This document shows positions 1-64,000 of a DNA stretch of 64,000 bases, piece after piece. Origin of the DNA: Salinibacter grassmerensis. Lineage in GTDB: Bacteria > Bacteroidota > Rhodothermia > Rhodothermales > Salinibacteraceae. Position 1 is the stretch's first letter. Each line of letters opens with the position of its first letter. The position numbers and the translations under genes are program-made. The notes beneath the pieces were generated by a model, which was given only the letters and a program-made list of their open reading frames with translations, had not been told where the DNA came from and did no database searches. The stretch covers positions 408,818 to 472,817 of the forward strand of contig NZ_CAMTTF010000001.1 of assembly GCF_947077765.1 (NCBI RefSeq). Direction: 5' to 3'.

Positions 1-1
1 G

Positions 2-3000
2 TCGCCGAGCAAATCCAAAATCCGTGTGAGAGCGGAGGCCACCGCCGACGGAAGCATGCTCACCGACAGTGCCGAGACCCGAATCATTCGGGCGCCCACC
101 GTAGAGAAGGTAGCACGGCCGTCCGACATCCAGGGGGCGCCGGGGGAGAACGACGGCATCACCTACAATGCAGACGGGAGCGTCACACTCTCGCTGTATG
201 CGACAGGCAAGAACTTCGTCTACGCCATTGGCGACTTCTCAAACTGGGAGGTCGACGCGGACTATTTCATGAACCGGGATGGAGATCACTGGTGGATTAC
301 GATACCGTCCTCGGCGTTGTCGGGCCAAGAAGAGTATGATTTTCAGTACTTCGTGGACGGGGAGATTCGGACCTCCGACCCGTTTGCGCACAAAATCCGC
401 ACGCCGCAGGATGAGGGCATCGGTGGAGACATCTATCCGGGCCTAGAGCCCTATCCCGACGACCAGACCGAGAACCTCGTGTCGGTCATCCGGCCGGGGC
501 AGCAGGACCCGTCGTTTGCATACCCGGACTTTCAGCCGCCGGAGCGAGAGGACCTGGTCGTATACGAGCTCCTCGTACGGGACTTTGTCGAACAAAGCTC
601 CTACCAAGTACTGGCCGATACGCTCGACTACCTCGACTCCCTGGGGGTCAATGCCGTGGAGCTCATGCCGGTGGCGAATTTCGGAGGCAACAACAGCTGG
701 GGGTACAACCCAAACGCCCACTTGGCGCTCGACAAATCGTACGGCACGCCGGACGGGTTTCGGCAATTTGTGGAGGAAGCACACCGAAGGGGCATTGCGG
801 TGTTCATGGACGTGGTCTACAATCACATTACCGCACAGTCTCCCCTTTCGCAGCTGTACGGGGCGAACCTTGACAACCCATTCTTGGAGCCGCAGCCGGG
901 AGAAGATCCGTCGGCGGACCGGGGCTTCTGTGACGACTTCTTCCAGGAGCTCAATCACGAAAGTCCGTTTATTAAAAACTACATCGATCGGGCCAACGAC
1001 TACTGGATCGAGAATTTCAATGTCGACGGCTTCCGCTACGACCTCGCGAAGTGCGTAGCCGACGATGGCCTCCCCATCAGCGACCAGAACTATTCGAACA
1101 AAATCCGAGCCGGCTGGAAGGACGTGGCGGATGAGATATGGGCGGATCATCCGGAGACCCATGTGATTCTGGAATTCTTCGGGTCCACCAGCGAGGAAAA
1201 TGCGCTTGGGGGGTACAGCGGAGTCGGCAACACGGCCGGGATGATGACCTGGGAACCTTTGAACCGTCCCTACAGCCAGGCCGACATGGGGTACCAGGAT
1301 AATAGCGGTCTGTCGACTACCTACTATGGAAACCGATCAGGATATGACCAGCCCAGCAACCTCACTTACATGGAGAGCCACGACGAGCAGTGGCTTATGC
1401 GCCGCAAGAAGGCCTTCGGGAATGAGCGCAACGGCTACAGTACGCGTGACCTGAAGACAGCCCTAAATCGCCAAAAGCTGGTGGGGGCGTTCTTCTTCAC
1501 TGTACCGGGCCCGCGCATGATGTGGCAGTTCGGCGAGTTGGGCTACGGCTGGGGAGAGGACGAGTGCCTGAAAGAGGACGGCGACGCCGAGGGCGCCTGC
1601 GACTCCGGCGACCCAGGACGCACCGGCCCTAAGCCCGTCCGCTGGGAGTACCGCGACCCCGACACCCACCCCGACCGCGTACGCCTCTACAAGACCTGGT
1701 CCACACTCCTCCGCCTGCGGCAGGCCCACGAGGTCTTCCGAAGTGCGGAGACACAGGTCGACATGCAGGTGGGCAGCGGGGAACGCATTCGGTCTATCCG
1801 CCTCACGCATCCCTCGATGGACGCGCTGGTGGTGGGCAACTTTGGGCTCCTGCAGCGGAACGCCGACGTCACGTTTTCGCAGACGGGCACCTGGTACAAC
1901 GTTTTTGCCAACGAGGACGTCCGCATTCAGGACACCACGAAAACTGTCCCACTCCGTCCCGGAGAGTTCCGCGTGTACACGTCCGAGCCCCCGGCGGTGA
2001 ATCCAGAAGAGGGGCTCGTGCCCAGCACTGTCACGCCGCCCTCCCGCCTTCCTGTGGACATTAACCAGTCGTTTGGGACGGTGACGGACCGCAGTAATTA
2101 CCAGCTCGTGGCTGTGCCCGGTTCCACGCGGGTGCCCCTCTCTCAGGCAGCGTTCGGAACGCCTGGCGACACCTGGCGCGCCTTCCATGACGATGGCTCA
2201 GACTCAGACTATCTGGTAGGGTACAGTGCTGAAGACGACCGGTTTGCACTGGGACAGGGGCGTGGGCTCTGGGTTCTCAGTGAGCGCTCGTTCGCCTACG
2301 AAGATTCGGTGGCAAGCATGTCGGTAAGAAACGGCCGTACCCACATCGATCTGCATAACGGGTGGAATATCATCAGCAACCCGTTGGGCTTGACAGTGTC
2401 CTGGGACCGTGTGCGCGCCGGCAACGAGATCAGTGCTCCTCTGCACCGATGGGAGAACGGAAGCTTCGTGACTGCTGATACCTTTCGGACCGCAGCTACA
2501 GGAGAGGCATTTTACTTCAAAAATGAGACCAACCTGGACTCACTATCCATCCCGTATCCCGGTAGCGTAGCCGATCGAAAGGCAGCCCAGTCCGCCCTGC
2601 CGTCGGAAGTGCAGAGCGTACGGAAGGCGATGACGTTTCAACTTCAGGCCCGGAGAGACAGCGCCGTGTCTGCGGTTCAACTCGGCTACAAGAAGACAGG
2701 GGCGTCGGTCCAGCATTCCGCGCCTCGCACTGCATTCAGTGACGTGCAACTGGTGGCCACTGATGCGAAGCAGGAGGGCTTTGTCACCTACATCCAATCG
2801 TTGGCATCGGATACGGCATCGGCCGAACAGCTCACATTCGATCTCCGCCTCTCCACCGAGGCAGAACAGCAGGTGTCTCTGCGGGCCCTGCAGCTCGACT
2901 CGTTCACCAATCGCCCCGCAATCCTGGTTAACCGTGAAACAGGGAAGACTTACGAATTTCGATCCGGCGAGACGGTCCAACTGACCCCCTCTACATCCAC

Positions 3001-3334
3001 CACGCGGCTACGGCTCCGAATTGGAAAAGGCCCGGAAGACAAAGGAGACCTATCCCCCGATGAGGTTCGGCTCCGTCCGAACTATCCCAATCCTTTCCGC
3101 AGCACTACCACCATTGAATACGACGTACCGGAGCAATCGTCAGTGCGCCTCGCGGTGTTTGATGTTCTGGGACGCCGCGTGGCGACCCTTGCACGTGGGG
3201 ACCAGGGCCCAGGACGATACTCGGTGACGTGGGCGCCAGACGATGAGGGGCAGACTCTGGCAAGCGGAGTCTATTTTCTCCGTCTGAAAGCTGGAGATAA
3301 AGTGCGATCGAGACGGGTCACGTTCGTTCGGTAG
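2..3334 (+). CDS. Secreted GH13 alpha-amylase-family enzyme with T9SS tail (5' end outside window)
   Basis: Glycoside hydrolase family 13 enzyme acting on alpha-glucans such as starch, glycogen or maltodextrin. The frame is open to the left edge with no stop, so the true start and signal peptide lie outside; a GTG at 26 is only an internal candidate. Counting from that GTG, a CBM48/early-set-like beta domain comes first (about residues 45-125), followed by the (beta/alpha)8 domain. The four GH13 regions are visible: DVVYNH (D262), GFRYDLAKC (nucleophile D339), VILEFF (acid/base E383) and MESHDEQ (D453). A beta-sandwich and an unassigned region follow. The last ~85 residues (NYPNPFRSTTTIEYDVP to VTFVR) are a type A type IX secretion sorting domain, so export through the outer membrane by T9SS is inferred. 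The family call is firm; the precise substrate is not. Confidence 0.93.
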   Translation, partial: SPSKSKIRVRAEATADGSMLTDSAETRIIRAPTVEKVARPSDIQGAPGENDGITYNADGSVTLSLYATGKNFVYAIGDFSNWEVDADYFMNRDGDHWWITIPSSALSGQEEYDFQYFVDGEIRTSDPFAHKIRTPQDEGIGGDIYPGLEPYPDDQTENLVSVIRPGQQDPSFAYPDFQPPEREDLVVYELLVRDFVEQSSYQVLADTLDYLDSLGVNAVELMPVANFGGNNSWGYNPNAHLALDKSYGTPDGFRQFVEEAHRRGIAVFMDVVYNHITAQSPLSQLYGANLDNPFLEPQPGEDPSADRGFCDDFFQELNHESPFIKNYIDRANDYWIENFNVDGFRYDLAKCVADDGLPISDQNYSNKIRAGWKDVADEIWADHPETHVILEFFGSTSEENALGGYSGVGNTAGMMTWEPLNRPYSQADMGYQDNSGLSTTYYGNRSGYDQPSNLTYMESHDEQWLMRRKKAFGNERNGYSTRDLKTALNRQKLVGAFFFTVPGPRMMWQFGELGYGWGEDECLKEDGDAEGACDSGDPGRTGPKPVRWEYRDPDTHPDRVRLYKTWSTLLRLRQAHEVFRSAETQVDMQVGSGERIRSIRLTHPSMDALVVGNFGLLQRNADVTFSQTGTWYNVFANEDVRIQDTTKTVPLRPGEFRVYTSEPPAVNPEEGLVPSTVTPPSRLPVDINQSFGTVTDRSNYQLVAVPGSTRVPLSQAAFGTPGDTWRAFHDDGSDSDYLVGYSAEDDRFALGQGRGLWVLSERSFAYEDSVASMSVRNGRTHIDLHNGWNIISNPLGLTVSWDRVRAGNEISAPLHRWENGSFVTADTFRTAATGEAFYFKNETNLDSLSIPYPGSVADRKAAQSALPSEVQSVRKAMTFQLQARRDSAVSAVQLGYKKTGASVQHSAPRTAFSDVQLVATDAKQEGFVTYIQSLASDTASAEQLTFDLRLSTEAEQQVSLRALQLDSFTNRPAILVNRETGKTYEFRSGETVQLTPSTSTTRLRLRIGKGPEDKGDLSPDEVRLRPNYPNPFRSTTTIEYDVPEQSSVRLAVFDVLGRRVATLARGDQGPGRYSVTWAPDDEGQTLASGVYFLRLKAGDKVRSRRVTFVR

Positions 3335-3377
3335 CACCTCTCTTTTCTTCTTCACTCACGCCTGTTGCGTACCTGCT

Positions 3378-3794
3378 ATGCGCTCGCCTGGGATCACTCA
3401 AATGAGTCCGGTGCATCTTCAGTGGGGGCTTCCTCTTTTGCTCATGTTCTTGCTCGCAGCTACGGGCTGCGATGGCGGTGGAACGTCGGGCGACGGCGAT
3501 GAATCGCCCCGCGTGGAAAATGAGATTCAGGATCAGGACGCTACAGCCGGCGGGAAAATCATTGAGATTGACCTTTCCCCAGTGTTCTCCTCGCCCTCAG
3601 GGGCAAGTCTGTCCTACAGTGCTTCGTCGTCCGATTCGAGCGTCGTGCAGGTCGAGACGTCTGAGGCCCTTCTGCGCGTGATCCCGCAGGAGGGTGGAGA
3701 GGCGGACGTTGCCGTGACGGCCACCAATGACTTCGGGGAGGCCACCGATGGCTTTGCCGTGATGGTTTTCGCTGATCCACCGGGGCGTCCCTGA
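3378..3794 (+). CDS. Small lipoprotein with cadherin/Ig-like domain
   Basis: Predicted 138-residue lipoprotein of unknown role. The N-terminus has a hydrophobic segment (LLLMFLLAA) ending in the lipobox-like LAATGC, followed by a Gly/Ser/Asp-rich linker. The rest resembles a single dystroglycan/cadherin-like beta domain: a stretch resembling ...DLSPVFSSPSGASLSYSA followed by VAVTATNDFGEATDGF. It starts 43 bp after the GH13 gene on the same strand and precedes the broken GH13 gene, so it may have been part of an alpha-glucan cluster. A second ATG nine codons upstream of the hydrophobic segment (MSPVHLQWG) is an alternative start. No enzymatic motif is visible. Confidence 0.7.
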   Translation: MRSPGITQMSPVHLQWGLPLLLMFLLAATGCDGGGTSGDGDESPRVENEIQDQDATAGGKIIEIDLSPVFSSPSGASLSYSASSSDSSVVQVETSEALLRVIPQEGGEADVAVTATNDFGEATDGFAVMVFADPPGRP

Positions 3795-3882
3795 TGTGTA
3801 TGTCCACAGGCCGTTGCACCACATTCCTGGTATTGTGACCCACCTCTGAGACCTATCACGATCCACATCCGAGAGAGCGGTT

Positions 3883-5608
3883 CACTTATTCAATCAGACG
3901 ACTTTCTCCACCGCACTGGCGGTCGTGGCGTCGACGCTCGGGCTCATGGGTTGTCAGTCTGAATCGGGATCTTCTCCAACGACGCCTGCTGAGCGCACGC
4001 CGGACTAGGCGCAGGACGCGGTCTGGTACCAGATCTTTCCCGAGTGCTTCCGCAACGGCGACCCCTCGAACGACCCCACCCGGCAGACGCTCCAGCGTCC
4101 GGTCGCGGACGTCCCACCCTCCTGTCATCCGACGCGCTGGACGCGCGACTGGTACGAGCAGGCCGACTGGGAGACGGAGATGGGCGGGGTCTACGGCAGC
4201 GTGTACGACCGGCGCTACGGCGGCGACCTGCAGGGCGTGATCGGCCGCCTGCCGTACCTTAACTCCCTCGGCGTGACGGCACTTTACTTCAATCCGGTCT
4301 TCTCCGCCCGCTCGCTCCACAAGTACGACGGGTCGAGCTATCACCATATCGACCCCAACTTCGGCCCAGACCCGTCGGGCGACCGCCAGCTGATCGCCCA
4401 GGAGGATCCGACGAACCCGTCTACCTGGCGCACGACCGCGGCCGACTCACTGTTCTTTGCGCTGGTAGAGAAGGCCCACGCCCGTGACCTGCGGGTGATT
4501 ATCGACGGGGTGTTCAACCACACGGGGCGCGACTTTTTTGCCTTCGCGGACCTCGTCGAGGATCAAGCCGAGTCCCGCTACGCCGACTGGTACGCGGTCA
4601 GTTCGTTTGACGACCCCGCCATGTCGGACACCAGCGAGTTCGACTATACGGGCTGGTGGGGCGTGGCGTCCCTCCCCGAGTTTGCTAACAACGAGGCCGG
4701 GACCAACCTGCAGTCCGGGCCGAAGCAGTACATTCTGGACGCCACCGAGCGGTGGATGGACCCGAACGGCAATGGCGACCCGTCCGACGGCGTCGATGGC
4801 TGGCGGCTCGACGTGGCGGAGGAGGTGCCGGTGGGGTTCTGGCAGGAGTGGAATGCACACGTCCGTGATCTGAGCCCGGCGGCGTACACGGTGCCCGAGG
4901 TGTGGGAGGACGCATCCGGATACCTTGAAAAGGGAGGCTTCGAAAAGGGAGGCTTCTCGGCGACGATGAACTATCACGGGTTTGCCTGCCCCGTGAAAGG
5001 CTTCCTCGTCGACCGCGCAATTGAGCTGTCCCGCTTCGCCGAACTGCTACGCGAGCCCCGGGCGGCCTATCCGCCGCGGGTGCGACGGGGGCTGCAAAAC
5101 CTCATCGGGTCGCACGACACGCCCCGCCTCGCCACCATGGTCGTGAACCGTGCCGACACGGGCTATGCCCAGCCGGAGCGGTTCGACTACGACAACGGTG
5201 CGATCGTGGACGTGCGCCAGAACCCGGACTACAAGGTCCGGGCCCCCACGGCCTCGGAGCGGCGCCTCCAGCGGCTCGCGGTGCTCTTTCAAATGACGTA
5301 CGTCGGCGCGCCGATGGTCTACCACGGCGACGAGGCCGGGATGTGGGGCGCTTACGACCCCGACGACCGGAAGCCGATGGTGTGGCCCGACAAAACCTGC
5401 GATGTGGAGGACAACCATCCGTACGGCCACGACCGACCGGCCGACCCAGTGGCCTTCAACGACGATCTGTTCGCGACCTACCGAGACCTCATCGCGCTGC
5501 GTCGCGACCATGAGGCCCTGCGCCGCGGCCCGACCCCAGCAGGACGAGACCGGACTGCTTCTGGAGGTCCCGGGCCACACCGGGGTGGCCCTGCGTCCCG
5601 GTACGTAG
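3883..5608 (+). pseudogene. Decayed GH13 alpha-amylase/cyclomaltodextrinase lipoprotein gene
   Basis: The gene would have encoded a surface GH13 alpha-glucan hydrolase. In one frame the sequence reads a lipoprotein-type signal (FSTALAVVASTLGLMGCQS, about 3904-3960) but with no ATG, GTG or TTG start after the preceding in-frame stop (3847). An in-frame TAG at 4006-4008 then separates the signal from the enzyme, which begins AVWYQIFPE at 4018. The catalytic core remains open and keeps the GH13 motifs DGVFNH, GWRLDVAEE, VPEVWED and GSHDTP. Near 5530 the frame shifts: the expected C-terminus (DETGLLLEVPGHTGVALRPG, stop at 5606) continues in another frame, apparently with some sequence lost. A 15-bp unit is tandemly duplicated at 4927-4956. 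A truncated product could start at the ATG at 4180, but it would lack a signal and the first beta strand. Confidence 0.8.
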
Positions 5609-5679
5609 GGGGCAGGGGCAAAAAGAAGGCGCCGAGATTCAGGTATGTGCGAAGCTGTCTGTCCGCGCCCGGGCATGGA

Positions 5680-6135
5680 TCACAGGACGGCGTCGAAGAT
5701 CCGCTGCATGTCGGTACGCATCGGGGCGGGGAGAGACACAGACGCGTCCCCTACCTGGAGACGGGCCCCGTCCTGCTCGGCCACCGTCAGGAACGTCTTC
5801 TGCGACAGGTACACCCGAGTAGGGCCCACCTCGTCCTCGCCGGGACGGCTGATGTCCTCGATGGGAAGAGCCTCGTCCCCCAAAGAAAGCCCGACGGAGT
5901 CCGCCCGGCTGATGCCGATGAGGGTGAGGGCCCAGCGGGTGCCGGACGGGCCTTCGATGCCGACGGCCCGGGCCGACACGTCGTCGTTCAGGACGTGGGG
6001 CGTAATCGTGAGGGTCATTTCCTCCCCGGGATTTGAGCCTCCGACCGTCTCGATGTTAGAGGATTGCGCAGCGGCCGTGGGGGCGAGAAGGGCGACCGTC
6101 CCGGCAGCCAGAAGAATGAGAAGGCGGTGTAGCAT
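5680..6135 (-). CDS. Small secreted protein of unknown function
   Basis: A 151-residue protein with a clear Sec signal peptide (MLHRLLILLAAGTVALLAP, cleavage probably after TAAAQ). The mature part is acidic and looks like a compact beta-rich domain (MTLTITPHVLNDDVSARAVG). I recognise no family. The frame is open further upstream, but the ATG at 6135 places the signal peptide at the N-terminus and is preferred. It is convergent with the GH13 pseudogene and divergent from the formyl-THF cyclo-ligase-like gene. Location is probably periplasmic. Confidence 0.7.
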   Translation of the reverse strand: MLHRLLILLAAGTVALLAPTAAAQSSNIETVGGSNPGEEMTLTITPHVLNDDVSARAVGIEGPSGTRWALTLIGISRADSVGLSLGDEALPIEDISRPGEDEVGPTRVYLSQKTFLTVAEQDGARLQVGDASVSLPAPMRTDMQRIFDAVL

Positions 6136-6312
6136 GACGGGGGACTGGGTTGGTGACGAACGCTCGAGGCAATTGAACGCACAGTTGAGCCGAATGTGGC
6201 TCTCTTTATGATATCCTGCTTGTTTGGGTCCCATCGTGGGGCCGTGAACGCCCCGTGACCGGGAGCGTACGACCTCGACCCGAACCTTCGCCTCTTCTCC
6301 CACCAATCCTGG

Positions 6313-7032
6313 ATGGCCTCGATGGACGCGCGGTTCGACACCAAATCAGCGGCCCGAGAGGCCGTATGGGATGCGCTGGAGAACGAAGGAATCGCGCGCT
6401 TTCCATTTCCCCCGCACGGCCGCATTCCCAATTTTGAGGGGGCGCCCGCCGCGGCCGAACGACTGTTCGAGCAGCCGCCCCTGGCGGAGGCCCGTCGCCT
6501 CAAGGTCAACCCCGACGCTCCCCAGCGCCACGTACGGATTGAGGCGTTGCGGCGCGGGTGCGTCGTGTTTGTGCCGACGCCGCGCCTGCGCGGCGGGTTC
6601 AAGCAGCTCGACCCGACGTCGATTCCCGACGATGAGATCAAGCCGGCCGTGAGTCTTTCGAAGATGGACCGCTGGGCGGAGCCGGTGGCCCTCAACAACC
6701 TCCCGCAACTTGATGCAATTGTGACCGGCTCGGTGGCCGTGACGCGGGAAGGGCATCGCTGCGGGAAGGGCGAGGGGTACAGCGACCTCGAGTACGCAAT
6801 TCTTCGGGAGCTCGGGCATGATCCGGTTCCGGTGGCCACGACGGTACACTCCCTCCAATGCGTCGCGTCGGTCCCGACCGACCCGCACGACCTGCCGCTC
6901 TCCCAGATTGTCACTCCGGAGGAGACGATCGAGGCTACGGATTCGCCCGCGCCGCCGACGGGCATCGACTGGACGGCCCTTTCGGAGGCGGACCTGGAGG
7001 AGATGCCCGTCCTTCGGCAGCTTCGGGGATAG
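6313..7032 (+). CDS. 5-formyltetrahydrofolate cyclo-ligase family protein (MTHFSD-like)
   Basis: A 239-residue protein of the 5-formyl-THF cyclo-ligase superfamily, closest in layout to the MTHFS-domain-containing (MTHFSD-like) branch and not to canonical 5-FCL. Features typical of this branch are an N-terminal AAREAVWDALENEGIARFP, a middle segment RGCVVFVPTPRLRGGF, then DAIVTGSVAVTREGHRCGKG and GYSDLEYAILRELG, which forms the conserved nucleotide/folate-binding region. Whether it actually makes methenyl-THF is uncertain for this branch. The start is the ATG at 6313, with a second ATG three codons later. It is followed 134 bp later by the MFS transporter on the same strand. Cytosolic. Confidence 0.8.
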   Translation: MASMDARFDTKSAAREAVWDALENEGIARFPFPPHGRIPNFEGAPAAAERLFEQPPLAEARRLKVNPDAPQRHVRIEALRRGCVVFVPTPRLRGGFKQLDPTSIPDDEIKPAVSLSKMDRWAEPVALNNLPQLDAIVTGSVAVTREGHRCGKGEGYSDLEYAILRELGHDPVPVATTVHSLQCVASVPTDPHDLPLSQIVTPEETIEATDSPAPPTGIDWTALSEADLEEMPVLRQLRG

Positions 7033-7166
7033 GAGCGCACTTCGTGCGGGGAATCGCGTGTGGGGGATCGCAAGGGGGGACGAAAGACGCAATGGGAAAT
7101 ATGAGGCGCTCAATCCACGGCTGGACTGCTCCTTGCCCGACCCCTCCATCCCGCACCGACCCTTCC

Positions 7167-8426
7167 ATGAACGCCAACGACCGCTCCATCATCGCGCTCG
7201 TGACGACGGGTCACGGACTGGTCCACACCTACGAGTTGTCGATCCCGATCTTCATGACCGTCTGGCTCGCAGAGCTGGGGATTGCGGAAGCGACCCTCGG
7301 GGCCGTCGTGGGGGCCGGATACTTTTTGTTTGGGGCCGGCGCGCTGCCGAGCGGCATTCTCGTGGACCGCTTCGGATCGCGGCGGCTCATTGCCGGCGGC
7401 CTCGCGGGGATGGGGGCGGCGTTCGTGCTGCTGGGGCTTCTTCCGGGGCTATGGGGCCTCGGGGCGGCACTGCTGGCGTGGGGGGCGGCGGCCAGCGTGT
7501 ACCACCCCGCCGGGCTCGCCCTCATCAGTACGGGGGTGCGGCAGCGAGGGCGGGCGCTGGCCTACCACGGGATCGCAGGCAACGTGGGCATTGCGGGCGG
7601 GCCACTCGTCACGGCCCTCCTGCTGCTCGCGTTCGACTGGGCGACGGTGGCCGTCCTACTTGGCCTGCCCGCCCTCGTCGCGGCGGCCGCGGCGTGGCGG
7701 GCGTCCGTCGACGAGAGTGCGGCTGTGGGCGCCCACGGCGCGACGGGGGACGGCACGTCGGCGGCCCCGGCGGAGAGTGCGCGTCGCACGGCGTTGTGGC
7801 GGCAGACCCGACAGCTCTTCGCGTCGGGATTTGCGGGGGTGTTTGTGCTCGTGGCCCTGTCGGGGCTGTACTACCGCGGCATGCTCACCTTCTTGCCGGA
7901 CCTGCTCACGCCGTTGGTGGCGGTCGACCTGCCGATCGACGTGTCGGCGGGCCGGTACGTCTACGCCGGCCTCCTAACGGTGGGCATCGCGGGGCAGTAC
8001 GTAGGCGGGCGCCTGTCGGACCGGGCGGGGACGGAGTGGATCCTCGCCGGCGCGCTGGGGTTGCTGGCCGCGGTGGCCGCCGTTTTTTTGCCAGTGGCGG
8101 GGTGGGGGACCGGCGCGCTACTCATCGCGAGCGCGGGCCTGGGCTTCCTGCTGTTCCTGGTGCAGCCGCTCTACCAGGCCACGGTGGCCGAGTATACCCC
8201 GCCCGACACGCGTGGGCTCTCCTACGGCTACACGTACCTCGCCGTCTTCGGCATTGGGGCGGCGGGGGCGGCCCTGTCCGGGGGACTGCTGCAGATTACG
8301 GGCCCCTCGCTTCTCTTTGGCGTCCTGGCGGGCATCGCCCTGCTCGGGGCGGGCCTGAGCGCGGGGCTCGCCGTGCGGCGGGGCCAAGGAGCCGGGCCGG
8401 AAGAGGGCGAAGACCGGTCGCCGTGA
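7167..8426 (+). CDS. MFS transporter
   Basis: A 419-residue major facilitator superfamily permease of the inner membrane, with about 12 hydrophobic segments. The loop between helices 2 and 3 has the MFS-type motif GILVDRFGSRRLIAGG. The N-terminus (TTGHGLVHTYELSIPIFM) resembles the fosmidomycin-resistance/FSR-like group, but the substrate cannot be read from the sequence. The frame extends far upstream; the ATG at 7167 is chosen because it starts just before the first membrane helix and is preceded by the C-rich context seen at other starts here. It precedes the amino-sugar locus, but its control region is separate. Confidence 0.85.
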   Translation: MNANDRSIIALVTTGHGLVHTYELSIPIFMTVWLAELGIAEATLGAVVGAGYFLFGAGALPSGILVDRFGSRRLIAGGLAGMGAAFVLLGLLPGLWGLGAALLAWGAAASVYHPAGLALISTGVRQRGRALAYHGIAGNVGIAGGPLVTALLLLAFDWATVAVLLGLPALVAAAAAWRASVDESAAVGAHGATGDGTSAAPAESARRTALWRQTRQLFASGFAGVFVLVALSGLYYRGMLTFLPDLLTPLVAVDLPIDVSAGRYVYAGLLTVGIAGQYVGGRLSDRAGTEWILAGALGLLAAVAAVFLPVAGWGTGALLIASAGLGFLLFLVQPLYQATVAEYTPPDTRGLSYGYTYLAVFGIGAAGAALSGGLLQITGPSLLFGVLAGIALLGAGLSAGLAVRRGQGAGPEEGEDRSP

Positions 8427-8466
8427 CGACGGGTCCATGGCAGGCCAGCGGCCAGCTTCTCTCATT

Positions 8467-8480
8467 TGGGAGCGCTTCCA
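8467..8480. promoter_or_regulatory. LacI-type operator 1 upstream of susC
   Basis: TGGGAGCGCTTCCA is an imperfect palindrome around a central CG, like LacI/GalR-family operators. It lies 23 bp (centre to centre) upstream of a second copy and matches the 14-bp motif repeated at other promoters of this locus. Confidence 0.6.
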
Positions 8481-8489
8481 AAAAACGTG

Positions 8490-8503
8490 TGGAAGCGGTC
8501 CCA
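8490..8503. promoter_or_regulatory. LacI-type operator 2 upstream of susC
   Basis: TGGAAGCGGTCCCA, a palindrome centred on CG, ends 15 bp before a predicted -35 box. The same spacing occurs at the family 9 binding-protein and kinase promoters. The LacI-family protein encoded at 16470-17486 is the obvious candidate ligand-responsive regulator. Confidence 0.65.
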
Positions 8504-8518
8504 AAAGGTAACAGTTCC

Positions 8519-8548
8519 TTGACCTGATAGGGGAAATCGGGGTATCAT
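8519..8548 (+). promoter_or_regulatory. Predicted sigma70-like promoter of susC
   Basis: TTGACC (8519-8524) and TATCAT (8543-8548) are separated by 18 bp. The SusC start codon follows about 130 bp downstream, leaving a long 5' leader. The operator pair lies immediately upstream of this promoter and does not overlap it. Confidence 0.5.
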
Positions 8549-8679
8549 AAAAACGTGTTTGCTAAAGAAACCGCAAAACCGTCGGCGTCAAAAGCCAAAC
8601 CGTCCGGCGGTCGATGACTTTGGTTTCCACCGACACCGTCTCCATTGTGCCTTCCTCACGGACCGCAGGTCATACTGCC

Positions 8680-11600
8680 ATGCTCAACGCCATCCCTTCG
8701 TGTTCGCCCCGCACGCTCATATTTGTGGCTGTGCTCGGGGCACTGCTCGCCTGTGGACTGCTGGGGGGAACACGGGCCGTGCACGCACAAGACCTTGAGG
8801 TGACCGGTACCGTCGTGTCCGCCGACAACCAGTCCTCACTTCCCGGGGTGAACATTCGAGTCGCGGGCACCAGCCGGGGGACCGTCACGGGCCCGGACGG
8901 CGGTTTCAGTCTCGTGGTGGACAGTCCCCAGGACACCCTCACGTTTTCGTTCATCGGATACCAAACAAAGACGGTCCCGGTCGATGGGCGTTCGGAGATT
9001 CGTGTCGTGCTCGAGACCCAATCGCAGGAGCTCGAGGGGGTCGTGGTGACGGCGCTCGGCATCGAACGGCAGCAGCGCTCCGTCGGCTACGCGACGAGTA
9101 GCATTGAGGCTCAAGACCTCGTGAGCGTCACGGAATCCAACCCGGCCAACCTGTTGCAGGGAAATGTGCCGGGGCTGGTTCTCAGCTCGAACGCGTCTGG
9201 TCCGAACGCGTCCTCGAACATCAACATCCGTGGTGTCTCGTCGATCGCGGGAAATAACGATCCGCTCTTCATCGTGGACGGGATTCCCATCGACAACACA
9301 GTCATTGGAGAGGTCGGAAAGTTTGGCGGCCGGGACGGGGGAAGTGCGCTATCGGTGGTCAACCCGGAAAACATCTCGGACATCTCCGTCCTGAAGGGGG
9401 CTGGAGCCGCCGCGCTCTACGGGACACGGGCCCGAGACGGGGTGGTGCTGATCACGACAAAAACGGGCCGTACGTCGGCTCCGGGAGAGGTGAACGTACA
9501 GTACAGCTCCACCGTCACGGCCAAGGATGTGGTCAGTGGCTTCTCGGACTTTCAGAGTCAGTACGGCCAGGGCACGCAGGGCCGAGCGCCGTCGAACCAG
9601 GACGCGGCGCTGAGCGCCGGCCTTTCGAGTTGGGGAGCGCCTCTCGATGCAGTAGGCGAGGCCCCTCAGTTTGACGGAACGGTGCGCCCGTACGGCGACG
9701 TGGCCAATCGACAGGGATTCTATCGAATGGGACTCTCACAGAAGCACTCCCTCTCGATCAATGCGGGCTTTGAAGACGCATCACTCCGCATGTCGGCGTC
9801 GCATCAGAACACCGAAAGCGTCGTCCCGAATTCGAGCTACGAGCAGACCAATGTCAGTCTTCGCGGGAAGACCCAGCTCGGGGGACTAACGGCCGACGCG
9901 AGCGTCACGTATCAGAACGAACTCACAGACAACCGGACGTTTCTAAACGATGGGGCCCGGAATCCGAACTACCTGATCTCGTTTCTGCCAAACAACGTTC
10001 CGAAAAGCGCCCTTCAGCCGGGGGCAACTGAAGAGGGCGTCGAGAAGCAATTCACGTCCAATGGGCTCCCGACCAACCCCTACTGGGCCGTCAATGAGCA
10101 GGAGTCCGACGACGACAAGGACCGCATCCTGGGAAACGTCAATCTGAATTACTCGGTCAACGACTGGTTCTCCCTGCAGGGACAAACGGGCCTTGACTGG
10201 TACTCGCTCCGACGCACAAACGTAGATGCATTCGGATCCGCGTTCGAACCTGGCGGGTCTATGACCGAGGATACCTATCGAGTCTGGGAGAGCAACTCGA
10301 AGCTCTTGGCGACCGCAACGCCCTCTCTCACCGATGAGCTCTCCCTCCGACTCGACGTCGGGGGCAGCCTGCGGCACCGCCAGTTCGAGCAAGTGGGTAC
10401 GTTCGGTCGTAACTTCGGCATTCCTGACCTAGAGACCATCTCAAATACAGCCAATCCTACTCGGAATTACGACTTTTCGGAGCAGCAGATTCGTTCCGTC
10501 TTCGGGTCGGCGTCCTTCACCTACCGAGACTACCTGTTCCTCACGCTGACGACCCGCAGTGACTGGTCCTCGACCATCCCGGAGGACAACAACCCGTTCG
10601 TGTACCCGTCCGTGAGTGGAAGCTTTGTCTTCTCGGATGCCTTCGACCTGCCGGACGTACTGAGCTACGGAAAAGTCCGGGCGTCTTGGGCGGAGATCGG
10701 GGGCGACACGGACCCGTACCGGACAAGATTGACCTACAGGGTGCTCGGGCGGCACGAAAACGGTGGCGACGTTGCTGAGCCGCTGGAGGCAATTTCGCAG
10801 CTGAGCGTCCCGGAGCGCGATTTGACCCCGACATCTACGCGGGAGGTGGAGCTCGGATTCGAGACGCAGTTCTTCGATGATCGGTTTGGGGTCGACTTCA
10901 CCTGGTATCGCCGCAGCACGGTCGACCAGATCCTGGACGTTACCGTTTCCTCGACCTCTGGGTACACGGCGCGGACGGTCAACAGTGGCGAAGTTCAGAA
11001 CACGGGCGTCGAGCTGCTCCTGACGTCGATCCCATTCTCGACGGAGAACTGGACCTGGGATTCGAGGGTCAACTTCGGCTCGAATCGGAGTGAAGTTAAA
11101 TCCCTCGCACCAGGTCTCGACGTGCGGATCGGTGCGGAGAGCACGGACGGGGTGGCCAGCATCGCTCAGGTTGCTGGCCAGCCCGTCAATGCGATCTACG
11201 GAAATACGTACGTCCGCGACGATCAGGGTCGCATCGTCCACGGGGAGGACGGGCTGCCCCTGTCGGGCGAAAAAGAAGTGCTGGGGACCGGCGCGCCCGA
11301 CTGGACGCTCGGCTTCTCGAATACTATTTCTTACCAGAACGTTAGTCTGAACTTCCTGATCGACGCGAAGTGGGGCGGCAAGGTCTTCTCCGGAACCAAC
11401 GCCAACGCCTACGGCAACGGACTTCACAAGGCGACCCTCGATGGGCGAGCTGCTTGTGACGAGCAGGCCGGACCGGATGGGCAATACCCGGAAGATTGCT
11501 TCGTCGGAGAGGGCGTGATTGGCAGTGTGAACAGTGAGGGGAAGGTGACCGTCGACCGCGAGAATGACGTCGGCGTTCGACCTTCCGAGTACTACGGTCG

Positions 11601-11880
11601 GATCTCGGGGGAGATTGCCGAGGAGTTTGTCTACGACGCCAACTTCATCAAGCTCCGCCAGCTCCGGTTGAGCTACGACCTGCCGGGCAGTGTGATGAAC
11701 CGGGTGCCGGTACGCAGCGCGAGTGTCTCGGTGGTTGGGCGAAATCTGTTTTACCTGTACGACTCGGTGCCGAATGTTAGTCCCGAGTCGAGTTACAACA
11801 GCGAGGCCGCGCCGGGTTTCGAGCAGGCGGGCGTTCCGCAGTCGCGAAGCATTGGTGCGTCGGTCAATCTCCGATTCTGA
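8680..11880 (+). CDS. SusC/RagA-family TonB-dependent outer-membrane transporter
   Basis: A 1066-residue SusC-type TonB-dependent receptor for oligosaccharide import across the outer membrane, paired with SusD immediately downstream. It has a signal peptide ending near AVHAQ, then a carboxypeptidase-regulatory-like domain (TGTVVSADNQSSLPGVNIRV to IGYQTKTVPV) and the SusC linker VVVTALGIERQQRSVGYA. The plug domain follows (NINIRGVSS, DPLFIVDGIP, LKGAGAAALYG), and then a 22-strand-type barrel ending in NLRF. An upstream ATG at 8614 would add 22 residues before the signal peptide, so 8680 is preferred. Two LacI-type operators and a sigma70-like promoter lie upstream. The neighbouring chitobiase suggests amino-sugar oligomers as substrate. 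Confidence 0.93.
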   Translation: MLNAIPSCSPRTLIFVAVLGALLACGLLGGTRAVHAQDLEVTGTVVSADNQSSLPGVNIRVAGTSRGTVTGPDGGFSLVVDSPQDTLTFSFIGYQTKTVPVDGRSEIRVVLETQSQELEGVVVTALGIERQQRSVGYATSSIEAQDLVSVTESNPANLLQGNVPGLVLSSNASGPNASSNINIRGVSSIAGNNDPLFIVDGIPIDNTVIGEVGKFGGRDGGSALSVVNPENISDISVLKGAGAAALYGTRARDGVVLITTKTGRTSAPGEVNVQYSSTVTAKDVVSGFSDFQSQYGQGTQGRAPSNQDAALSAGLSSWGAPLDAVGEAPQFDGTVRPYGDVANRQGFYRMGLSQKHSLSINAGFEDASLRMSASHQNTESVVPNSSYEQTNVSLRGKTQLGGLTADASVTYQNELTDNRTFLNDGARNPNYLISFLPNNVPKSALQPGATEEGVEKQFTSNGLPTNPYWAVNEQESDDDKDRILGNVNLNYSVNDWFSLQGQTGLDWYSLRRTNVDAFGSAFEPGGSMTEDTYRVWESNSKLLATATPSLTDELSLRLDVGGSLRHRQFEQVGTFGRNFGIPDLETISNTANPTRNYDFSEQQIRSVFGSASFTYRDYLFLTLTTRSDWSSTIPEDNNPFVYPSVSGSFVFSDAFDLPDVLSYGKVRASWAEIGGDTDPYRTRLTYRVLGRHENGGDVAEPLEAISQLSVPERDLTPTSTREVELGFETQFFDDRFGVDFTWYRRSTVDQILDVTVSSTSGYTARTVNSGEVQNTGVELLLTSIPFSTENWTWDSRVNFGSNRSEVKSLAPGLDVRIGAESTDGVASIAQVAGQPVNAIYGNTYVRDDQGRIVHGEDGLPLSGEKEVLGTGAPDWTLGFSNTISYQNVSLNFLIDAKWGGKVFSGTNANAYGNGLHKATLDGRAACDEQAGPDGQYPEDCFVGEGVIGSVNSEGKVTVDRENDVGVRPSEYYGRISGEIAEEFVYDANFIKLRQLRLSYDLPGSVMNRVPVRSASVSVVGRNLFYLYDSVPNVSPESSYNSEAAPGFEQAGVPQSRSIGASVNLRF

Positions 11881-11936
11881 TTACGGGTCCGTCCCGACCT
11901 CTTCTGCTCTCCCATCTACCTCTACATCCTTCCGCC

Positions 11937-13568
11937 ATGCCGTTTCTGACTCGCTCGCGAATTGCTCACGTCGCCTCCCTCGTCTCCGTCGGAGTACTGA
12001 CGCTCGTCCTCCTGTCCTGTGATGGAGTAGGAGACTTTGGAGATATGAACAAAGATCCTACGACTGCCGAAGAGTCAACCCCAAATCTTGAGTTGACGAC
12101 CCTTCAACTCGGGGTTGCGGGAAGTCGGTACGAAATGTGGCGCACGAACCTGATCTACACAATGCCGATGGTGCAGCATATCGCAAACCCGGCAGGCACC
12201 TATGTAGGCAACTTTAACGGGTATTCCCCTGGCTACTCGGCCTCCTTTTTCGAAACTCGATACGGAGGAGGAACCAACGGGTCGAATTTCCTCCGTACCG
12301 TCATGAATGCGAACGCCCTCATCGATGAGATTGAGGGAAAGCCAGAGCAGGTCAATTTGCTTGCAGCCACCCGCATTATGCGTGTGCTCACATTTCAGCG
12401 CCTCACTGATGTCTACGGGGACATTCCGTACTTCGACGCGGGGAAGGGCGCGTTGGAGGGGAAATTTACGCCCCACTACACACGTCAGGATAGCATCTAC
12501 ATGGACCTGCACGACGAGCTCCGGGCGGCGGTTGATCAGTTCGATGCGTCGCAGCCAGCGCTTGGAGACGAAGACTTACTCTTTAGAGGCGACATTAACC
12601 AGTGGAAAAGATTTGCCAACTCGCTCCAGTTGCGCCTGGCCCTTCGTCTCGTAAAGGTGCGGCCGGACCTGGCGCAGAGCTGGGCCGAGGAGGCAGTCAA
12701 TGCCGACGGCGGTGTCATGCAGGGCATCGACGATGACGCGTATGTGTCTCATCAATCGGGGCCGTCGGGCGGCCCGGCAGGCTTCAATACGAACGCCAAT
12801 AGCGAGGTCATGCAAACATTTGCGGGGCAGTGGCTCAGCGAGACGTTCGTAGACTGGATGAAGGACAAGAATGACCCCCGTCTCACGGAGTACGGGGCGC
12901 TTGCTCCGGGCGGCCTCGACAGTGCGCTGGTCGAGGATCCAGTCCAGCAGCGCGGCATGCCCAATGGCTTCGACAACAACGAACTCGCTGATAGCGACGA
13001 GTACACCGATGATCTGGACCAGTACACGCGCATTCATCCCAATCTTCGGGGGCTCGATGCCCCGATGTTCTTCCAGACCTACGCGGAGGTGGAGCTGATG
13101 CTCGCCGAGGCAGCAGTACGGGGATGGAACGTGCCTGGGTCGGTGGAGGCCCACTACGAGGATGGGGTACGGGCAGCCATGAACTATATAACCAGGTACG
13201 ATGAAGACAATACCAAAGTGAGCGATTCGGAGATCACCCAGTATCTCTCCGACAATCCTCTCCCGAGTGGGCGGGAAGCACGCCTGCGGGTGATCAATAA
13301 CCAGTACTGGGCGGCGACCTTCCTCAATGGGATCGAGTCCTGGTCGAACTGGCGCCGGTCGGGCTACCCGGAGCTGACTCCTGCCCCGGAGCAGGGAGAT
13401 ACGGGCGGCCAGTTTATCCGCCGTCTGGACTATCCGCAGGGTGAGAGGGACCTCAATGGTGAGAACTACCAGGAGGCCCGTGAACGCCAGAACATTACGC
13501 AGTCCAACCGTCTCACGCCGCGCGTGTGGTGGGACTGTGGGGCGTACGCCGATCAGTGCGCCGAGTAA
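11937..13568 (+). CDS. SusD/RagB-family surface glycan-binding lipoprotein
   Basis: A 543-residue SusD-like lipoprotein that caps the SusC transporter at the cell surface. The signal peptide ends in the lipobox LVLLSCDG, and the mature protein begins with an Asp-rich segment. Typical SusD features are the TPR-like helices (AATRIMRVLTFQRLTDVYGD, FANSLQLRLALRLVKV) and the C-terminal YWAATFLNGIESWSNWRRSGYPEL signature followed by RRLDYPQGE. It starts 56 bp after susC and is clearly co-transcribed. A strong terminator follows at 13605, so susC-susD forms a two-gene unit. Confidence 0.93.
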   Translation: MPFLTRSRIAHVASLVSVGVLTLVLLSCDGVGDFGDMNKDPTTAEESTPNLELTTLQLGVAGSRYEMWRTNLIYTMPMVQHIANPAGTYVGNFNGYSPGYSASFFETRYGGGTNGSNFLRTVMNANALIDEIEGKPEQVNLLAATRIMRVLTFQRLTDVYGDIPYFDAGKGALEGKFTPHYTRQDSIYMDLHDELRAAVDQFDASQPALGDEDLLFRGDINQWKRFANSLQLRLALRLVKVRPDLAQSWAEEAVNADGGVMQGIDDDAYVSHQSGPSGGPAGFNTNANSEVMQTFAGQWLSETFVDWMKDKNDPRLTEYGALAPGGLDSALVEDPVQQRGMPNGFDNNELADSDEYTDDLDQYTRIHPNLRGLDAPMFFQTYAEVELMLAEAAVRGWNVPGSVEAHYEDGVRAAMNYITRYDEDNTKVSDSEITQYLSDNPLPSGREARLRVINNQYWAATFLNGIESWSNWRRSGYPELTPAPEQGDTGGQFIRRLDYPQGERDLNGENYQEARERQNITQSNRLTPRVWWDCGAYADQCAE

Positions 13569-13604
13569 ATCTGAGGGCATCTCTCTTCCACCAGAAAATC
13601 TACA

Positions 13605-13634
13605 AAGGAGGGCCGACCCAGGCCCTCCTTTTTC
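13605..13634 (+). terminator. Rho-independent terminator after susD
   Basis: A perfect 10-bp stem (AAGGAGGGCC at 13605-13614, GGCCCTCCTT at 13621-13630) with a 6-nt loop is followed by a T-rich tail. It lies 37 bp after the SusD stop and separates susC-susD from the GH20 gene. Confidence 0.85.
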
Positions 13635-13668
13635 TTTGTCTGAACTACGACCGTGCTCCGCCCGCTCC

Positions 13669-16296
13669 ATGCGTCAGATTGTACTTTCCCTTCTTCTAGT
13701 CCTGGGTGGGGCCGTGGCCGCGCACGCTCAGACCGAGCCTGCCCCCGCGCACCCGTCCGCCGATGAGCTCTCGATCCGCTGGGGCGTGGAGACGAATCGG
13801 GTCGACGACGGCCGGCGGTTTCGGTCGTCGTTCACGATTGCCAACCACGGGGACGAGGCGCTGGGGACGACCAACTGGGCGCTCTACTTCAACTTCGCGC
13901 GTTCCATCGATCCGGCGAGCGTGACGGCGCCGGTGCGCATCACACGGGTCAATGGCGACTTCTATAAGCTGACGCCGGATGAAAACTTCACCCCGATTGA
14001 GCCCGGTGGCCAGCTGCGGGTGGCGGTGGAGGCACCCGGGTCGGTCATCAAGCGCGTCGACGCCCCGGCCGGCTTCTACGTTGTGTTTACGGACGCGGAG
14101 GGGCGGCCCCGGCCGCCGGCCGCCGTGTCGGACGTGACCGTCGAGCCCTTCACCCGTCCCGCCCAGACGACCCGAGGCCCAGACGATGTCTGGCCCACGC
14201 CGACCCCTGCGACCCGGTACGCGGACAACGCCTCCCTGACGAACCGCCCGCCCGGCGCAGAGGGACGCATCGTCCCGACGCCGGACTCTATCCATCGGCG
14301 GCCCGGGACGTTTGCGCTCCGGGCGGACGCGACCATCCGCTACGAGGAGGGCCTGGCCGCCGAGGCCCGGCAGCTCGCGGAGGGGCTGGCCGCGGTGCTG
14401 GGGCGACGTCCCCAAACGACGACGACAGACTCCGCCGCCGCCATCACGCTTCGCCGGGCCGCGGGGACGCCGCCCGCCACCGATTCGGCGTCGGCCGAGG
14501 CCTACCGGCTCACGGTCGATCCGGATACGGGCATCACCGTCACGGGCGCCACCGACACGGGCGTGTTCTATGGCGTGCAGAGCCTGGAGGCGTGGCTCCC
14601 CGTGGAGGCCTACCGAGCGCCGTCGTCGCCGGTGGACGTGCCCGCCGCCCGTGTCGTGGACGCGCCCCGGTTCGGGTATCGGGGCCTGCATCTCGACGTG
14701 GCCCGCAACTTCCAGCCGGTGGCGGCGGTGAAGCGGCTTCTCGACGTCATGGCCTTCTACAAGCTGAACACCTTTCACTTTCACCTCACCGACGACGAAG
14801 GATGGCGCCTCGCCGTCGAGGGCCTGCCCGAGTTGACCCGTGTGGGCGGCCGCCGCGGCCACACGCTCGACGAGCACGAGCACCTGATGCCGTCCTACGG
14901 GTCGGGGCCGAGTCCGGCCCCAGATGCCTCCGCCGGAAGTGGCTGGTACAGTCGGGCCGACTACCTCGAAATTCTGCGCTACGCGAAGGAGCGTCACATT
15001 ACCGTCCTGCCCGAGATCGACGTGCCGGGCCACGCCCGTGCCGCCATTCAGGCCATGGAGGCGCGAGCACGCCGGCTTCGAGCGGCGGGGGACTCGGCGG
15101 CGGCCCACGCGTACCGGCTTCGAGATCCGGCCGACACGTCGACCTACGAGTCTGTACAGGGGTGGGACGACAACGTGATGAACGTGTGCCGGCCGTCTAC
15201 CTACCGGTTCCTGTCGACTGTCGTCGATGAGCTTCGGGGCCTGCACGCGACGGCGGGGGCGCCGCTTCCGGCCGTTCACGTGGGCGGGGACGAGGTGCCG
15301 GAGGGCGTGTGGGCGGGCTCCCCCATGTGCGACGACTACATTGCGCGCACCGAAGGGGTCGACGGCGCCGAGGACCTCTTCGGCCACTTCCTGAGTCGGT
15401 TTCAGGACACGCTGGCCACGCGAGACCTCACCATGGCGGGGTGGGAGGAGGTGGGGTTGGAAGAGGCGGACCACCAGTCCACGACCACGACGCCGAACGA
15501 ATCCTTGGTCGACGAGGGCGTTCGCCCCTACGTCTGGAGCAACATCTGGGGCGGCGGAACTGAGGACCGGGCCTACCGGCTCGCTAACGCGGGCTACGAC
15601 GTGGTGATGTCGCAGGCCACCAACTTCTACTTCGACATGGCTTACAGCAAGCACCCGGGCGAGAACGGCTACTACTGGGCCGGCTTCGTCGACACGAACG
15701 CGCCTTTTGCCTTCGTGCCGTTCGACCTCTACAAGAGTGCCGACCGCACGGGGATGGGGCAGCCCATCGACCCCGACACGGCTTTTGCCGATCAGGTGCG
15801 GCTCGCCGACACCGCACGGAAAAACATCCGGGGCCTGCAGGGACAGCTCTGGGGCGAGACGCTTCGAAGCACCGACCGGATGGAGTACATGGCCGTCCCC
15901 CGGCTCCTGAGCCTTGCCGAACGGGCGTGGGCCCGGCAGCCCGGCTGGGCAACACTCGACGACAGCGAGGCGCTCCGGGCCCGGCGGGCCGAGGCCTGGA
16001 CGGCGTTTGCGAATCGGCTCGGGCACCGTGAGTTGCCTCGCCTGAGCAGTCGCCATCCGGACTGGTCGTACCGGCTCCCCCCACCCGGGGGCACGGTGGC
16101 GAAGGGAACGTTGAAGGCAAACGTGGCCCTCCCGGGGCTGTCGGTCCGCTACACGACCGACGGCACCCGTCCGACCGCCGCGTCGCCCCGATACACCGGT
16201 CCGGTGTCGGTGCCCGAGGGGGCCACCGTCCGGCTGCGAACGTTCGACACGCTCGGGCGGGGCGGGCGAACCGTCACGGTCCCCACGTCCCCGTAG
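13669..16296 (+). CDS. Beta-N-acetylhexosaminidase, GH20 chitobiase type
   Basis: An 875-residue exported GH20 enzyme expected to release terminal GlcNAc from chito-oligosaccharides or related glycans. The order is signal peptide (to VAAHA), CHB_HEX-type domain (WGVETNRVDDGRRFRSSFTI to GFYVVF), GH20b domain (about 200-340), catalytic TIM barrel, and a C-terminal CHB_HEX_C-like Ig domain (VRYTTDGTRPTAASPRYTGP). The catalytic pair is in HVGGDEVPEGVW (D541-E542), with YKLNTFHFHLTDDEGWRL and LPEIDVPGHARA as further GH20 signatures. The ATG at 13669 places the signal peptide correctly. It lies just past the susD terminator, so it needs its own promoter or read-through. This gene is the best evidence that the locus targets amino sugars. 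Confidence 0.92.
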   Translation: MRQIVLSLLLVLGGAVAAHAQTEPAPAHPSADELSIRWGVETNRVDDGRRFRSSFTIANHGDEALGTTNWALYFNFARSIDPASVTAPVRITRVNGDFYKLTPDENFTPIEPGGQLRVAVEAPGSVIKRVDAPAGFYVVFTDAEGRPRPPAAVSDVTVEPFTRPAQTTRGPDDVWPTPTPATRYADNASLTNRPPGAEGRIVPTPDSIHRRPGTFALRADATIRYEEGLAAEARQLAEGLAAVLGRRPQTTTTDSAAAITLRRAAGTPPATDSASAEAYRLTVDPDTGITVTGATDTGVFYGVQSLEAWLPVEAYRAPSSPVDVPAARVVDAPRFGYRGLHLDVARNFQPVAAVKRLLDVMAFYKLNTFHFHLTDDEGWRLAVEGLPELTRVGGRRGHTLDEHEHLMPSYGSGPSPAPDASAGSGWYSRADYLEILRYAKERHITVLPEIDVPGHARAAIQAMEARARRLRAAGDSAAAHAYRLRDPADTSTYESVQGWDDNVMNVCRPSTYRFLSTVVDELRGLHATAGAPLPAVHVGGDEVPEGVWAGSPMCDDYIARTEGVDGAEDLFGHFLSRFQDTLATRDLTMAGWEEVGLEEADHQSTTTTPNESLVDEGVRPYVWSNIWGGGTEDRAYRLANAGYDVVMSQATNFYFDMAYSKHPGENGYYWAGFVDTNAPFAFVPFDLYKSADRTGMGQPIDPDTAFADQVRLADTARKNIRGLQGQLWGETLRSTDRMEYMAVPRLLSLAERAWARQPGWATLDDSEALRARRAEAWTAFANRLGHRELPRLSSRHPDWSYRLPPPGGTVAKGTLKANVALPGLSVRYTTDGTRPTAASPRYTGPVSVPEGATVRLRTFDTLGRGGRTVTVPTSP

Positions 16297-16336
16297 AGGC
16301 TGGGAGGAAGGATCGGCCGTTCCGACGTCGCGAAGG

Positions 16337-16365
16337 TTGTCTCCCTCGGTCTGACGTCCTACCTT
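16337..16365 (+). promoter_or_regulatory. Predicted promoter of the LacI-family regulator
   Basis: TTGTCT (16337-16342) and TACCTT (16360-16365) are 17 bp apart, about 105 bp before the regulator start. No copy of the 14-bp operator is seen nearby, so autoregulation is not evident. Confidence 0.35.
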
Positions 16366-16469
16366 GTGGATGCGGCAAAATGCCTGTCCACAAACGCGCG
16401 GTGCCGCCCCCCTCGGGTCTGTTTGCGCGACGGGTTCGTCGATTCCTGAACATTCGCCCCCATCCCGCC

Positions 16470-17486
16470 ATGGAAGACGACATGACGATCGATCAGGTGG
16501 CCGAGCTGGCGTACGTGTCCCGATCGGTGGTATCCCGCGTGCTGAACGACCACCCAAACGTCAGTGAGGAGGCCCGAGAGCGGGTGATGCGCGTGGTTGA
16601 GGAGCACGACTACCGCCCCAGCTCGGTCGCCCGGAGCCTCGCCACCGACCGATCCTTCGAGATTAGTGTGCTCACCCCCCGGCGAGGAGACGAGTCCCTG
16701 GCCAACGGCTACTGGCCGTTGCTGTATTCGGGGCTCTTCGAGCGGTGCCTAGAGCGCGGGTACTTCGTGTCACTGTCGATGGTGTCCGACTGGATGGAGG
16801 ACGAGGTGGAGGACCGGGCTCGAGACTCTCGGTTCGACGGATACGTCCTGGTCACCACGGAGGTCACGGACCTCGTCGCGTCCACGCTCGAAGCGGACGG
16901 GGCCCCGACGGTGCTCATCGGACAGGACGCGAGTTGGGACGCCTTTAGCTCCGTCGACATCGACAACGAGCAGGGGGGCTACGAAGCGGGGCGTCACCTC
17001 TGCGATCTCGGGTACGAGGAGATCGGGTTGATCCTGGGGAGCCGTGCCCTTGAGGAGTCTGCGCATCGGCGGCAGGGCATTGAGCGGGCCCTGTCGGAGG
17101 CCGGGATTGCAGTGTCGGACCGGCATGTCGCCGAGGGGGACTATTCGCAGGAAAGCGGGCACTCCATCGTCCGGGCGTGGGCGGAGCAGGGGCGGATGCC
17201 CCGAGCCCTGTTTTGTGCGAGCGACACGATGGCAATGGGGGCGCTGCTTGCGCTCAACCAGGCCGACTACGAGGTCCCCGACGAGGTCGCGATCGTCGGG
17301 TTTGACGACCTGCCCGCGGCCCAGTACACCATCCCCCCCCTTACGACGGTCCGCCAGCCGGTGTATGAGAAGGGCCAGGCGGCGATCGACCTGCTCATCG
17401 ATCACATCGAGAACGACGAGACCGATCCCGTCCACACGGAGCTTGAGCCGGAGCTCGTGGTGCGGCAGAGCTGCGGGGCCCGGTAG
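16470..17486 (+). CDS. LacI-family transcriptional regulator
   Basis: A 338-residue LacI/GalR-family regulator. The N-terminal helix-turn-helix is MTIDQVAELAYVSRSVVSRV, followed by the hinge helix (YRPSSVARSLAT). The periplasmic-binding-protein-like effector domain ends with the classical VAIVGFDDLPAAQYTIPPLT signature. The frame is open upstream to 16380, but the ATG at 16470 puts the HTH at the expected distance from the N-terminus. It lies between the GH20 gene and the family 9 binding-protein gene. The repeated palindrome upstream of susC, the binding-protein gene and the kinase gene is inferred to be its operator. Because that site lies upstream of the -35 boxes, activation is as plausible as repression. 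The effector, probably an amino sugar or its phosphate, is unknown. Confidence 0.9.
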   Translation: MEDDMTIDQVAELAYVSRSVVSRVLNDHPNVSEEARERVMRVVEEHDYRPSSVARSLATDRSFEISVLTPRRGDESLANGYWPLLYSGLFERCLERGYFVSLSMVSDWMEDEVEDRARDSRFDGYVLVTTEVTDLVASTLEADGAPTVLIGQDASWDAFSSVDIDNEQGGYEAGRHLCDLGYEEIGLILGSRALEESAHRRQGIERALSEAGIAVSDRHVAEGDYSQESGHSIVRAWAEQGRMPRALFCASDTMAMGALLALNQADYEVPDEVAIVGFDDLPAAQYTIPPLTTVRQPVYEKGQAAIDLLIDHIENDETDPVHTELEPELVVRQSCGAR

Positions 17487-17629
17487 GGCCTAGACCCCGA
17501 GGGGCTCTGCGACGAACGCCCCTGCTTCCGACACGGCCGGCGGCTCCACCAGGGGGGCGCAGAGGGGGAGCGGTCGAACGACGCATCGCCTCGTGACGCC
17601 GATCTCCGCCTATTCTTCCACCGAGGGTT

Positions 17630-17643
17630 TGGAAGCGGTTCCG
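17630..17643. promoter_or_regulatory. LacI-type operator upstream of family 9 binding protein
   Basis: TGGAAGCGGTTCCG is a near-perfect palindrome around CG that ends 14 bp before the predicted -35 box. It is one of the best matches to the locus-wide motif. Confidence 0.65.
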
Positions 17644-17657
17644 ATTTTTCGACCCCG

Positions 17658-17686
17658 TTGCGGACCGATCCTGTGCCTTCTATTCT
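17658..17686 (+). promoter_or_regulatory. Predicted promoter of family 9 binding-protein gene
   Basis: TTGCGG (17658-17663) and TATTCT (17681-17686) have a 17-bp spacer, about 50 bp before the start codon. The geometry relative to the upstream operator matches the susC promoter. Confidence 0.5.
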
Positions 17687-17735
17687 GTGAGGCGCTGTTC
17701 AGCGAGGCATTGTTTTCCAGTCGGTCCGCGGTCCC

Positions 17736-18863
17736 ATGCGACGCACTCTCTCCCGTATCATCCTTGGGGTCTTCGTTCCCTTTCTCGTGGGGGGCGGCTT
17801 GGTCTCCCCGGCGATGGCACAGTCGGAATACGCTGCGGAGGAGAATCCCGTGCCCGAAGCGGGTCCGCGTACCTACGCCATCTACCGCACGACCGACTCG
17901 ATTTCGGTGGACGGACGACTCGACGAAGACGACTGGGGCGCGGCGCCGTGGACCGCCGACTTCGTAGACATCCGCGGGCGCGACGCCCCGACGCCACGGT
18001 TTCGGACCCGGGCCAAGATGCTGTGGGACGACGAGGCCCTCTACGTGGCGGCCCATCTCGAGGAGCCCGACGTGTGGGGCACCCTCACACAGCGGGACAC
18101 GGTGGTCTACTACGACGACGACTTTGAGGTCTTCATCGATCCCAACGGGACGACGCACAACTACTACGAGGTCGAGGTGAATGCCCTCGAGACCGTGTGG
18201 GACCTCATGCTCCTGAGCCCCTACCGCGACGGCGGTCCGGCCGTCGACGCCTGGGACGTGCGGGGCATCGACGCGGCGGTTGACGTGAAGGGGACCCTCA
18301 ACGATCCCTCGGACACCGACGAGGGGTGGACGGTGGAGATGGTGCTGCCCTGGGGCGCGCTGGAGGAGGCCGCACCGGGCGGGCGGCCCCCGCGTGCCGG
18401 TGACCAGTGGCGCCTGAACTTCTCGCGGGTCGACTGGCCCCTTGCCGTCGAGAATGGGACCTACGAAAAAGACCTCGACACCACGAAGGCGCATCCGGAG
18501 AGCAACTGGGTGTGGTCGCCGCAGGGGGCCATCGACATGCACCGGCCCGAACGGTGGGGCATCGTGCAATTTGCGGACGCCGAGGTCGGGACCGCGACCG
18601 TGTCCGTGGAGGAGCGTCCCAATCGGCGCGTGAAAGAGGCGCTACGGCGCCTTTACCATCGCCAGCAGGCGCACCGCGACGAACACGGCACGTACGCCAC
18701 GGCCCTCTCGGCCCTCAATGCCTCGAACGTTCAGCTTCCTGAGCGCGACTTTGCCCCCACGCTCCGAACGACCCAGACGATGTACGAAATCTCGGCGCCC
18801 GGGGTAAGGGGGACCACCGTTCACATCCGTCAGGACGGAAGGGTCTGGGTGACCGGAGAGTGA
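17736..18863 (+). CDS. Secreted carbohydrate-binding family 9-like protein
   Basis: A 375-residue exported protein with a signal peptide ending at SPAMAQ. Residues ~45-280 resemble the CBM9-like domain of bacterial sugar-binding/endo-xylanase-associated proteins: SISVDGRLDEDDWGAAPWT, a short acidic loop, VYYDDDFEVFIDPNGTTHNYYEVEVN, and GWTVEMVLPWGAL. The C-terminal ~90 residues (helical, then a small beta unit) are not assigned. Related proteins are often found beside GH3 NagZ-like enzymes and BadF-type kinases in Bacteroidota amino-sugar clusters, which fits here. It has its own operator and promoter. A binding role for GlcNAc-containing glycans is inferred, and no catalytic residues are visible. 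Confidence 0.8.
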   Translation: MRRTLSRIILGVFVPFLVGGGLVSPAMAQSEYAAEENPVPEAGPRTYAIYRTTDSISVDGRLDEDDWGAAPWTADFVDIRGRDAPTPRFRTRAKMLWDDEALYVAAHLEEPDVWGTLTQRDTVVYYDDDFEVFIDPNGTTHNYYEVEVNALETVWDLMLLSPYRDGGPAVDAWDVRGIDAAVDVKGTLNDPSDTDEGWTVEMVLPWGALEEAAPGGRPPRAGDQWRLNFSRVDWPLAVENGTYEKDLDTTKAHPESNWVWSPQGAIDMHRPERWGIVQFADAEVGTATVSVEERPNRRVKEALRRLYHRQQAHRDEHGTYATALSALNASNVQLPERDFAPTLRTTQTMYEISAPGVRGTTVHIRQDGRVWVTGE

Positions 18864-19228
18864 CGAAACGTGGAGGTGGCAAGCGCACGCGCCACTAGGT
18901 TTTGCTGAGGCTATTGCCCCTGGACGTGGGGACACGCAGCCACACACCGAATCGAACAGCCGTTTCGCCACCCGCCATGGCTAATCAGCATCGGTCTTTC
19001 GAGTCCCCCGTGGTCCCAGCCGCAGACACGGATTCTGGACTTCAACCTGACCCGGACACGCAAATGGAGGTGGAGAGACGAGATGTCGAATCGCAGGCGT
19101 CGCCCGAAAGACACTCCTTGTGCCGGCGCGGGTGGTCCCCAATTGCGGGGCTTGCGTTGAGGCCCGCCTGACCCGCTCGCCGCCGCCGCTTCCTGCTCGC
19201 CTTTTCCTGGTTGGCCCCGCCCCCGCCC
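18864..19228. other. Intergenic region before first symporter
   Basis: About 365 bp without a convincing gene. A 64-codon frame (ATG at 18977) has a C-rich start context but unremarkable composition and no recognisable motif. No LacI-type operator copy or strong promoter is apparent. Confidence 0.5.
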
Positions 19229-21052
19229 GTGACAAGCTTTGACTGGTTTTTTGTCGCCACCTACCTGATCTTCTCCTTCGGCATCGCGCTGTACTTCTAC
19301 CAGCGGGCTGGCGAGGACACCTCGGAGTTCTTCCTGTCAGGCCGCGCGATGCCCTGGTGGCTGGCCGGGACGAGCATGGTGGCCACCACGTTTGCCGTCG
19401 ACACGCCGCTTCTGGTGACGGAGATTGTGGCCCAGAACGGCATCGCGGGAAACTGGCTCTGGTGGAACGCCGCCATCGGCGGGATGCTGACGGTCTTCTT
19501 CTTTGCACGCCTCTGGCGCCGCAGCGGCGTGATGACGGACGTGGAGTTCGTCGAATTCCGGTACAGCGGGCGGGTGGCCGCGTGGCTGCGCGGTCTCAAG
19601 GCGCTCTTCTTTGGCCTCCTGCTGAACATCCTCATTATCGGATGGGTGTCGCTGGCGATGGAGACGGTCATCGACCGGCTCTTCCCCGACCTGACCCTGT
19701 TTGGACAGGCGGCCTTTTCGGTGCTGGGGCGGGAAATGAGCGCGGCCCTCGTGGTGACGGGCGGGCTCATCCTACTGGTGTCCGTCTACGCCCTGCTGTC
19801 GGGCCTCTGGGGCGTGATGGTGACGGACCTATTCCAGTTCGTGGTGGCGATGGGGGGCACCATCACGCTCGCCGTGCTCGTGCTCGACATGCCGGAGATC
19901 GGAGGAGTGGCGGGCCTCCGCGAGCAGCTGCCGGATGAGACGTTCAATCTGTTGCCCACGATCGGCGGGGCGGCGGAGGGGGCGGCGACCTTTTCGCTCT
20001 CGGCGCTGGCGTTTGCGGCGTACGCCGGGGTGCAGTGGTGGGCCAGTTGGTATCCGGGGGCTGAGCCGGGGGGCGGCGGCTACATCGCCCAACGCATGAT
20101 GAGCGCGAAGGACGAGCCGAATGCCCTCTTCGCCACGCTCTGGTACACCATCGCACACTTCTGCCTGCGGCCCTGGCCGTGGATTATCGTGGCGCTGGCC
20201 GCACTGGTGCTCTACCCGGACCTCAACGAGCCGCGCGCCGGGTTCGTGCTGGTGATGAAGGACGTACTTCCCCCTGGCCTTCTCGGGCTCCTCTTTGCGT
20301 CCTTCCTGGCGGCGTTCATGAGTACGGTCTCCACGCAGCTGAACTGGGGCGTCTCGTACCTCGTCAACGACTTCTGGGGACGCTTCGTGCGGCCCGACGC
20401 AGACGAGGCCCACTACGTACTCGTCTCGCGGATCCTCACGTTCGTGGTGGCCCTGCTGAGCCTCGTCGTCACCCTCTTCCTGAACACCATCGCCGAGGCG
20501 TGGGGCCTGCTGCTGTCCGCCTCCGCCGGGCTGGGGCTCGTGCTCATCCTGCGCTGGTACTGGTGGCGCGTGAACGCATGGAGCGAGATGGCGGCCACCC
20601 TGGCCCCGATCGGGCTGACCGTGGTGGCCCTCGTGCTGAACGTGTTCGGTGTGCAGGTGCCGGGCCTGCAGGCCGACTTTCCCCTGAACCTCTACTCGGT
20701 GGTCGGGTTTACGACGGTCGTCTGGCTCGCGGCAACCTTTCTCACACGCCCGACTGACGAGGAGACGCTCGATGCGTTCTACCGAAAGGTCCATCCCGGC
20801 GGGCCCGGCTGGACGCCGGTGGCGGAGCGGCACCCCGACGTGACGGCGGACTCGGGACTGGGCCGCCTCGCACTGGACTGGCTCGTGGGGGTCGTGCTCG
20901 TGTACAGCACCCTCTTTGGCACCGGGTATCTCATCCTGGGATGGACGCTCTGGGGCCTGGCCTGTATCGCGGTGTCCCTGACGGCGGCGACGTATCTGTG
21001 GCGGGACCTGCAGCGGGACGAGATCTCGCTGATTGGCATGGGGGAGGAATAA
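19229..21052 (+). CDS. Sodium:solute symporter (SSS family)
   Basis: A ~607-residue inner-membrane Na+/solute symporter with 13 or more hydrophobic segments, in keeping with a salt-rich habitat. Family signatures include the N-terminal YLIFSFGIALYFYQRAGEDT, FFLSGRAMPWWLAGTSMVAT and, later, GLLFASFLAAFMSTVSTQLN, which corresponds to the conserved sodium-site helix. The GTG at 19229 (MTSFDWFF) is chosen; a TTG at 19211 would add six Pro-rich residues. The next gene (GH3 fusion) starts 48 bp downstream, suggesting an operon that imports and cleaves amino-sugar compounds. The transported sugar (GlcNAc, chitobiose or a muropeptide sugar) is inferred. Confidence 0.88.
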   Translation: MTSFDWFFVATYLIFSFGIALYFYQRAGEDTSEFFLSGRAMPWWLAGTSMVATTFAVDTPLLVTEIVAQNGIAGNWLWWNAAIGGMLTVFFFARLWRRSGVMTDVEFVEFRYSGRVAAWLRGLKALFFGLLLNILIIGWVSLAMETVIDRLFPDLTLFGQAAFSVLGREMSAALVVTGGLILLVSVYALLSGLWGVMVTDLFQFVVAMGGTITLAVLVLDMPEIGGVAGLREQLPDETFNLLPTIGGAAEGAATFSLSALAFAAYAGVQWWASWYPGAEPGGGGYIAQRMMSAKDEPNALFATLWYTIAHFCLRPWPWIIVALAALVLYPDLNEPRAGFVLVMKDVLPPGLLGLLFASFLAAFMSTVSTQLNWGVSYLVNDFWGRFVRPDADEAHYVLVSRILTFVVALLSLVVTLFLNTIAEAWGLLLSASAGLGLVLILRWYWWRVNAWSEMAATLAPIGLTVVALVLNVFGVQVPGLQADFPLNLYSVVGFTTVVWLAATFLTRPTDEETLDAFYRKVHPGGPGWTPVAERHPDVTADSGLGRLALDWLVGVVLVYSTLFGTGYLILGWTLWGLACIAVSLTAATYLWRDLQRDEISLIGMGEE

Positions 21053-21100
21053 CCTGAACCGGGGGGAGCACGATGTCTGCACGTTCTGAAGGCTGCACCC

Positions 21101-24040
21101 ATGATGACGACCTCCCTGCGCCACCTTCTCACGGCCGCCGGCCTCACGGTGGCGGCCGTCGTTGTCTCCGTCGCGTTTAGTACGCCTGGCACCACCCCCT
21201 TTGCGGCGAGTCTCATGGGCGCGCCGTCCGAGACGCCGGACACGACGGACGGGGCGACGGCGGCCTGGGCCGAGCGGCAGTTCCGGGACATGACCCTCGA
21301 CGAGAAGATCGCGCAGCTTTTCGTGGTCCGGATCGACGGGGAGTTCCAGAACGCGAACACCCCCTCGTACCGCGAGACGGTCGCGCTTGTCGAAGAGTTT
21401 GGGGCGGGCGGGCTCATCTTTGGGCCGGGCACGCCGATGACCCAGATCGCGATGGCCAATGACCTGCAGGCGAAGGCCGAGCGGCCCCTCCTCGTGGCGC
21501 AGGACACGGAGTGGGGCGTGGGCATGCGCATCGACGAGGCCACCTCGTTCCCGCCGGCCATGGCGATTGGGGCCACGCGGGATGCGTCCCATGCCTACCG
21601 GGTGGGCTACGCAACGGCCCGGGAGGCCCGGGCGCTCGGCGTGCACCAGCTCTACGCGCCGGTGGCGGACGTCAACAACAACCCCAAGAATCCCATCATC
21701 AACGTTCGCTCGTTTGGCGAGTCGCCCTCCCTGGTGGGGACGATGGCCTCGGCCTTCACTCGGGGGGCGCAGCGGGGCGGGACCCTCGCGACGGTGAAGC
21801 ACTTTCCCGGCCACGGCGATACGGACGTCGACTCGCACATCAACCTGCCGATCCTTCGGTTCGACCGAAGCCGTCTCGACTCCCTCGAACTGATGCCGTT
21901 CCGGCAGACCCTCGACGCGGGGGTGGAGAGCGTCATGACTGGCCACCTCGCCCTTCCCAAGATTGCGGCGGACAGTGTGCCGGCCACCCTCTCTCGTCCC
22001 CTGACCCACGATCTTCTTCGAGAGGAGCTTGGGTTCGACGGGCTCGTGGTGACCGACGCCTTGAACATGCAGGCCGTCACCCGCACGTTCGGCGTTGGCG
22101 AGACGGCGGTGCGCGTGCTTGAGGCGGGGGCGGACCTCGTGCTCATGTCCACCAACCCGCACGCGGCGCACCAGGCGGTCCGGCGGGCGGTGACCACCGG
22201 GCGCATCGACACGACCGAGATCAACGACTCGGTGCGGCGGCTCCTTGAGGTGAAACAGAACCTCAATCTGCACGAGGCCCGACGGGTCTCGCTCGACACG
22301 ACCCGGCACCGCGTGGCACGGCGGTCCCACGAGGTGCTGTCCCACACCGTGGCCCGCGAGTCGCTCACGCTCCTTGCCAACGCGGACTCTCTTCTGCCCC
22401 TCACGCCGCCGGAGCAGCACGACGTCCTCGTTGTTACGCTCAGCGACAGTGAGTATCCGGGGACGGGCGATACATTCGTCGATCGACTTCGGGACCAGCC
22501 CGCCATCAAAACTCTCGACACGCGCCGCCTCGACCCGCGCTCCGACTCGGCGGACGTGCAGGACCACCAGGCGGACGCGTCGGACTACGATGTCGTGGTC
22601 GTGCCGTCCTTCCTCCGCGTCCAGGCGTGGAGCGGGTCGATCGGACTGAGCGACATGCACCACGACTTCCTCGAGGACCTGGCGGGTACGGACACGCCGG
22701 TCGCGTTCGTGGCCTTCGGCAACCCCTACGCCCCGACGGGGCTGGCGCCCGCCCCGGACGCCATTCTGGCCGCCTACGGCTCCGGTGATGCCTCGCAGCG
22801 GGCCGCCGCGCAGGCGCTTGGCGGGGGCGCCGGCACGCCGGGGCGCCTGCCGGTCACCATTCCGGGGGTGGCCGAGAAGGGAGAGGGGCGCCGGCTCGAT
22901 CCCGTCTCGCCCCGTGAGGGGACTCCCGAATCGGTGGGGATGGACGGGGCGCAGCTTGCCCGCCTCGACACGCTGCTCCGCTCGGCCATGCTTGACGGCG
23001 CGTTTCCGGGCGCCGCCGTCGCCGTGGGACGCGGACCGGCCCTCGCGAAGCTCGACGCCTACGGCTACCATACCTACGACGAGACGAAGCCGGTACAGAC
23101 GGGCACCCAGTACGACCTCGCCTCGCTCACGAAGGTGGTGGCTACAACCACCGCCGTCATGAAGCTCTACGAGGCCGACTCCCTCGCGCTCGACGCCCCG
23201 GTGGCCCGCTACCTTCCCGACTTCGCCCAGAACGGCAAGGAGGCGGTCACTGTGCGCCAGCTGCTTGCCCACTCGTCGGGCCTGAAGCCATACCTGGATC
23301 CCGACGAGCGCGGCCCGACCCGGGCGGCCCTCCTCGACACCGTCATGGCCCAGCCGCTCACGTACACGCCCGGCACCCAGGCCACCTACAGTGGGCTCAA
23401 CGCGATTACGCTGATGCGCATCGTGGAGACGATTAGCGGCCGGTCGTTCGACGCGTTCTGCCGGGCGCACATTTTTGAGCCGCTCGGGATGGATCAGACG
23501 GGGTTCTACGACGCCGACGTCACCCGTGAATGGGTGGCGCCGACGACCGATACCTCGGGCACGCAGCGTCAAGGAGGCGTCCACGACCCGATGGCCCGCG
23601 ATATGAACGGGGTCTCGGGGAACGCGGGGCTCTTTTCGACCGCTGCCGACCTGGCCCGCTTCGGGTACATGCTGACCCACGAGGGCCGAATCGACGGGCG
23701 ACAGTTTCTAGAGCCGCAGACGATCAAGACGTTTACGGCACAGACCGACGTGCCAGGTAGCACCCGGGCCCTCGGGTGGGACACCAAGAGCTCGGAGGGG
23801 TACTCCTCGGCCGGGGAGGACTTCTCGGCGGGGAGCTTCGGGCACACCGGCTACACGGGGACCTCGTTCTGGGTCGATCCGGCGGAGGATCTCTTCTTCG
23901 TCCTGCTCACGAACCGCGTGTACCCGGACGACACCTCTGATCAGATTACGCAGGTTCGTCCACGGGCGGCCGACATCGTGCACCGCGCGATTGAAGGGCC
24001 GCCCCGTCCGCTGCTTCCCGGACCCGCACCGGGGCAGTGA
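21101..24040 (+). CDS. NagZ-like GH3 beta-N-acetylglucosaminidase fused to beta-lactamase-fold serine hydrolase
   Basis: A 979-residue exported two-enzyme fusion. After an N-terminal hydrophobic signal, residues ~55-390 form a GH3 barrel with the NagZ hallmark KHFPGHGDTDVDSH (H234/H238 loop carrying the catalytic His-Asp) and the nucleophile in VVTDALNM (D319). A GH3 C-terminal alpha/beta domain follows (~410-600). Residues ~610-960 are a class C beta-lactamase/EstB-type serine hydrolase with S675-x-x-K678 (ASLTK), Y763 (YSGLN) and H915-T-G. NagZ-type enzymes remove non-reducing GlcNAc from peptidoglycan or chitin fragments; the hydrolase could act on peptide or acyl groups. Such fusions are known in Bacteroidota. 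It lies 48 bp after the symporter. Substrate assignment is inferred. Confidence 0.9.
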   Translation: MMTTSLRHLLTAAGLTVAAVVVSVAFSTPGTTPFAASLMGAPSETPDTTDGATAAWAERQFRDMTLDEKIAQLFVVRIDGEFQNANTPSYRETVALVEEFGAGGLIFGPGTPMTQIAMANDLQAKAERPLLVAQDTEWGVGMRIDEATSFPPAMAIGATRDASHAYRVGYATAREARALGVHQLYAPVADVNNNPKNPIINVRSFGESPSLVGTMASAFTRGAQRGGTLATVKHFPGHGDTDVDSHINLPILRFDRSRLDSLELMPFRQTLDAGVESVMTGHLALPKIAADSVPATLSRPLTHDLLREELGFDGLVVTDALNMQAVTRTFGVGETAVRVLEAGADLVLMSTNPHAAHQAVRRAVTTGRIDTTEINDSVRRLLEVKQNLNLHEARRVSLDTTRHRVARRSHEVLSHTVARESLTLLANADSLLPLTPPEQHDVLVVTLSDSEYPGTGDTFVDRLRDQPAIKTLDTRRLDPRSDSADVQDHQADASDYDVVVVPSFLRVQAWSGSIGLSDMHHDFLEDLAGTDTPVAFVAFGNPYAPTGLAPAPDAILAAYGSGDASQRAAAQALGGGAGTPGRLPVTIPGVAEKGEGRRLDPVSPREGTPESVGMDGAQLARLDTLLRSAMLDGAFPGAAVAVGRGPALAKLDAYGYHTYDETKPVQTGTQYDLASLTKVVATTTAVMKLYEADSLALDAPVARYLPDFAQNGKEAVTVRQLLAHSSGLKPYLDPDERGPTRAALLDTVMAQPLTYTPGTQATYSGLNAITLMRIVETISGRSFDAFCRAHIFEPLGMDQTGFYDADVTREWVAPTTDTSGTQRQGGVHDPMARDMNGVSGNAGLFSTAADLARFGYMLTHEGRIDGRQFLEPQTIKTFTAQTDVPGSTRALGWDTKSSEGYSSAGEDFSAGSFGHTGYTGTSFWVDPAEDLFFVLLTNRVYPDDTSDQITQVRPRAADIVHRAIEGPPRPLLPGPAPGQ

Positions 24041-24157
24041 CGGCATGCCCGAAAAGATCCCATGGCGAGTGCAATCAAGGAGCTCGACGCCCGTGCCGCA
24101 CGGACGCCCGACGGGGCTGAGTGGCGGAAAAGGGCATTCGGCCAGAGGGGAATCTTC

Positions 24158-24171
24158 TGGAACCGGTCCCT
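24158..24171. promoter_or_regulatory. Distal LacI-type operator, kinase region
   Basis: TGGAACCGGTCCCT matches the locus motif in 11 or 12 of 14 positions. It lies 74 bp (centre to centre) upstream of the stronger proximal copy, an arrangement that would permit looping. Confidence 0.45.
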
Positions 24172-24231
24172 GTCTCGTCGCTCTCTCCCGCGCAGACCGC
24201 TCAAGACGGCCCACTGGCACCAAGGGGGGGG

Positions 24232-24245
24232 TGGAACCGCTTCCA
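24232..24245. promoter_or_regulatory. Proximal LacI-type operator of the kinase
   Basis: TGGAACCGCTTCCA has outer TGGAA/TTCCA arms that are perfectly complementary around CCGC. It ends 15 bp before the predicted -35 box, repeating the spacing at the two other promoters. Confidence 0.65.
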
Positions 24246-24260
24246 TCTTCTAGGGGAGCG

Positions 24261-24289
24261 TTCCAGTTCTGTTCTCCAGTTCCTATACT
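24261..24289 (+). promoter_or_regulatory. Predicted promoter of the sugar kinase
   Basis: TATACT (24284-24289) is a good -10 box. The -35 position 17 bp upstream (TTCCAG) is weak, which fits a promoter depending on an activator bound just upstream. Confidence 0.4.
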
Positions 24290-24385
24290 GACCCTCGTCG
24301 TAACAGCACCGTTGACCAATCGGCGGTCGTGGGCCGAGAGCCCGCACGCATCCCGCATCTTATTCTCGACACCGGCCCTGCCTCC

Positions 24386-25300
24386 GTGTCCGAAAATCAC
24401 TTCTTCGCTGGCCTTGACGCCGGCGGTTCCAAGACGCTGCTGCTCGCCGAATGCGAAGCATGCCCGGAACGGATTGATCGTCATGGACCCGCCGCCAACC
24501 CGCAACGGGTCGGAATGGACCAGTCGGTCCAGGTGCTGTCCACGCTGGTACGGAAGACCCTTCGGTCCCAACGGCCCGTCGACCAGCTGTCGGTCTGTGC
24601 GGGCGTGGCCGGCGCGGGCCGCCCCGACGAGCAGCAGGCCCTGGCCGACCGGCTTCGCCGGAAACTGAGGGACGACGCAAAGTCGGTCGCTGTAGAGGTG
24701 GTCCACGACGCCTACATTGCCCTGGATGCGGCCTTTGGTTCGGAGAGCGGGCTCGTGGTCATCGCGGGTACCGGCTCCGTCGTGCTTGCCCGGACGCGGG
24801 CAGGGACCGCCCACCGGGTCGGAGGGTGGGGGCACCTTCTTGGGGATCCGGGCAGCGGGTACGCCATGGGACAGGCGGGCCTACGGGCCGTCGCGGAGGC
24901 CTTCGACGGAGGGGCCGATACGACCCTCCGCCCGCGCATCGCCAGGGAGTACGGCGTCGATGAACGGGCCGCTCTCCTTCACTGGGTGTATCGGGACCGT
25001 CCCCCCCTTCAGGACGTCGCTCCGCTTGTGATTGAAGCCTCGGCGGACGGGGACGCGGTGGCAACGGACATTCTGACTTCCCAGGTGGCCGAGTTGGTGC
25101 GGCAGGTCGAGTGGCTGCTTCGTGAAACGGACGACGTGGCGCCCCGAATTGCACTGCTCGGGGGGATGCTCCAGAACGAGCACTACGCAGCGGCACTCCG
25201 ACGCGCCCTTGTTGACCAGATCCCGGACTGGTCGGTGGAGGTGCTCCGGCATGAGCCGGCCGTAGGGGCCCTGCGCCGTGCGCGCCGCTTGGATGAGTAA
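24386..25300 (+). CDS. BadF/BadG-family kinase, probable N-acetylglucosamine (or MurNAc) kinase
   Basis: A 304-residue ASKHA-fold kinase of the BadF/BadG/BcrA/BcrD family, which includes GlcNAc and MurNAc kinases. The ATP phosphate-1 loop is FAGLDAGGSKT, phosphate 2 is VVIAGTGSVVLAR, and GGWGHLLGDPGSGYAMGQ is the typical sugar-kinase motif. The adenosine region is IALLGGMLQNE. The frame begins earlier (24329), but the GTG at 24386 puts the phosphate-1 loop near the N-terminus as usual. It would phosphorylate the imported amino sugar in the cytosol. It is preceded by two LacI-type operators and followed by the second symporter. Whether GlcNAc, MurNAc or glucosamine is used cannot be decided from sequence. 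Confidence 0.85.
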   Translation: MSENHFFAGLDAGGSKTLLLAECEACPERIDRHGPAANPQRVGMDQSVQVLSTLVRKTLRSQRPVDQLSVCAGVAGAGRPDEQQALADRLRRKLRDDAKSVAVEVVHDAYIALDAAFGSESGLVVIAGTGSVVLARTRAGTAHRVGGWGHLLGDPGSGYAMGQAGLRAVAEAFDGGADTTLRPRIAREYGVDERAALLHWVYRDRPPLQDVAPLVIEASADGDAVATDILTSQVAELVRQVEWLLRETDDVAPRIALLGGMLQNEHYAAALRRALVDQIPDWSVEVLRHEPAVGALRRARRLDE

Positions 25301-25572
25301 GAAACTCGGACACGCCTGCTCGTTTCCCATCGCCCCGGCAGGAACGAGTCGATGGTGACGCCGGCACGCGGGAGGGGCTGTCACCATGGGGACCCGTGCT
25401 GGGGCGGGGCAAGGTGACGAGGCCCACGGCTCATCACATGGCCCGCCGGTTGCGCCGGCGTCGAGATCGTGGGAGGCCGTGTTCGCGCTTCTGCGCTCTC
25501 GCCGTGACGTTGTTCGATGCGAGAAGAGCCCCGCGTCTATTTCCCCTGCGTCCCCAATTGCCGCCCTGGCCC

Positions 25573-27126
25573 ATGCTTACGACGCTCGACTTCGTCGTTC
25601 TGACGGTGTATCTGCTCGGCGTAGCGGCCTTTGGCGTCTGGGCAGGCGGGCAACAAACGTCCACCGAAGATTACTTTCTTGGGGGGCGGGACCTGCCGTG
25701 GTGGGCGGTGTGTTTTTCTGTGGTGGCCACGGAGACGAGCACGCTTACGGTGGTGGGCGTGCCGGCCGTGGCGTACGGGGGCACGCTGACCTTCCTACAG
25801 ATTACGCTCGGGTACTTGGTGGGGCGCATCCTGGTTGGGGTGTACGTCCTGCCCCGCTACTACGCGGGCCAGCTGGAGACGGCCTACGCGTTCCTCGGCG
25901 ACCGCTACGGCTCCGTGATGCAGGGCGCCGCGTCGGTGACGTTTCTCGGGACGCGCCTGCTGGCGGACGGCGTGCGTCTTTTCGCCACGGCCATCCCACT
26001 GAAGGTGATTGCGAACATGTCGGGGCTGGACGTCAGCTACTTCCAGATCATCCTGGTCATCGGCGTCGTGACGGCCGTCTACACGCTGGTGGGCGGCATT
26101 CGGGCGGTCGTGTGGATGGACGTGGTGCAGATGCTGCTGTACGTGGGCGGGGCGCTCGCGGCCATCGGCTTCCTGCTGGGCGATGTGCCCCCGGGCTGGT
26201 GGGGCGAGGCGGGGGCGGCCGGCAAGACCAATCTGATCGACCTCGGCCTGGACGAGTCGTTCGGGCGCTGGTGGACGCAGCCCTACACGCTGGGAACGGC
26301 CGTGGTGGGCGGGGCCATCTTCTCGATGGCCTCCCACGGCACCGACCAGCTCATCGTGCAGCGCCTGTTGGCTTGCCGCAACGAGGCGGACAGCCGGAAA
26401 GCGGTCGTGGGAAGTGCACTTATCGTCATGGTGCAGTTTGCTCTGTTTTTGGGGGTGGGCCTGCTCCTGTGGGCACACTACGGCGGTGCATCCGTCGAGG
26501 CGCTCGGGCTTCAGCGGGGCGACGAGGTCTTTCCCAAGTACATCATCGAGGGTCTGCCGGCCGGGCTCTCGGGCCTCATCCTGGCCGGCATCGTGGCGGC
26601 GGCCATGAGCTCCCTCTCTTCGTCGCTCAACGCACTGGCCTCGTCGTCGGTCAACGACCTCTACGAGCGCATCTCGGGCCACTCCATGAGCGGGGACCGT
26701 GGGCTGCTCGTCTCGCGGCTGCTCACACTGTTTTGGGGGGGCGTCTTCATTGGCTTCGCGAGCCTCTTTCAGGACAGCAGCAACCCCGTCGTGGAGTTGG
26801 GGCTCTCGATTGCCTCGTTCACCTACGGGGGCCTGCTTGGGGCCTTCCTGCTCGGCCTGTGCCACGGGGGCACGCGTCAGGCCGACGCGCTGGTGGCGTT
26901 CGTCGTCTCGATTGGGGGGATGGTGCTCGTCATTTTCGGCGTGTGGCACAGTCCCGCGGAGGGGTGGCTCTTCGTGCTGAACCCGTCGGATGCCCGCGTG
27001 GAGGCGGCGAACCTGCGCACGATTGGCTGGCCCTGGTACACGGCCCTGGGCACCGCCGTCAACTTAGTGATTGGGAGCGTGCTGGCCCTCCGCCACCGGG
27101 ACGCTGCGGCGGGGGAGTCCGAGTAG
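25573..27126 (+). CDS. Sodium:solute symporter (SSS family)
   Basis: A 517-residue inner-membrane Na+-coupled symporter with about 13 helices. It has the SSS signatures YFLGGRDLPWWAVCFSVVAT and GIVAAAMSSLSSSLNALASS (sodium-site helix). It is closer to the canonical sugar/sialic-acid transporter layout than the first symporter of the locus, so the two probably take different substrates. The frame is open upstream to 25396, but the ATG at 25573 directly precedes helix 1. It follows the kinase by 272 bp, which contains no visible operator. Import of a GlcNAc-type monomer is the likely role. Confidence 0.88.
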   Translation: MLTTLDFVVLTVYLLGVAAFGVWAGGQQTSTEDYFLGGRDLPWWAVCFSVVATETSTLTVVGVPAVAYGGTLTFLQITLGYLVGRILVGVYVLPRYYAGQLETAYAFLGDRYGSVMQGAASVTFLGTRLLADGVRLFATAIPLKVIANMSGLDVSYFQIILVIGVVTAVYTLVGGIRAVVWMDVVQMLLYVGGALAAIGFLLGDVPPGWWGEAGAAGKTNLIDLGLDESFGRWWTQPYTLGTAVVGGAIFSMASHGTDQLIVQRLLACRNEADSRKAVVGSALIVMVQFALFLGVGLLLWAHYGGASVEALGLQRGDEVFPKYIIEGLPAGLSGLILAGIVAAAMSSLSSSLNALASSSVNDLYERISGHSMSGDRGLLVSRLLTLFWGGVFIGFASLFQDSSNPVVELGLSIASFTYGGLLGAFLLGLCHGGTRQADALVAFVVSIGGMVLVIFGVWHSPAEGWLFVLNPSDARVEAANLRTIGWPWYTALGTAVNLVIGSVLALRHRDAAAGESE

Positions 27127-27299
27127 AACGGCTGTGGACCGGCACAATGTGGAACCGCTGCAATAATCTTCGGGGGGCGGATCCTGTGTGCACCGGCTGA
27201 CGTAACGAGATGTGGAAAAGAGAACACTCCCCAAGAGCAGTGGGCTGATTTTCCCGCCTGCTCCCCGCGCATTGCGTCTCCCAGAATCCCAATCGGTTC

Positions 27300-27470
27300 A
27301 TGACCAACAGCAAAGGGTGGATTTTTGCCGCTGGCGTAGTGGCGCTCGCCCTCTCCCTTTATCTCTGGTTCAGCGGCAGCGATCAAGCCGCGATCTTTGT
27401 GGGCCTATGGGTCCCGTCGCTCTGGATTTTAGCTGATCTCGTTGACCAGGCCGAGACCGCCGCTGCTTAA
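27300..27470 (+). CDS. 56-residue membrane protein
   Basis: A small predicted inner-membrane protein (MTNSKGWIFAAGVVALALSL...) with two hydrophobic segments and a short acidic tail (DLVDQAETAAA). Its TAA overlaps the ATG of the next small membrane gene by one base, strong evidence for a translationally coupled pair. Function unknown. Confidence 0.65.
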   Translation: MTNSKGWIFAAGVVALALSLYLWFSGSDQAAIFVGLWVPSLWILADLVDQAETAAA

Positions 27471-27709
27471 TGAAGGTACTCGTCGAGTACTTCGGAATGT
27501 TCATTTTCGCATTCGTCGTCTTCGTAGGGGGGCTCGTAGCTCTTCCCGAGATTGGGGCGCCGGAGACCTCGCTCGGCGAGATGGGAGGGCTTGCCCTGGC
27601 ATTTATCGTGATCGCAGGGGGGTTCTCCTGGTTCTACAGTGCCGAGCTGCCGTCGGAAACCCAGGGCCCGTCCGGCCGGCGGTCGAGACCAGACGAGCCG
27701 CCACGGTAG
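27470..27709 (+). CDS. 79-residue membrane protein
   Basis: A small protein with two hydrophobic helices (FGMFIFAFVVFVGGLVALP and GLALAFIVIAGGFSWFYSA) separated by an acidic loop, and a basic/Pro-rich tail. It starts within the stop codon of the preceding 56-residue membrane gene (TAATG overlap), so the two are almost certainly co-translated. No family recognised; a two-component membrane complex is a guess. Confidence 0.65.
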   Translation: MKVLVEYFGMFIFAFVVFVGGLVALPEIGAPETSLGEMGGLALAFIVIAGGFSWFYSAELPSETQGPSGRRSRPDEPPR

Positions 27710-27712
27710 GCG

Positions 27713-27982
27713 TTAGTCCGCGTCGCCGGTCTCGACCCCAAGCATGAACTCTTCGCCGCAGAAGTCGCATCGCAACTCGATGGCCTTTTGGGGGCCGCCC
27801 TCCATGCCCGTCTTTTGAAACTCCGGCGAGCCGTCCGGGCGGGTCGTCTTGGGCGTCACGTCGTCGAAGGTAAAGTCCCCAGTGAGAACATTGGCGTGCC
27901 CGACGGTTCGGTCACACTCCGGACACGAGAAGGGCTGCCGCGCAGACCCGTCGCCGGTCGAAGATCTCTCAGGAGGCTCCAT
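27713..27982 (-). CDS. Small zinc-ribbon-like protein
   Basis: An 89-residue acidic protein with two Cys pairs, FSCPECDR near the N-terminus and LRCDFCGEEF near the C-terminus, spaced as in a zinc ribbon. The ATG at 27982 (MEPPERSS) is preferred over an upstream in-frame start that would add a non-conserved hydrophobic stretch. It is convergent with the small membrane gene pair, with stop codons 3 bp apart. Probably cytosolic; function unknown. Confidence 0.65.
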   Translation of the reverse strand: MEPPERSSTGDGSARQPFSCPECDRTVGHANVLTGDFTFDDVTPKTTRPDGSPEFQKTGMEGGPQKAIELRCDFCGEEFMLGVETGDAD

Positions 27983-28086
27983 AACAGAAGAGGGGGTTAG
28001 AGAAAACAGGCAGGGCGGCGCGAGCAGACACAAGAAGTAGCTCTGGCCGGCCCGCGTGCCGCAGGCCCAAAGAGTGCAGGCGGCGA

Positions 28087-28452
28087 TTAAAAGTGCTCGT
28101 GGAGCTTGTCATGCCCCTCCGACGGAACGCCGAGCTCCGCCGTGTTCTGAGTCCCCAGGTGTGGCACCTTGCTCACGCTGACGGGGAGTGACGAGACGGG
28201 TTCGTCGACCCCCTCAAGGTGGAGCGTCATTCGGGCCGGATCCATGTCCAGAAGGGCGTCCTGGAGGGCATCGGCAAGAACAGTGCTGTCGGGGAGCAGG
28301 GTCAGGCGAACCGAGTAGCCTTTCGGGCGGTCGATGGCGTCATCCGGATGGGGCGTGGCCGAGACCACGCCCTCGTCGATGGCGTCGGTAATGTCGGTGT
28401 AGACGTCGTCCGACGCCCGTTGCCACTCGACTTGTTGGATAGACCGAGTCAT
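28087..28452 (-). CDS. Hypothetical protein
   Basis: A 121-residue acidic soluble protein starting MTRSIQQVEWQRASDDVYTD. It shows alternating beta/alpha character (YSVRLTLLPDSTVLADALQD) but no recognised domain, signal peptide or Cys/His motif. An open extension upstream is rich in Arg/Pro and is probably not coding. It lies just downstream of the tRNA gene on the same strand. Confidence 0.6.
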   Translation of the reverse strand: MTRSIQQVEWQRASDDVYTDITDAIDEGVVSATPHPDDAIDRPKGYSVRLTLLPDSTVLADALQDALLDMDPARMTLHLEGVDEPVSSLPVSVSKVPHLGTQNTAELGVPSEGHDKLHEHF

Positions 28453-28534
28453 GGGCAACCGGACTGATGCAGGAAGAGTGCCGGAGGGACCTCGTGCCCG
28501 GGGACGCGTCGTGGCCCGACCGGGCACAAAAAGG

Positions 28535-28608
28535 TGGGCCCGGCAGGGCTCGAACCTGCGACCAGCCGATTATGAGTCGGCGGCTCTAACCAACTGAGCT
28601 ACGGGCCC
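28535..28608 (-). tRNA. tRNA with CAT anticodon, probably tRNA-Ile2 (lysidine type)
   Basis: A 74-nt cloverleaf without an encoded CCA. The acceptor stem is GGGCCCG/CGGGCCC with discriminator A, the D-arm begins TAGCTCAG, the anticodon stem is GCCGA/TCGGC with loop CTCATAA, and the T-arm is GCAGG TTCGAGC CCTGC. The anticodon CAT fits elongator Met or the minor Ile tRNA whose C34 becomes lysidine. The C4-G69 and C5-G68 pairs are the known TilS recognition pairs in E. coli, which favours Ile2. A run of five Ts follows the 3' end. Confidence 0.9.
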
Positions 28609-28794
28609 GACCGACGTAGCTGTGCCCACGAAGTGGAGACCCATCGGGTTCCGTTTCCCGGACGGAGAGATGCGTGGTGGCCGCGAGAATTCGCCGCCGA
28701 TCCACGCGACCCATGCAACACGGATTCGGGTGACCAATAGAGGTACTGCGATTCACATCTCGATCCCTTTCCCACAACCGTCCTTTCGCCCCTC

Positions 28795-29265
28795 ATGAAG
28801 TTGAAAAGCGCCAAGGACTTGATGACGGCGGACGTGCAGACCGTCGACGCCGACTGGCCGATTGACCGGGTTGCCCAGTTCCTGACCGACCACAGCATTT
28901 CCGGTGCACCCGTCGTAAAGGATGACCAACTCGTGGGCGTAATCTCCTTGACGGACATCGCGCGGCACAATGGCACGGCGGGCGAGCCGGCTTCCGACCG
29001 CCCCGCCTCGTTTTACCGATCAGAGCTTGAAACCGACTACGCCGAGGAGGACCTGGAGGATCTTCAGATTAGCGAGGGAGGAGAGACAACCGCTGAGCAC
29101 GTCATGACCCCGCAGGTCTACGATGTGAACGAGCACACTTCGGTCCAGCAGGTGGCACAAGTGATGCATCGTGGGGGGATCCACCGGGTGTTCGTGACGA
29201 CCGACGGAGAGGTCCGTGGTGTCATCACGGCGCTCGACATGCTGGAGGTCGTGGCGACGATGTAG
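28795..29265 (+). CDS. CBS-domain protein
   Basis: A 156-residue protein consisting of two CBS motifs (a Bateman module): AKDLMTADVQTVDADWPIDR to LVGVISLTDIARH, and AEHVMTPQVYDVNEHTSVQQ to VRGVITALDMLE. An acidic linker joins them. Such modules bind adenosyl nucleotides and regulate partner proteins; no partner domain is fused here. It is convergent with the S10 peptidase gene, and a 9-bp inverted repeat spans the two stop codons. Confidence 0.85.
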   Translation: MKLKSAKDLMTADVQTVDADWPIDRVAQFLTDHSISGAPVVKDDQLVGVISLTDIARHNGTAGEPASDRPASFYRSELETDYAEEDLEDLQISEGGETTAEHVMTPQVYDVNEHTSVQQVAQVMHRGGIHRVFVTTDGEVRGVITALDMLEVVATM

Positions 29266-29328
29266 GGGGGAAGGGCGGGGCGTGTCCAGCACGCGACCGC
29301 CTGCCCGCCTGCTCTCCGTCCCCCCTAC
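29262..29328. repeat. 9-bp inverted repeat at convergent stop codons
   Basis: GTAGGGGGG at 29262-29270 and CCCCCCTAC at 29320-29328 are exact reverse complements. They contain or abut the stop codons of the CBS gene and the S10 peptidase gene. They may act as a weak bidirectional terminator, but the 49-nt loop is long and there is no T-tract. Confidence 0.45.
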
Positions 29329-30866
29329 TGGTCCCGGCCGTACTTGGCAGGCGTGCCCTCGTCCGGGATCGACTCCTCGATGAACGTGCGGATGTCCTCG
29401 TTAGAGGTCGCAAGATCCTCCGAGCGCAGGTACATCATGTGGCCGCTCCGGTAGCCTTCGAAGCGGAGCCGGTCACGCATCGTCTCCCGCGTCCCGAGGT
29501 TCCACATCACGTACTTGGCCGAGAAGTAGTCCGTGGCCCCGTCGTAGTAGCCGGACTGGACCATCACATGGAGGTAGGGGTTCTGTGCCATCGCCTCCCG
29601 GAGATGTGCGCCGGTCTCGTTGTTCTCGTCGTCCCACGGGTAGACGCTGCCGAACGTGTTGTACTGCAGGTCCGTCGTGAAGCCCAGCTCGTCGCGGAGG
29701 TAGTGGTTGATGGCCGGGGTAAAGGCGTGGTTCCAGGACGTGAGCTCCGCCGGATAGTCGTATTCGCTTCCGGCATTGGTCACGTCCACCCCTTCGTAGC
29801 GGGAGTCGAGGCGGCCCACTGTGTGGCCCTCCTCCTGGAGAAGTTCTTTCCAGAAGGCATCCGCGGGCGCGGCGAGGTTGTGGTTGAGCACAAACTGCTC
29901 GGAGACCCCCGAGTAGCGGGCCACCTGTTGGGCCACGGTCTGCCGCCGGTCGTCGTCGATGAAGCCCCCTCGCGTGAGGGCCGGAATGTACTCCTCAACG
30001 GTGTAGTTCTCCACCTCGGACAGCAGGTCCTGGAGGTCCCGGTCCTGAAGGGCATCGGGCAGCTGCTCGTGGTACCAGGCCGTCGCCGTGTAGTAGGGCA
30101 GCTTGAGCGCCTCGGAGCGCGGGGAGGGGCCGGCCGGCTCCATCCCGAGGCCGGTGGGGGAGACGAGGATCACGCCGTTCAGGTACGTCCAGTGGCTGTT
30201 CTGGAGCTCGCCGGCCAGGCCCGCGACGCGGGTGGTGCCGTAGCTCTCCCCGATCAGATACTTTGGGGAGCGCCACCGGCCGTGCCGCGAGATGAACGTG
30301 TCGATCCAGTCGGCCAGGTAGTCCACGTCGGCGTTTACCCCGAAGAACTGCTCCGCGTCCGTGTCGTCGTCGATCACGCGGGAGAAGCCGGTGTTGACGG
30401 GGTTGACGTATACGATGTCCGCCACGTCGATGATGGACTGGTTGTTGTCTTCGACCCCGTAGGGCTGCACGGGGTAGCCCTCGTCGCTGATGAGCAGGTG
30501 CTTGGGACTGGTGTAGCCGAGGTGCATCCAGAGGGAGCCGGAGCCGGGACCGCCGTTAAAGGAGACCATGAGTGGGCGCTCCGCCCGGTCGTCGACGTCC
30601 GAGCGGCGGTAGTAGGTGTAGTGGAGCGAGGCGACGGCCGTGTCGTCGTCCCCGTACACCGGCTGCGTGCCGGTCGTAACCTCGTAGGGCACCTCCTCGC
30701 CCTTGACCGTCACGCGATCGGTCGCTGTAATCGCCGTGTCGGGCGGAAGGCTGCGCTTGAGCGGGGACGACTCCATGTTCTGAGCGTGGGCCAGGGGAGC
30801 CGTCCCGCCGAGCAGAAGGAGGAGAACAGCGGCAATGCTCCACCGAAGGGGAGATGCGTCAGTCAT
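29325..30866 (-). CDS. Peptidase S10 family serine carboxypeptidase
   Basis: A 513-residue exported serine carboxypeptidase-like protein. A signal peptide ends at PLAHAQ. S10 signatures are SFNGGPGSGSLWMHLGYTSP (oxyanion region), the nucleophile in IGESYGTTRVAGL, the Asp region SGYYDGATDYFSAKY and the His region YRSGHMMYL. S10 peptidases remove C-terminal residues, probably in the periplasm. The ATG at 30866 is preferred to an upstream one because it starts the signal peptide. It lies downstream of kbl on the same strand, but a strong terminator separates the two. Confidence 0.9.
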   Translation of the reverse strand: MTDASPLRWSIAAVLLLLLGGTAPLAHAQNMESSPLKRSLPPDTAITATDRVTVKGEEVPYEVTTGTQPVYGDDDTAVASLHYTYYRRSDVDDRAERPLMVSFNGGPGSGSLWMHLGYTSPKHLLISDEGYPVQPYGVEDNNQSIIDVADIVYVNPVNTGFSRVIDDDTDAEQFFGVNADVDYLADWIDTFISRHGRWRSPKYLIGESYGTTRVAGLAGELQNSHWTYLNGVILVSPTGLGMEPAGPSPRSEALKLPYYTATAWYHEQLPDALQDRDLQDLLSEVENYTVEEYIPALTRGGFIDDDRRQTVAQQVARYSGVSEQFVLNHNLAAPADAFWKELLQEEGHTVGRLDSRYEGVDVTNAGSEYDYPAELTSWNHAFTPAINHYLRDELGFTTDLQYNTFGSVYPWDDENNETGAHLREAMAQNPYLHVMVQSGYYDGATDYFSAKYVMWNLGTRETMRDRLRFEGYRSGHMMYLRSEDLATSNEDIRTFIEESIPDEGTPAKYGRDQ

Positions 30867-30904
30867 GAACTCGGTATGCAGGTTGAGGAGAGAAGACAGG
30901 GGAT

Positions 30905-30948
30905 GGATCAAAAAGAAGAAGGGGGACGGGGGGCCGCCCCTCCCCCTT
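30905..30948 (-). terminator. Terminator of the tdh-kbl operon
   Basis: On the minus strand a G-rich stem (AAGGGGG pairing with CCCCCTT, with an inner GGGG/CCCC stem) is followed by TCTTCTTTTT. It lies 23 bp after the kbl stop. Confidence 0.8.
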
Positions 30949-30970
30949 GCCGTCTTGGCCGTACACTGCG

Positions 30971-32164
30971 TTAGATGACGTCGTGCTTGCGCCCCACCTC
31001 CGTAAATGCGTCGATGGCGCGGTCGAGCTGCTCCTTCGAGTGCGCAGCGGACATCTGCACGCGGATGCGCGCCTCGCCCTCCGGCACGACCGGGTAGCTG
31101 AAGCTGATGACGTAGATGCCGCGGTCGAGCAGCTCGTCGGCGATGGCGCCGCTCGTCTTCGCGTCGTAGAACATGATGGGCACGATCGGGTGCTCGCCCG
31201 GCTTGATCTCGAAGCCACGGTCTTCCATTTCGGACCGGAAGTAGCGGGCGTTCTCCCAGATTTGCTCCCGCCGCCCGCCGCTCTCCTGCAGCATCTCCAG
31301 CACCTTGAGGCTGGCGTTGGCGATCATCGGCGCGATGGCGTTCGAGAAGAGGTAGGGGCGGGACTCCTGCCGCAGCAGGTCGATAATCTCCTTCCGGCCC
31401 GTGGTGAAGCCGCCAGTGGCGCCGCCGAGCGCCTTGCCGAGCGTAGAGGTGATGATGTCCACCTCATCGAGCACGCCCTTCGCCTCGCTGGCGCCGCGGC
31501 CCTCCTCCCCCATGAACCCCGTGGCGTGGCACTCGTCGACCATCACGAGCGCGTCGTACTCGTCGGCCAGGCGGCACATCTCGTCGAGCTTGGCCACGTC
31601 CCCGTCCATCGAGAACACGCCGTCGGTGGCAATCATGCGGGTCTCCGCGTCCTGGGCCGCCTGTAGCTTTGCCTCCAGGTCGTCCATGTCGCTGTGGTCA
31701 AAGACATGCAGGTCGGCCTTGCAGAGCCGGATGCCGTCGATGATAGAGGCGTGATTGAGGGCGTCACTGATGATGGCGTCGTCCTCGCCGAGGATGGTTT
31801 CGAAGAGGCCCGTGTTGGCGTCGAAGCACGAGTTGTACAGGATCGTATCGCCTGTGTCGTGGAAGTCGGACAGGGCATGCTCCAGGTCCTTGTGCACCGA
31901 CTGGGTGCCACAGATGAAGCGGACGCTGGCCACGCCAAAGCCGTACCGGTCGACGCCCCGCTTGGCGGCGTCCATGATCTCCGGGTGATTGGCGAGGCCG
32001 AGGTAGTTGTTCGCGCAGAAGTTGATGACGTGCTGACCGCCCTCAACTTCAATGTCGGCGTCCTGCTGGGAGGTGATGACGCGTTCTTCGTTGTAGGTGC
32101 CGGCGTTCTTGATCTCTTGCAGCGTCTGCCGAAAGTCGGCCGCAACGTCGTCGGTCATAGGCAT
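30971..32164 (-). CDS. kbl: Glycine C-acetyltransferase (2-amino-3-ketobutyrate CoA ligase)
   Basis: A 397-residue PLP enzyme of the alpha-oxoamine synthase family. It cleaves 2-amino-3-ketobutyrate with CoA to glycine and acetyl-CoA, the second step of threonine catabolism. Seen are [52 protein letters not shown] and the PLP lysine in [14 protein letters not shown]. Length and motifs match Kbl rather than the related BioF, and the upstream threonine dehydrogenase gene settles the assignment. Expressed from the same strand 138 bp after tdh and ended by a strong terminator. Cytosolic. Confidence 0.93.
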
Positions 32165-32302
32165 GGCGGTGTGGGAGGGTTGGGTTGAAATCTAGGTGAG
32201 CAGTCGTGGGGCCGCCGAGGTGGTGCAGGCGTGGATGCTATGGGGGTGGAGATTGCATGCGATCCGTCAAGGACCGATGCCTTCCCGCATGCGCCTTTTC
32301 CC

Positions 32303-33274
32303 TCATGCGTCCACGCTTCCACTCTCCCTCGTCTCCGCCCGCAGGTGAGAGAGCATGTCGTCGGTCGTCGCCTCCAGGTCGTACTCCGGGGCCCAGCCCC
32401 AGTCGGTTCGGGCCGCCTCGTCGTCGACCGAGGACGGCCAGTTCGCGGCGATGCGCTGCCGCTCGTCCGGCTCGTAGCTGCAGCTGAACGTCGGCACGCG
32501 TGCCCGGATCGCCGCGGCCAGTTCCGCCGGAGAGAAGCTAAGGGCGCCTGCGTTGTAGCTGTCCCGCACCGACAGGGCGTCCGCGTCGGCCTCCATCAGG
32601 GCGAGGGTTCCCTGGATGGCGTCCGGCATGTACATCATGGGCAGCCGCGTGTCGGGCGCCAGAAAACAGCTGTAGTCCTCGCCCGCCGCGGCCTGGGTCA
32701 GCATGTCGACGGCGTAGTCGGTGGTGCCCCCGCCGGGGGCCGTCTTGTAGCTGAGGAGGCCCGGGTAGCGGAGACTCCGCACGTCGAGGTCGTAGCGCTG
32801 GTGGTAGTAGCGGCACAGCAGCTCTCCGCTCCGCTTGGTGACCCCGTACATGGTGGTGGGGTCGAGCACCGTGTTCTGGGGCGTACCTTTCCGCGGGGTA
32901 GTGGGGCCAAACACGGCGATCGAGCTAGGCCAGAACACCGTATCGACGGGGCGGCGGCGGGCAAGGTCCAGGACGTTTTTGAGCCCGTTCATGTTGACGT
33001 CCCAGGCGCGGTCGGGGTCCTGCTCGCCAGTGGCGGAGAGCAGGCTCGCCAGGTGGTAGATCGTGCCAATCTCGTAGCGGTCGAGGACATCGGCCAGGGC
33101 CTCACGGTCGCGCACGTCCATCACTTCAAAGGGCGCGGCGGCGGACCGGCCATTGGCCGTCGAGGGCGGGTTCAAGTCCAGGCCCACCACCTGCCCGGGC
33201 CCATGACGCCCGCGCAGTGCCTCGACGAGTTCACTACCGATCTGGCCGTTGGCGCCAGTGACCAGGATGCGCAT
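32303..33274 (-). CDS. tdh: L-threonine 3-dehydrogenase, epimerase (SDR) type
   Basis: A 323-residue extended short-chain dehydrogenase. It has the NAD-binding MRILVTGANGQIGSELVEAL, the LASLLSATGE loop, the catalytic Y-x-x-x-K in TTMYGVTKRSGELL, and the SSIAVFGP and RYPGLLSYKTAPGGGTTDYA segments characteristic of the SDR-type threonine dehydrogenase. It would oxidise threonine to 2-amino-3-ketobutyrate for Kbl downstream. Start codon is the ATG at 33274. It is divergent from the Lrp/AsnC regulator, a plausible controller of amino-acid catabolism. Confidence 0.9.
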   Translation of the reverse strand: MRILVTGANGQIGSELVEALRGRHGPGQVVGLDLNPPSTANGRSAAAPFEVMDVRDREALADVLDRYEIGTIYHLASLLSATGEQDPDRAWDVNMNGLKNVLDLARRRPVDTVFWPSSIAVFGPTTPRKGTPQNTVLDPTTMYGVTKRSGELLCRYYHQRYDLDVRSLRYPGLLSYKTAPGGGTTDYAVDMLTQAAAGEDYSCFLAPDTRLPMMYMPDAIQGTLALMEADADALSVRDSYNAGALSFSPAELAAAIRARVPTFSCSYEPDERQRIAANWPSSVDDEAARTDWGWAPEYDLEATTDDMLSHLRAETRESGSVDA

Positions 33275-33620
33275 GTACTCGGACGTGTGCGGTGAGAATT
33301 GAGTGAGCCCCCATGCGAGACGTGTCGTACTTGCCCCCGAACCGCGGGTTCAGTGTGGCCCTTTCCAGAAACGCTATTCGAGACAGGTTGGAAAACCCTG
33401 CAACGAGAAGACGTTGCGACGACGAAGATACTCTACGGGCCGTGCGCCTGTCCGTTCGGAACCGCTTTCACCCGACTGCCGCCGTTCTCGGGGATGGGCG
33501 AAGCGCTTCCAGCGAAAATTTTTACGGGTTCTGTAAAATTATTTGTCCGAGATGCTTGACAAACCAAAGAAAGTAGCGTAAGGTAGGGTCGTAACAAAAA
33601 GAGATAGAAGCAGCGAGGCC
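33275..33620. other. Divergent control region between tdh and lrp
   Basis: 346 bp between divergent genes. It has an A/T-rich stretch (33515-33545) that stands out in this GC-rich window and the predicted lrp promoter. Three overlapping open frames exist but none resembles a protein. One GAAGCGCTTCC palindrome at 33500-33510 resembles the LacI-type motif but is not positioned like the others. Confidence 0.55.
33556..33584 (+). promoter_or_regulatory. Predicted sigma70-like promoter of lrp
   Basis: A consensus -35 TTGACA (33556-33561) and TAAGGT (33579-33584) are separated by 17 bp, about 37 bp before the start codon. This is the clearest promoter in the window. Confidence 0.65.
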
Positions 33621-34118
33621 ATGCCGCACCGCATCGACGAAATCGACGCGAAGATTCTGGAGTTGCTCCAGCGCGATGGACGCATGCAGCGCAGCGACGT
33701 GGCCGAGGAGGTGGACCTCTCCATCTCGGCCGTCAGCGAGCGCATGCGGAAGCTCGAAGAGCGAGACGTCATCGAGGGGTACCGGGCCGTCGTCGATGCC
33801 AAGCGACTACGACTCGACATCACGGCGTTCATTCGCGTGTCCGTCGACGGATCGGAGCACTACCCCGATTTCGTCGATCAGGTGAAGGACATGGACCCGG
33901 TGTTGGAGCTGCACTCCATCACGGGCGACGGCTCGCACCTGATGAAGGTACGCACGACGGACACAACTGCCCTGGAAGGGTTCCTCTCCGACATCCAGGC
34001 CATTGCCGGCGTCAGCAGGACCACCACGAGCATCGTGCTGAGCACCTTCGAGGAAGAGCGCACCGTGCGCACCGAGCCGATGGAGCTGTACGACTACGAC
34101 GCGTCGTCCGGCGAGTAG
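33621..34118 (+). CDS. Lrp/AsnC-family transcriptional regulator
   Basis: A 165-residue Lrp/AsnC regulator. The N-terminal HTH is [20 protein letters not shown] through [20 protein letters not shown]. It is followed by the RAM ligand-binding domain ([26 protein letters not shown]) and an acidic tail. It lies directly upstream of glnA on the same strand and divergent from tdh-kbl, so it may link amino-acid status to glutamine synthesis and threonine breakdown. An lrp gene beside glnA is an arrangement I associate with haloarchaea. The ligand is unknown. Confidence 0.88.
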
Positions 34119-34210
34119 GCCCCTGGACGGCGGATTTCTTCGGGGCCCGACTGGTGCGGTTCGGGTCTCCCCCATTCCTCGTTTCCCCAAATCAATCCTC
34201 CCGATCATCA

Positions 34211-35551
34211 ATGCCGACTAAAACCGACGTCCTTGAGCAAATTGAGGCCAAAGGCGTGGACTTCCTGCGCCTTCAGTTCATCGACATTCTGGGGACGGTC
34301 AAAAACGTCTCCGTACCGGCCCACCAGGCCGAGAAGGCCTTCGAAGAGGGCATTTACTTTGACGGCTCCTCCATTGAGGGCTTCGTCCGCATCCAGGAGT
34401 CTGACATGCGCCTGGACCCGGACCCGGACACCTTCGCCATCCTCCCCTGGCGCAGCCAGCGCGGGGACGATACCGTCTCGGCCCGTCTCATCTGCAACAT
34501 CATCGACACCTCCACCGGCGAGCCCTTCGTGGGGGACCCGCGCTACGTGCTACAGCGCGCCATCGACCGGGCCGCCGACATGGGCTTCGATCTGAACGCG
34601 GGGCCCGAGCCCGAATTCTTCGTCTTCGAGAAAGACGAGAATGGACGGGCCACGACCGAGACCCACGACGCAGGCGGCTACTTCGACCTCGCGCCGAAGG
34701 ACCTCGCGCAGGAGATCCGAGCAGAGGTGATCTACACGCTCGAGGCGATGGGCTTTGAGGTGGAGGCGAGCCACCACGAGGTGGCCCAGGGCCAGCACGA
34801 GATCGACTTCAAGTACGACGACGCGCTGACCACGGCGGACAACATCGCCACCTTCCGGTCGGTCGTGCGGGCAATTGCGGAGCTGCACGACGTACACGCC
34901 ACGTTCATGCCGAAACCGATCGCCGGCATCAACGGCTCGGGCATGCACACGCACCTCTCGCTGTTCGAGGACGGGGAGAATGCCTTCCACGACGGCGACG
35001 ATGAATTCGACCTGAGCGACACCGCGTACGATTTCCTCGGCGGCATCCTCGAGCACGCACCGGCCCTGACGGCTATCTGCAACCCGACCGTCAACTCGTA
35101 CAAGCGGCTCGTGCCCGGGTACGAGGCGCCGATCTACGTGGCCTGGAGCGACGTCAACCGCTCGGCCCTCGTGCGGAAGCCGGCGGCCCGCATCCCGGCG
35201 GCCTCGCGGATTGAGCTCCGCTCGCCGGACCCGTCCAGCAACCCGTACCTCGCGCTTGCGACGATGCTGCACGCCGGGCTCGACGGCATCGAGAAGGGGC
35301 TCTCCGCGCCCGATCCAGTCCGCGAAAACATCTACGAGTTTACCGAGGCGGACCGCAAGGAGCGCGGCATCGAGACGCTCCCGAGCACGCTCGGCCAGGC
35401 GGTAACGGCCTTGCAGGCGGATGACGTGGTCCTCGACGCCCTGGGGCCGCACGTGAGCGAGAAGTTCACCCAGGCCAAGACGCAGGAGTACACCGAATTC
35501 CTCGCGTCGGTCTCGCAGTGGGAGCTCGACCGCTACCTGGAGACGTTCTAA
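34211..35551 (+). CDS. glnA: Glutamine synthetase type I
   Basis: A 446-residue glutamine synthetase that makes glutamine from glutamate, ammonia and ATP. Visible motifs are [17 protein letters not shown] (the DGSS region), [14 protein letters not shown] (metal ligands), [18 protein letters not shown] (ATP/ammonium loop) and [18 protein letters not shown], with [20 protein letters not shown] near the end. The ~445-residue length and the absence of the GSI-beta adenylylation-type tail indicate the GSI-alpha group. The sequence, including the C-terminal [10 protein letters not shown], strikingly resembles haloarchaeal glutamine synthetases as I recall them, so transfer is suspected. The ATG at 34211 is chosen over an upstream open extension. 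Lrp lies 92 bp upstream. Confidence 0.95.
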
Positions 35552-35597
35552 CGGTTCCAACGAAAAGACATCTGGAGCCCATAGCAAACGCCGAAGC

Positions 35598-35625
35598 GGC
35601 CGGTGTCCCGAGCGGGGCATCGGCC
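35598..35625 (+). terminator. Possible glnA terminator hairpin
   Basis: GGCCGGTGTCCC pairs with GGGGCATCGGCC (two G-T wobbles) around a 4-nt loop, 47 bp after the glnA stop. The following tract (GTTTCTACG) is only weakly T-rich. Confidence 0.45.
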
Positions 35626-35751
35626 GTTTCTACGGGGCGTAGAGGGACCCGCCAGACGCAGGAATGTCGTTCGGCGTGGGAGTGGTCCTTCGAGTGTCCT
35701 CTTCGGAAATGGAGGACATGTGCCCCGTCGTATGCGTCAGGCCCGGATGTT

Positions 35752-35808
35752 GCCACTTCAAAAAGACCAGCGTGCCACGCCCACGGTGCTCGTGGGGTTT
35801 GAAGTGGC
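35752..35808. repeat. 11-bp inverted repeat with nested hairpin
   Basis: GCCACTTCAAA (35752-35762) and TTTGAAGTGGC (35798-35808) are exact reverse complements. Between them CCCACG/CGTGGG (35780-35785, 35791-35796) forms an inner hairpin with a 5-nt loop. It lies about 220 bp upstream of purB. Confidence 0.6.
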
Positions 35809-36028
35809 GCTCAAATTCGTGCTGGGGCCCAGTCTTCAATTCCTCGCAGCCCGAAGAACCCCCGGCTCGCCGGCCAACCCGCGGCGCGGTAATTTTGAAG
35901 GCCCGCCAATTTTTCGCCTCCGCGCAGTGGCGTGCCCTATCGTCCTGGCATTCTCCGCCTCCGGACCGTTACCTTGCACGCAGAAGCAACCTCACACCCA
36001 TCCTGTACCGAGTCTTTCCCAGCCCCGA

Positions 36029-37327
36029 ATGATTGACCGCTATACCCGCCCGCCGATGGGCGACCTCTGGAGCGAAGAGCAGAAGTTTCAGTCCTGGCTC
36101 GACGTGGAGCTGGCCGCCTGTGCCGCGTGGAGCGAGATCGGCGCGATTCCGCCCGAGGACGTGGAGACCCTGTACGACGAGGCCGACTTCGACGTCGATC
36201 GCATCCACGAGATTGAGAAGGAGACGAAGCACGACGTGGTGGCGTTCACGCGGGCGGTGAGCGAGACGCTGGGGGAGGAGAAGAAGTGGATCCACTACGG
36301 CCTCACCTCGACCGACGTGGTGGACACCGCCTACATGGTGCGGATCAAGAAGGCAAACAGCCTCATCCGCACCCAGCTCGACGGGATGATCGAGACGCTG
36401 GCGGACAAGGCGCGGGAGCACAAGCACACCCTCACGATGGGGCGCACGCACGGGGTGCACGCCGAGCCCACGACGTTCGGCCTCAAGATGGCCCGCTACT
36501 ACGACGAGATGACCCGCCAGAAGGAGCGCTTCGAGCGGGCCGCCGAAGAGATGCGGATGGGCAAGCTCTCTGGGGCCGTGGGCACGTTCGCCCACATCCC
36601 GCCCGAGGTGGAGCGCTTCACGTGCGAGCGCCTTGGCCTCAAGCCGGCGCCCATCTCCACGCAGGTTCTCTCGCGCGACCGCCACGCGAACTACCTGAGC
36701 GTGATCGCGGGCATCGGGGCCACGCTCGAAAAGATGGCCGTGGAGGTGCGGCACCTCCAGCGCAGCGAGGTGCGGGAGGCGGAAGAGGCGTTCAGTGCCG
36801 GCCAGAAGGGCTCCTCCGCCATGCCCCACAAGCGCAACCCGGTCGGCTCCGAAAACATCACCGGCTGCGCGCGGCTCCTGCGCGGCTACATGAACAGCGA
36901 GTTCGACAACGTGGCGCTCTGGCACGAGCGCGACATCAGCCACTCCTCGGTCGAGCGCATCGTGCTGCCGGACGCGACGACGCTGCTGCACTACGCCCTC
37001 CGCCGCTTCCGCGGCATCATCGACGACCTGGTGGTCTACGAGGAGACCATGCGCGAGAACATGGAGGAGACCTACGGCCTCTACAACAGCCAGCGCCTCA
37101 TGCTGAAGCTAATCGACACAGGGCTCAGCCGGGAGGAGGCGTACGACCGGGTCCAGCCCCTCGCCATGACCGCGTGGGAGGAGGAGCGCCCGTTCCAGGA
37201 GGTCGTGGCGGCGTCCGACGACATCACGGAGGTGCTGTCCGAGGACGAGATTGAGGAGGCGTTCGACCCGACCTACCACGTCCGCAACGTGGACCGCATC
37301 TTCCGACGGGTGGGGCTGGAAGAGTGA
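36029..37327 (+). CDS. purB: Adenylosuccinate lyase
   Basis: A 432-residue fumarase/aspartase-superfamily lyase of purine synthesis, cleaving SAICAR and adenylosuccinate with release of fumarate. Signatures are MIDRYTRPPMGDLWSEEQKF, HYGLTSTDVVDTAY, MGRTHGVHAEPTTFG (catalytic His region) and the flexible loop AGQKGSSAMPHKRNPVGSEN containing the catalytic Ser. The ATG at 36029 is the conserved family start; an open extension upstream is rejected. The sequence layout matches the Bacillus/Thermotoga-type PurB. Confidence 0.95.
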   Translation: MIDRYTRPPMGDLWSEEQKFQSWLDVELAACAAWSEIGAIPPEDVETLYDEADFDVDRIHEIEKETKHDVVAFTRAVSETLGEEKKWIHYGLTSTDVVDTAYMVRIKKANSLIRTQLDGMIETLADKAREHKHTLTMGRTHGVHAEPTTFGLKMARYYDEMTRQKERFERAAEEMRMGKLSGAVGTFAHIPPEVERFTCERLGLKPAPISTQVLSRDRHANYLSVIAGIGATLEKMAVEVRHLQRSEVREAEEAFSAGQKGSSAMPHKRNPVGSENITGCARLLRGYMNSEFDNVALWHERDISHSSVERIVLPDATTLLHYALRRFRGIIDDLVVYEETMRENMEETYGLYNSQRLMLKLIDTGLSREEAYDRVQPLAMTAWEEERPFQEVVAASDDITEVLSEDEIEEAFDPTYHVRNVDRIFRRVGLEE

Positions 37328-37363
37328 GCATGGTGTTGAGGACATGCTGGACGGGGCCTGTGA

Positions 37364-37525
37364 AGCCACTTCGGCACTGCCGATTTCCAGGATGGCCTGC
37401 GGAAGGTGGATGTGCCGCCGCTCTTTGTGCAGGACAGTGATGACCGGATCGTCCCGATTGAGGCGTCGGCACGGCCGGCCTCGTAGCTCGTCGAGAGAAG
37501 CGGCAACCGCCCATCTGACTGGTGC
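37364..37525 (+). pseudogene. Remnant of alpha/beta hydrolase (haloperoxidase-like) C-terminus
   Basis: One frame reads SHFGTADFQDGLRKVDVPPL then FVQDSDDRIVPIEASARPAS, a TAG at 37484, and LVERSGNRP. This resembles the region around the catalytic Asp in chloroperoxidase-type alpha/beta hydrolases (DVPTLxxHGxxDxIVPI...). No start or N-terminal half is present, and stops at 37361 and 37484 interrupt it. Confidence 0.5.
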
Positions 37526-37802
37526 CGCGTCGCCGGAGCCTGAGAACGAGGCCCCATGGCCGTGCTCTGTGCGGGAAAGCGTATCGATTCCATCCCCAGT
37601 GGAGAAGCCCAGTACGTCCGGGTGAACCCGCCCCTCGCCAGCCTCGATGACGGTCAGTTGACGGTCCGCCGCGCCGCGGTGCAGCGTTAGACGCTCCGTA
37701 CCGCCCATGAGCGCGCGACAACGCCGGGTATGCTCTGGAGGGATCCGCGCGCAACATAACCTGCTCGACGACGCCCTGCGGGTGCCACAACTGGAAACGG
37801 AG

Positions 37803-37848
37803 CCGGTGCTGTAATCCGTACAGAACCGGTGCTGTAATCCGTACAGAA
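37803..37848. repeat. Tandem 23-bp duplication with CTGTA-N5-TACAG palindromes
   Basis: Two exact head-to-tail copies (37803-37825 and 37826-37848). Each contains CTGTA and TACAG in inverted orientation separated by five bases, like a dimeric regulator site. It lies about 340 bp upstream of the GH15 gene. Confidence 0.8.
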
Positions 37849-38187
37849 TAAGCCTGACCTCCGGTTGCGCCCGCCGCCTTTGTCCTCGGCGATCCCTACA
37901 CGTGGGAGCACGGAACGATTGAAGACGAAACTCTCCTGCAACATCCAACGGTCCCGGCAGCACACGGGCACGCCGCTTTGGGCATTCCGCGGATCGCCCG
38001 CTACACTGGAAATTCGGTGTCCGCTTTGTCCGGCCCGCAAGGAACAGACGTCCCTCTCAGCCCACCTCCTGATTCCGACTCGGTGGTACGGATCTTGTGC
38101 GCAGGACATACGCGGATCTTTGTGAATCGCCTCCGTCCCTAGAACCCTCTGGACGAATTGCCCCACGTGTAGGTCACCATTTTCTGA

Positions 38188-40047
38188 ATGCGCCGTACAG
38201 ACGACCGCTACGCCCCCATTGAAAGCTACGCCGTCATTGGCGACTGTGCGAGTGCCGCCCTTGTGGGCGCGGATGGCGCAATCGACTGGCTCTGCTGGCC
38301 GCGGTTCGACAGCCCGTCCGTCTTCGCCGCCCTGCTGCACGCGGAGCGTGGGGGGCGATTTCAGGTGCGGCCGAAGAAGGAGTTTTCGGTGGAACGGCGG
38401 TACATGGGCGATACGAACGTACTGGAAACGACCTTCACGACGGAGACGGGCGTGCTTCGCCTGACGGACCTGATGCCGGTGGGGCCTCCCGAGGCGTACC
38501 GGCGCGAGCTGTGGCCGACCCGCGAGATTCTTCGCCGGGTGGAGTGTGTGGAGGGAACGGTGACGGCCCGTGTTGTCTGCGAGCCGCGCCTCGACTACGC
38601 GCAGGCCGACCCTGTCTTTGACGACCGGGGCGACCACGGGTTTTTCTGCAACCACGACGGGGCCGTGCTCGTCGTGCGGAGCGAGGTGCCCCTCCGCCGG
38701 TCGACCGACCGGCACGTCCTTCGGGGCGAACAGACCCTTCAGGCGGGCGACCGCCGGTTCCTGTCCCTCGCGTACGACGAGGATGCCCCCGCCACGCTGC
38801 CGCTTCTGGGAGACCACGCCGAGCGAAAGCTGGCCCGGACGATCAACTACTGGCGTGACTGGGCGGGGCGGTGCGAGTACGACGGGCCCTACCGCGACGC
38901 CGTGGTGCGGAGCGCCCTCACCCTCAAGCTCATGACCTTCGCCCCGTCGGGCGCCATCGTGGCGGCCCCCACCACCTCCCTCCCCGAAGCGATTGGGGGC
39001 GAGCGGAACTGGGACTACCGCTACTGCTGGCTCCGCGATGCGGCCCTGACGCTGCGGGCCCTCTACGAACTGGGCTATGAAGATGAGGGGCGGGCCTTTT
39101 TCTCGTGGCTCCTGCATACCACCCGACCGACCGCGCCGAAGTTGCAGGTCATGTACGACGTGTACGGCAACACCAGCTTAACGGAGCAGACGCTGTCACA
39201 CCTGGAGGGCTATCGGCAGTCGCCGCCGGTGCGGGTGGGCAATGGCGCGCACGATCAGCTCCAGCTCGACACGTACGGGGAGCTCATCAGCGCGGCCTAC
39301 GAGTTCGTGCAGCGGGAGCACGAGCTGGACGCCTGGCACCGGCGCCTCCTCGTCAGCCTGGGCAACGAGGTGTGCGAGCGTTGGACGGAGCCGGACGAGG
39401 GCATTTGGGAGGTGCGTTCCGGGCGCCACCACCATACGTTTTCGAAAGCAATGTGCTGGGTCGCCCTGGAGCGCCTTCTGGCGCTGCACGAGGAGGGGTA
39501 CGTCACCGTTCCGGTCGACCGCTACCGGACGGAGGCCGCCAACATTCGCGCCGCGGTGGAGGAACAGGGCTACAACGAGGAGAGGGAGAGCTACGTTGCC
39601 ACGTTTGGCGGGGATCGGCTGGACGCAAGCCTGCTTCTGCTTCCCACCTACGGGTACGAGGAGGCGACGAGCCCGCGCATGAAATCCACCTTTGCCCGCA
39701 TCCATGAGGAGCTGGCCCAGAACGGGCTCCTCCACCGGTACCCGCCCGACACCGACGATGGATTTACGTCCGAGGAAGGGGCCTTCGGCCTCTGCAGCTT
39801 CTGGGACGAAGAGATGTTTGCCCGGCTGGGGCGGCTCGACGAGGCGCGTGCGAAGCTCGGCGAGACGATCGGGTACGCGAACGACCTTGGGCTCTTCGCC
39901 GAAGAGATCGATCCGGAGACCGGGACGTTCCTGGGGAATTTTCCACAGGCGTTTACGCACGTCGGGCTCATCAACGCCGCCATCACCCTCACGAAGGCCG
40001 AGGAGGAGGCCCCCACTGCCCTGTACGAACATCCCGACCCACAATGA
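38188..40047 (+). CDS. GH15-family glucoamylase/trehalase-like enzyme
   Basis: A 619-residue protein of the GH15 family with a trehalase-like N-terminal beta domain (YAPIESYAVIGDCASAALVG, AIDWLCWPRFDSPSVFAALL). The (alpha/alpha)6 catalytic domain includes ERNWDYRYCWLRDAALTLRA, EPDEGIWEVRSGRHHHTFSK (probable general acid Glu) and LGNFPQAFTHVGLINAAI. No signal peptide is visible, so a cytosolic role on trehalose, glycogen or maltodextrin is likely. In related bacteria such proteins can be trehalases or glucoamylases, and sequence alone does not decide. Trehalose is relevant to osmotic stress. The stop overlaps the next gene's start (ATGA), so the two are coupled. Confidence 0.88.
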   Translation: MRRTDDRYAPIESYAVIGDCASAALVGADGAIDWLCWPRFDSPSVFAALLHAERGGRFQVRPKKEFSVERRYMGDTNVLETTFTTETGVLRLTDLMPVGPPEAYRRELWPTREILRRVECVEGTVTARVVCEPRLDYAQADPVFDDRGDHGFFCNHDGAVLVVRSEVPLRRSTDRHVLRGEQTLQAGDRRFLSLAYDEDAPATLPLLGDHAERKLARTINYWRDWAGRCEYDGPYRDAVVRSALTLKLMTFAPSGAIVAAPTTSLPEAIGGERNWDYRYCWLRDAALTLRALYELGYEDEGRAFFSWLLHTTRPTAPKLQVMYDVYGNTSLTEQTLSHLEGYRQSPPVRVGNGAHDQLQLDTYGELISAAYEFVQREHELDAWHRRLLVSLGNEVCERWTEPDEGIWEVRSGRHHHTFSKAMCWVALERLLALHEEGYVTVPVDRYRTEAANIRAAVEEQGYNEERESYVATFGGDRLDASLLLLPTYGYEEATSPRMKSTFARIHEELAQNGLLHRYPPDTDDGFTSEEGAFGLCSFWDEEMFARLGRLDEARAKLGETIGYANDLGLFAEEIDPETGTFLGNFPQAFTHVGLINAAITLTKAEEEAPTALYEHPDPQ

Positions 40048-40553
40048 CGTCACTACTGGCCCTCAATTTTGGCTCGGCCCTGCTGTGGGGTCTCTTCGCC
40101 ACGGGCATGCTCACGCTGCTGATGTCGGGGAGCCAGGGTCTGGGGTGGTCCCGGATCAGCTTTCCGTACATGATTGGGAGTATGTTCACGTCTCATCGGG
40201 GCCGGGCAATGGGAGTTGGCTTCCTGGTGCACCTCGCGTTCGGAATGAGCTTCGCGCTCCTCTACGCGTTGGTCTTTGAGAGTTGGCAGTGGGCCACGTG
40301 GTGGCTTGGAGGGTTGCTCGGCGTCTTCCACGGACTGTTCCTGCTCGCCGTGCTGATGCCCGCACTGCCGGATCTCCATCCGCGCATGGCGAGCACCCAC
40401 CAGGGGCCCACGCCCACACGGCAACTGGAGCCGCCCGGCTTTCTGGCGCTGAACTACGGCCGCAGCACCCCGGTGCTGACGATCGTGGGGCACATCCTCT
40501 ACGGGATTCTCCTCGGGCTTTTCTATCCGCTCGGGGGCGGGGGGTTGCTGTAA
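40044..40553 (+). CDS. Integral membrane protein of unknown function
   Basis: A 169-residue protein with about four or five hydrophobic helices (NFGSALLWGLFATGMLTLLM, FLVHLAFGMSFALLYALVF, LGGLLGVFHGLFLLAVLM, TIVGHILYGILLGLFYPLG). Its ATG overlaps the stop of the GH15 gene, implying translational coupling. A conserved His-Gly pattern in helices (VFHGLF, GHILYG) is notable but not assigned. Inner membrane; function unknown. Confidence 0.8.
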   Translation: MTSLLALNFGSALLWGLFATGMLTLLMSGSQGLGWSRISFPYMIGSMFTSHRGRAMGVGFLVHLAFGMSFALLYALVFESWQWATWWLGGLLGVFHGLFLLAVLMPALPDLHPRMASTHQGPTPTRQLEPPGFLALNYGRSTPVLTIVGHILYGILLGLFYPLGGGGLL

Positions 40554-40632
40554 GAACTGTGCGATGCGGCACGGGATGTTCCGCCCCCGGATGAACGTTA
40601 CGAGGAAGCACAGGTAGAGGCCTCAACCGGCC

Positions 40633-41835
40633 TTGCGACTCTCTGCAATTCGCTTCGGGCCTGTGCTCCGCCTCAGCCTCTACATTCTCGCTGGGCTTCT
40701 CGTCCTTGTCCTCCTCGGCTACTTCGTGGGGGCCGCTCCCATTGCCGACGCCCGGTATAACACCGTTCAGGCCGAGCCGCCCTATGCCCCTTCGGGGCGG
40801 GCAAAGGCCCTGCACGACACCCTGATGGTCGCGGATCTCCACAACGACCTGTTGCTGTGGGGCCGCGATCCGCTGGAGCGCCACGACCGCGGCCACACCG
40901 ACGTGCCGCGGCTGCGGGAGGGTGGGATGGGCCTACAGGTGTTGGCCGCCGTCACGCAGGTGCCGCGGGGACGCAGCTACGAGGGAACGAGCGCTGATGC
41001 CCTCGACCAAATTCCGTTTCTTGCTGCCGCCCAGCGCTGGCCCGTCCGCACCTGGACGAGCCGCCTGGAACGGGCCCGATACCAGGCCGAGAAGCTCCGT
41101 CGCGCCGCGGCCCGCGATGAGGGCCTGATGCTCCTCCGAAGTCGGGCCGACCTGGATACTCTGCTCGCGCGGCGCGACGAAAATCGGGCTGCGATGGGGA
41201 CCCTGCTCGCCGTCGAGGGCCTGCACGCGCTGGAGGGAGAGACAGCGCACGTCGATACGCTCGCCGACGACGGCTACCGCATGATGAGCCTCACCCATCT
41301 GCATGACAACGCCCTCGGCGGATCGTCGACGGGGCTAAGGCACGGCGGTCTGACGGACTTCGGCGCCGCGGTGGTCGATCGGCTCGCGGCCCGCGATGTC
41401 ACAATTGACCTCGCCCACGCGTCCGAGGCGCTCATCGACGATGTGCTGGCGCGGACCAGCGGGCCCGTCGTCGTGAGCCACACCGGTGTGCGGGCCACCT
41501 GCGACAGCCCGCGCAACCTGAGCGACCGGCACATCGAGGCCGTCGCCGTCCGGGGCGGCGTCATTGGCGTGGGGCTCTGGGAGACGGCGGTGTGCGGCAC
41601 CGGCCCCGCCGCCACGGCCGCGGCGATGCGGTACGTCGCTGACCGTGTGGGGGTGGAGCATGTGGCACTCGGCACCGACTTCGACGGGACGGTCTCGGTG
41701 CCGTTCGACGCCACCGGCCTGCCGCTTCTCACGGAGGCCCTTCTCGACGAAGGGTTTACCCCCCAGGAGACCGAGCAGATCATGGGGAAGAATGTCGTGC
41801 GGGTGCTGCGACGCACGTTGCCGCCCGCGGAGTAG
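40633..41835 (+). CDS. Membrane dipeptidase, peptidase M19 family
   Basis: A 400-residue renal-dipeptidase-like zinc metallopeptidase. An N-terminal hydrophobic anchor (LSLYILAGLLVLVLLGYFVG) probably tethers it to the membrane, facing the periplasm. Metal-site motifs are VADLHNDLLLWG (H-x-D), LLAVEGLHALEG (bridging Glu), SLTHLHDNALGGSS, VVVSHTGVRA and ALGTDFDGTV. M19 enzymes hydrolyse dipeptides, including D-amino-acid-containing ones. The start is a TTG at 40633; a GTG at 40663 is an equally possible start just before the anchor. It follows the membrane protein by 79 bp on the same strand. Confidence 0.88.
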   Translation: MRLSAIRFGPVLRLSLYILAGLLVLVLLGYFVGAAPIADARYNTVQAEPPYAPSGRAKALHDTLMVADLHNDLLLWGRDPLERHDRGHTDVPRLREGGMGLQVLAAVTQVPRGRSYEGTSADALDQIPFLAAAQRWPVRTWTSRLERARYQAEKLRRAAARDEGLMLLRSRADLDTLLARRDENRAAMGTLLAVEGLHALEGETAHVDTLADDGYRMMSLTHLHDNALGGSSTGLRHGGLTDFGAAVVDRLAARDVTIDLAHASEALIDDVLARTSGPVVVSHTGVRATCDSPRNLSDRHIEAVAVRGGVIGVGLWETAVCGTGPAATAAAMRYVADRVGVEHVALGTDFDGTVSVPFDATGLPLLTEALLDEGFTPQETEQIMGKNVVRVLRRTLPPAE

Positions 41836-41871
41836 GACGTCCCCCCGCAAACGGGAGCTACTGTCCCCGGG

Positions 41872-42640
41872 GAACTGGATTCAGGGGCCTGGAGTGCTGC
41901 ACGTCCGGAATCGCAATGTAGGCGTCGATCGACACGAGGGCCTTGCGGAGCTTGTCGGGGAGGAAGTCTCAGTCGAAGTATCGGGGGGCAAAGGGCCCGC
42001 AGGTCGATGACCGTGATCGCATCGTCACGCAGGTGCTTTTGGAAGGGGCCGTCCTCACCGCCCAGCCAGGTGGTGCACGCCCCGCCCCGTCCTGTCAGGT
42101 CTTCCGGACCTGCCCGCCGTTGCAGTCGGCCATCACGTGGAAGGTGTCTTCGTCGCGCGCACGGCCCCACTCGGCCATGAAGCCCCCGAGTGGAATATAG
42201 AACCCGTCCGAGGTGTGTTTAGTGGTGTGGGCGTCTTTGGGAACGACCTTGGGCACCTCGCCATGCTCGGCCTCCCACTACCAGATGTAGTCGATCAACT
42301 GCTCCTTCATGAGGCTCTCCCGGCGGTCCGGCTCTCGAGGAAAGACCCGTCGGTCCGCACGTATGGGGCGTAGACCGCGTTGCTTTCCAGAAGTGCGTCG
42401 ATGCGGGCGAGGGTCGTTTCGTCGCCGCGCGGCTCGAAGGCAGTCCGAAGCGACCGGAGGGCCGAGGGGGACGCCGTTGCGACGGCCGGCCCGCCCCCAG
42501 GCCTCCGTCATTTGCGTGCGGGCCTCCTGCACGGCTGCCTTCTCCCGGTCGGTCTCGGCCTGTTCGGCCAGGGCAGGGCGTCCAGGTGCATCGAGAGACT
42601 GAAAATAAACTCGTAGTCGATCCCCCAGATTGGAGCGCTG
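41872..42640 (-). pseudogene. Multi-frame remnant, probably erythromycin-esterase-like
   Basis: Read on the minus strand in different frames, coding-like pieces occur in order: LARIDALLESNAVYAPYV, then RESLMKEQLIDYIW, a stop, WEAEHGEVPKVVPKDAHTTK, FYIPLGGFMAEWGRARDED, VIDLRA and finally KALVSIDAYIAIPDVQHSRP. The order resembles the C-terminal half of erythromycin-esterase-family proteins (an R-x-x-x-M...W helix, a VVWAHNxH-like strand, a G-x-x-L/M segment, LDLR and a final FDAxxF...RPL). Several frameshifts and stops make it non-functional. The family call is tentative; that it is decayed coding sequence is more secure. Confidence 0.4.
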
Positions 42641-42691
42641 GCCTCGATCATGCGAGCGGCTCTCTCCACCTCCTCTCCGCTTCGGCCCCCA

Positions 42692-42874
42692 TACGGGCAC
42701 GGTCCCGCCTACACCCTGCTCGACGTGCGGCTGCGCTCCGCCATGCCGTCGGTGCCGGGCCTGAGTGTGAACATCACCGCCAAAAACGTACTCGGCACCA
42801 AGCACCGGGAGTTTGTGGGGGCGCCGGCCCTGGGTCGCATGATCATTGCGCGACTCGTGTATGAGCTTCCGTAA
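42692..42874 (+). pseudogene. C-terminal fragment of a TonB-dependent receptor
   Basis: The last ~58 codons of an open frame read TLLDVRLRSAMPSVPGLSVN, ITAKNVLGTKHREFVGAPAL and GRMIIARLVYELP before a TAA. This is the typical end of a TonB-dependent outer-membrane receptor (N-x-x-D/G-x-x-HREFxGAPxxGR and a final aromatic beta strand). The rest of the ~700-residue protein is missing. Confidence 0.65.
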
Positions 42875-42966
42875 CCAGCCCAGACGGAAGAGAGAACAAA
42901 CAGGAGCCCGATTGGTCGTGCCACGGTGGTTTCACTCGCTCTTTGGGCCGCGGAGCGGGCGCATCG

Positions 42967-42995
42967 TTGCATCCGTAGGGGCTGTTCTGTACCGT
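42967..42995 (+). promoter_or_regulatory. Predicted promoter of the nuo cluster
   Basis: TTGCAT (42967-42972) and TACCGT (42990-42995) have a 17-bp spacer, about 70 bp before nuoA. Moderate match only. Confidence 0.4.
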
Positions 42996-43063
42996 ACATT
43001 GTTCCCATGCATCCTTTGCAAAGAACATTCGCCCCTCCTCGGACCGTCTGACCGCGACCGGCC

Positions 43064-43438
43064 ATGTTTGGTGACTTTGTGCCGCTGTTTATCATGATTG
43101 CGCTGGCCCTGGGGCTGGCCCTCACCCTGCTGGCGGCGGCCGCGTACATCGGGCCCAGTCGGCCCAGTGACACGAAGACCATGCCCTACGAAAGCGGCAT
43201 GGACCCGGTGGGAAGTGCCCGTGAGCGGTACTCGGTGAAGTTTTACCTCGTGGCCATGATCTTCATTGTCTTCGACGTGGAGGTTGTGTTCATGTGGCCG
43301 TGGGCCGCCAGCTTCCAAAGCTTCGTCGACAGTGGCGCGGGCCTGGGCGTGATCGCCGTCATCTCGTTGTTCACGCTCATCCTGCTCGTCGGCCTGCTCT
43401 ACGATGTGAAGAAGGGCGGGCTGGACTTCGAGCAGTAG
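43064..43438 (+). CDS. nuoA: NADH-quinone oxidoreductase subunit A
   Basis: A 124-residue membrane subunit of respiratory complex I with three helices. It has the conserved loop TMPYESGMDPVGSARERYSV followed by KFYLVAMIFIVFDVEVVFMW, the hallmark of NuoA/ND3. First gene of a cluster running through nuoG on the same strand, with a predicted promoter about 70 bp upstream. Confidence 0.95.
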   Translation: MFGDFVPLFIMIALALGLALTLLAAAAYIGPSRPSDTKTMPYESGMDPVGSARERYSVKFYLVAMIFIVFDVEVVFMWPWAASFQSFVDSGAGLGVIAVISLFTLILLVGLLYDVKKGGLDFEQ

Positions 43439-43634
43439 GGACAGAGACCAGCGGGGCGGCCAACGAGAACGTGACGTCCTCTGTACGTTCGCGCGGGGTG
43501 GGGCGGGGGTGAAACAGGGGGGGACCCGTATCATTTAATGCGGTGTACCAAAAGCATACGACTACATTATCCCACCTGGGAAGGTCGTACGCTCCGTTTC
43601 CAAACCCTTCTGAACCGCCCGACTCTTCACTGCT

Positions 43635-44276
43635 ATGGCTGGATCTTCCGGAACCAACGGGCAGGGCTTCTTCACGACTCGCGTGGACGACTTCCTGAAC
43701 TGGGCCCGCTCAAACTCGCTCATGCCCATGCCGATGGGGCTGGCCTGCTGTGCCATCGAGATGATGGGCTTCGCGGGACCGAAGTACGACTCGGCCCGCT
43801 TTGGGAGCGAGGCGATGCGGTTCTCCCCGCGCCAGGCCGACCTCATGATCGTGGCCGGCTGGTGCTCCTACAAGATGAGTCACGCCATCCGCCGCGTGTG
43901 GGACCAGATGGGCGACCCGAAGTGGTGCATCGCTATGGGTGCCTGCGCCTCTACCGGCGGCATGCATCGCTGCTACGGTGTGGTGCAGGGCGTGGACAAC
44001 TTCCTGCCGGTCGACGTCTACATCTCCGGCTGCCCGCCCCGCCCCGAGTCGGTGCTGCACGCGCTGATGGACATTCAGGAGAAGATCCGCAACGAGTACT
44101 CCGTGGTGCAGGACTATGAGTTTGGGAAGGCCCGGGAGCGCGCCCCGATCATGCCGGAGAACACAAGCAGGTTCCCGGGGCAGCTCGAGAAGCCGAAGAC
44201 CTCGAACCTCACCCTGGAGGCCCCGGACGCCGATGACGCGGAGAGCACCTCCACGCCGGAGCCGGTTGCCGCGTAG
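43635..44276 (+). CDS. nuoB: NADH-quinone oxidoreductase subunit B
   Basis: A 213-residue peripheral subunit binding the terminal [4Fe-4S] cluster N2, next to the quinone site. Cys ligands are visible in [16 protein letters not shown] (adjacent Cys pair), [12 protein letters not shown] and [14 protein letters not shown]. The C-terminal ~45 residues (Pro/Thr/Glu-rich, ending EPVAA) extend beyond the core fold and are acidic, as in other proteins here. It starts 196 bp after nuoA, an unusually long gap for this cluster, which could hold an additional promoter. Confidence 0.95.
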
Positions 44277-44359
44277 GCACCTCGCCGTTCCGCCCGCTGC
44301 GTTTCCTCTTGCAAGCCGGCGTCCGAGCGTCCGCGACGCCCCAACACGACGGAGTGCCG

Positions 44360-45064
44360 ATGAGCAACCCCGACAACCCCCGCGACTCGAATCCCAAAGA
44401 CCCCGAGGAGCTTCGGTTCCATTACACCCCGACCGACGAGCCTGGGCCCGAGCAGGAAACCGAGAACACCCACGCGAAGGACACGACCCGCGTCCCGGAG
44501 GTCATCGACGCCCTGCGGGAGGAGTTCGGGGCGGCCGTTCTCGACGTTGAGCGCTACGCGAACGAGGATACCGTCTACGTCGAGAAGAACCGCATCCGGG
44601 AGATCTGCCGCTTTCTGAAGGAGGAAGAGAGCTTCGACTACTTCGTCGACCTTGGGGGCATGGACCGGTTCACCGCGGAGGATCGCTACGAGGTGTTCTA
44701 CAACCTGGTGAGCACCGAACGGCAGAAGCGCCTTCGCCTCAAGGTGCAGGTCGACGAGGAGGACATGCGGGTGCCGAGCGTGACGGAGGTATACCGGGCG
44801 GCCAATTGGAACGAGCGGGAGGCCTACGACATGTTCGGCTTCACGTTCGTCGACCACCCGGATCCCCGGCGCATGTACATGCCGGAGGACTTCGACTATC
44901 ACCCGTTGCGCAAGGAGTTTCCGCAGCTGGGCGTTCCGGGCTCGCTGCCGCTTCCGCCGCAGACGCCGGACGGGGAGCTCACGATGGATCCCTTTGCCGC
45001 CGCCCACGGCTCCCAGCCGGTCAAGAGCTACGAGGAGCCCGCCACCGACGCCGATTCGGAGTAG
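44360..45064 (+). CDS. nuoC: NADH-quinone oxidoreductase subunit C
   Basis: A 234-residue 30-kDa-type subunit of the complex I connecting arm. The family signature is VYRAANWNEREAYDMFGFTF followed by HPDPRRMYMPEDFDYHPLRK and EFP. An acidic N-terminal extension of ~50 residues precedes the conserved part. The ATG at 44360 (MSNPDNPRD) is preferred over an upstream open extension. NuoC and NuoD are separate genes here and not fused as in E. coli. The gap to nuoD is 52 bp. Confidence 0.93.
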   Translation: MSNPDNPRDSNPKDPEELRFHYTPTDEPGPEQETENTHAKDTTRVPEVIDALREEFGAAVLDVERYANEDTVYVEKNRIREICRFLKEEESFDYFVDLGGMDRFTAEDRYEVFYNLVSTERQKRLRLKVQVDEEDMRVPSVTEVYRAANWNEREAYDMFGFTFVDHPDPRRMYMPEDFDYHPLRKEFPQLGVPGSLPLPPQTPDGELTMDPFAAAHGSQPVKSYEEPATDADSE

Positions 45065-45116
45065 GCGCTGCACCGCCGACCGCTCGGACGCCCTAACGCA
45101 CAGACGCACACCCAGC

Positions 45117-46472
45117 ATGCCTCAGACGCACAAGCCCGACTTTCCCGGGAACGATCTCGGCGACCAGTTTCGGTTCTGGCCGAAGCACAACGAAAAGATC
45201 TACGAGCGGCTGGAGAACAAGCACGCTTGGCTCGAGGAGAAGCGGGCCGCCGCGCAGGGGGACGGGAAGCCGCCGACGACGCAGCGATCGGAGGTGGACC
45301 CACTGGAGAACGAGATGATCCTCAACATCGGGCCGCAGCACCCGGCCACGCACGGGGTGCTGCGCTGCGTTGTGAAGATGGACGGAGAGACGATCGAGAA
45401 GTCCGTTCTCGACATTGGGTACCTGCACCGCGGCATCGAGAAGCTCGCGGAGCACAAGACGTACCAGGAGTTCATGCCGTACACCGACCGCATGGACTAC
45501 CTGTCGCCCTACTCCAACAATGTGGCGTGGTGCCTGGCCGTGGAGAAGCTGGCCGACATTGAAGTGCCGGAGCGGGCGCAGTGGATCCGCATGATCATGA
45601 GCGAGCTGGCGCGCATCTCCTCGCACTGCCTCTGGCTCGGGGTGGGAATGATGGACGCAGGGGCCGTATCCGGGTTTGTCTGGACTTTCCAGGAGCGGGA
45701 GGAAATCTATTCGATCATGGACGAGGTGGCGGGGGCCCGCTTCACGGTAAGCCACAGTCGCATCGGCGGGGTGGCCAATGACTTCTCGCCCCGTTCGATT
45801 GAGATGATCCGTGACTTCGTCGACACGTTTCCGGACCGGATCGCGGGCTGGGAGGGCCTGCTGAACAAGAACCGCATCTGGGTGGAGCGCAACAAGGGGG
45901 TGGGCCGTGTGACGAAGGAGGAGGCGTTGGAGCTTGGCCTGACGGGCCCAAACCTGCGCGGCTCCGGGGTGCCCTACGACGTGCGCCGCTTCGAGCCGTA
46001 CCTGAAGTACGACGAGGTCGACTTCACCATCCCGGTGCGCGAGGAGGGCGACTGCCTGGCCCGCTACTTCCTGCGCCTCGACGAGATGAAGCAGAGCGTG
46101 CGCATCATCGAGCAGTGCCTCGACCGCATGACGGAGGGGCCCATCCGCTCCGACGACGCGAAGGAGGCCTACCCGTCGAAAGAGGAGGTCTATTACTCGA
46201 TGGAGGGCATGATCCACGACTTCATGTACACCGACGTGGGCACCGTGCCGCCGAAGGGTGCCCACTCCTACCACGCCATTGAGTCCCCCAAGGGCGAGCT
46301 CGGGTTCTACCTGACGTCCGACGGCACCGGGCGGCCCTGGCGCGTGCGCATCAACGCCCCGTCGTTCACGAACCTGCAGGCGATGGAGCACATGCTCGAG
46401 GGAGAAATGGTGGCCGACACGGTCGTCATCATCGGTTCGCTCGATCCGGTCATGGGGGAGGCGGACAAGTAG
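45117..46472 (+). CDS. nuoD: NADH-quinone oxidoreductase subunit D
   Basis: A 451-residue 49-kDa-type subunit that forms the quinone pocket with NuoB. Signatures are ILNIGPQHPATHGVLRCVVK (quinone-site His), YLHRGIEKLAEHKTYQEFMP, RMDYLSPYSNNVAWCLAVEK and the C-terminal NLQAMEHMLEGEMVADTVVI ending IGSLDPVMGEADK. An N-terminal extension of about 65 residues precedes the core. The ATG at 45117 gives a start in the usual C-rich context, 52 bp after nuoC. Confidence 0.95.
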   Translation: MPQTHKPDFPGNDLGDQFRFWPKHNEKIYERLENKHAWLEEKRAAAQGDGKPPTTQRSEVDPLENEMILNIGPQHPATHGVLRCVVKMDGETIEKSVLDIGYLHRGIEKLAEHKTYQEFMPYTDRMDYLSPYSNNVAWCLAVEKLADIEVPERAQWIRMIMSELARISSHCLWLGVGMMDAGAVSGFVWTFQEREEIYSIMDEVAGARFTVSHSRIGGVANDFSPRSIEMIRDFVDTFPDRIAGWEGLLNKNRIWVERNKGVGRVTKEEALELGLTGPNLRGSGVPYDVRRFEPYLKYDEVDFTIPVREEGDCLARYFLRLDEMKQSVRIIEQCLDRMTEGPIRSDDAKEAYPSKEEVYYSMEGMIHDFMYTDVGTVPPKGAHSYHAIESPKGELGFYLTSDGTGRPWRVRINAPSFTNLQAMEHMLEGEMVADTVVIIGSLDPVMGEADK

Positions 46473-46569
46473 TCCGCGTTCAACCGGCGACTGTCGAGTG
46501 TCGAGGAGCCTGGCATCCGGCATCGCATTCGCTCGCAGGCATTCGCCATTCGAACATTGACACTCGAAC

Positions 46570-47247
46570 ATGTCTAGTTTCGACGTTCAACAGCCCATTG
46601 TCGAGCTTCCGGACCAGGACCCCGATCCGGCGTTCTCGGAGGACGAGCTCGTGTGGACCGACGAGGAAGAAGAGCAGATTGAGGCCTGGAAGGACCAGTA
46701 CGCGGAAGACCAGGGCGCCATCATGAAGGTGCTGTGGCTGGCCCAGGAGAAGTTTGGGTACCTGGCCCCAGAAGTGATCCAGCTCTGCGCGGACACCCTC
46801 GACATGACGTTCACGCAGGCCTACGGCGTCGCGACCTTTTACCACCAGTATTTCAAGGAGGAGAAGGGCACCTACGTGTTCGACGTGTGCACCTGCTTCA
46901 CCTGCCAGGTGTGCGGGGGGTACGACATTCTGCACTACCTGGAAGAAAAGCTGGGCGTCCACGCGGGCGAGACGACCGACGACGGGATGTTTACGGTCCA
47001 GGAGGCCGAGTGCCTCGGGGCCTGCGGCTCGGCGCCCATGATGGAAATTACGAACGGCGTTTACGTCCACAACCTGACCCCCGAAAAGATCGACGACCTC
47101 ATTGAGAGCCTGCGCGCGGGGGAGGTCCCCTCGTTCACATCGATGACGCTGCCCCAGGACGAAGAGGAGCTGGACGGCAACCGCCGCACCGACGTCGAAA
47201 ACACAGAGACGTACCAGACGCAGCCCCGGGCGGAGCACACGGAATGA
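46570..47247 (+). CDS. nuoE: NADH-quinone oxidoreductase subunit E
   Basis: A 225-residue thioredoxin-fold subunit binding [2Fe-2S] cluster N1a. Ligands are in DVCTCFTCQVCGGYD and EAECLGACGSAPMM. The helical start (DQGAIMKVLWLAQEKFGYLA) and YGVATFYHQYF are family hallmarks. An acidic C-terminal tail of ~45 residues follows the core. It starts 97 bp after nuoD; the leader contains a 14-bp phrase also found before nuoF. Confidence 0.95.
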   Translation: MSSFDVQQPIVELPDQDPDPAFSEDELVWTDEEEEQIEAWKDQYAEDQGAIMKVLWLAQEKFGYLAPEVIQLCADTLDMTFTQAYGVATFYHQYFKEEKGTYVFDVCTCFTCQVCGGYDILHYLEEKLGVHAGETTDDGMFTVQEAECLGACGSAPMMEITNGVYVHNLTPEKIDDLIESLRAGEVPSFTSMTLPQDEEELDGNRRTDVENTETYQTQPRAEHTE

Positions 47248-47327
47248 ATCGGGACGCGTGAGGCGCGAGGCTGTTTTCCCGTCCACGGGTCATTCGCTAT
47301 TCGACCCCTCGAAATTCAACACTGCAC

Positions 47328-48689
47328 ATGGAAGCGAACGGAACGCCCCAAAGTCCGGCCGGCGACTGGCGCTCGTACGAGCGGATGCTCCTGCCGCCCA
47401 TCCAAGACCTTCACAAGCTGGGCGTGTACGAGGAGCACGGGGGGTACGGCCGCCTCCGCCGCGTCCTGGAGAACGACGCGTTTGAGCCGGGCGACGTCAC
47501 CGACGAGGTCAAAGCCTCCGGGCTCACCGGGCGCGGTGGGGCCGGCTTCCCCACGGGAATCAAGTGGACCTTCATGCCGGAGCCGGACGACCGCCCGCGC
47601 TTCATCGGCGTCAATGCCGACGAGAGCGAGCCGGGCACCTTCAAGGACCGGCAGGTGATGGAGTACAACCCGCACCTGATGCTCGAAGGCATTCTCCTGG
47701 CCGGGTACGCCCTCCACATCGACACGGCCTACGTCTACATCCGGGGCGAGTACACCGACTGGATCGTGCACCTGAAGCAGCAACTGGAGAAGGCCTACGA
47801 GGCGGGCTACGTGGGCGAGAACATCATGGGCTCGGGCTTCACGATGGACATCGTCCTCCACAAGGGAGCCGGGGCCTACATCTGTGGGGAGGAGACGAGC
47901 CTGATGGAGAGCATAGAAGGCAAGCGCGGGTATCCCCGCTACAAGCCGCCCTTTCCGGCGCAGAGCGGCATCTTTGGGTGCCCCACGACCATCAACAACG
48001 CCGAGACGCTGGCCCACATTCCGCTCATCATGGAGCAGGGGGGCGAGGCGTACGCAAACATCGGGGCGGGGGACATGCCGGGACCGGCCCTCTACGGGAT
48101 GTCCGGGCACGTGAAGAACCCCGGCGTCTACGAATTCCCGACGGGGATGCTGCTGACCGACATGATCTACGACGTGTGCGGCGGAATGGCCCGCGACAAG
48201 GGCCTGAAGGCCGTAGTGCCCGGCGGGTCCTCGGTGCCGCCGGTGCCGGCCGACCAGATTGATGGCATCTCGATGAACGACGAGAGCCTCGGCGAGGTGG
48301 GCTCGCGGACGGGGACGTTCTGCCCGCTCGTCCTCGACGAAGAGACCGACATGGTCTCGTTCCTCCGCCGCGTGGCGCACTTCTACCAGGACGAAACCTG
48401 CGGTCAGTGCACGCCCTGCCGCGAGGGAACGAGCTGGCTCGAAAAGATTCTCGCCCGCATCGACGAGGGGGAGGGGCGCATGCGTGACATTGACCTTCTT
48501 CTCGAGCTCTGCGACAACATGGACGGGGGGCGCACCATTTGTGCCTTCGCGGACGGCGCCGTGGGGCCGGTACGGGCCACCGTCAAGCGGTTCCGAGAGG
48601 AGTTTGTGGCGAAGTGCCAGGCGTCCGTCCACCCCGTGAGCACCGAGGTGTCCGCCGGCGCAGAGTCGGCTGTGGCGGCGACGGAGTAG
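47328..48689 (+). CDS. nuoF: NADH-quinone oxidoreductase subunit F
   Basis: A 453-residue 51-kDa-type flavoprotein that oxidises NADH through FMN and cluster N3. Visible are the FMN/NADH glycine loop LTGRGGAGFPTGIKW, GAGAYICGEETSLMESIEGK, RYKPPFPAQSGIFGCPTTIN, and the [4Fe-4S] motif ETCGQCTPCREGTSW with the fourth Cys in GRTICAFADG. Length is normal. Start ATG at 47328, 80 bp after nuoE. A lipoprotein gene, not nuoG, follows. Confidence 0.96.
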   Translation: MEANGTPQSPAGDWRSYERMLLPPIQDLHKLGVYEEHGGYGRLRRVLENDAFEPGDVTDEVKASGLTGRGGAGFPTGIKWTFMPEPDDRPRFIGVNADESEPGTFKDRQVMEYNPHLMLEGILLAGYALHIDTAYVYIRGEYTDWIVHLKQQLEKAYEAGYVGENIMGSGFTMDIVLHKGAGAYICGEETSLMESIEGKRGYPRYKPPFPAQSGIFGCPTTINNAETLAHIPLIMEQGGEAYANIGAGDMPGPALYGMSGHVKNPGVYEFPTGMLLTDMIYDVCGGMARDKGLKAVVPGGSSVPPVPADQIDGISMNDESLGEVGSRTGTFCPLVLDEETDMVSFLRRVAHFYQDETCGQCTPCREGTSWLEKILARIDEGEGRMRDIDLLLELCDNMDGGRTICAFADGAVGPVRATVKRFREEFVAKCQASVHPVSTEVSAGAESAVAATE

Positions 48690-48745
48690 GCCACAGCCAC
48701 GCGTTGGGAAGACGAGTTGCTTCAGTGCCGCCCCGTTGCTGCTTT

Positions 48746-49177
48746 ATGCTCCGATGCGCCGCGATTCTTCTCGGAGGGGTTTTGCTCGGGGCCTGTAGCA
48801 CAGGCGAGACAGACGTCACCGGGGCCGAAGAGACCTGGGGTACATCCGTCGACGCGACGGAGGCCGTCCTGGCTTCGGCCGTTGCGGCAGAGGCGAGCGC
48901 CTATGAGGGGCGTCCGGTGGCCGTGGAGGGGCGCATCGCCGCCGTCGGGACAGCCGGGTGCGAGGTCACACTCGCGGCCGGCAGTCGGCCCCTCGTCGTG
49001 GCGGCCCCCGCCACTGAGGCCAGCGGCTGTGCCTGGACCGTGCCGGGGGACGCGCAGGGATTTGCGGTCGCCACCGGCACGTTGCGTACCACGGACGACA
49101 CACTCCGCCTGACTGCAGACGGCGTGCGGGTCACGCCCATCCGCCCCACGAGCCCAGCCTCCCCGTCGAACCCGTAG
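48746..49177 (+). CDS. Small lipoprotein between nuoF and nuoG
   Basis: A 143-residue lipoprotein: signal MLRCAAILLGGVLLGACSTG with lipobox LLGAC. The mature part looks like an OB-fold-type domain (SAYEGRPVAVEGRIAAVGTA GCEVTLA split by a Cys, then DDTLRLTADGVRVTPI) and contains two Cys that could pair. The open frame extends upstream into nuoF but the ATG at 48746 is clear. It lies on the same strand between two complex I genes, so co-transcription is likely. A role in complex I is unproven. Similar small OB-fold lipoproteins have no assigned function that I know. Confidence 0.75.
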   Translation: MLRCAAILLGGVLLGACSTGETDVTGAEETWGTSVDATEAVLASAVAAEASAYEGRPVAVEGRIAAVGTAGCEVTLAAGSRPLVVAAPATEASGCAWTVPGDAQGFAVATGTLRTTDDTLRLTADGVRVTPIRPTSPASPSNP

Positions 49178-49316
49178 TGTCGTGGCGACCGTAATGCCCT
49201 AGCCACGCCGCTTAAGGCCCACCGTGATGCCCTCGAAAAACAGGGGGCTTTGGAGTCGGGCCCCGAACACCCCCTGATGTTTTCCGCTCAACCCTGAACG
49301 CTGATTGTCTACCGCT

Positions 49317-51056
49317 ATGTCCATCGTCACTGTCGACGGAACGACCTACGAGTACGAGGGGGAGCAGAAGCTCTTGCAGTTCTGCCTGAACCAGGGCATT
49401 GAGCTGCCCCACTTCTGCTACCACCCCGCCATGTCCATTCCGGCCAACTGCCGGCAGTGCCTCGTGAAGGTGGGCATGCCGAAGGAGGACCGCGAGACCG
49501 GCGAGGTGGTGCGCAACGGCGACGGGGAGCCCGAAATTCAGTACTTCCCACAGCTGCAGGCCAGCTGCACGGTCGATCTCCGGGACGGCATGGTCGTGAA
49601 GACGCACCGCACCAGTGAGGAGGTGGAGCAGGCGCAGACCGACAACCTGGAGTTCCTGCTGACGAACCACCCGCTCGACTGCCCGATCTGTGACCAGGCC
49701 GGTCACTGTCCGCTCCAGATTCAGTCCTACAAGTACGGGCCGGAGGGCTCCCGCTTCGAGTTCCGCAAGGTGCACAAGCCGAAGCGTGTGAAGCTGGGCC
49801 CCCGCGTGACGCTCGACGCCGAGCGGTGCATCAACTGCACCCGCTGCACCCGCTTTACCGACGAGGTGTCGGAGAGCAACCAGCTCACCATTGCGAACCG
49901 GGGCGTCAAGAACCACCCAATCACTGCCCCGGGCGAGACGTTCGACGACCCCTACTCGATGAATACGATCGACATCTGCCCGGTGGGCGCGCTCACGTCG
50001 TCGGACTTCCGCTTCAAGGCGCGCATCTGGGAGATGAGCTCCACGCCGTCGATCACGACGACCAACGCCACGGGCGCGAGCTGCCACTACTGGGTGCGCG
50101 ACAACCAGGTGCTGCGCATCACGCCCCGGCAAAACATGGAGGTCAACGAGTACTGGCTCCCCGACGAGGATCGGCTCGTCTACAACCAGTTCAACGACAA
50201 CCGCCCGGAGGGCCCGCACATCCGGCGCAACGACACGCGGACGCAGAGCAACTGGCAGCAGGCCTACGCCCGGACCGCCTCGCTGCTGGGCAGTGCCGAT
50301 CCGGAGCGCATCCTGTTCCTCGGCTCGGCCCACGCGACGGTGGAGGACAACTACCTGCTCACGCAGCTGGCCGACGCGGTGGGCGCCGACGCGCCGCGAT
50401 ACATCCCGCACGTGGAGCCGGGTGCGGGCGACGACTGGCTCATCACCGACGACAAGACGCCCAACGCCGAGGGATGCGAGCGCCTCGGCATCCGCCCGGT
50501 CGACGAAGAGCTGGTCGGCTCCCGCATCGCGAGCGGCGAGTATGACCTGGTGTACGTCCTGGAAGACGACCCCGTCGGGTCGGGGCTCTGCGACGCGGAG
50601 GCCCTGGCCGACACGGACGTGGTGCTCCACTACTACAACACGACGAACGAAACGCTGCCCCGCGCCACCGCGGCCCTGCCCGCGGCAATGGTGGTCGAGA
50701 CGGTGGGCACCTACGTGAATCAGGACGGCCACGCCCAGCGCGTGCGTCCGGCGAAGGAGATTCAGGGTGTCAACCGCACGCTCATGATGGAGATGGGCAC
50801 CAACCGGGAGGATGAGCACGGCACACCGTTCGACCGCTGGCACAACGACGAGAACCGCATCAACTGCAAGCCCAGCTGGGACATTCTCCCCGAAGTCGCG
50901 GCGAAGCTCGGCGAAGACATGAACTACCCGAAGGGCCCGGAGCAGATCATGGACGAGGTCCAGTCCACGCTCGATGCCTTCGCGGGCGCCACCTACGAGG
51001 CGATGGGGATGAAGGGAACGAAGCTGGAGGACGTGGAGACGGGAGAGGCGGTGTGA
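49317..51056 (+). CDS. nuoG: NADH-quinone oxidoreductase subunit G (short form)
   Basis: A 579-residue 75-kDa-type subunit carrying several Fe-S clusters. N-terminal [2Fe-2S] ligands are in HFCYHPAMSIPANCRQCLVK, the His-Cys motif in NHPLDCPICDQAGHCPLQ, and [4Fe-4S] ligands in RCINCTRCTRFTDEV and DICPVGAL. The following molybdopterin-oxidoreductase-like domain is truncated compared with the ~900-residue E. coli form. The start is the ATG at 49317; a TTG four codons earlier is possible. nuoH-N do not follow, so the membrane arm must be encoded elsewhere. Confidence 0.93.
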   Translation: MSIVTVDGTTYEYEGEQKLLQFCLNQGIELPHFCYHPAMSIPANCRQCLVKVGMPKEDRETGEVVRNGDGEPEIQYFPQLQASCTVDLRDGMVVKTHRTSEEVEQAQTDNLEFLLTNHPLDCPICDQAGHCPLQIQSYKYGPEGSRFEFRKVHKPKRVKLGPRVTLDAERCINCTRCTRFTDEVSESNQLTIANRGVKNHPITAPGETFDDPYSMNTIDICPVGALTSSDFRFKARIWEMSSTPSITTTNATGASCHYWVRDNQVLRITPRQNMEVNEYWLPDEDRLVYNQFNDNRPEGPHIRRNDTRTQSNWQQAYARTASLLGSADPERILFLGSAHATVEDNYLLTQLADAVGADAPRYIPHVEPGAGDDWLITDDKTPNAEGCERLGIRPVDEELVGSRIASGEYDLVYVLEDDPVGSGLCDAEALADTDVVLHYYNTTNETLPRATAALPAAMVVETVGTYVNQDGHAQRVRPAKEIQGVNRTLMMEMGTNREDEHGTPFDRWHNDENRINCKPSWDILPEVAAKLGEDMNYPKGPEQIMDEVQSTLDAFAGATYEAMGMKGTKLEDVETGEAV

Positions 51057-51253
51057 TGCCCCGGCGCCCGGTCACGCGCCGCCACCGACGCGCCATCGAT
51101 CAGCGAGCCGCCACTATCGGATGCAGGGCGGGGAGGTGCCTGTTGTCGATAGCAGAACGCCGCACGTTCTAAGAAGGCGGAACCCGCGTGCGCGAACACG
51201 CTCCGCGGACGCCTTCTCGGATTGCTTTCCACACGGCCAGTCGCTGCCGTCCG

Positions 51254-51898
51254 ATGAGCCAGCTCGAATACCTTGTCGCCCTCATCTCCATCATCATCGG
51301 ATTGGCGCTCGCCGACATGCTCCAGAGCGTCCGGGAGCTCGTCCGCCCCGACCGCGCTGTCCGCTGGCACTGGCTACCCCTTCTCTGGGCCACGACCGTT
51401 TTCCTGTTGGTCCTGCAATTTTGGTGGGCCTCGTTCGGCGTCCTGCAGGGCGAGATCTTCGGCCACGTTCTAGGTTTCCTTCCGTTCCTGCTGATGTTTC
51501 TGGTGCTGTATCTGATCTGCGCGTTTGCCCTGCCGGATCCGGACTGGGAGTCATCGCCCGCCTCAGGGCTCGACTCGGAGACCGCCTCGGAGGAGAGCTC
51601 CGCGCTTAGCCTAAAAACCTTCTACTTCTCGGCGGCCCACCGTCGGTGGTTCTTCGGCGCGTTCATCGCCTTGCTGATCCTCAATCAAGTAGTCAACATC
51701 TCCTTCAGTGCGCTCTCAACCGAAATGACTTTAAACGCGCTGGATCGGGCCAGAGGGGCCTTCCCCAGCCTGCTGTCTGCGGGTCTGCTCTTCGGACTGA
51801 TTGTGAGCAGGCGATGGTGGCTGCACGCCACTGTCGCTGTGCTCTTCTTCGCCGCCATCGTCTATGCCCTAGCGACCCAGATCCCCCCGCTGGGCTAA
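51254..51898 (+). CDS. Polytopic membrane protein of unknown function
   Basis: A 214-residue protein with about six hydrophobic segments (EYLVALISIIIGLALADMLQ, LLWATTVFLLVLQFWWASF, FLPFLLMFLVLYLICAFAL, WFFGAFIALLILNQVVNI and two C-terminal ones). A cytosolic-looking Ser/Glu-rich loop sits in the middle. The start at 51254 (MSQLEYLV) precedes helix 1; the upstream extension is Arg-rich and rejected. No recognised family motif; inner membrane. Confidence 0.75.
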   Translation: MSQLEYLVALISIIIGLALADMLQSVRELVRPDRAVRWHWLPLLWATTVFLLVLQFWWASFGVLQGEIFGHVLGFLPFLLMFLVLYLICAFALPDPDWESSPASGLDSETASEESSALSLKTFYFSAAHRRWFFGAFIALLILNQVVNISFSALSTEMTLNALDRARGAFPSLLSAGLLFGLIVSRRWWLHATVAVLFFAAIVYALATQIPPLG

Positions 51899-52357
51899 AC
51901 GCACCAGCAGGTTCCAGTCGCAGAGAAGAACACTGCGGCCGGCGCTTGCCAGCACGATGATTTTGAGCCCGAGGGCCTGTCCACACCGATCCGGTTTGCT
52001 CCGCCTGCGCCCGCACAGTCCGGACGGCTAAGTAGGTGGTACCTACAGGGGGGGAGATGGGAGGAGCGGATTCCCTACCCCCTGAAGAGCATCCCGAGAA
52101 AATGGGCGCTAGGCCCCTGTCTCAAACTCGAATCCGAACAGGCAGGAAGGGGCTGGTTGCCCTCATCGCTGTCTTGCAGAACGATTGTGAGGGTCATCCC
52201 GCCGTACGCTCCGGGATCGGACCGTTACGGACCGAAGATGCCAGTGAGCTGTTTTTGACGCAAGTCAGAATCAGCTCAGGTTCCCCACCTCGGTAGCGCT
52301 AGACGACAAAGCGCCATAGCGTCTCATTGCGTCTCTTCGTCTCGTCTCGACCCACCG
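51899..52357. other. Intergenic region without visible gene
   Basis: 459 bp between the membrane protein and the DUF421 gene. Several short open frames exist but none has a plausible start context, motif or composition. No repeat or clear terminator was found. Base composition is slightly less GC-rich than the neighbours. Confidence 0.5.
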
Positions 52358-52897
52358 ATGATCGACTGGACCTGGATCCGCGCGGCGGAAGATGCACCGC
52401 TCATGATCGTCTTCTCGGCCGTGGCGCTGTACGCACTACTCATCCTGTACACCCGCCTCGTTGGGCTGCGGAGCTTCTCGAAGATGAGCGGGTTCGATTT
52501 CGCCATCACCATTGCCATCGGGTCGATCCTTGCCAGCGTCACGCTCTGGCAGAAGCCGACGCTGTGGGAGGGAGCGGTTGCGCTCGCCGTGCTCTTTGGG
52601 CTGCAGTTTGTAGTGGGGACGCTCCGCAAGCGACTTCCCGGCGTCAAGACCCTCGTCGACAACGCGCCGCTCCTCCTCATGGACGGCCCCGAGGTGCTGT
52701 CCGACAACCTGCGCCGTGCCAACATGACCGAGGCCGACCTGCACGCCAAGCTGCGCGAAGCAAACGTGACACGACTGGTGCAGGTGCGCGCCGTGGTCAT
52801 GGAGTCGACGGGAGACGTGTCTGTGCTGCACGCTCCTCCGGACGCACCGGCCCTCGACGATGCCCTGCTCGAAGATGTGCAGGGCGTTCCGCGGTAG
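52358..52897 (+). CDS. DUF421 (YetF-family) membrane protein
   Basis: A 179-residue protein with three N-terminal helices (VFSAVALYALLILYTRLVG etc.) and a soluble DUF421 domain. Typical features are GLRSFSKMSGFDFAITIAIG SILASVTL after the helices and LLMDGPEVLSDNLRRANMTE with DLHAKLREANV in the soluble part. The family is widespread in the bacterial inner membrane and its biochemical role is unsettled. It is shorter at the C-terminus than Bacillus YetF. nadE begins 88 bp downstream on the same strand. Confidence 0.85.
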   Translation: MIDWTWIRAAEDAPLMIVFSAVALYALLILYTRLVGLRSFSKMSGFDFAITIAIGSILASVTLWQKPTLWEGAVALAVLFGLQFVVGTLRKRLPGVKTLVDNAPLLLMDGPEVLSDNLRRANMTEADLHAKLREANVTRLVQVRAVVMESTGDVSVLHAPPDAPALDDALLEDVQGVPR

Positions 52898-52985
52898 CAA
52901 CGGGGCCCCAAGTCCGGAACGCACTGTTAGCACCAGTCGTGTGAGATGCCCTGCATACTGCCTGAATCCATCGTCGCTCGCGCCC

Positions 52986-54689
52986 ATGAACATTGCTCTG
53001 GCCCAGATCAACCCCACCATCGGGGACCTGGAGGGCAATCGGAAACTGATCCTCGACTACGCCCGGCGAGGGGATGACCGCGGGGCGGACCTCGTCGTCT
53101 TCCCCGAGCTTTGCGTAACGGGGTACCCCCCGGAGGACCTGCTCGAAAATCCGTTCTTCAAACGGGCCGTCCAGCGCACGGTCGACCACCTGGCCCAGGC
53201 CCTGCCGTCGGACCTCGGCGTCATCATCGGGGCGCCGGTGCCCAACGGCGACCGGTTCGGCAAGCCCCTCCGCAACGCCGCGTTGCTTCTGGAGGACGGG
53301 GCCGTGCAGGACCGTGTCTACAAGACCCTGCTCCCGACCTACGACATTTTCGACGAGGACCGGCACTTCGAGCCCGCCGAGGAGCGACGCCTGCTCGAAT
53401 GGCGGGGTGTGCGCATCGGGCTCCACGTCTGCGAAGACATGTGGAACGTGCATCAGCCCGAGGGGATCGACCAGAGCGAGCAGTACGAACACGATCCGGT
53501 CGCGGAGCTAGCGGCCCTGGACCCGGACTTCTTCGTAAACATCAGCGCCTCCCCGTTCTCGATCGGGAAGCACAAGGTCCGCGACAAGCTCGTGGAGCAC
53601 ATCTGTCGCCGCCACGAGCGCCCGTTCCTGCTCTGCAATCAGGTGGGCGCCAACACCGAAATTATCCACGATGGCGACAGCCGCGTGCACGCCGCCGACG
53701 GCACCCAGGTCGAATGTGCGGCCTCCTTCGAGGAAGACCTGCTCTTCTGGGACACCGAGGCCTCCAACGAGGCCTGCACGACGGGGCGCGACGCGACCGC
53801 AGACCTGCATGAGGCGCTCGTTCTTGGCGTCCGCGACTACTACGAGAAGACCGGCATTTTCGACAAGGCCCTCGTGGGCCTTTCGGGGGGCATCGACTCG
53901 GCGGTCACCTGCGCCCTGGCTGTCGAGGCGCTGGGCCCGGAGCGCGTGGTGGGGGTGACCATGCCCTCTGAAATCTCGTCGGAGGGGTCCATCACCGACT
54001 CCCAGGCGCTCGCCGACAACCTGGGCATCGAGTTTAAGGAGATCCCGATCGAGCCGGCGGTCGACGCGTTCGACGACATGCTGGCCGAGGAATTTGCGGG
54101 GACCGAGCCCGGCGTGGCCGAAGAAAACATCCAGTCCCGGGCCCGCGGGGTCACGCTCATGGCGCTGTCGAACAAGTTCGGTCACCTGCTGCTGTCGACG
54201 GGCAACAAGAGCGAGGTGGCCATCGGCTACGTGACGCTCTACGGCGACACGAACGGGGGGCTGGCGGTGCTGAGCGACGTGCTCAAAACGCGCGTCTACG
54301 AGCTGGCCCGCCACATCAACGCGCGGGCCGGAGAGAACGTGATCCCACAGAACACCATCGACAAGCCCCCTTCCGCGGAGCTGCGGACGGGCCAGAAGGA
54401 CACCGACACGCTGCCGCCCTACGAGACGCTCGACGCCATTCTGGAGCGGTATGTGGAGCAGAAGAAAGAACTGGGGACCATCGTCGGGGAGACAAGCCTC
54501 GACGAGGACCTCGTGCGTGGTGTGCTGCGGCAGGTCGACCAGAACGAGTACAAGCGGCGCCAGGCGCCCCCCGGCCTCCGGGTCACCGAGAAGGCCTTCG
54601 GCATCGGCCGCCGCATTCCGATCGTTATGGAATGGGACCGCGAGGCCATGGAGGCGCTCGCCGCCGAGGAGCCTGTATCGAACCTGTAG
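52986..54689 (+). CDS. nadE: Glutamine-dependent NAD+ synthetase
   Basis: A 567-residue two-domain enzyme for the last step of NAD synthesis. The N-terminal nitrilase-type glutaminase has its catalytic triad in VVFPELCVTGYPPEDLL (Glu), VYKTLLPTYDIFDEDRHF (Lys) and GLHVCEDMWNV (Cys). The C-terminal synthetase has the P-loop LVGLSGGIDSAVTCALAVEA, LLSTGNKSEVAIGYVTLYGD and the KPPSAELR segment. The ATG at 52986 begins the family-typical MNIALAQINPTIGDLEGN. lspA follows 63 bp downstream. Confidence 0.96.
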   Translation: MNIALAQINPTIGDLEGNRKLILDYARRGDDRGADLVVFPELCVTGYPPEDLLENPFFKRAVQRTVDHLAQALPSDLGVIIGAPVPNGDRFGKPLRNAALLLEDGAVQDRVYKTLLPTYDIFDEDRHFEPAEERRLLEWRGVRIGLHVCEDMWNVHQPEGIDQSEQYEHDPVAELAALDPDFFVNISASPFSIGKHKVRDKLVEHICRRHERPFLLCNQVGANTEIIHDGDSRVHAADGTQVECAASFEEDLLFWDTEASNEACTTGRDATADLHEALVLGVRDYYEKTGIFDKALVGLSGGIDSAVTCALAVEALGPERVVGVTMPSEISSEGSITDSQALADNLGIEFKEIPIEPAVDAFDDMLAEEFAGTEPGVAEENIQSRARGVTLMALSNKFGHLLLSTGNKSEVAIGYVTLYGDTNGGLAVLSDVLKTRVYELARHINARAGENVIPQNTIDKPPSAELRTGQKDTDTLPPYETLDAILERYVEQKKELGTIVGETSLDEDLVRGVLRQVDQNEYKRRQAPPGLRVTEKAFGIGRRIPIVMEWDREAMEALAAEEPVSNL

Positions 54690-54752
54690 CGTTAGAGGGC
54701 CGTCACGACGCCGGGACGGGCTCCTCTTCCTTTCATACCTCCCCCCTGACTG

Positions 54753-55484
54753 ATGCGTGTCTTTTGGATTGCTGGCGCCGTCCTGCTCCTCGACCAGGCC
54801 GCCAAGGCGACGGTCCTCCAGTTCATGTACCGCGAGCAGTCCATCCCCCTCCTCGGGGACTGGCTGCGGCTGACCTTCACGGAAAACCCGGGCATGGCGT
54901 TCGGCATCACGATCGGCCCGCCCGGGACCGTGACCATCCTCTCACTCCTCGCGACCGTGCTTGTCGGGGCGTACATCTACCAGGTGCGCAACGACTACGC
55001 GCCCTACCGATGGAGCCTGGCCTTCATCCTGGGCGGGGCGCTGGGCAACATCGTCGACCGTGTCTTCTACGGCGTGCTGCTCGACTACGGCCCATACTTC
55101 ACCGGGCGCGTGGTCGATTTCATTCACGTGAGCCTCTGGCAGGGCTTCATTCCCCGGATTATTCCGGTGTTTGGGGGGGCGTACATGGAGTTGTTTCCCA
55201 TCTGGAACGTGGCCGACATGTCGATTGTCCTCGGGGTCGTCGGGGTCATGATCTTCCACCAGGCCTTCCACGAGCGCCGGATTGCGAAGCGCCGGGCGGC
55301 CAGTGCCGGTGGGCGAACGTGGCGACGGCCCGCGGCGGTCTTCTCGGACCTGGGCCTGGAGGCGCCCCCGCCGCCCCCGTCGGCCCTGACGCAGGCAGAC
55401 GCCCCTGCGCCGCGCGACGAGGCGGCCTCCGAAAACGGTTCGGCCTCCTCCCGGTCGTCGGCCGTCTCGGAGACGCAGCTCTAG
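54753..55484 (+). CDS. lspA: Lipoprotein signal peptidase (signal peptidase II)
   Basis: A 243-residue inner-membrane aspartyl protease that cleaves prolipoprotein signal peptides. Conserved motifs are LLLDQAAKATV, TENPGMAFG, ILGGALGNIVDRVFYG (catalytic Asp) and ELFPIWNVADMSIVLGV (second catalytic Asp). A ~70-residue C-terminal extension rich in Arg then Ala/Pro/Ser exceeds the ~160-residue norm and is probably disordered in the cytosol. It serves the several lipoproteins in this window. nadE lies 63 bp upstream. Confidence 0.95.
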   Translation: MRVFWIAGAVLLLDQAAKATVLQFMYREQSIPLLGDWLRLTFTENPGMAFGITIGPPGTVTILSLLATVLVGAYIYQVRNDYAPYRWSLAFILGGALGNIVDRVFYGVLLDYGPYFTGRVVDFIHVSLWQGFIPRIIPVFGGAYMELFPIWNVADMSIVLGVVGVMIFHQAFHERRIAKRRAASAGGRTWRRPAAVFSDLGLEAPPPPPSALTQADAPAPRDEAASENGSASSRSSAVSETQL

Positions 55485-55642
55485 CCGCTCCGGCGAGCGG
55501 AGCGGGCCACCGGCCGTGCAACGCGAGGAACGGTGGCCCGTTGTACGCCCTGTGAACTGAGGGCCCGGTCCGGGTTTGGCGCACCGGCCCGGCCGTGCCG
55601 CGGCCCTTCACTGGACGCCCATCCGATGGCCCTTCGTGCCTC

Positions 55643-57457
55643 ATGCCTGACCTTTCGACGATCCGCAACTTCTGCATCATCGCGCACATCGACCACGGGA
55701 AGAGCACCCTGGCCGATCGGCTCCTGGAGCGCACCGGGACCATCACCGAGCGCGAGATGAAGGAGCAGACGCTCGACGACATGGACCTGGAGCGGGAGCG
55801 GGGCATTACCATCAAGAGCCACGCCGTCCGCATGAGGCACGCCGCCCCGGATGGGGAGGAGTACACGCTTAACCTCATCGACACGCCCGGGCACGTCGAC
55901 TTCACCTACGAGGTGAGCCGCGCGCTCAAGGCCTGCGAGGGGGCCATCCTGCTGGTCGACGCGGCGCAGGGCATCGAGGCCCAGACCATCTCCAACCTGT
56001 GGCTTGCCCTGGAGCAGGACCTGGAGATCATCCCCGTCATCAACAAGATTGACCTGCCGGTGGCCCGGCCCGACGAGGTGGCACAGGCCCTGGAGGACCT
56101 GATCGGGGAGCCCGCCGAGGACATCCTCCAGATCAGCGCCAAGACGGGCGAGGGGGTCGACGAGATGCTCGACCTTATGATCGACCGGGTGCCGCCCCCG
56201 TCCGGCGACCCGGACGCGCCGCTGCGCGCCCTCATCTTCGATTCCATCTACGACTCGTACCGGGGCTCTGTCGTCTACGCCCGCGTCTTCGACGGCACGC
56301 TGGAGGCGGGGGACACGATGGAGTTCATGTCCAACAAGAAGCAGTACGACGCCGAGGAAATGGGCATCCTGCGGATGGGGCGGCAGAAGGTCGACACGTT
56401 CACGGCGGGCGACGTGGGCTACATCATCGGCTCCATCAAGGACATTCAGGATGCGCGCGTCGGCGACACCATCACGACGGCCAGTGACCCCGCCGAGGAG
56501 CCGATTCCGGGCTTCGAGGAGGTAAAGCCCATGGTCTTCAGCGGCATCTATCCCACCGAGACCGACGACTTCGAGGAGCTGCGCGGCGCGCTCGAGAAGC
56601 TGCAGCTCAACGACGCCTCGCTCACGTACCAGGCCGAGAGCTCTTCCGCGCTCGGGTACGGCTTTCGGGTGGGCTTCCTGGGCCTGCTCCACATGGAAAT
56701 CATCCAGGAGCGACTGGAGCGTGAGTTCGACCTGGACATCATCACCACGGTGCCCAACGTGGAGTACGAGGTGGAGGTCGAGGAGAAGGGGGAGCCCAAG
56801 GCCGTGGCGGTCGACAAGCCCGAGGACATGCCGCACTACGGCGACATCGAGGCGGTCCACGAGCCCTACGTGAAGGCCGACATCATTACGCCGAGTGACT
56901 ACATCGGCAACGTCATTGAGCTCTGTGAGAAGCGGCGTGGGGAGTACGGGAGCCAGCGCTGGCTCGACGGACAGACGGTGAAGCTCGAGTACGAGCTGCC
57001 CCTCGCAGAGATTGTCTTCGACTTCTACGACAACCTCAAGAGCGCGAGCCGCGGCTACGCCTCGTTCGACTATGAGCTGCTGGAGTACCGCGAGAGCGAC
57101 CTCGTAAAGCTGACCATCCTGATCGACGAGAAGCCGGCCGAGCCCCTCTCCACCATCGTCCACCGCGACTCCGCCCACGAGGTGGGGCGCAAGCTCGCCA
57201 AGAAGCTCAAGGACGTCATCCCCCGACAGCTCTACGAGGTGCCCATTCAGGCGTCGATCGGGAGCCGCATCGTGGCCCGCGAGACGATCAAGGCGCAGCG
57301 CAAGGACGTGACGGCCAAGTGCTACGGCGGAGACGTGAGCCGCAAGAAAAAGCTGCTGGAGGAGCAGAAGGAGGGCAAGAAACGCATGAAACAGATGGGA
57401 GAGATCGACGTCCCGCAGGAGGCCTTCCTCGCCATTCTCTCCGTCGACGAAGACTAG
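55643..57457 (+). CDS. lepA: Elongation factor 4 (LepA)
   Basis: A 604-residue translational GTPase acting on stalled or mispositioned ribosomes. G motifs are [14 protein letters not shown] (G1), RGITIKS (G2), [14 protein letters not shown] (G3) and [12 protein letters not shown] (G4). LepA-specific features are [46 protein letters not shown] and the C-terminal PQEAFLAIL. Length is normal. The start at 55643 ([13 protein letters not shown]) is the conserved one; upstream in-frame starts are rejected. Confidence 0.97.
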
Positions 57458-57549
57458 GCAGGCGTCCACTCAGAGCGCGAAGCCGCCGACGGAGTGCAGG
57501 GGGAGGTAAAGCGCCACGCTTCTTTTCGCCCCGGAACGACGACCCGAGC

Positions 57550-58425
57550 ATGAGACACCCGCCCGGATGGCACCCGCAGGAGGGCTTTCGTTCCGGCGCC
57601 CTGTGCGCCGTCTATCTGCTGGGATGGGCCTTCCTGACGATGGGACTGGCCGGGCCGGCCGCCGCCCAGACAACGGGGGGAGATGAGAGCCTCATCGAGC
57701 GCTACCAGGACGAGCGGTACCGCGCCCTGGCGCGTCGTCACCTGCGCCGGGAGGGCACATGGCCGACGCACCCCCCTATGGCGATTCCCACCCCCACCGA
57801 TTCGCTCCGTCTCGTCCGTCCCACCTCCGCCCCCCCAGCGGCCCAATCCCCAACGTTTCCCCTCGAGGACGTGCGTCCGGTGCGGCACCTGGAGCGTGGG
57901 TGGTTTCGGGAGCGATTCGCGGATGCGGAGTGGTCCTTTCTTGGCGACACCTCCGACCACACGTTCCTCGATACGACCCGGACCCCCGCCCTCCGGGCGC
58001 GCCTGCAGGCCGAGTTTGGGGATCCGACCCAGACGCTCGCCGACGCTCCGCTCGATGATCCCCCAACGGACCGGCCCCAGTTCGAGTACTGGTTCGTAGT
58101 CAACGACTCCATCCCCGTGCAGGTCACGGATGGACGAGGCCCGCAGGGGCGCGGCCTCATCGTAGCGGCAGACCGGGCGTATCGGGACCAGCTTCGGGGA
58201 CTGCGGGACACCCTGCTTGCCCCCCTCCGGAATGTGGGAACGGCGCCGCATGTTGATTACTACTACGATGAGCGCCGCGAGCGGTGGTACCGCGCCGGGT
58301 TCGACGGCCAGTCGTTCTTCTTGACACCAATCTCGCGTGGCGACATCGTGCCGGGGCGCCGCCCCCGTCTCGATACGGTGCGCACCTCGAAGGCCTCCGC
58401 GTCCTCGCGCCCATCATCGCCGTAG
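57550..58425 (+). CDS. Secreted hypothetical protein
   Basis: A 291-residue exported protein with a signal peptide ending at GPAAAQ. The mature part is helical near the start (ESLIERYQDERYRALARRHL), then Pro-rich, then mixed alpha/beta (FEYWFVVNDSIPVQVTDGRG, RERWYRAGFDGQSFFL). No family recognised. The frame is open upstream into lepA, but the ATG at 57550 starts the signal peptide. It lies between lepA and lepB, about 55 bp before lepB, suggesting shared transcription. Periplasmic or outer-membrane localisation is inferred. Confidence 0.7.
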   Translation: MRHPPGWHPQEGFRSGALCAVYLLGWAFLTMGLAGPAAAQTTGGDESLIERYQDERYRALARRHLRREGTWPTHPPMAIPTPTDSLRLVRPTSAPPAAQSPTFPLEDVRPVRHLERGWFRERFADAEWSFLGDTSDHTFLDTTRTPALRARLQAEFGDPTQTLADAPLDDPPTDRPQFEYWFVVNDSIPVQVTDGRGPQGRGLIVAADRAYRDQLRGLRDTLLAPLRNVGTAPHVDYYYDERRERWYRAGFDGQSFFLTPISRGDIVPGRRPRLDTVRTSKASASSRPSSP

Positions 58426-58479
58426 CCCAAAGGCGGGCAGGCTGAACCGCACTCCACCTCATTCCACCTACACACTAGC

Positions 58480-59679
58480 ATGTCGACCGACGATTCGAGC
58501 CGGGACGCCGACGCGCACAAGAGCGAGCTTCGACAGTGGGGCGAGTCTCTCGTCGTGGCCATCGTGATCGTCCTCATCGTGCGGTCGCTGCTGTTTGACC
58601 TCTTCCGCATTCCCACGCCCTCGATGGAAGAAAACCTCCTCGTGGGGGATTACCTCGTCGTATCGAAGCTGCACTACGGGCCCCGAACGCCGGTCTCGCT
58701 GGGCATTCCACTGACGTCCATTCACCTCCCGGGCGTCACGTTTCCGTATCACCGCCTGCCCGGGTTCTCGAAGGTGCAGCGGGGAGACCCGATCGTGTTC
58801 AACTACCCGCCCGACGACGAGCCGATCGACCGCAAGGTGCACTACGTAAAGCGGGTTATTGGCATGCCGGGCGACACCCTGTCGGTACAGGACAAGCTCG
58901 TGAACATCAATGGGAGCCCCCTGCCCATCGGGCGCGGCATGCAGCAGTACTGGACCGTTACCAAAAGCGACGCGCGCTACCAGATCCCCCGGAGACGCAT
59001 GGAGGAAATGGGCATTAGCGAGGTGCGGCGGACCGACCGGGCCGAGACGGTACGCGTGCTGGCGACGCCCAGGGGGGCGAAGCAAATCCGTCAGCGGTCG
59101 TGGGTGCGCTCCATCGAGCCCTACGTTCTGAACAGCGACGAGTACAGCGATCTCATGTACCCCTCCGGACGAGGGTACACGCCGGACAACTACGGGCCCG
59201 TCCACATTCCGGCGAAGGGGACCACCGTGGAGCTCACGGACCAGAACTGGGCCCTTTACAGGCCGGTCATCGTGCGGTATGAGGACCACGACGCTCGGCA
59301 GATGACGGACTCCACCTTCGCCATCGATGGGGCCCGCACGACCACATACACGTTTCAGCAGGACTACTTTTTCGCGATGGGGGACAACCGGGACAATTCG
59401 CAGGACAGCCGGTTCTGGGGCTTCGTGCCCATGGATCACGTCGTGGGCAAGGCCGTCCTCACGTACTTCTCGTGGGATCACGAGGAGTGGCTCCCGCGCT
59501 TCGGGCGCATCATGCGGCCCATCGCGGACGACGGCATCTTCCGCGAACAGACGGTCATGAACCAATTACCTGAGGGCCAGACGGCCGGCCGCCACCGTCC
59601 CGACTCGTCGTCCGGGGCCCGCCCGTCGGTGGTTACGGATCGGTCTCCACGCGTCGAGGAGCTCGGGGACGTGCCCTAG
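58480..59679 (+). CDS. lepB: Signal peptidase I
   Basis: A 399-residue leader peptidase anchored by an N-terminal helix (SLVVAIVIVLIVRSLLFDLF). The catalytic dyad is S48 in RIPTPSMEENLLVGD and K124 in VHYVKRVIGMPGDTL. The box E signature is FFAMGDNRDNSQDSRFWGFV. A ~110-residue insertion between boxes D and E makes it longer than the 324-residue E. coli enzyme, as in other Bacteroidota, and a ~50-residue tail follows the core. It is convergent with the L,D-transpeptidase gene, 41 bp away. Confidence 0.95.
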   Translation: MSTDDSSRDADAHKSELRQWGESLVVAIVIVLIVRSLLFDLFRIPTPSMEENLLVGDYLVVSKLHYGPRTPVSLGIPLTSIHLPGVTFPYHRLPGFSKVQRGDPIVFNYPPDDEPIDRKVHYVKRVIGMPGDTLSVQDKLVNINGSPLPIGRGMQQYWTVTKSDARYQIPRRRMEEMGISEVRRTDRAETVRVLATPRGAKQIRQRSWVRSIEPYVLNSDEYSDLMYPSGRGYTPDNYGPVHIPAKGTTVELTDQNWALYRPVIVRYEDHDARQMTDSTFAIDGARTTTYTFQQDYFFAMGDNRDNSQDSRFWGFVPMDHVVGKAVLTYFSWDHEEWLPRFGRIMRPIADDGIFREQTVMNQLPEGQTAGRHRPDSSSGARPSVVTDRSPRVEELGDVP

Positions 59680-59720
59680 TCCCGCCTCTTGCCCCCGCAC
59701 GTTCCGAGATGGGGATTTCG

Positions 59721-60698
59721 CTAACGGGAGGCCCGCTGTTCTCGAAGCCGGTCCCACATCTCTTGCTGGTTGGTACCGGCCGGCACATCGTAGGGGCTAC
59801 TCGGCAGCCCCACGCGCCTCAGCACCGGGTACCGGGCCTTGTACTCGAACGGCTTCGGGGTGCCCTCCGGATCGTCGCCCACCACGAGCACCATGGTGCC
59901 CGGCTCCATGAGCCTGCCCTGGCCCGATGAAGGCCCCATGTGTCCCTTCGTCGTCTGCCAGGGCTCGGCCCAGTCGTAGATCCACTTGGCATCGGCGTCG
60001 ACGAGGCGCACACAGCCGTGGCTCGTAGGGCCGCCCGTGGGCATCGAGTACTGGTGGACGTGGATGCCGCGGGCCGCGTGAAAGTTAAAGACCCAGCGCA
60101 TCGTCCACTCTTCGCCGGGCGGGCTCATCGTCGAGACGCGCTCCTTCTCCTTCCAGTTAAAGTTGAACCGGCCCGTCGGCGTGGCCGTGGAGTCGGGGTT
60201 GCCGGTGTTCACGATGCCCCAGCGCGCGAGTTGGCCGTACTCGTACGCGGCGAAGGCCTGCACTGTCTTGTGGATGACGAACAGCTTCTGGATGCGGTGG
60301 GCCTCCGGGTAGTAGCGGGGAAACGGGGAGTAGGCCCGAAAGTCGAGGCCAAACTCGGTGGGCACGACGAGCGTGTCGCCGAGGGGCGTGTTCTCGACCG
60401 TTTGTCGGTTGAGCAGTTCGACGAGCTGGGACCGTTCGCGGCCCGTCTCGGAGTTTCCGTTCCCGATGCGCTGGTAGAACCGGTCGCGGGCCACCACACT
60501 GTTGCCGCTCGGGGCGTTGAGCACGGCGTACTCGTAGTACACCTCGGGCAGGTCGTTGAGATTATCGGCCTGCCGGGCCAGGATGTTCTCGATGGCGTAC
60601 TGATCGAAGTACCCCTGCGCCGCGGCGGGCGAGGACATGCCCGGCAGGAGCAGGAGCACGCCGAGACCGACGAGGAGCAGCGTCCTGTACGTGCGCAT
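59721..60698 (-). CDS. Exported L,D-transpeptidase (YkuD domain)
   Basis: A 325-residue exported protein with a signal peptide ending at PAAAQ. The YkuD catalytic motif is IHVHQYSMPTGGPTSHGCVR with nucleophile C229, preceded by the TPTGRFNFNWKEK substrate-loop region. L,D-transpeptidases make 3-3 peptidoglycan crosslinks or attach proteins to peptidoglycan in the periplasm. The catalytic cysteine and histidines are intact. It is the last gene of a three-gene minus-strand run after the potassium channel. Confidence 0.92.
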   Translation of the reverse strand: MRTYRTLLLVGLGVLLLLPGMSSPAAAQGYFDQYAIENILARQADNLNDLPEVYYEYAVLNAPSGNSVVARDRFYQRIGNGNSETGRERSQLVELLNRQTVENTPLGDTLVVPTEFGLDFRAYSPFPRYYPEAHRIQKLFVIHKTVQAFAAYEYGQLARWGIVNTGNPDSTATPTGRFNFNWKEKERVSTMSPPGEEWTMRWVFNFHAARGIHVHQYSMPTGGPTSHGCVRLVDADAKWIYDWAEPWQTTKGHMGPSSGQGRLMEPGTMVLVVGDDPEGTPKPFEYKARYPVLRRVGLPSSPYDVPAGTNQQEMWDRLREQRASR

Positions 60699-60781
60699 GG
60701 ATCAGTGACGGACTGTATCGGAAAGGCGAGAGCGTGTACCCGTGTGGGAAGGGTCCGTTTCTCGGCCGGCGCGCTCGGCGA

Positions 60782-61831
60782 CTACGGAAGGCATACGCGT
60801 TCGCGGAGGGCGTCGATGACGCTGGTCTCCCCCAGCACGATGAGAATGTCCCCCGCATCGATGCGTTCGGTGGGGGAGGGGTTGAACGTCATTGCACCGG
60901 TGTCGGCGTCAATGATGCCGATGACGATCGCCTCAAACTCCTGACGGAAGTTGCTCTCGGCCAGTGTCTGGCCGGCCAGGGGGGCGTTCCGGTGCACCTG
61001 CACCTCGTCGATCTGGCGGCTCAGCGCGCTGGTGTGGAGGACGCGCTCCAGAAAGTCGTCGGTGTGGGGGCGCAGCACGACCTGCGCCATGCGGTCGGCG
61101 CCCACCTCGCTCGGGGCGATGACTTTGTCGGCCCCAGCGTTGCGCAGCTTGCTGAGGTTGTCGTGGTCGATGGTGCGGGCCAGGATATAGAGGTCCGGGT
61201 TCATCTCGCGGGCCGTGAGGGCCACGAAGACGTTGCTGCTGTCTTCGGGGAGGGTGAGGATCAGCCCGCGGGCTCGCTCGATGCCCGCGGCGCGGAGGGT
61301 TTCCTCGTCCTCGGCGTTGCCCTGCACGTGGAGGCGCTCGTCCTCGGACAGGTCTGCGGCAATGTCGTCATCGACGTCGACGACGACCACTGACTTCCCT
61401 TCCCGGAGCAGGTCCTCCGTGAGTCGCTCCCCGACGCGCCCGTACCCACAGACGATGTAGTGGTCCGAAAGCGCGTCGATCCGTTTCATAATGCGTCGTT
61501 CGCGGAGGCGGTCGCTGACGAGGAGAAGCTGGGCGGAGCGGATGGCGACGAAGCTGAGAATCCCGATGCCGGTGCTCCCGAGGGCAAAGGTAAAGAACCG
61601 CCCCGCGTCCGACAGGGGCTTTACCTCCTGGAAGCCGATCGTCGAGAGGGTGATGAACGTCATGTAGAGCCCGTCGGCCACCGACCATTCCTCGAGCAGG
61701 ACGTAGCCCGCAGTGCCGACGGCAAACAGAAGCAGTAGCGCCAGAACCGCCAGAAAGATCTCGCGGCGGGACGGGTCCATCCGGGCCAGCCACGCGATCA
61801 GGGCCTCCCATGGGGTCCGGATGAAGGCCAT
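60782..61831 (-). CDS. TrkA-domain potassium channel with unusual selectivity filter
   Basis: A 349-residue Kch-type channel subunit: a two-helix ion-channel domain (EIFLAVLALLLLFAVGTAGY, then pore and FFTFALGSTGIGILSFVAIR), an RCK/TrkA-N domain with the NAD-binding HYIVCGYGRVGERLTEDLL, and a TrkA-C domain. The pore sequence is TLSTIGFQEVKPLS, so the usual TVGYGD filter reads TIGFQE, with Gln replacing the second Gly. K+ handling is central to a salt-in halophile. The ATG at 61831 is chosen; one eight codons upstream is possible. It lies 83 bp before the L,D-transpeptidase gene on the same strand. Confidence 0.9.
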   Translation of the reverse strand: MAFIRTPWEALIAWLARMDPSRREIFLAVLALLLLFAVGTAGYVLLEEWSVADGLYMTFITLSTIGFQEVKPLSDAGRFFTFALGSTGIGILSFVAIRSAQLLLVSDRLRERRIMKRIDALSDHYIVCGYGRVGERLTEDLLREGKSVVVVDVDDDIAADLSEDERLHVQGNAEDEETLRAAGIERARGLILTLPEDSSNVFVALTAREMNPDLYILARTIDHDNLSKLRNAGADKVIAPSEVGADRMAQVVLRPHTDDFLERVLHTSALSRQIDEVQVHRNAPLAGQTLAESNFRQEFEAIVIGIIDADTGAMTFNPSPTERIDAGDILIVLGETSVIDALRERVCLP

Positions 61832-61888
61832 GAGGCGACGAGGAGAAGGATACAAAGCGGCGATCAGCGGACCGGCGCGAACGAGGTG

Positions 61889-62404
61889 CTAAGCGCCGGC
61901 CGGCGTGCTCAGCAGTTGGGCGTGCCACGACTCACGGGCCGGCGTCTCGAACTCCCCGTTGCGAAGGGCGTCCAGCGTCGTGAGGCTCGGGTCGAACACC
62001 GGCGTATCGGCCGTCACGGCGCCGTCGTCTGCGCGCTGCTGAAAAGTACGGCGGGAGACCGCGGCCACCTCCCCGTCGGCGGTGCGGTACAGCACGTCGA
62101 GCGAAGGGACCCAGTCGATGGACAGGGCGGACGCCGCGTCGTCGATCGCGTGAACCAGATCGTCGATGCCGCATCCGGAAATGTCGCCCCCTCCGACCGG
62201 TGCGGCGGCGACGACGAGAAACCGGTCGTCGAGAATGGTCGCGGTCCCCTCCACGGGGCGCTGGTGGGAGGTCCACTCGTCCATGAACGCCGAGAGCCGG
62301 TCGAGCAGCGCCGACTGCGTGGCGTCATCGAGCGGCGCGGCGGCTGCGTGGATCCAAAGGCGCGCGTCGTCGGGAAGGGCGGAGAAGGCGGAGGCGTCGG
62401 CCAT
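61889..62404 (-). CDS. Conserved small protein (family mislabelled ABC transporter ATPase in some annotations)
   Basis: A 171-residue soluble protein of a family conserved in Bacteroidota. Recognisable parts are LWIHAAAAPLDDATQSALLD, FMDEWTSHQRPVEGTATILD, DISGCGIDDLVHAIDD and the C-terminal TPARESWHAQLL. No Walker motifs exist, so despite database labels it is not an ATPase. Function unknown. The ATG at 62404 gives the family-typical N-terminus; the longer upstream frame is rejected. It starts a minus-strand run with the potassium channel 57 bp downstream. Confidence 0.8.
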   Translation of the reverse strand: MADASAFSALPDDARLWIHAAAAPLDDATQSALLDRLSAFMDEWTSHQRPVEGTATILDDRFLVVAAAPVGGGDISGCGIDDLVHAIDDAASALSIDWVPSLDVLYRTADGEVAAVSRRTFQQRADDGAVTADTPVFDPSLTTLDALRNGEFETPARESWHAQLLSTPAGA

Positions 62405-62666
62405 GGGGCACGGAGCGACAGGTGGAGAAGCGTCGAACGTCCTTTCTTGTAAGCCGGCTCCGGCCGTTTGTTTGTCGACAGGCCGCTGGCTGGCGCCGGA
62501 CCGCCACAACAGGGCCGAGGGCCGCAACGAACCGAGGAACGAGGACGTCGGGCCGTCGTGATATGGTATGTGAAGAAAATAAAAAGAGAAGTGAGCTTGA
62601 ACTGACGGGTTCGGGCGCCTCCCGAATGCCGTTCGTGCCTCTGCAGAAATCCGCCCCGCTCCGCCC

Positions 62667-63455
62667 ATGTCCCGCTATCGTGATGTCGTCGGTTGGATCA
62701 ATGAGCATCGGGCGGTGGCCCTCGATCTCGTCCGCATCTATCTTGGCGTCGGGCTGTTCGTCCGCGGCGTGCTGTTCGCCTACGAGAGCCAGGGGGTGAG
62801 CGTCCTCGTGGACCTGTCCGGGTTTTCGGTGGGCTCGGCGGTGCTTGCCCACTACGTGACGTTCGCGCACCTGATGGGCGGGCTCATGTTGGCCGTGGGG
62901 CTGCTCACCCGCCTCGCGGCGCTCGTACAGATCCCCATCCTGGCCGGGGCGGTCTTTCTGGTGCACCTGGAGCAGGGGCTCCTGACCGCCGATCAGTCCC
63001 TTGAGTTTTCGGCCCTCGTCCTTGTCCTGCTCGTAGTGGTTTTCATCTTTGGGCCGGGGGAGTGGGCCGCCGACCAGTACGTCTTTGAGCGAGAGCCGGA
63101 GCTGCAGGACGAAGACCCGGAGCTCTGGTGGCGCGACGAAGACTTTGAGCCGACGCCCACCCCGGAGCCCACAGGGGGAGAGAACGGGGTGGCCGTGGCG
63201 TCGGCGTCAGCGGCAAGCGCAAAAGAGCTTCTCGCTGAGCGCGTGGACGAGGAGCCGTGTGCGTGTGGCCACGACCTGTCCCATCCCCGGGTGGCTGTGG
63301 AGCCGAAGTACGGGTGGAGTGCCGGCTTCTTCTTCATGCTTGGGGTCTCGGCGCCCCTGCAGGAGGTCGTGTTCTACTGCGAGGAGTGCGGCACCGTGAT
63401 GAAGCGCACGCGAGACGCCGAACTCCTTCGGCGGTACCGCTGGCACACGTCCTGA
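62667..63455 (+). CDS. DoxX-family membrane protein fused to a Cys-rich C-terminal domain
   Basis: A 262-residue protein. Residues ~15-130 form a four-helix DoxX-type membrane domain (ALDLVRIYLGVGLFVRGVLF, LMGGLMLAVGLLTRLAALVQ, LVLVLLVVVFIFGPG). An acidic linker of ~60 residues follows (EDPELWWRDEDFEPTPTPEP). The C-terminal ~65 residues hold two Cys pairs, EEPCACGHDLSHPR and FYCEECGTVMKRTR, resembling a small zinc ribbon. DoxX proteins are linked to respiratory or redox systems but their exact roles vary. The start ATG at 62667 is in the usual C-rich context. Confidence 0.82.
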   Translation: MSRYRDVVGWINEHRAVALDLVRIYLGVGLFVRGVLFAYESQGVSVLVDLSGFSVGSAVLAHYVTFAHLMGGLMLAVGLLTRLAALVQIPILAGAVFLVHLEQGLLTADQSLEFSALVLVLLVVVFIFGPGEWAADQYVFEREPELQDEDPELWWRDEDFEPTPTPEPTGGENGVAVASASAASAKELLAERVDEEPCACGHDLSHPRVAVEPKYGWSAGFFFMLGVSAPLQEVVFYCEECGTVMKRTRDAELLRRYRWHTS

Positions 63456-63550
63456 ACCTTGAGGGCGGTTGGGCGTGGGAGGGGGCATCGCGGTCATTGA
63501 CCACGGACGACGCGGCGCATCAACACAAGCTCGCATCCCCTCCTTCTTCG

Positions 63551-64000
63551 ATGAGCGGAGAGTCGGCCGACGGAACTGTGGAATCGGACTCCGGTGGGCC
63601 GGCGGAGGCGCCCGCGGCGCTCGTGCTGGGTGGGGGCGGAGCCCGGGCCGCATACCAGACCGGCGTCCTTCACTACGTGGGGGAGGCGTTTCCCGAGGCG
63701 TCGGTGCCGCTCATGACGGGCGTGTCGGCGGGGTCCATCAACGCCGCGCACCTCGCGGCCGACCCCGGGCCGTGGAAGGACCGCACCGCGCGGCTCGTGC
63801 GCTACTGGGAGGACCTGACGGCGGACGACGTGTTTGCGCCGCGCTCTCCCTGGACGATCGCGCGGTCGATGCTGTGGGGGCGGCGGCCGAGCAAAAGGCA
63901 GACCCTTCTGGACACGGCACCCCTCCGTGCCTACCTCGACCGGCGCCTCCCGACGGACGACACGGGCCGGCTCACGGGCGTGGCCGATAACATAGAGGCC
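63551..64000 (+). CDS. Patatin-like phospholipase (3' end outside window)
   Basis: First 150 codons of a patatin-family serine hydrolase. The oxyanion-hole motif is ALVLGGGGARAAYQTGVLHY and the nucleophile Ser is in MTGVSAGSINAAHLA (G-x-S-x-G). No signal peptide precedes it; a ~20-residue acidic leader does. Patatins hydrolyse acyl esters of phospholipids, and some are T9SS-linked outer-membrane proteins in this phylum, which cannot be judged here. The Asp of the dyad lies beyond the window. Confidence 0.85.
   Translation, partial: MSGESADGTVESDSGGPAEAPAALVLGGGGARAAYQTGVLHYVGEAFPEASVPLMTGVSAGSINAAHLAADPGPWKDRTARLVRYWEDLTADDVFAPRSPWTIARSMLWGRRPSKRQTLLDTAPLRAYLDRRLPTDDTGRLTGVADNIEA

Follow-up and report, generated by a model that had tools for sequence, protein, structure and literature searches.

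Genes and features of the locus

The DNA analysed in the current study (the window) is a 64,000-nucleotide stretch from Salinibacter grassmerensis, of the family Salinibacteraceae in the order Rhodothermales. It carries a gene for an Lrp/AsnC-family regulator (lrp) followed by a gene for a type I glutamine synthetase (glnA), both at the positions given in the initial annotation. The place behind lrp is referred to here as the slot. The following features were assigned:

30971-32164, minus strand: kbl (glycine C-acetyltransferase), model NF005394; left-hand flank of the slot, found at the same place in genome G019
32303-33274, minus strand: NAD-dependent epimerase/dehydratase, PF01370; left-hand flank, found at the same place in G019
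33530-33545, plus strand: A/T-rich element upstream of lrp, consensus TTTnCAAAATTATTTG; candidate operator or UP element
33621-34118, plus strand: lrp, 165 aa, resident Lrp/AsnC-family regulator; PF13404, PF13412 and PF01037 above their cut-offs
34119-34210, plus strand: gap of 92 bp between the co-directional lrp and glnA
34211-35551, plus strand: glnA, 446 aa, type I glutamine synthetase of haloarchaeal origin (TIGR00653 and trees)
36029-37327, plus strand: purB, TIGR00928; right-hand flank of the slot

The three domain matches give the Lrp protein an AsnC-type helix-turn-helix and a ligand-binding domain. GlnA passed the cut-off of the type I glutamine synthetase model TIGR00653 (557 bits, cut-off 429) and scored 456 bits with PF00120. 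Its reading frame opens with a GTG at 34154, and matches to homologues begin at the ATG at 34211, which was taken as the start. All three protein stretches quoted in the initial annotation, including the RYLETF end, were present in the translation. In the genome to which the window belongs (99.72% complete), GlnA was the single protein matching PF00120, and PF12437, a domain of type III glutamine synthetase (GSIII), had no match.

Elsewhere in the window, positions 38188-40047 encode a GH15 trehalase-like protein, which scored below the cut-offs for archaeal TreH1 and TreH2 (390 and 324 bits versus 820 and 1000). The genome also codes for two PII proteins.

The slot behind lrp in the Rhodothermales

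Among the 106 genomes of the order that carry this lrp, 85 had, on the same strand, a glutamine synthetase domain whose start lay no more than 1.7 kb downstream of it, and 14 of the 15 families were represented. The occupant was GSIII in 58 genomes, a haloarchaeal-type enzyme in 22, another GSI in two genomes of a sister genus (G023 and G025) and a GSII in three, all of family f9. Types were assigned by score and frame length, with six of them checked by domain models; G011, where the match is split and 91–92% identical to the GlnA of the window, was counted as haloarchaeal-type, and G024, which has a 52-aa glutamine synthetase fragment (81% identical) and no lrp match, was left out. The other 21 genomes comprised 16 of family f15, three with the synthetase on another contig and two in which none was found.

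The enzymes of G028 and G019 contain the GSIII domains PF12437 and PF18318 in proteins of 731 and 743 aa, that of G019 matching the GSIII_N domain at 249 bits, and the slot enzymes of G023 and G025 meet TIGR00653. With NF041605, which has a cut-off of 500 bits, the GSII candidates of G034 and G046 reached no more than 390 and 400. In the PDB, the candidate of G034 matched 4bax best, a glutamine synthetase of 344 residues; these two candidates were checked, and the third f9 gene is cut by a contig end. The initial annotation had raised the question of a different glutamine synthetase in relatives, and most other Rhodothermales families indeed keep GSIII. Among the 27 genomes of the window's family, PF12437 was detected in G019 alone, and the 14 with a completeness of 90% or more gave no match to it.

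G019 offers the best view of the state before the change. It belongs to the same family and carries kbl and the epimerase gene on the minus strand, followed by lrp and GSIII on the plus strand; the window has the same two minus-strand genes followed by lrp, glnA and purB on the plus strand. G019 is 67% complete and in 140 contigs. The order lrp-GSIII-purB was found in G028, G033, G037 and G054, i.e. in four of the 13 lrp-GSIII loci fetched from other families, and lrp-GSI-purB in G025; purB came next in five of the ten haloarchaeal-type relatives fetched. Judged from this gene order in relatives, kbl, the epimerase gene and purB are native flanks. A search for a GSIII relic gave no match at E values up to 10 in positions 33275-34210 or 35549-36028.

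Two further loci were observed. None of the 16 lrp-bearing genomes of f15 had an adjacent synthetase gene, and in one of them (G040, locus L155, 7060-9591) lrp is followed by purB at a distance of 0.8 kb and the GSIII gene sits on a different contig, which looks like a vacated slot. In family f16, just outside the order, yet another GSI stands behind lrp (loci L287 and L288; genomes G396 and G345). It is 86–87% identical to an extra GSI located elsewhere in the two f3 genomes compared, a likeness pointing to another transfer.

Origin of the Lrp regulator

The same Lrp was detected in 106 of the 114 genomes searched from the order (E 1e-35 or better) and, at E 1e-24 or better, in 217 of a phylum-wide sample of 296. 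Its identity across the other families of the order was 47–64%, and in 32 of 33 relatives from those families the best match was 53–64% identical. The Lrps that stand beside glnA in haloarchaea were 26–34% identical (15 of 17 named loci, where one matched), and the haloarchaeal Lrp model NF041396 gave 74 bits against a cut-off of 190.

In a tree of 65 Lrps, the 17 haloarchaeal sequences, which include three pairs of identical copies, were split from all 48 bacterial ones at 98/92; a further five of an intended 70 (four of 21 haloarchaeal, one of six from the same class) gave no usable match. Members of the family of the window sat among Rhodothermales and other Lrps of the same class and did not form one clade, and branch support in this bacterial part was mostly weak. 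These sequence comparisons indicate that the regulator is native, an ordinary Lrp of the Rhodothermales and Bacteroidota.

Second lrp copies, 71–75% identical and away from glnA, were seen in two genomes (G007:C303:16129-16599 and G008:C3:181999-182472). One in-frame TGA interrupts the copy in G007, and another occurs in the lrp beside glnA in G021 (G021:C13:31683-32174).

Origin of the glutamine synthetase

In a scan of GTDB contigs, 17 of the best 80 loci were named haloarchaeal loci with 70–79% identity to GlnA, 62 were other non-kin loci with 54–60% identity, and the remaining one was a metagenome-assembled genome (MAG) of the window's own kin. Three archaea from the phylum of Haloferax (G255, G246 and G264) reached 65–67%, and no other member of that phylum exceeded 59%. 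Matches above 80% identity were restricted to one family among the 60 bacterial relatives searched, and vertical inheritance of the gene was rejected on this ground.

A quick GlnA tree of 94 sequences placed all 15 members of the family in one clade (SH-aLRT 100) and grouped them with 50 haloarchaeal sequences (SH-aLRT 97), leaving G255, G246 and G264 outside. Both groupings were recovered at 100/99 in a more careful tree of 51 sequences, ten of them from the family. In the free trees one haloarchaeon, G143, branched below the bacterial clade. Holding the haloarchaea monophyletic was rejected with one gene copy of G143 (AU p 0.011) and not rejected with both copies (AU p 0.209). The bacterial clade may lie inside the haloarchaea or be their sister, and either way the trees place the donor at or near the haloarchaeal base. 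Taken together, the identities and the trees indicate that glnA is of haloarchaeal origin.

DNA-level similarity of positions 33275-36028 to haloarchaea coincided with the glnA frame for all 67 loci compared, and 67 of 69 nucleotide matches fell inside 34208-35561. These matches need not mark the boundaries of what was transferred, since similarity in non-coding DNA would be lost anyway.

Residues of the GlnA protein

GlnA was putatively assigned to the GSI-alpha subtype from its place among archaeal and Bacillota GlnA alone. The arginine of glutamine feedback, at the position of Arg62 of BsGS, is kept as R60 in all 21 family members. PMC10799026 names five residues of the Methanothermococcus enzyme (MtGS) that contact 2-oxoglutarate. 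Four of these appear to be kept in the GlnA of the window, as mapped through one archaeal sequence. The exception is the position of Arg175 (residue 171), where all 21 family members have Ala and 64 of 67 haloarchaea have Arg or Lys, and an altered response to 2-oxoglutarate is therefore possible, if this mapping from the residues named there is right. The position of Arg88 may have been misplaced, as it held Arg in 41 of 62 sequences of a Bacillota set (which includes one MAG labelled Thermoguttaceae), though PMC10799026 describes this arginine as absent in bacterial homologs.

Upstream region and control by Lrp

Regulators of the Lrp family sense small metabolites, and genes next to their own are frequent targets; Lrp itself is known as a feast/famine regulator. 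A glutamine synthetase gene stands behind lrp in 14 of the 15 families, whatever its type, which makes it likely that Lrp controls the adjacent synthetase gene in the window as well.

The A/T-rich element was found 90 to 93 bp upstream of lrp, with a score of at least 13, in ten of the 15 family sequences used for training. With either motif width, three of 17 held-out relatives passed at p<0.05. The element thus appears to be conserved among close relatives only, and is a candidate operator or UP element. An inverted repeat, TTTTAC-N7-GTAAAA (33520-33538), was also considered as an Lrp box and was rejected, being perfect in the window alone among the upstream regions compared. No sigma-70-type consensus promoter was found between 33280 and 36100, where 0.2 would be expected.

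Probable displacement of the enzyme behind a resident regulator

The reading that best accounts for these results, and in which we have high confidence, is that a haloarchaeal glnA took the place of GSIII in situ, downstream of a regulator that was already resident, with Lrp likely still governing the synthetase gene. In the ancestral Rhodothermales locus, GSIII would have followed lrp, and in several lineages purB would have come after it. A glnA acquired from an early haloarchaeon would then have replaced GSIII in the family of the window, leaving lrp and the flanking genes, all native, where they were. The DNA may have arrived by insertion beside the old gene followed by loss of the latter, or by refilling of an emptied slot. 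If, as is likely, Lrp still governs transcription of the gene behind it, presumably by binding upstream, the archaeal enzyme would have taken over glutamine synthesis under the old control, and a salt-adapted enzyme may have been the selective benefit. Native neighbours, the old occupant in the same slot of relatives and the lack of a second synthetase in the genome were all observed.

A wider proposal is that the slot acts as a regulatory socket, in which regulator and site are inherited vertically and the enzyme has been exchanged repeatedly across the three synthetase types (GSIII, GSII, haloarchaeal GSI and another GSI), with Lrp reading a metabolite and being indifferent to the enzyme that produces it. 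The case for this broader picture is evenly poised.

The number and order of the exchanges were examined on an RpoB tree of 45 genomes. For the 40 with a known slot state, it required a minimum of four changes of occupant; the five others were three of f15, G017 (no synthetase found) and G024 (fragment). The other-GSI state rests there on one genome, G023, and G044, G058 and G039 are absent from the tree, in which several deep branches are weakly supported. Placing the carriers of the haloarchaeal-type enzyme in a single RpoB clade was rejected (AU p 0.0012), because genus g9, which has this enzyme, branches below g8 (GSIII) and g6 (another GSI). In the GlnA tree g9 joined g3 inside the family (98/96), and the alternative to this was not rejected (p 0.159). 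The conflict between the two trees over g9 implies either a transfer within the family, or an early entry and two replacements. According to the latter, the family acquired the haloarchaeal glnA at its base, and two of its genera subsequently exchanged the gene (for GSIII in G019, and for the other GSI in G023 and G025); according to the former, the gene entered the core of the family and then passed into g9. The position of g9 on the RpoB tree speaks for early entry, and its union with g3 in the GlnA tree favours the later passage; early entry is considered less likely than not.

Foreign contigs in metagenome-derived genomes could mimic swapping of this kind, the more so as G019, G023 and G025 are drafts of 56–67% completeness. 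However, the arrangement of the window was also found in G003, G010 and G015, assemblies of two to three contigs, and the contig of G019 bears kbl, the epimerase gene and lrp as in the left flank of the family. Moreover, the other-GSI state occurs in two genomes and the GSII-like gene in three genomes of f9, and a binning or assembly artefact is accordingly improbable.

Transfer in the opposite direction, from Salinibacter-like bacteria to haloarchaea, would fit the branching of the family near the haloarchaeal base, but it is very improbable. The successive outgroups of the joint GlnA clade are archaeal (G255 and G246, then G264, then other Halobacteriota), and the reverse direction was rejected on these; moreover, the gene was detected at E 1e-100 or better in 115 of 116 genomes of the haloarchaeal class, and the confinement of the closest bacterial matches to a single family also speaks against this direction.

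The initial annotation had suggested that lrp and glnA may be a haloarchaeal cassette, in which regulator and target moved together. Gene transfer from haloarchaea to bacteria of salt crystallisers is known in general. The haloarchaeal likeness that had been noted for GlnA was borne out by the identities among the best 80 loci and by the joint clade. Haloarchaea also do have an lrp neighbour: in 59 of 67 haloarchaeal glnA loci, an lrp was located upstream within 700 bp. It was on the opposite strand in each of these 59; the flanks fetched for the remaining eight contained no lrp, and a co-directional lrp was found in none of the 67. In the window the genes are co-directional, and the pair is therefore not the haloarchaeal arrangement. 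A transferred cassette would have both proteins branching with haloarchaea, which held for GlnA and failed for Lrp, which lies outside the haloarchaeal Lrps sampled. A native Lrp and a haloarchaeal pair on opposite strands leave no moving cassette, and co-transfer was ruled out by the Lrp tree and the orientation. Transfer of the pair as a whole, despite the lrp beside glnA in haloarchaea (seen here and described in PMC8229911 and PMC2894021), is scarcely credible given a regulator that is much closer to those of other families of its order and falls in a separate clade and below the haloarchaeal model cut-off, and given the opposite orientation of the two genes in every haloarchaeal locus with an lrp in reach. 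Instead, the comparisons point to a regulator that stayed and an enzyme that was exchanged.

The displacement in situ favoured here corrects the cassette idea, of which the haloarchaeal half was right and the cassette half wrong. Its value as a case lies in a single slot to which old occupant, resident regulator and foreign enzyme can each be assigned. A testable question follows, namely whether foreign core enzymes succeed by entering an existing regulated position. GSIII, GSII and two kinds of GSI behind one Lrp also provide a natural series for asking whether a regulator controls a function or a particular gene.

Comparison with known systems

A literature search of titles and abstract openings found no description of the swap; the genome paper of Salinibacter ruber, which was outside that search, may list glnA among transferred genes.

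With the haloarchaeal lrp-glnA pair, as in Halobacterium salinarum and Haloferax mediterranei, the locus shares the adjacency of an Lrp-family gene and a type I glnA. The haloarchaeal genes face opposite ways, whereas those of the window are on the same strand, and the haloarchaeal Lrp is not a near relative of the one described here. According to PMC8229911, the two genes are oppositely directed in haloarchaea; two species have lrp downstream of glnA, and four others have it upstream. In all 59 loci of the current study it was upstream. For H. salinarum, PMC2894021 reports that Lrp overexpression induces glnA.

Compared with the haloarchaeal and archaeal GSI-alpha enzymes, the GlnA of the window has in common the feedback arginine and, going by the residues listed in PMC10799026, four of five 2-oxoglutarate contacts. 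It differs at the fifth of the residues listed there, where the haloarchaeal enzymes have Arg or Lys and the family has Ala.

The Rhodothermales lrp-GSIII pair has the same Lrp, gene order and strand as the window, and the flanks are partly shared. Its enzyme is GSIII (731 and 743 aa in the two checked), unlike the type I enzyme of 446 aa in the window.

The event is of a known kind, gene displacement in situ, which was reportedly described together with mosaic operons by Omelchenko and co-workers in 2003. The likeness lies in a single foreign gene amid native neighbours. The present case differs in that the replacing enzyme is a glutamine synthetase of another type and not an ortholog, and in that at least four changes of enzyme occurred at one position in one order. 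What is unusual is that GSIII, GSII and no fewer than two kinds of GSI have all occupied a single Lrp-headed slot.
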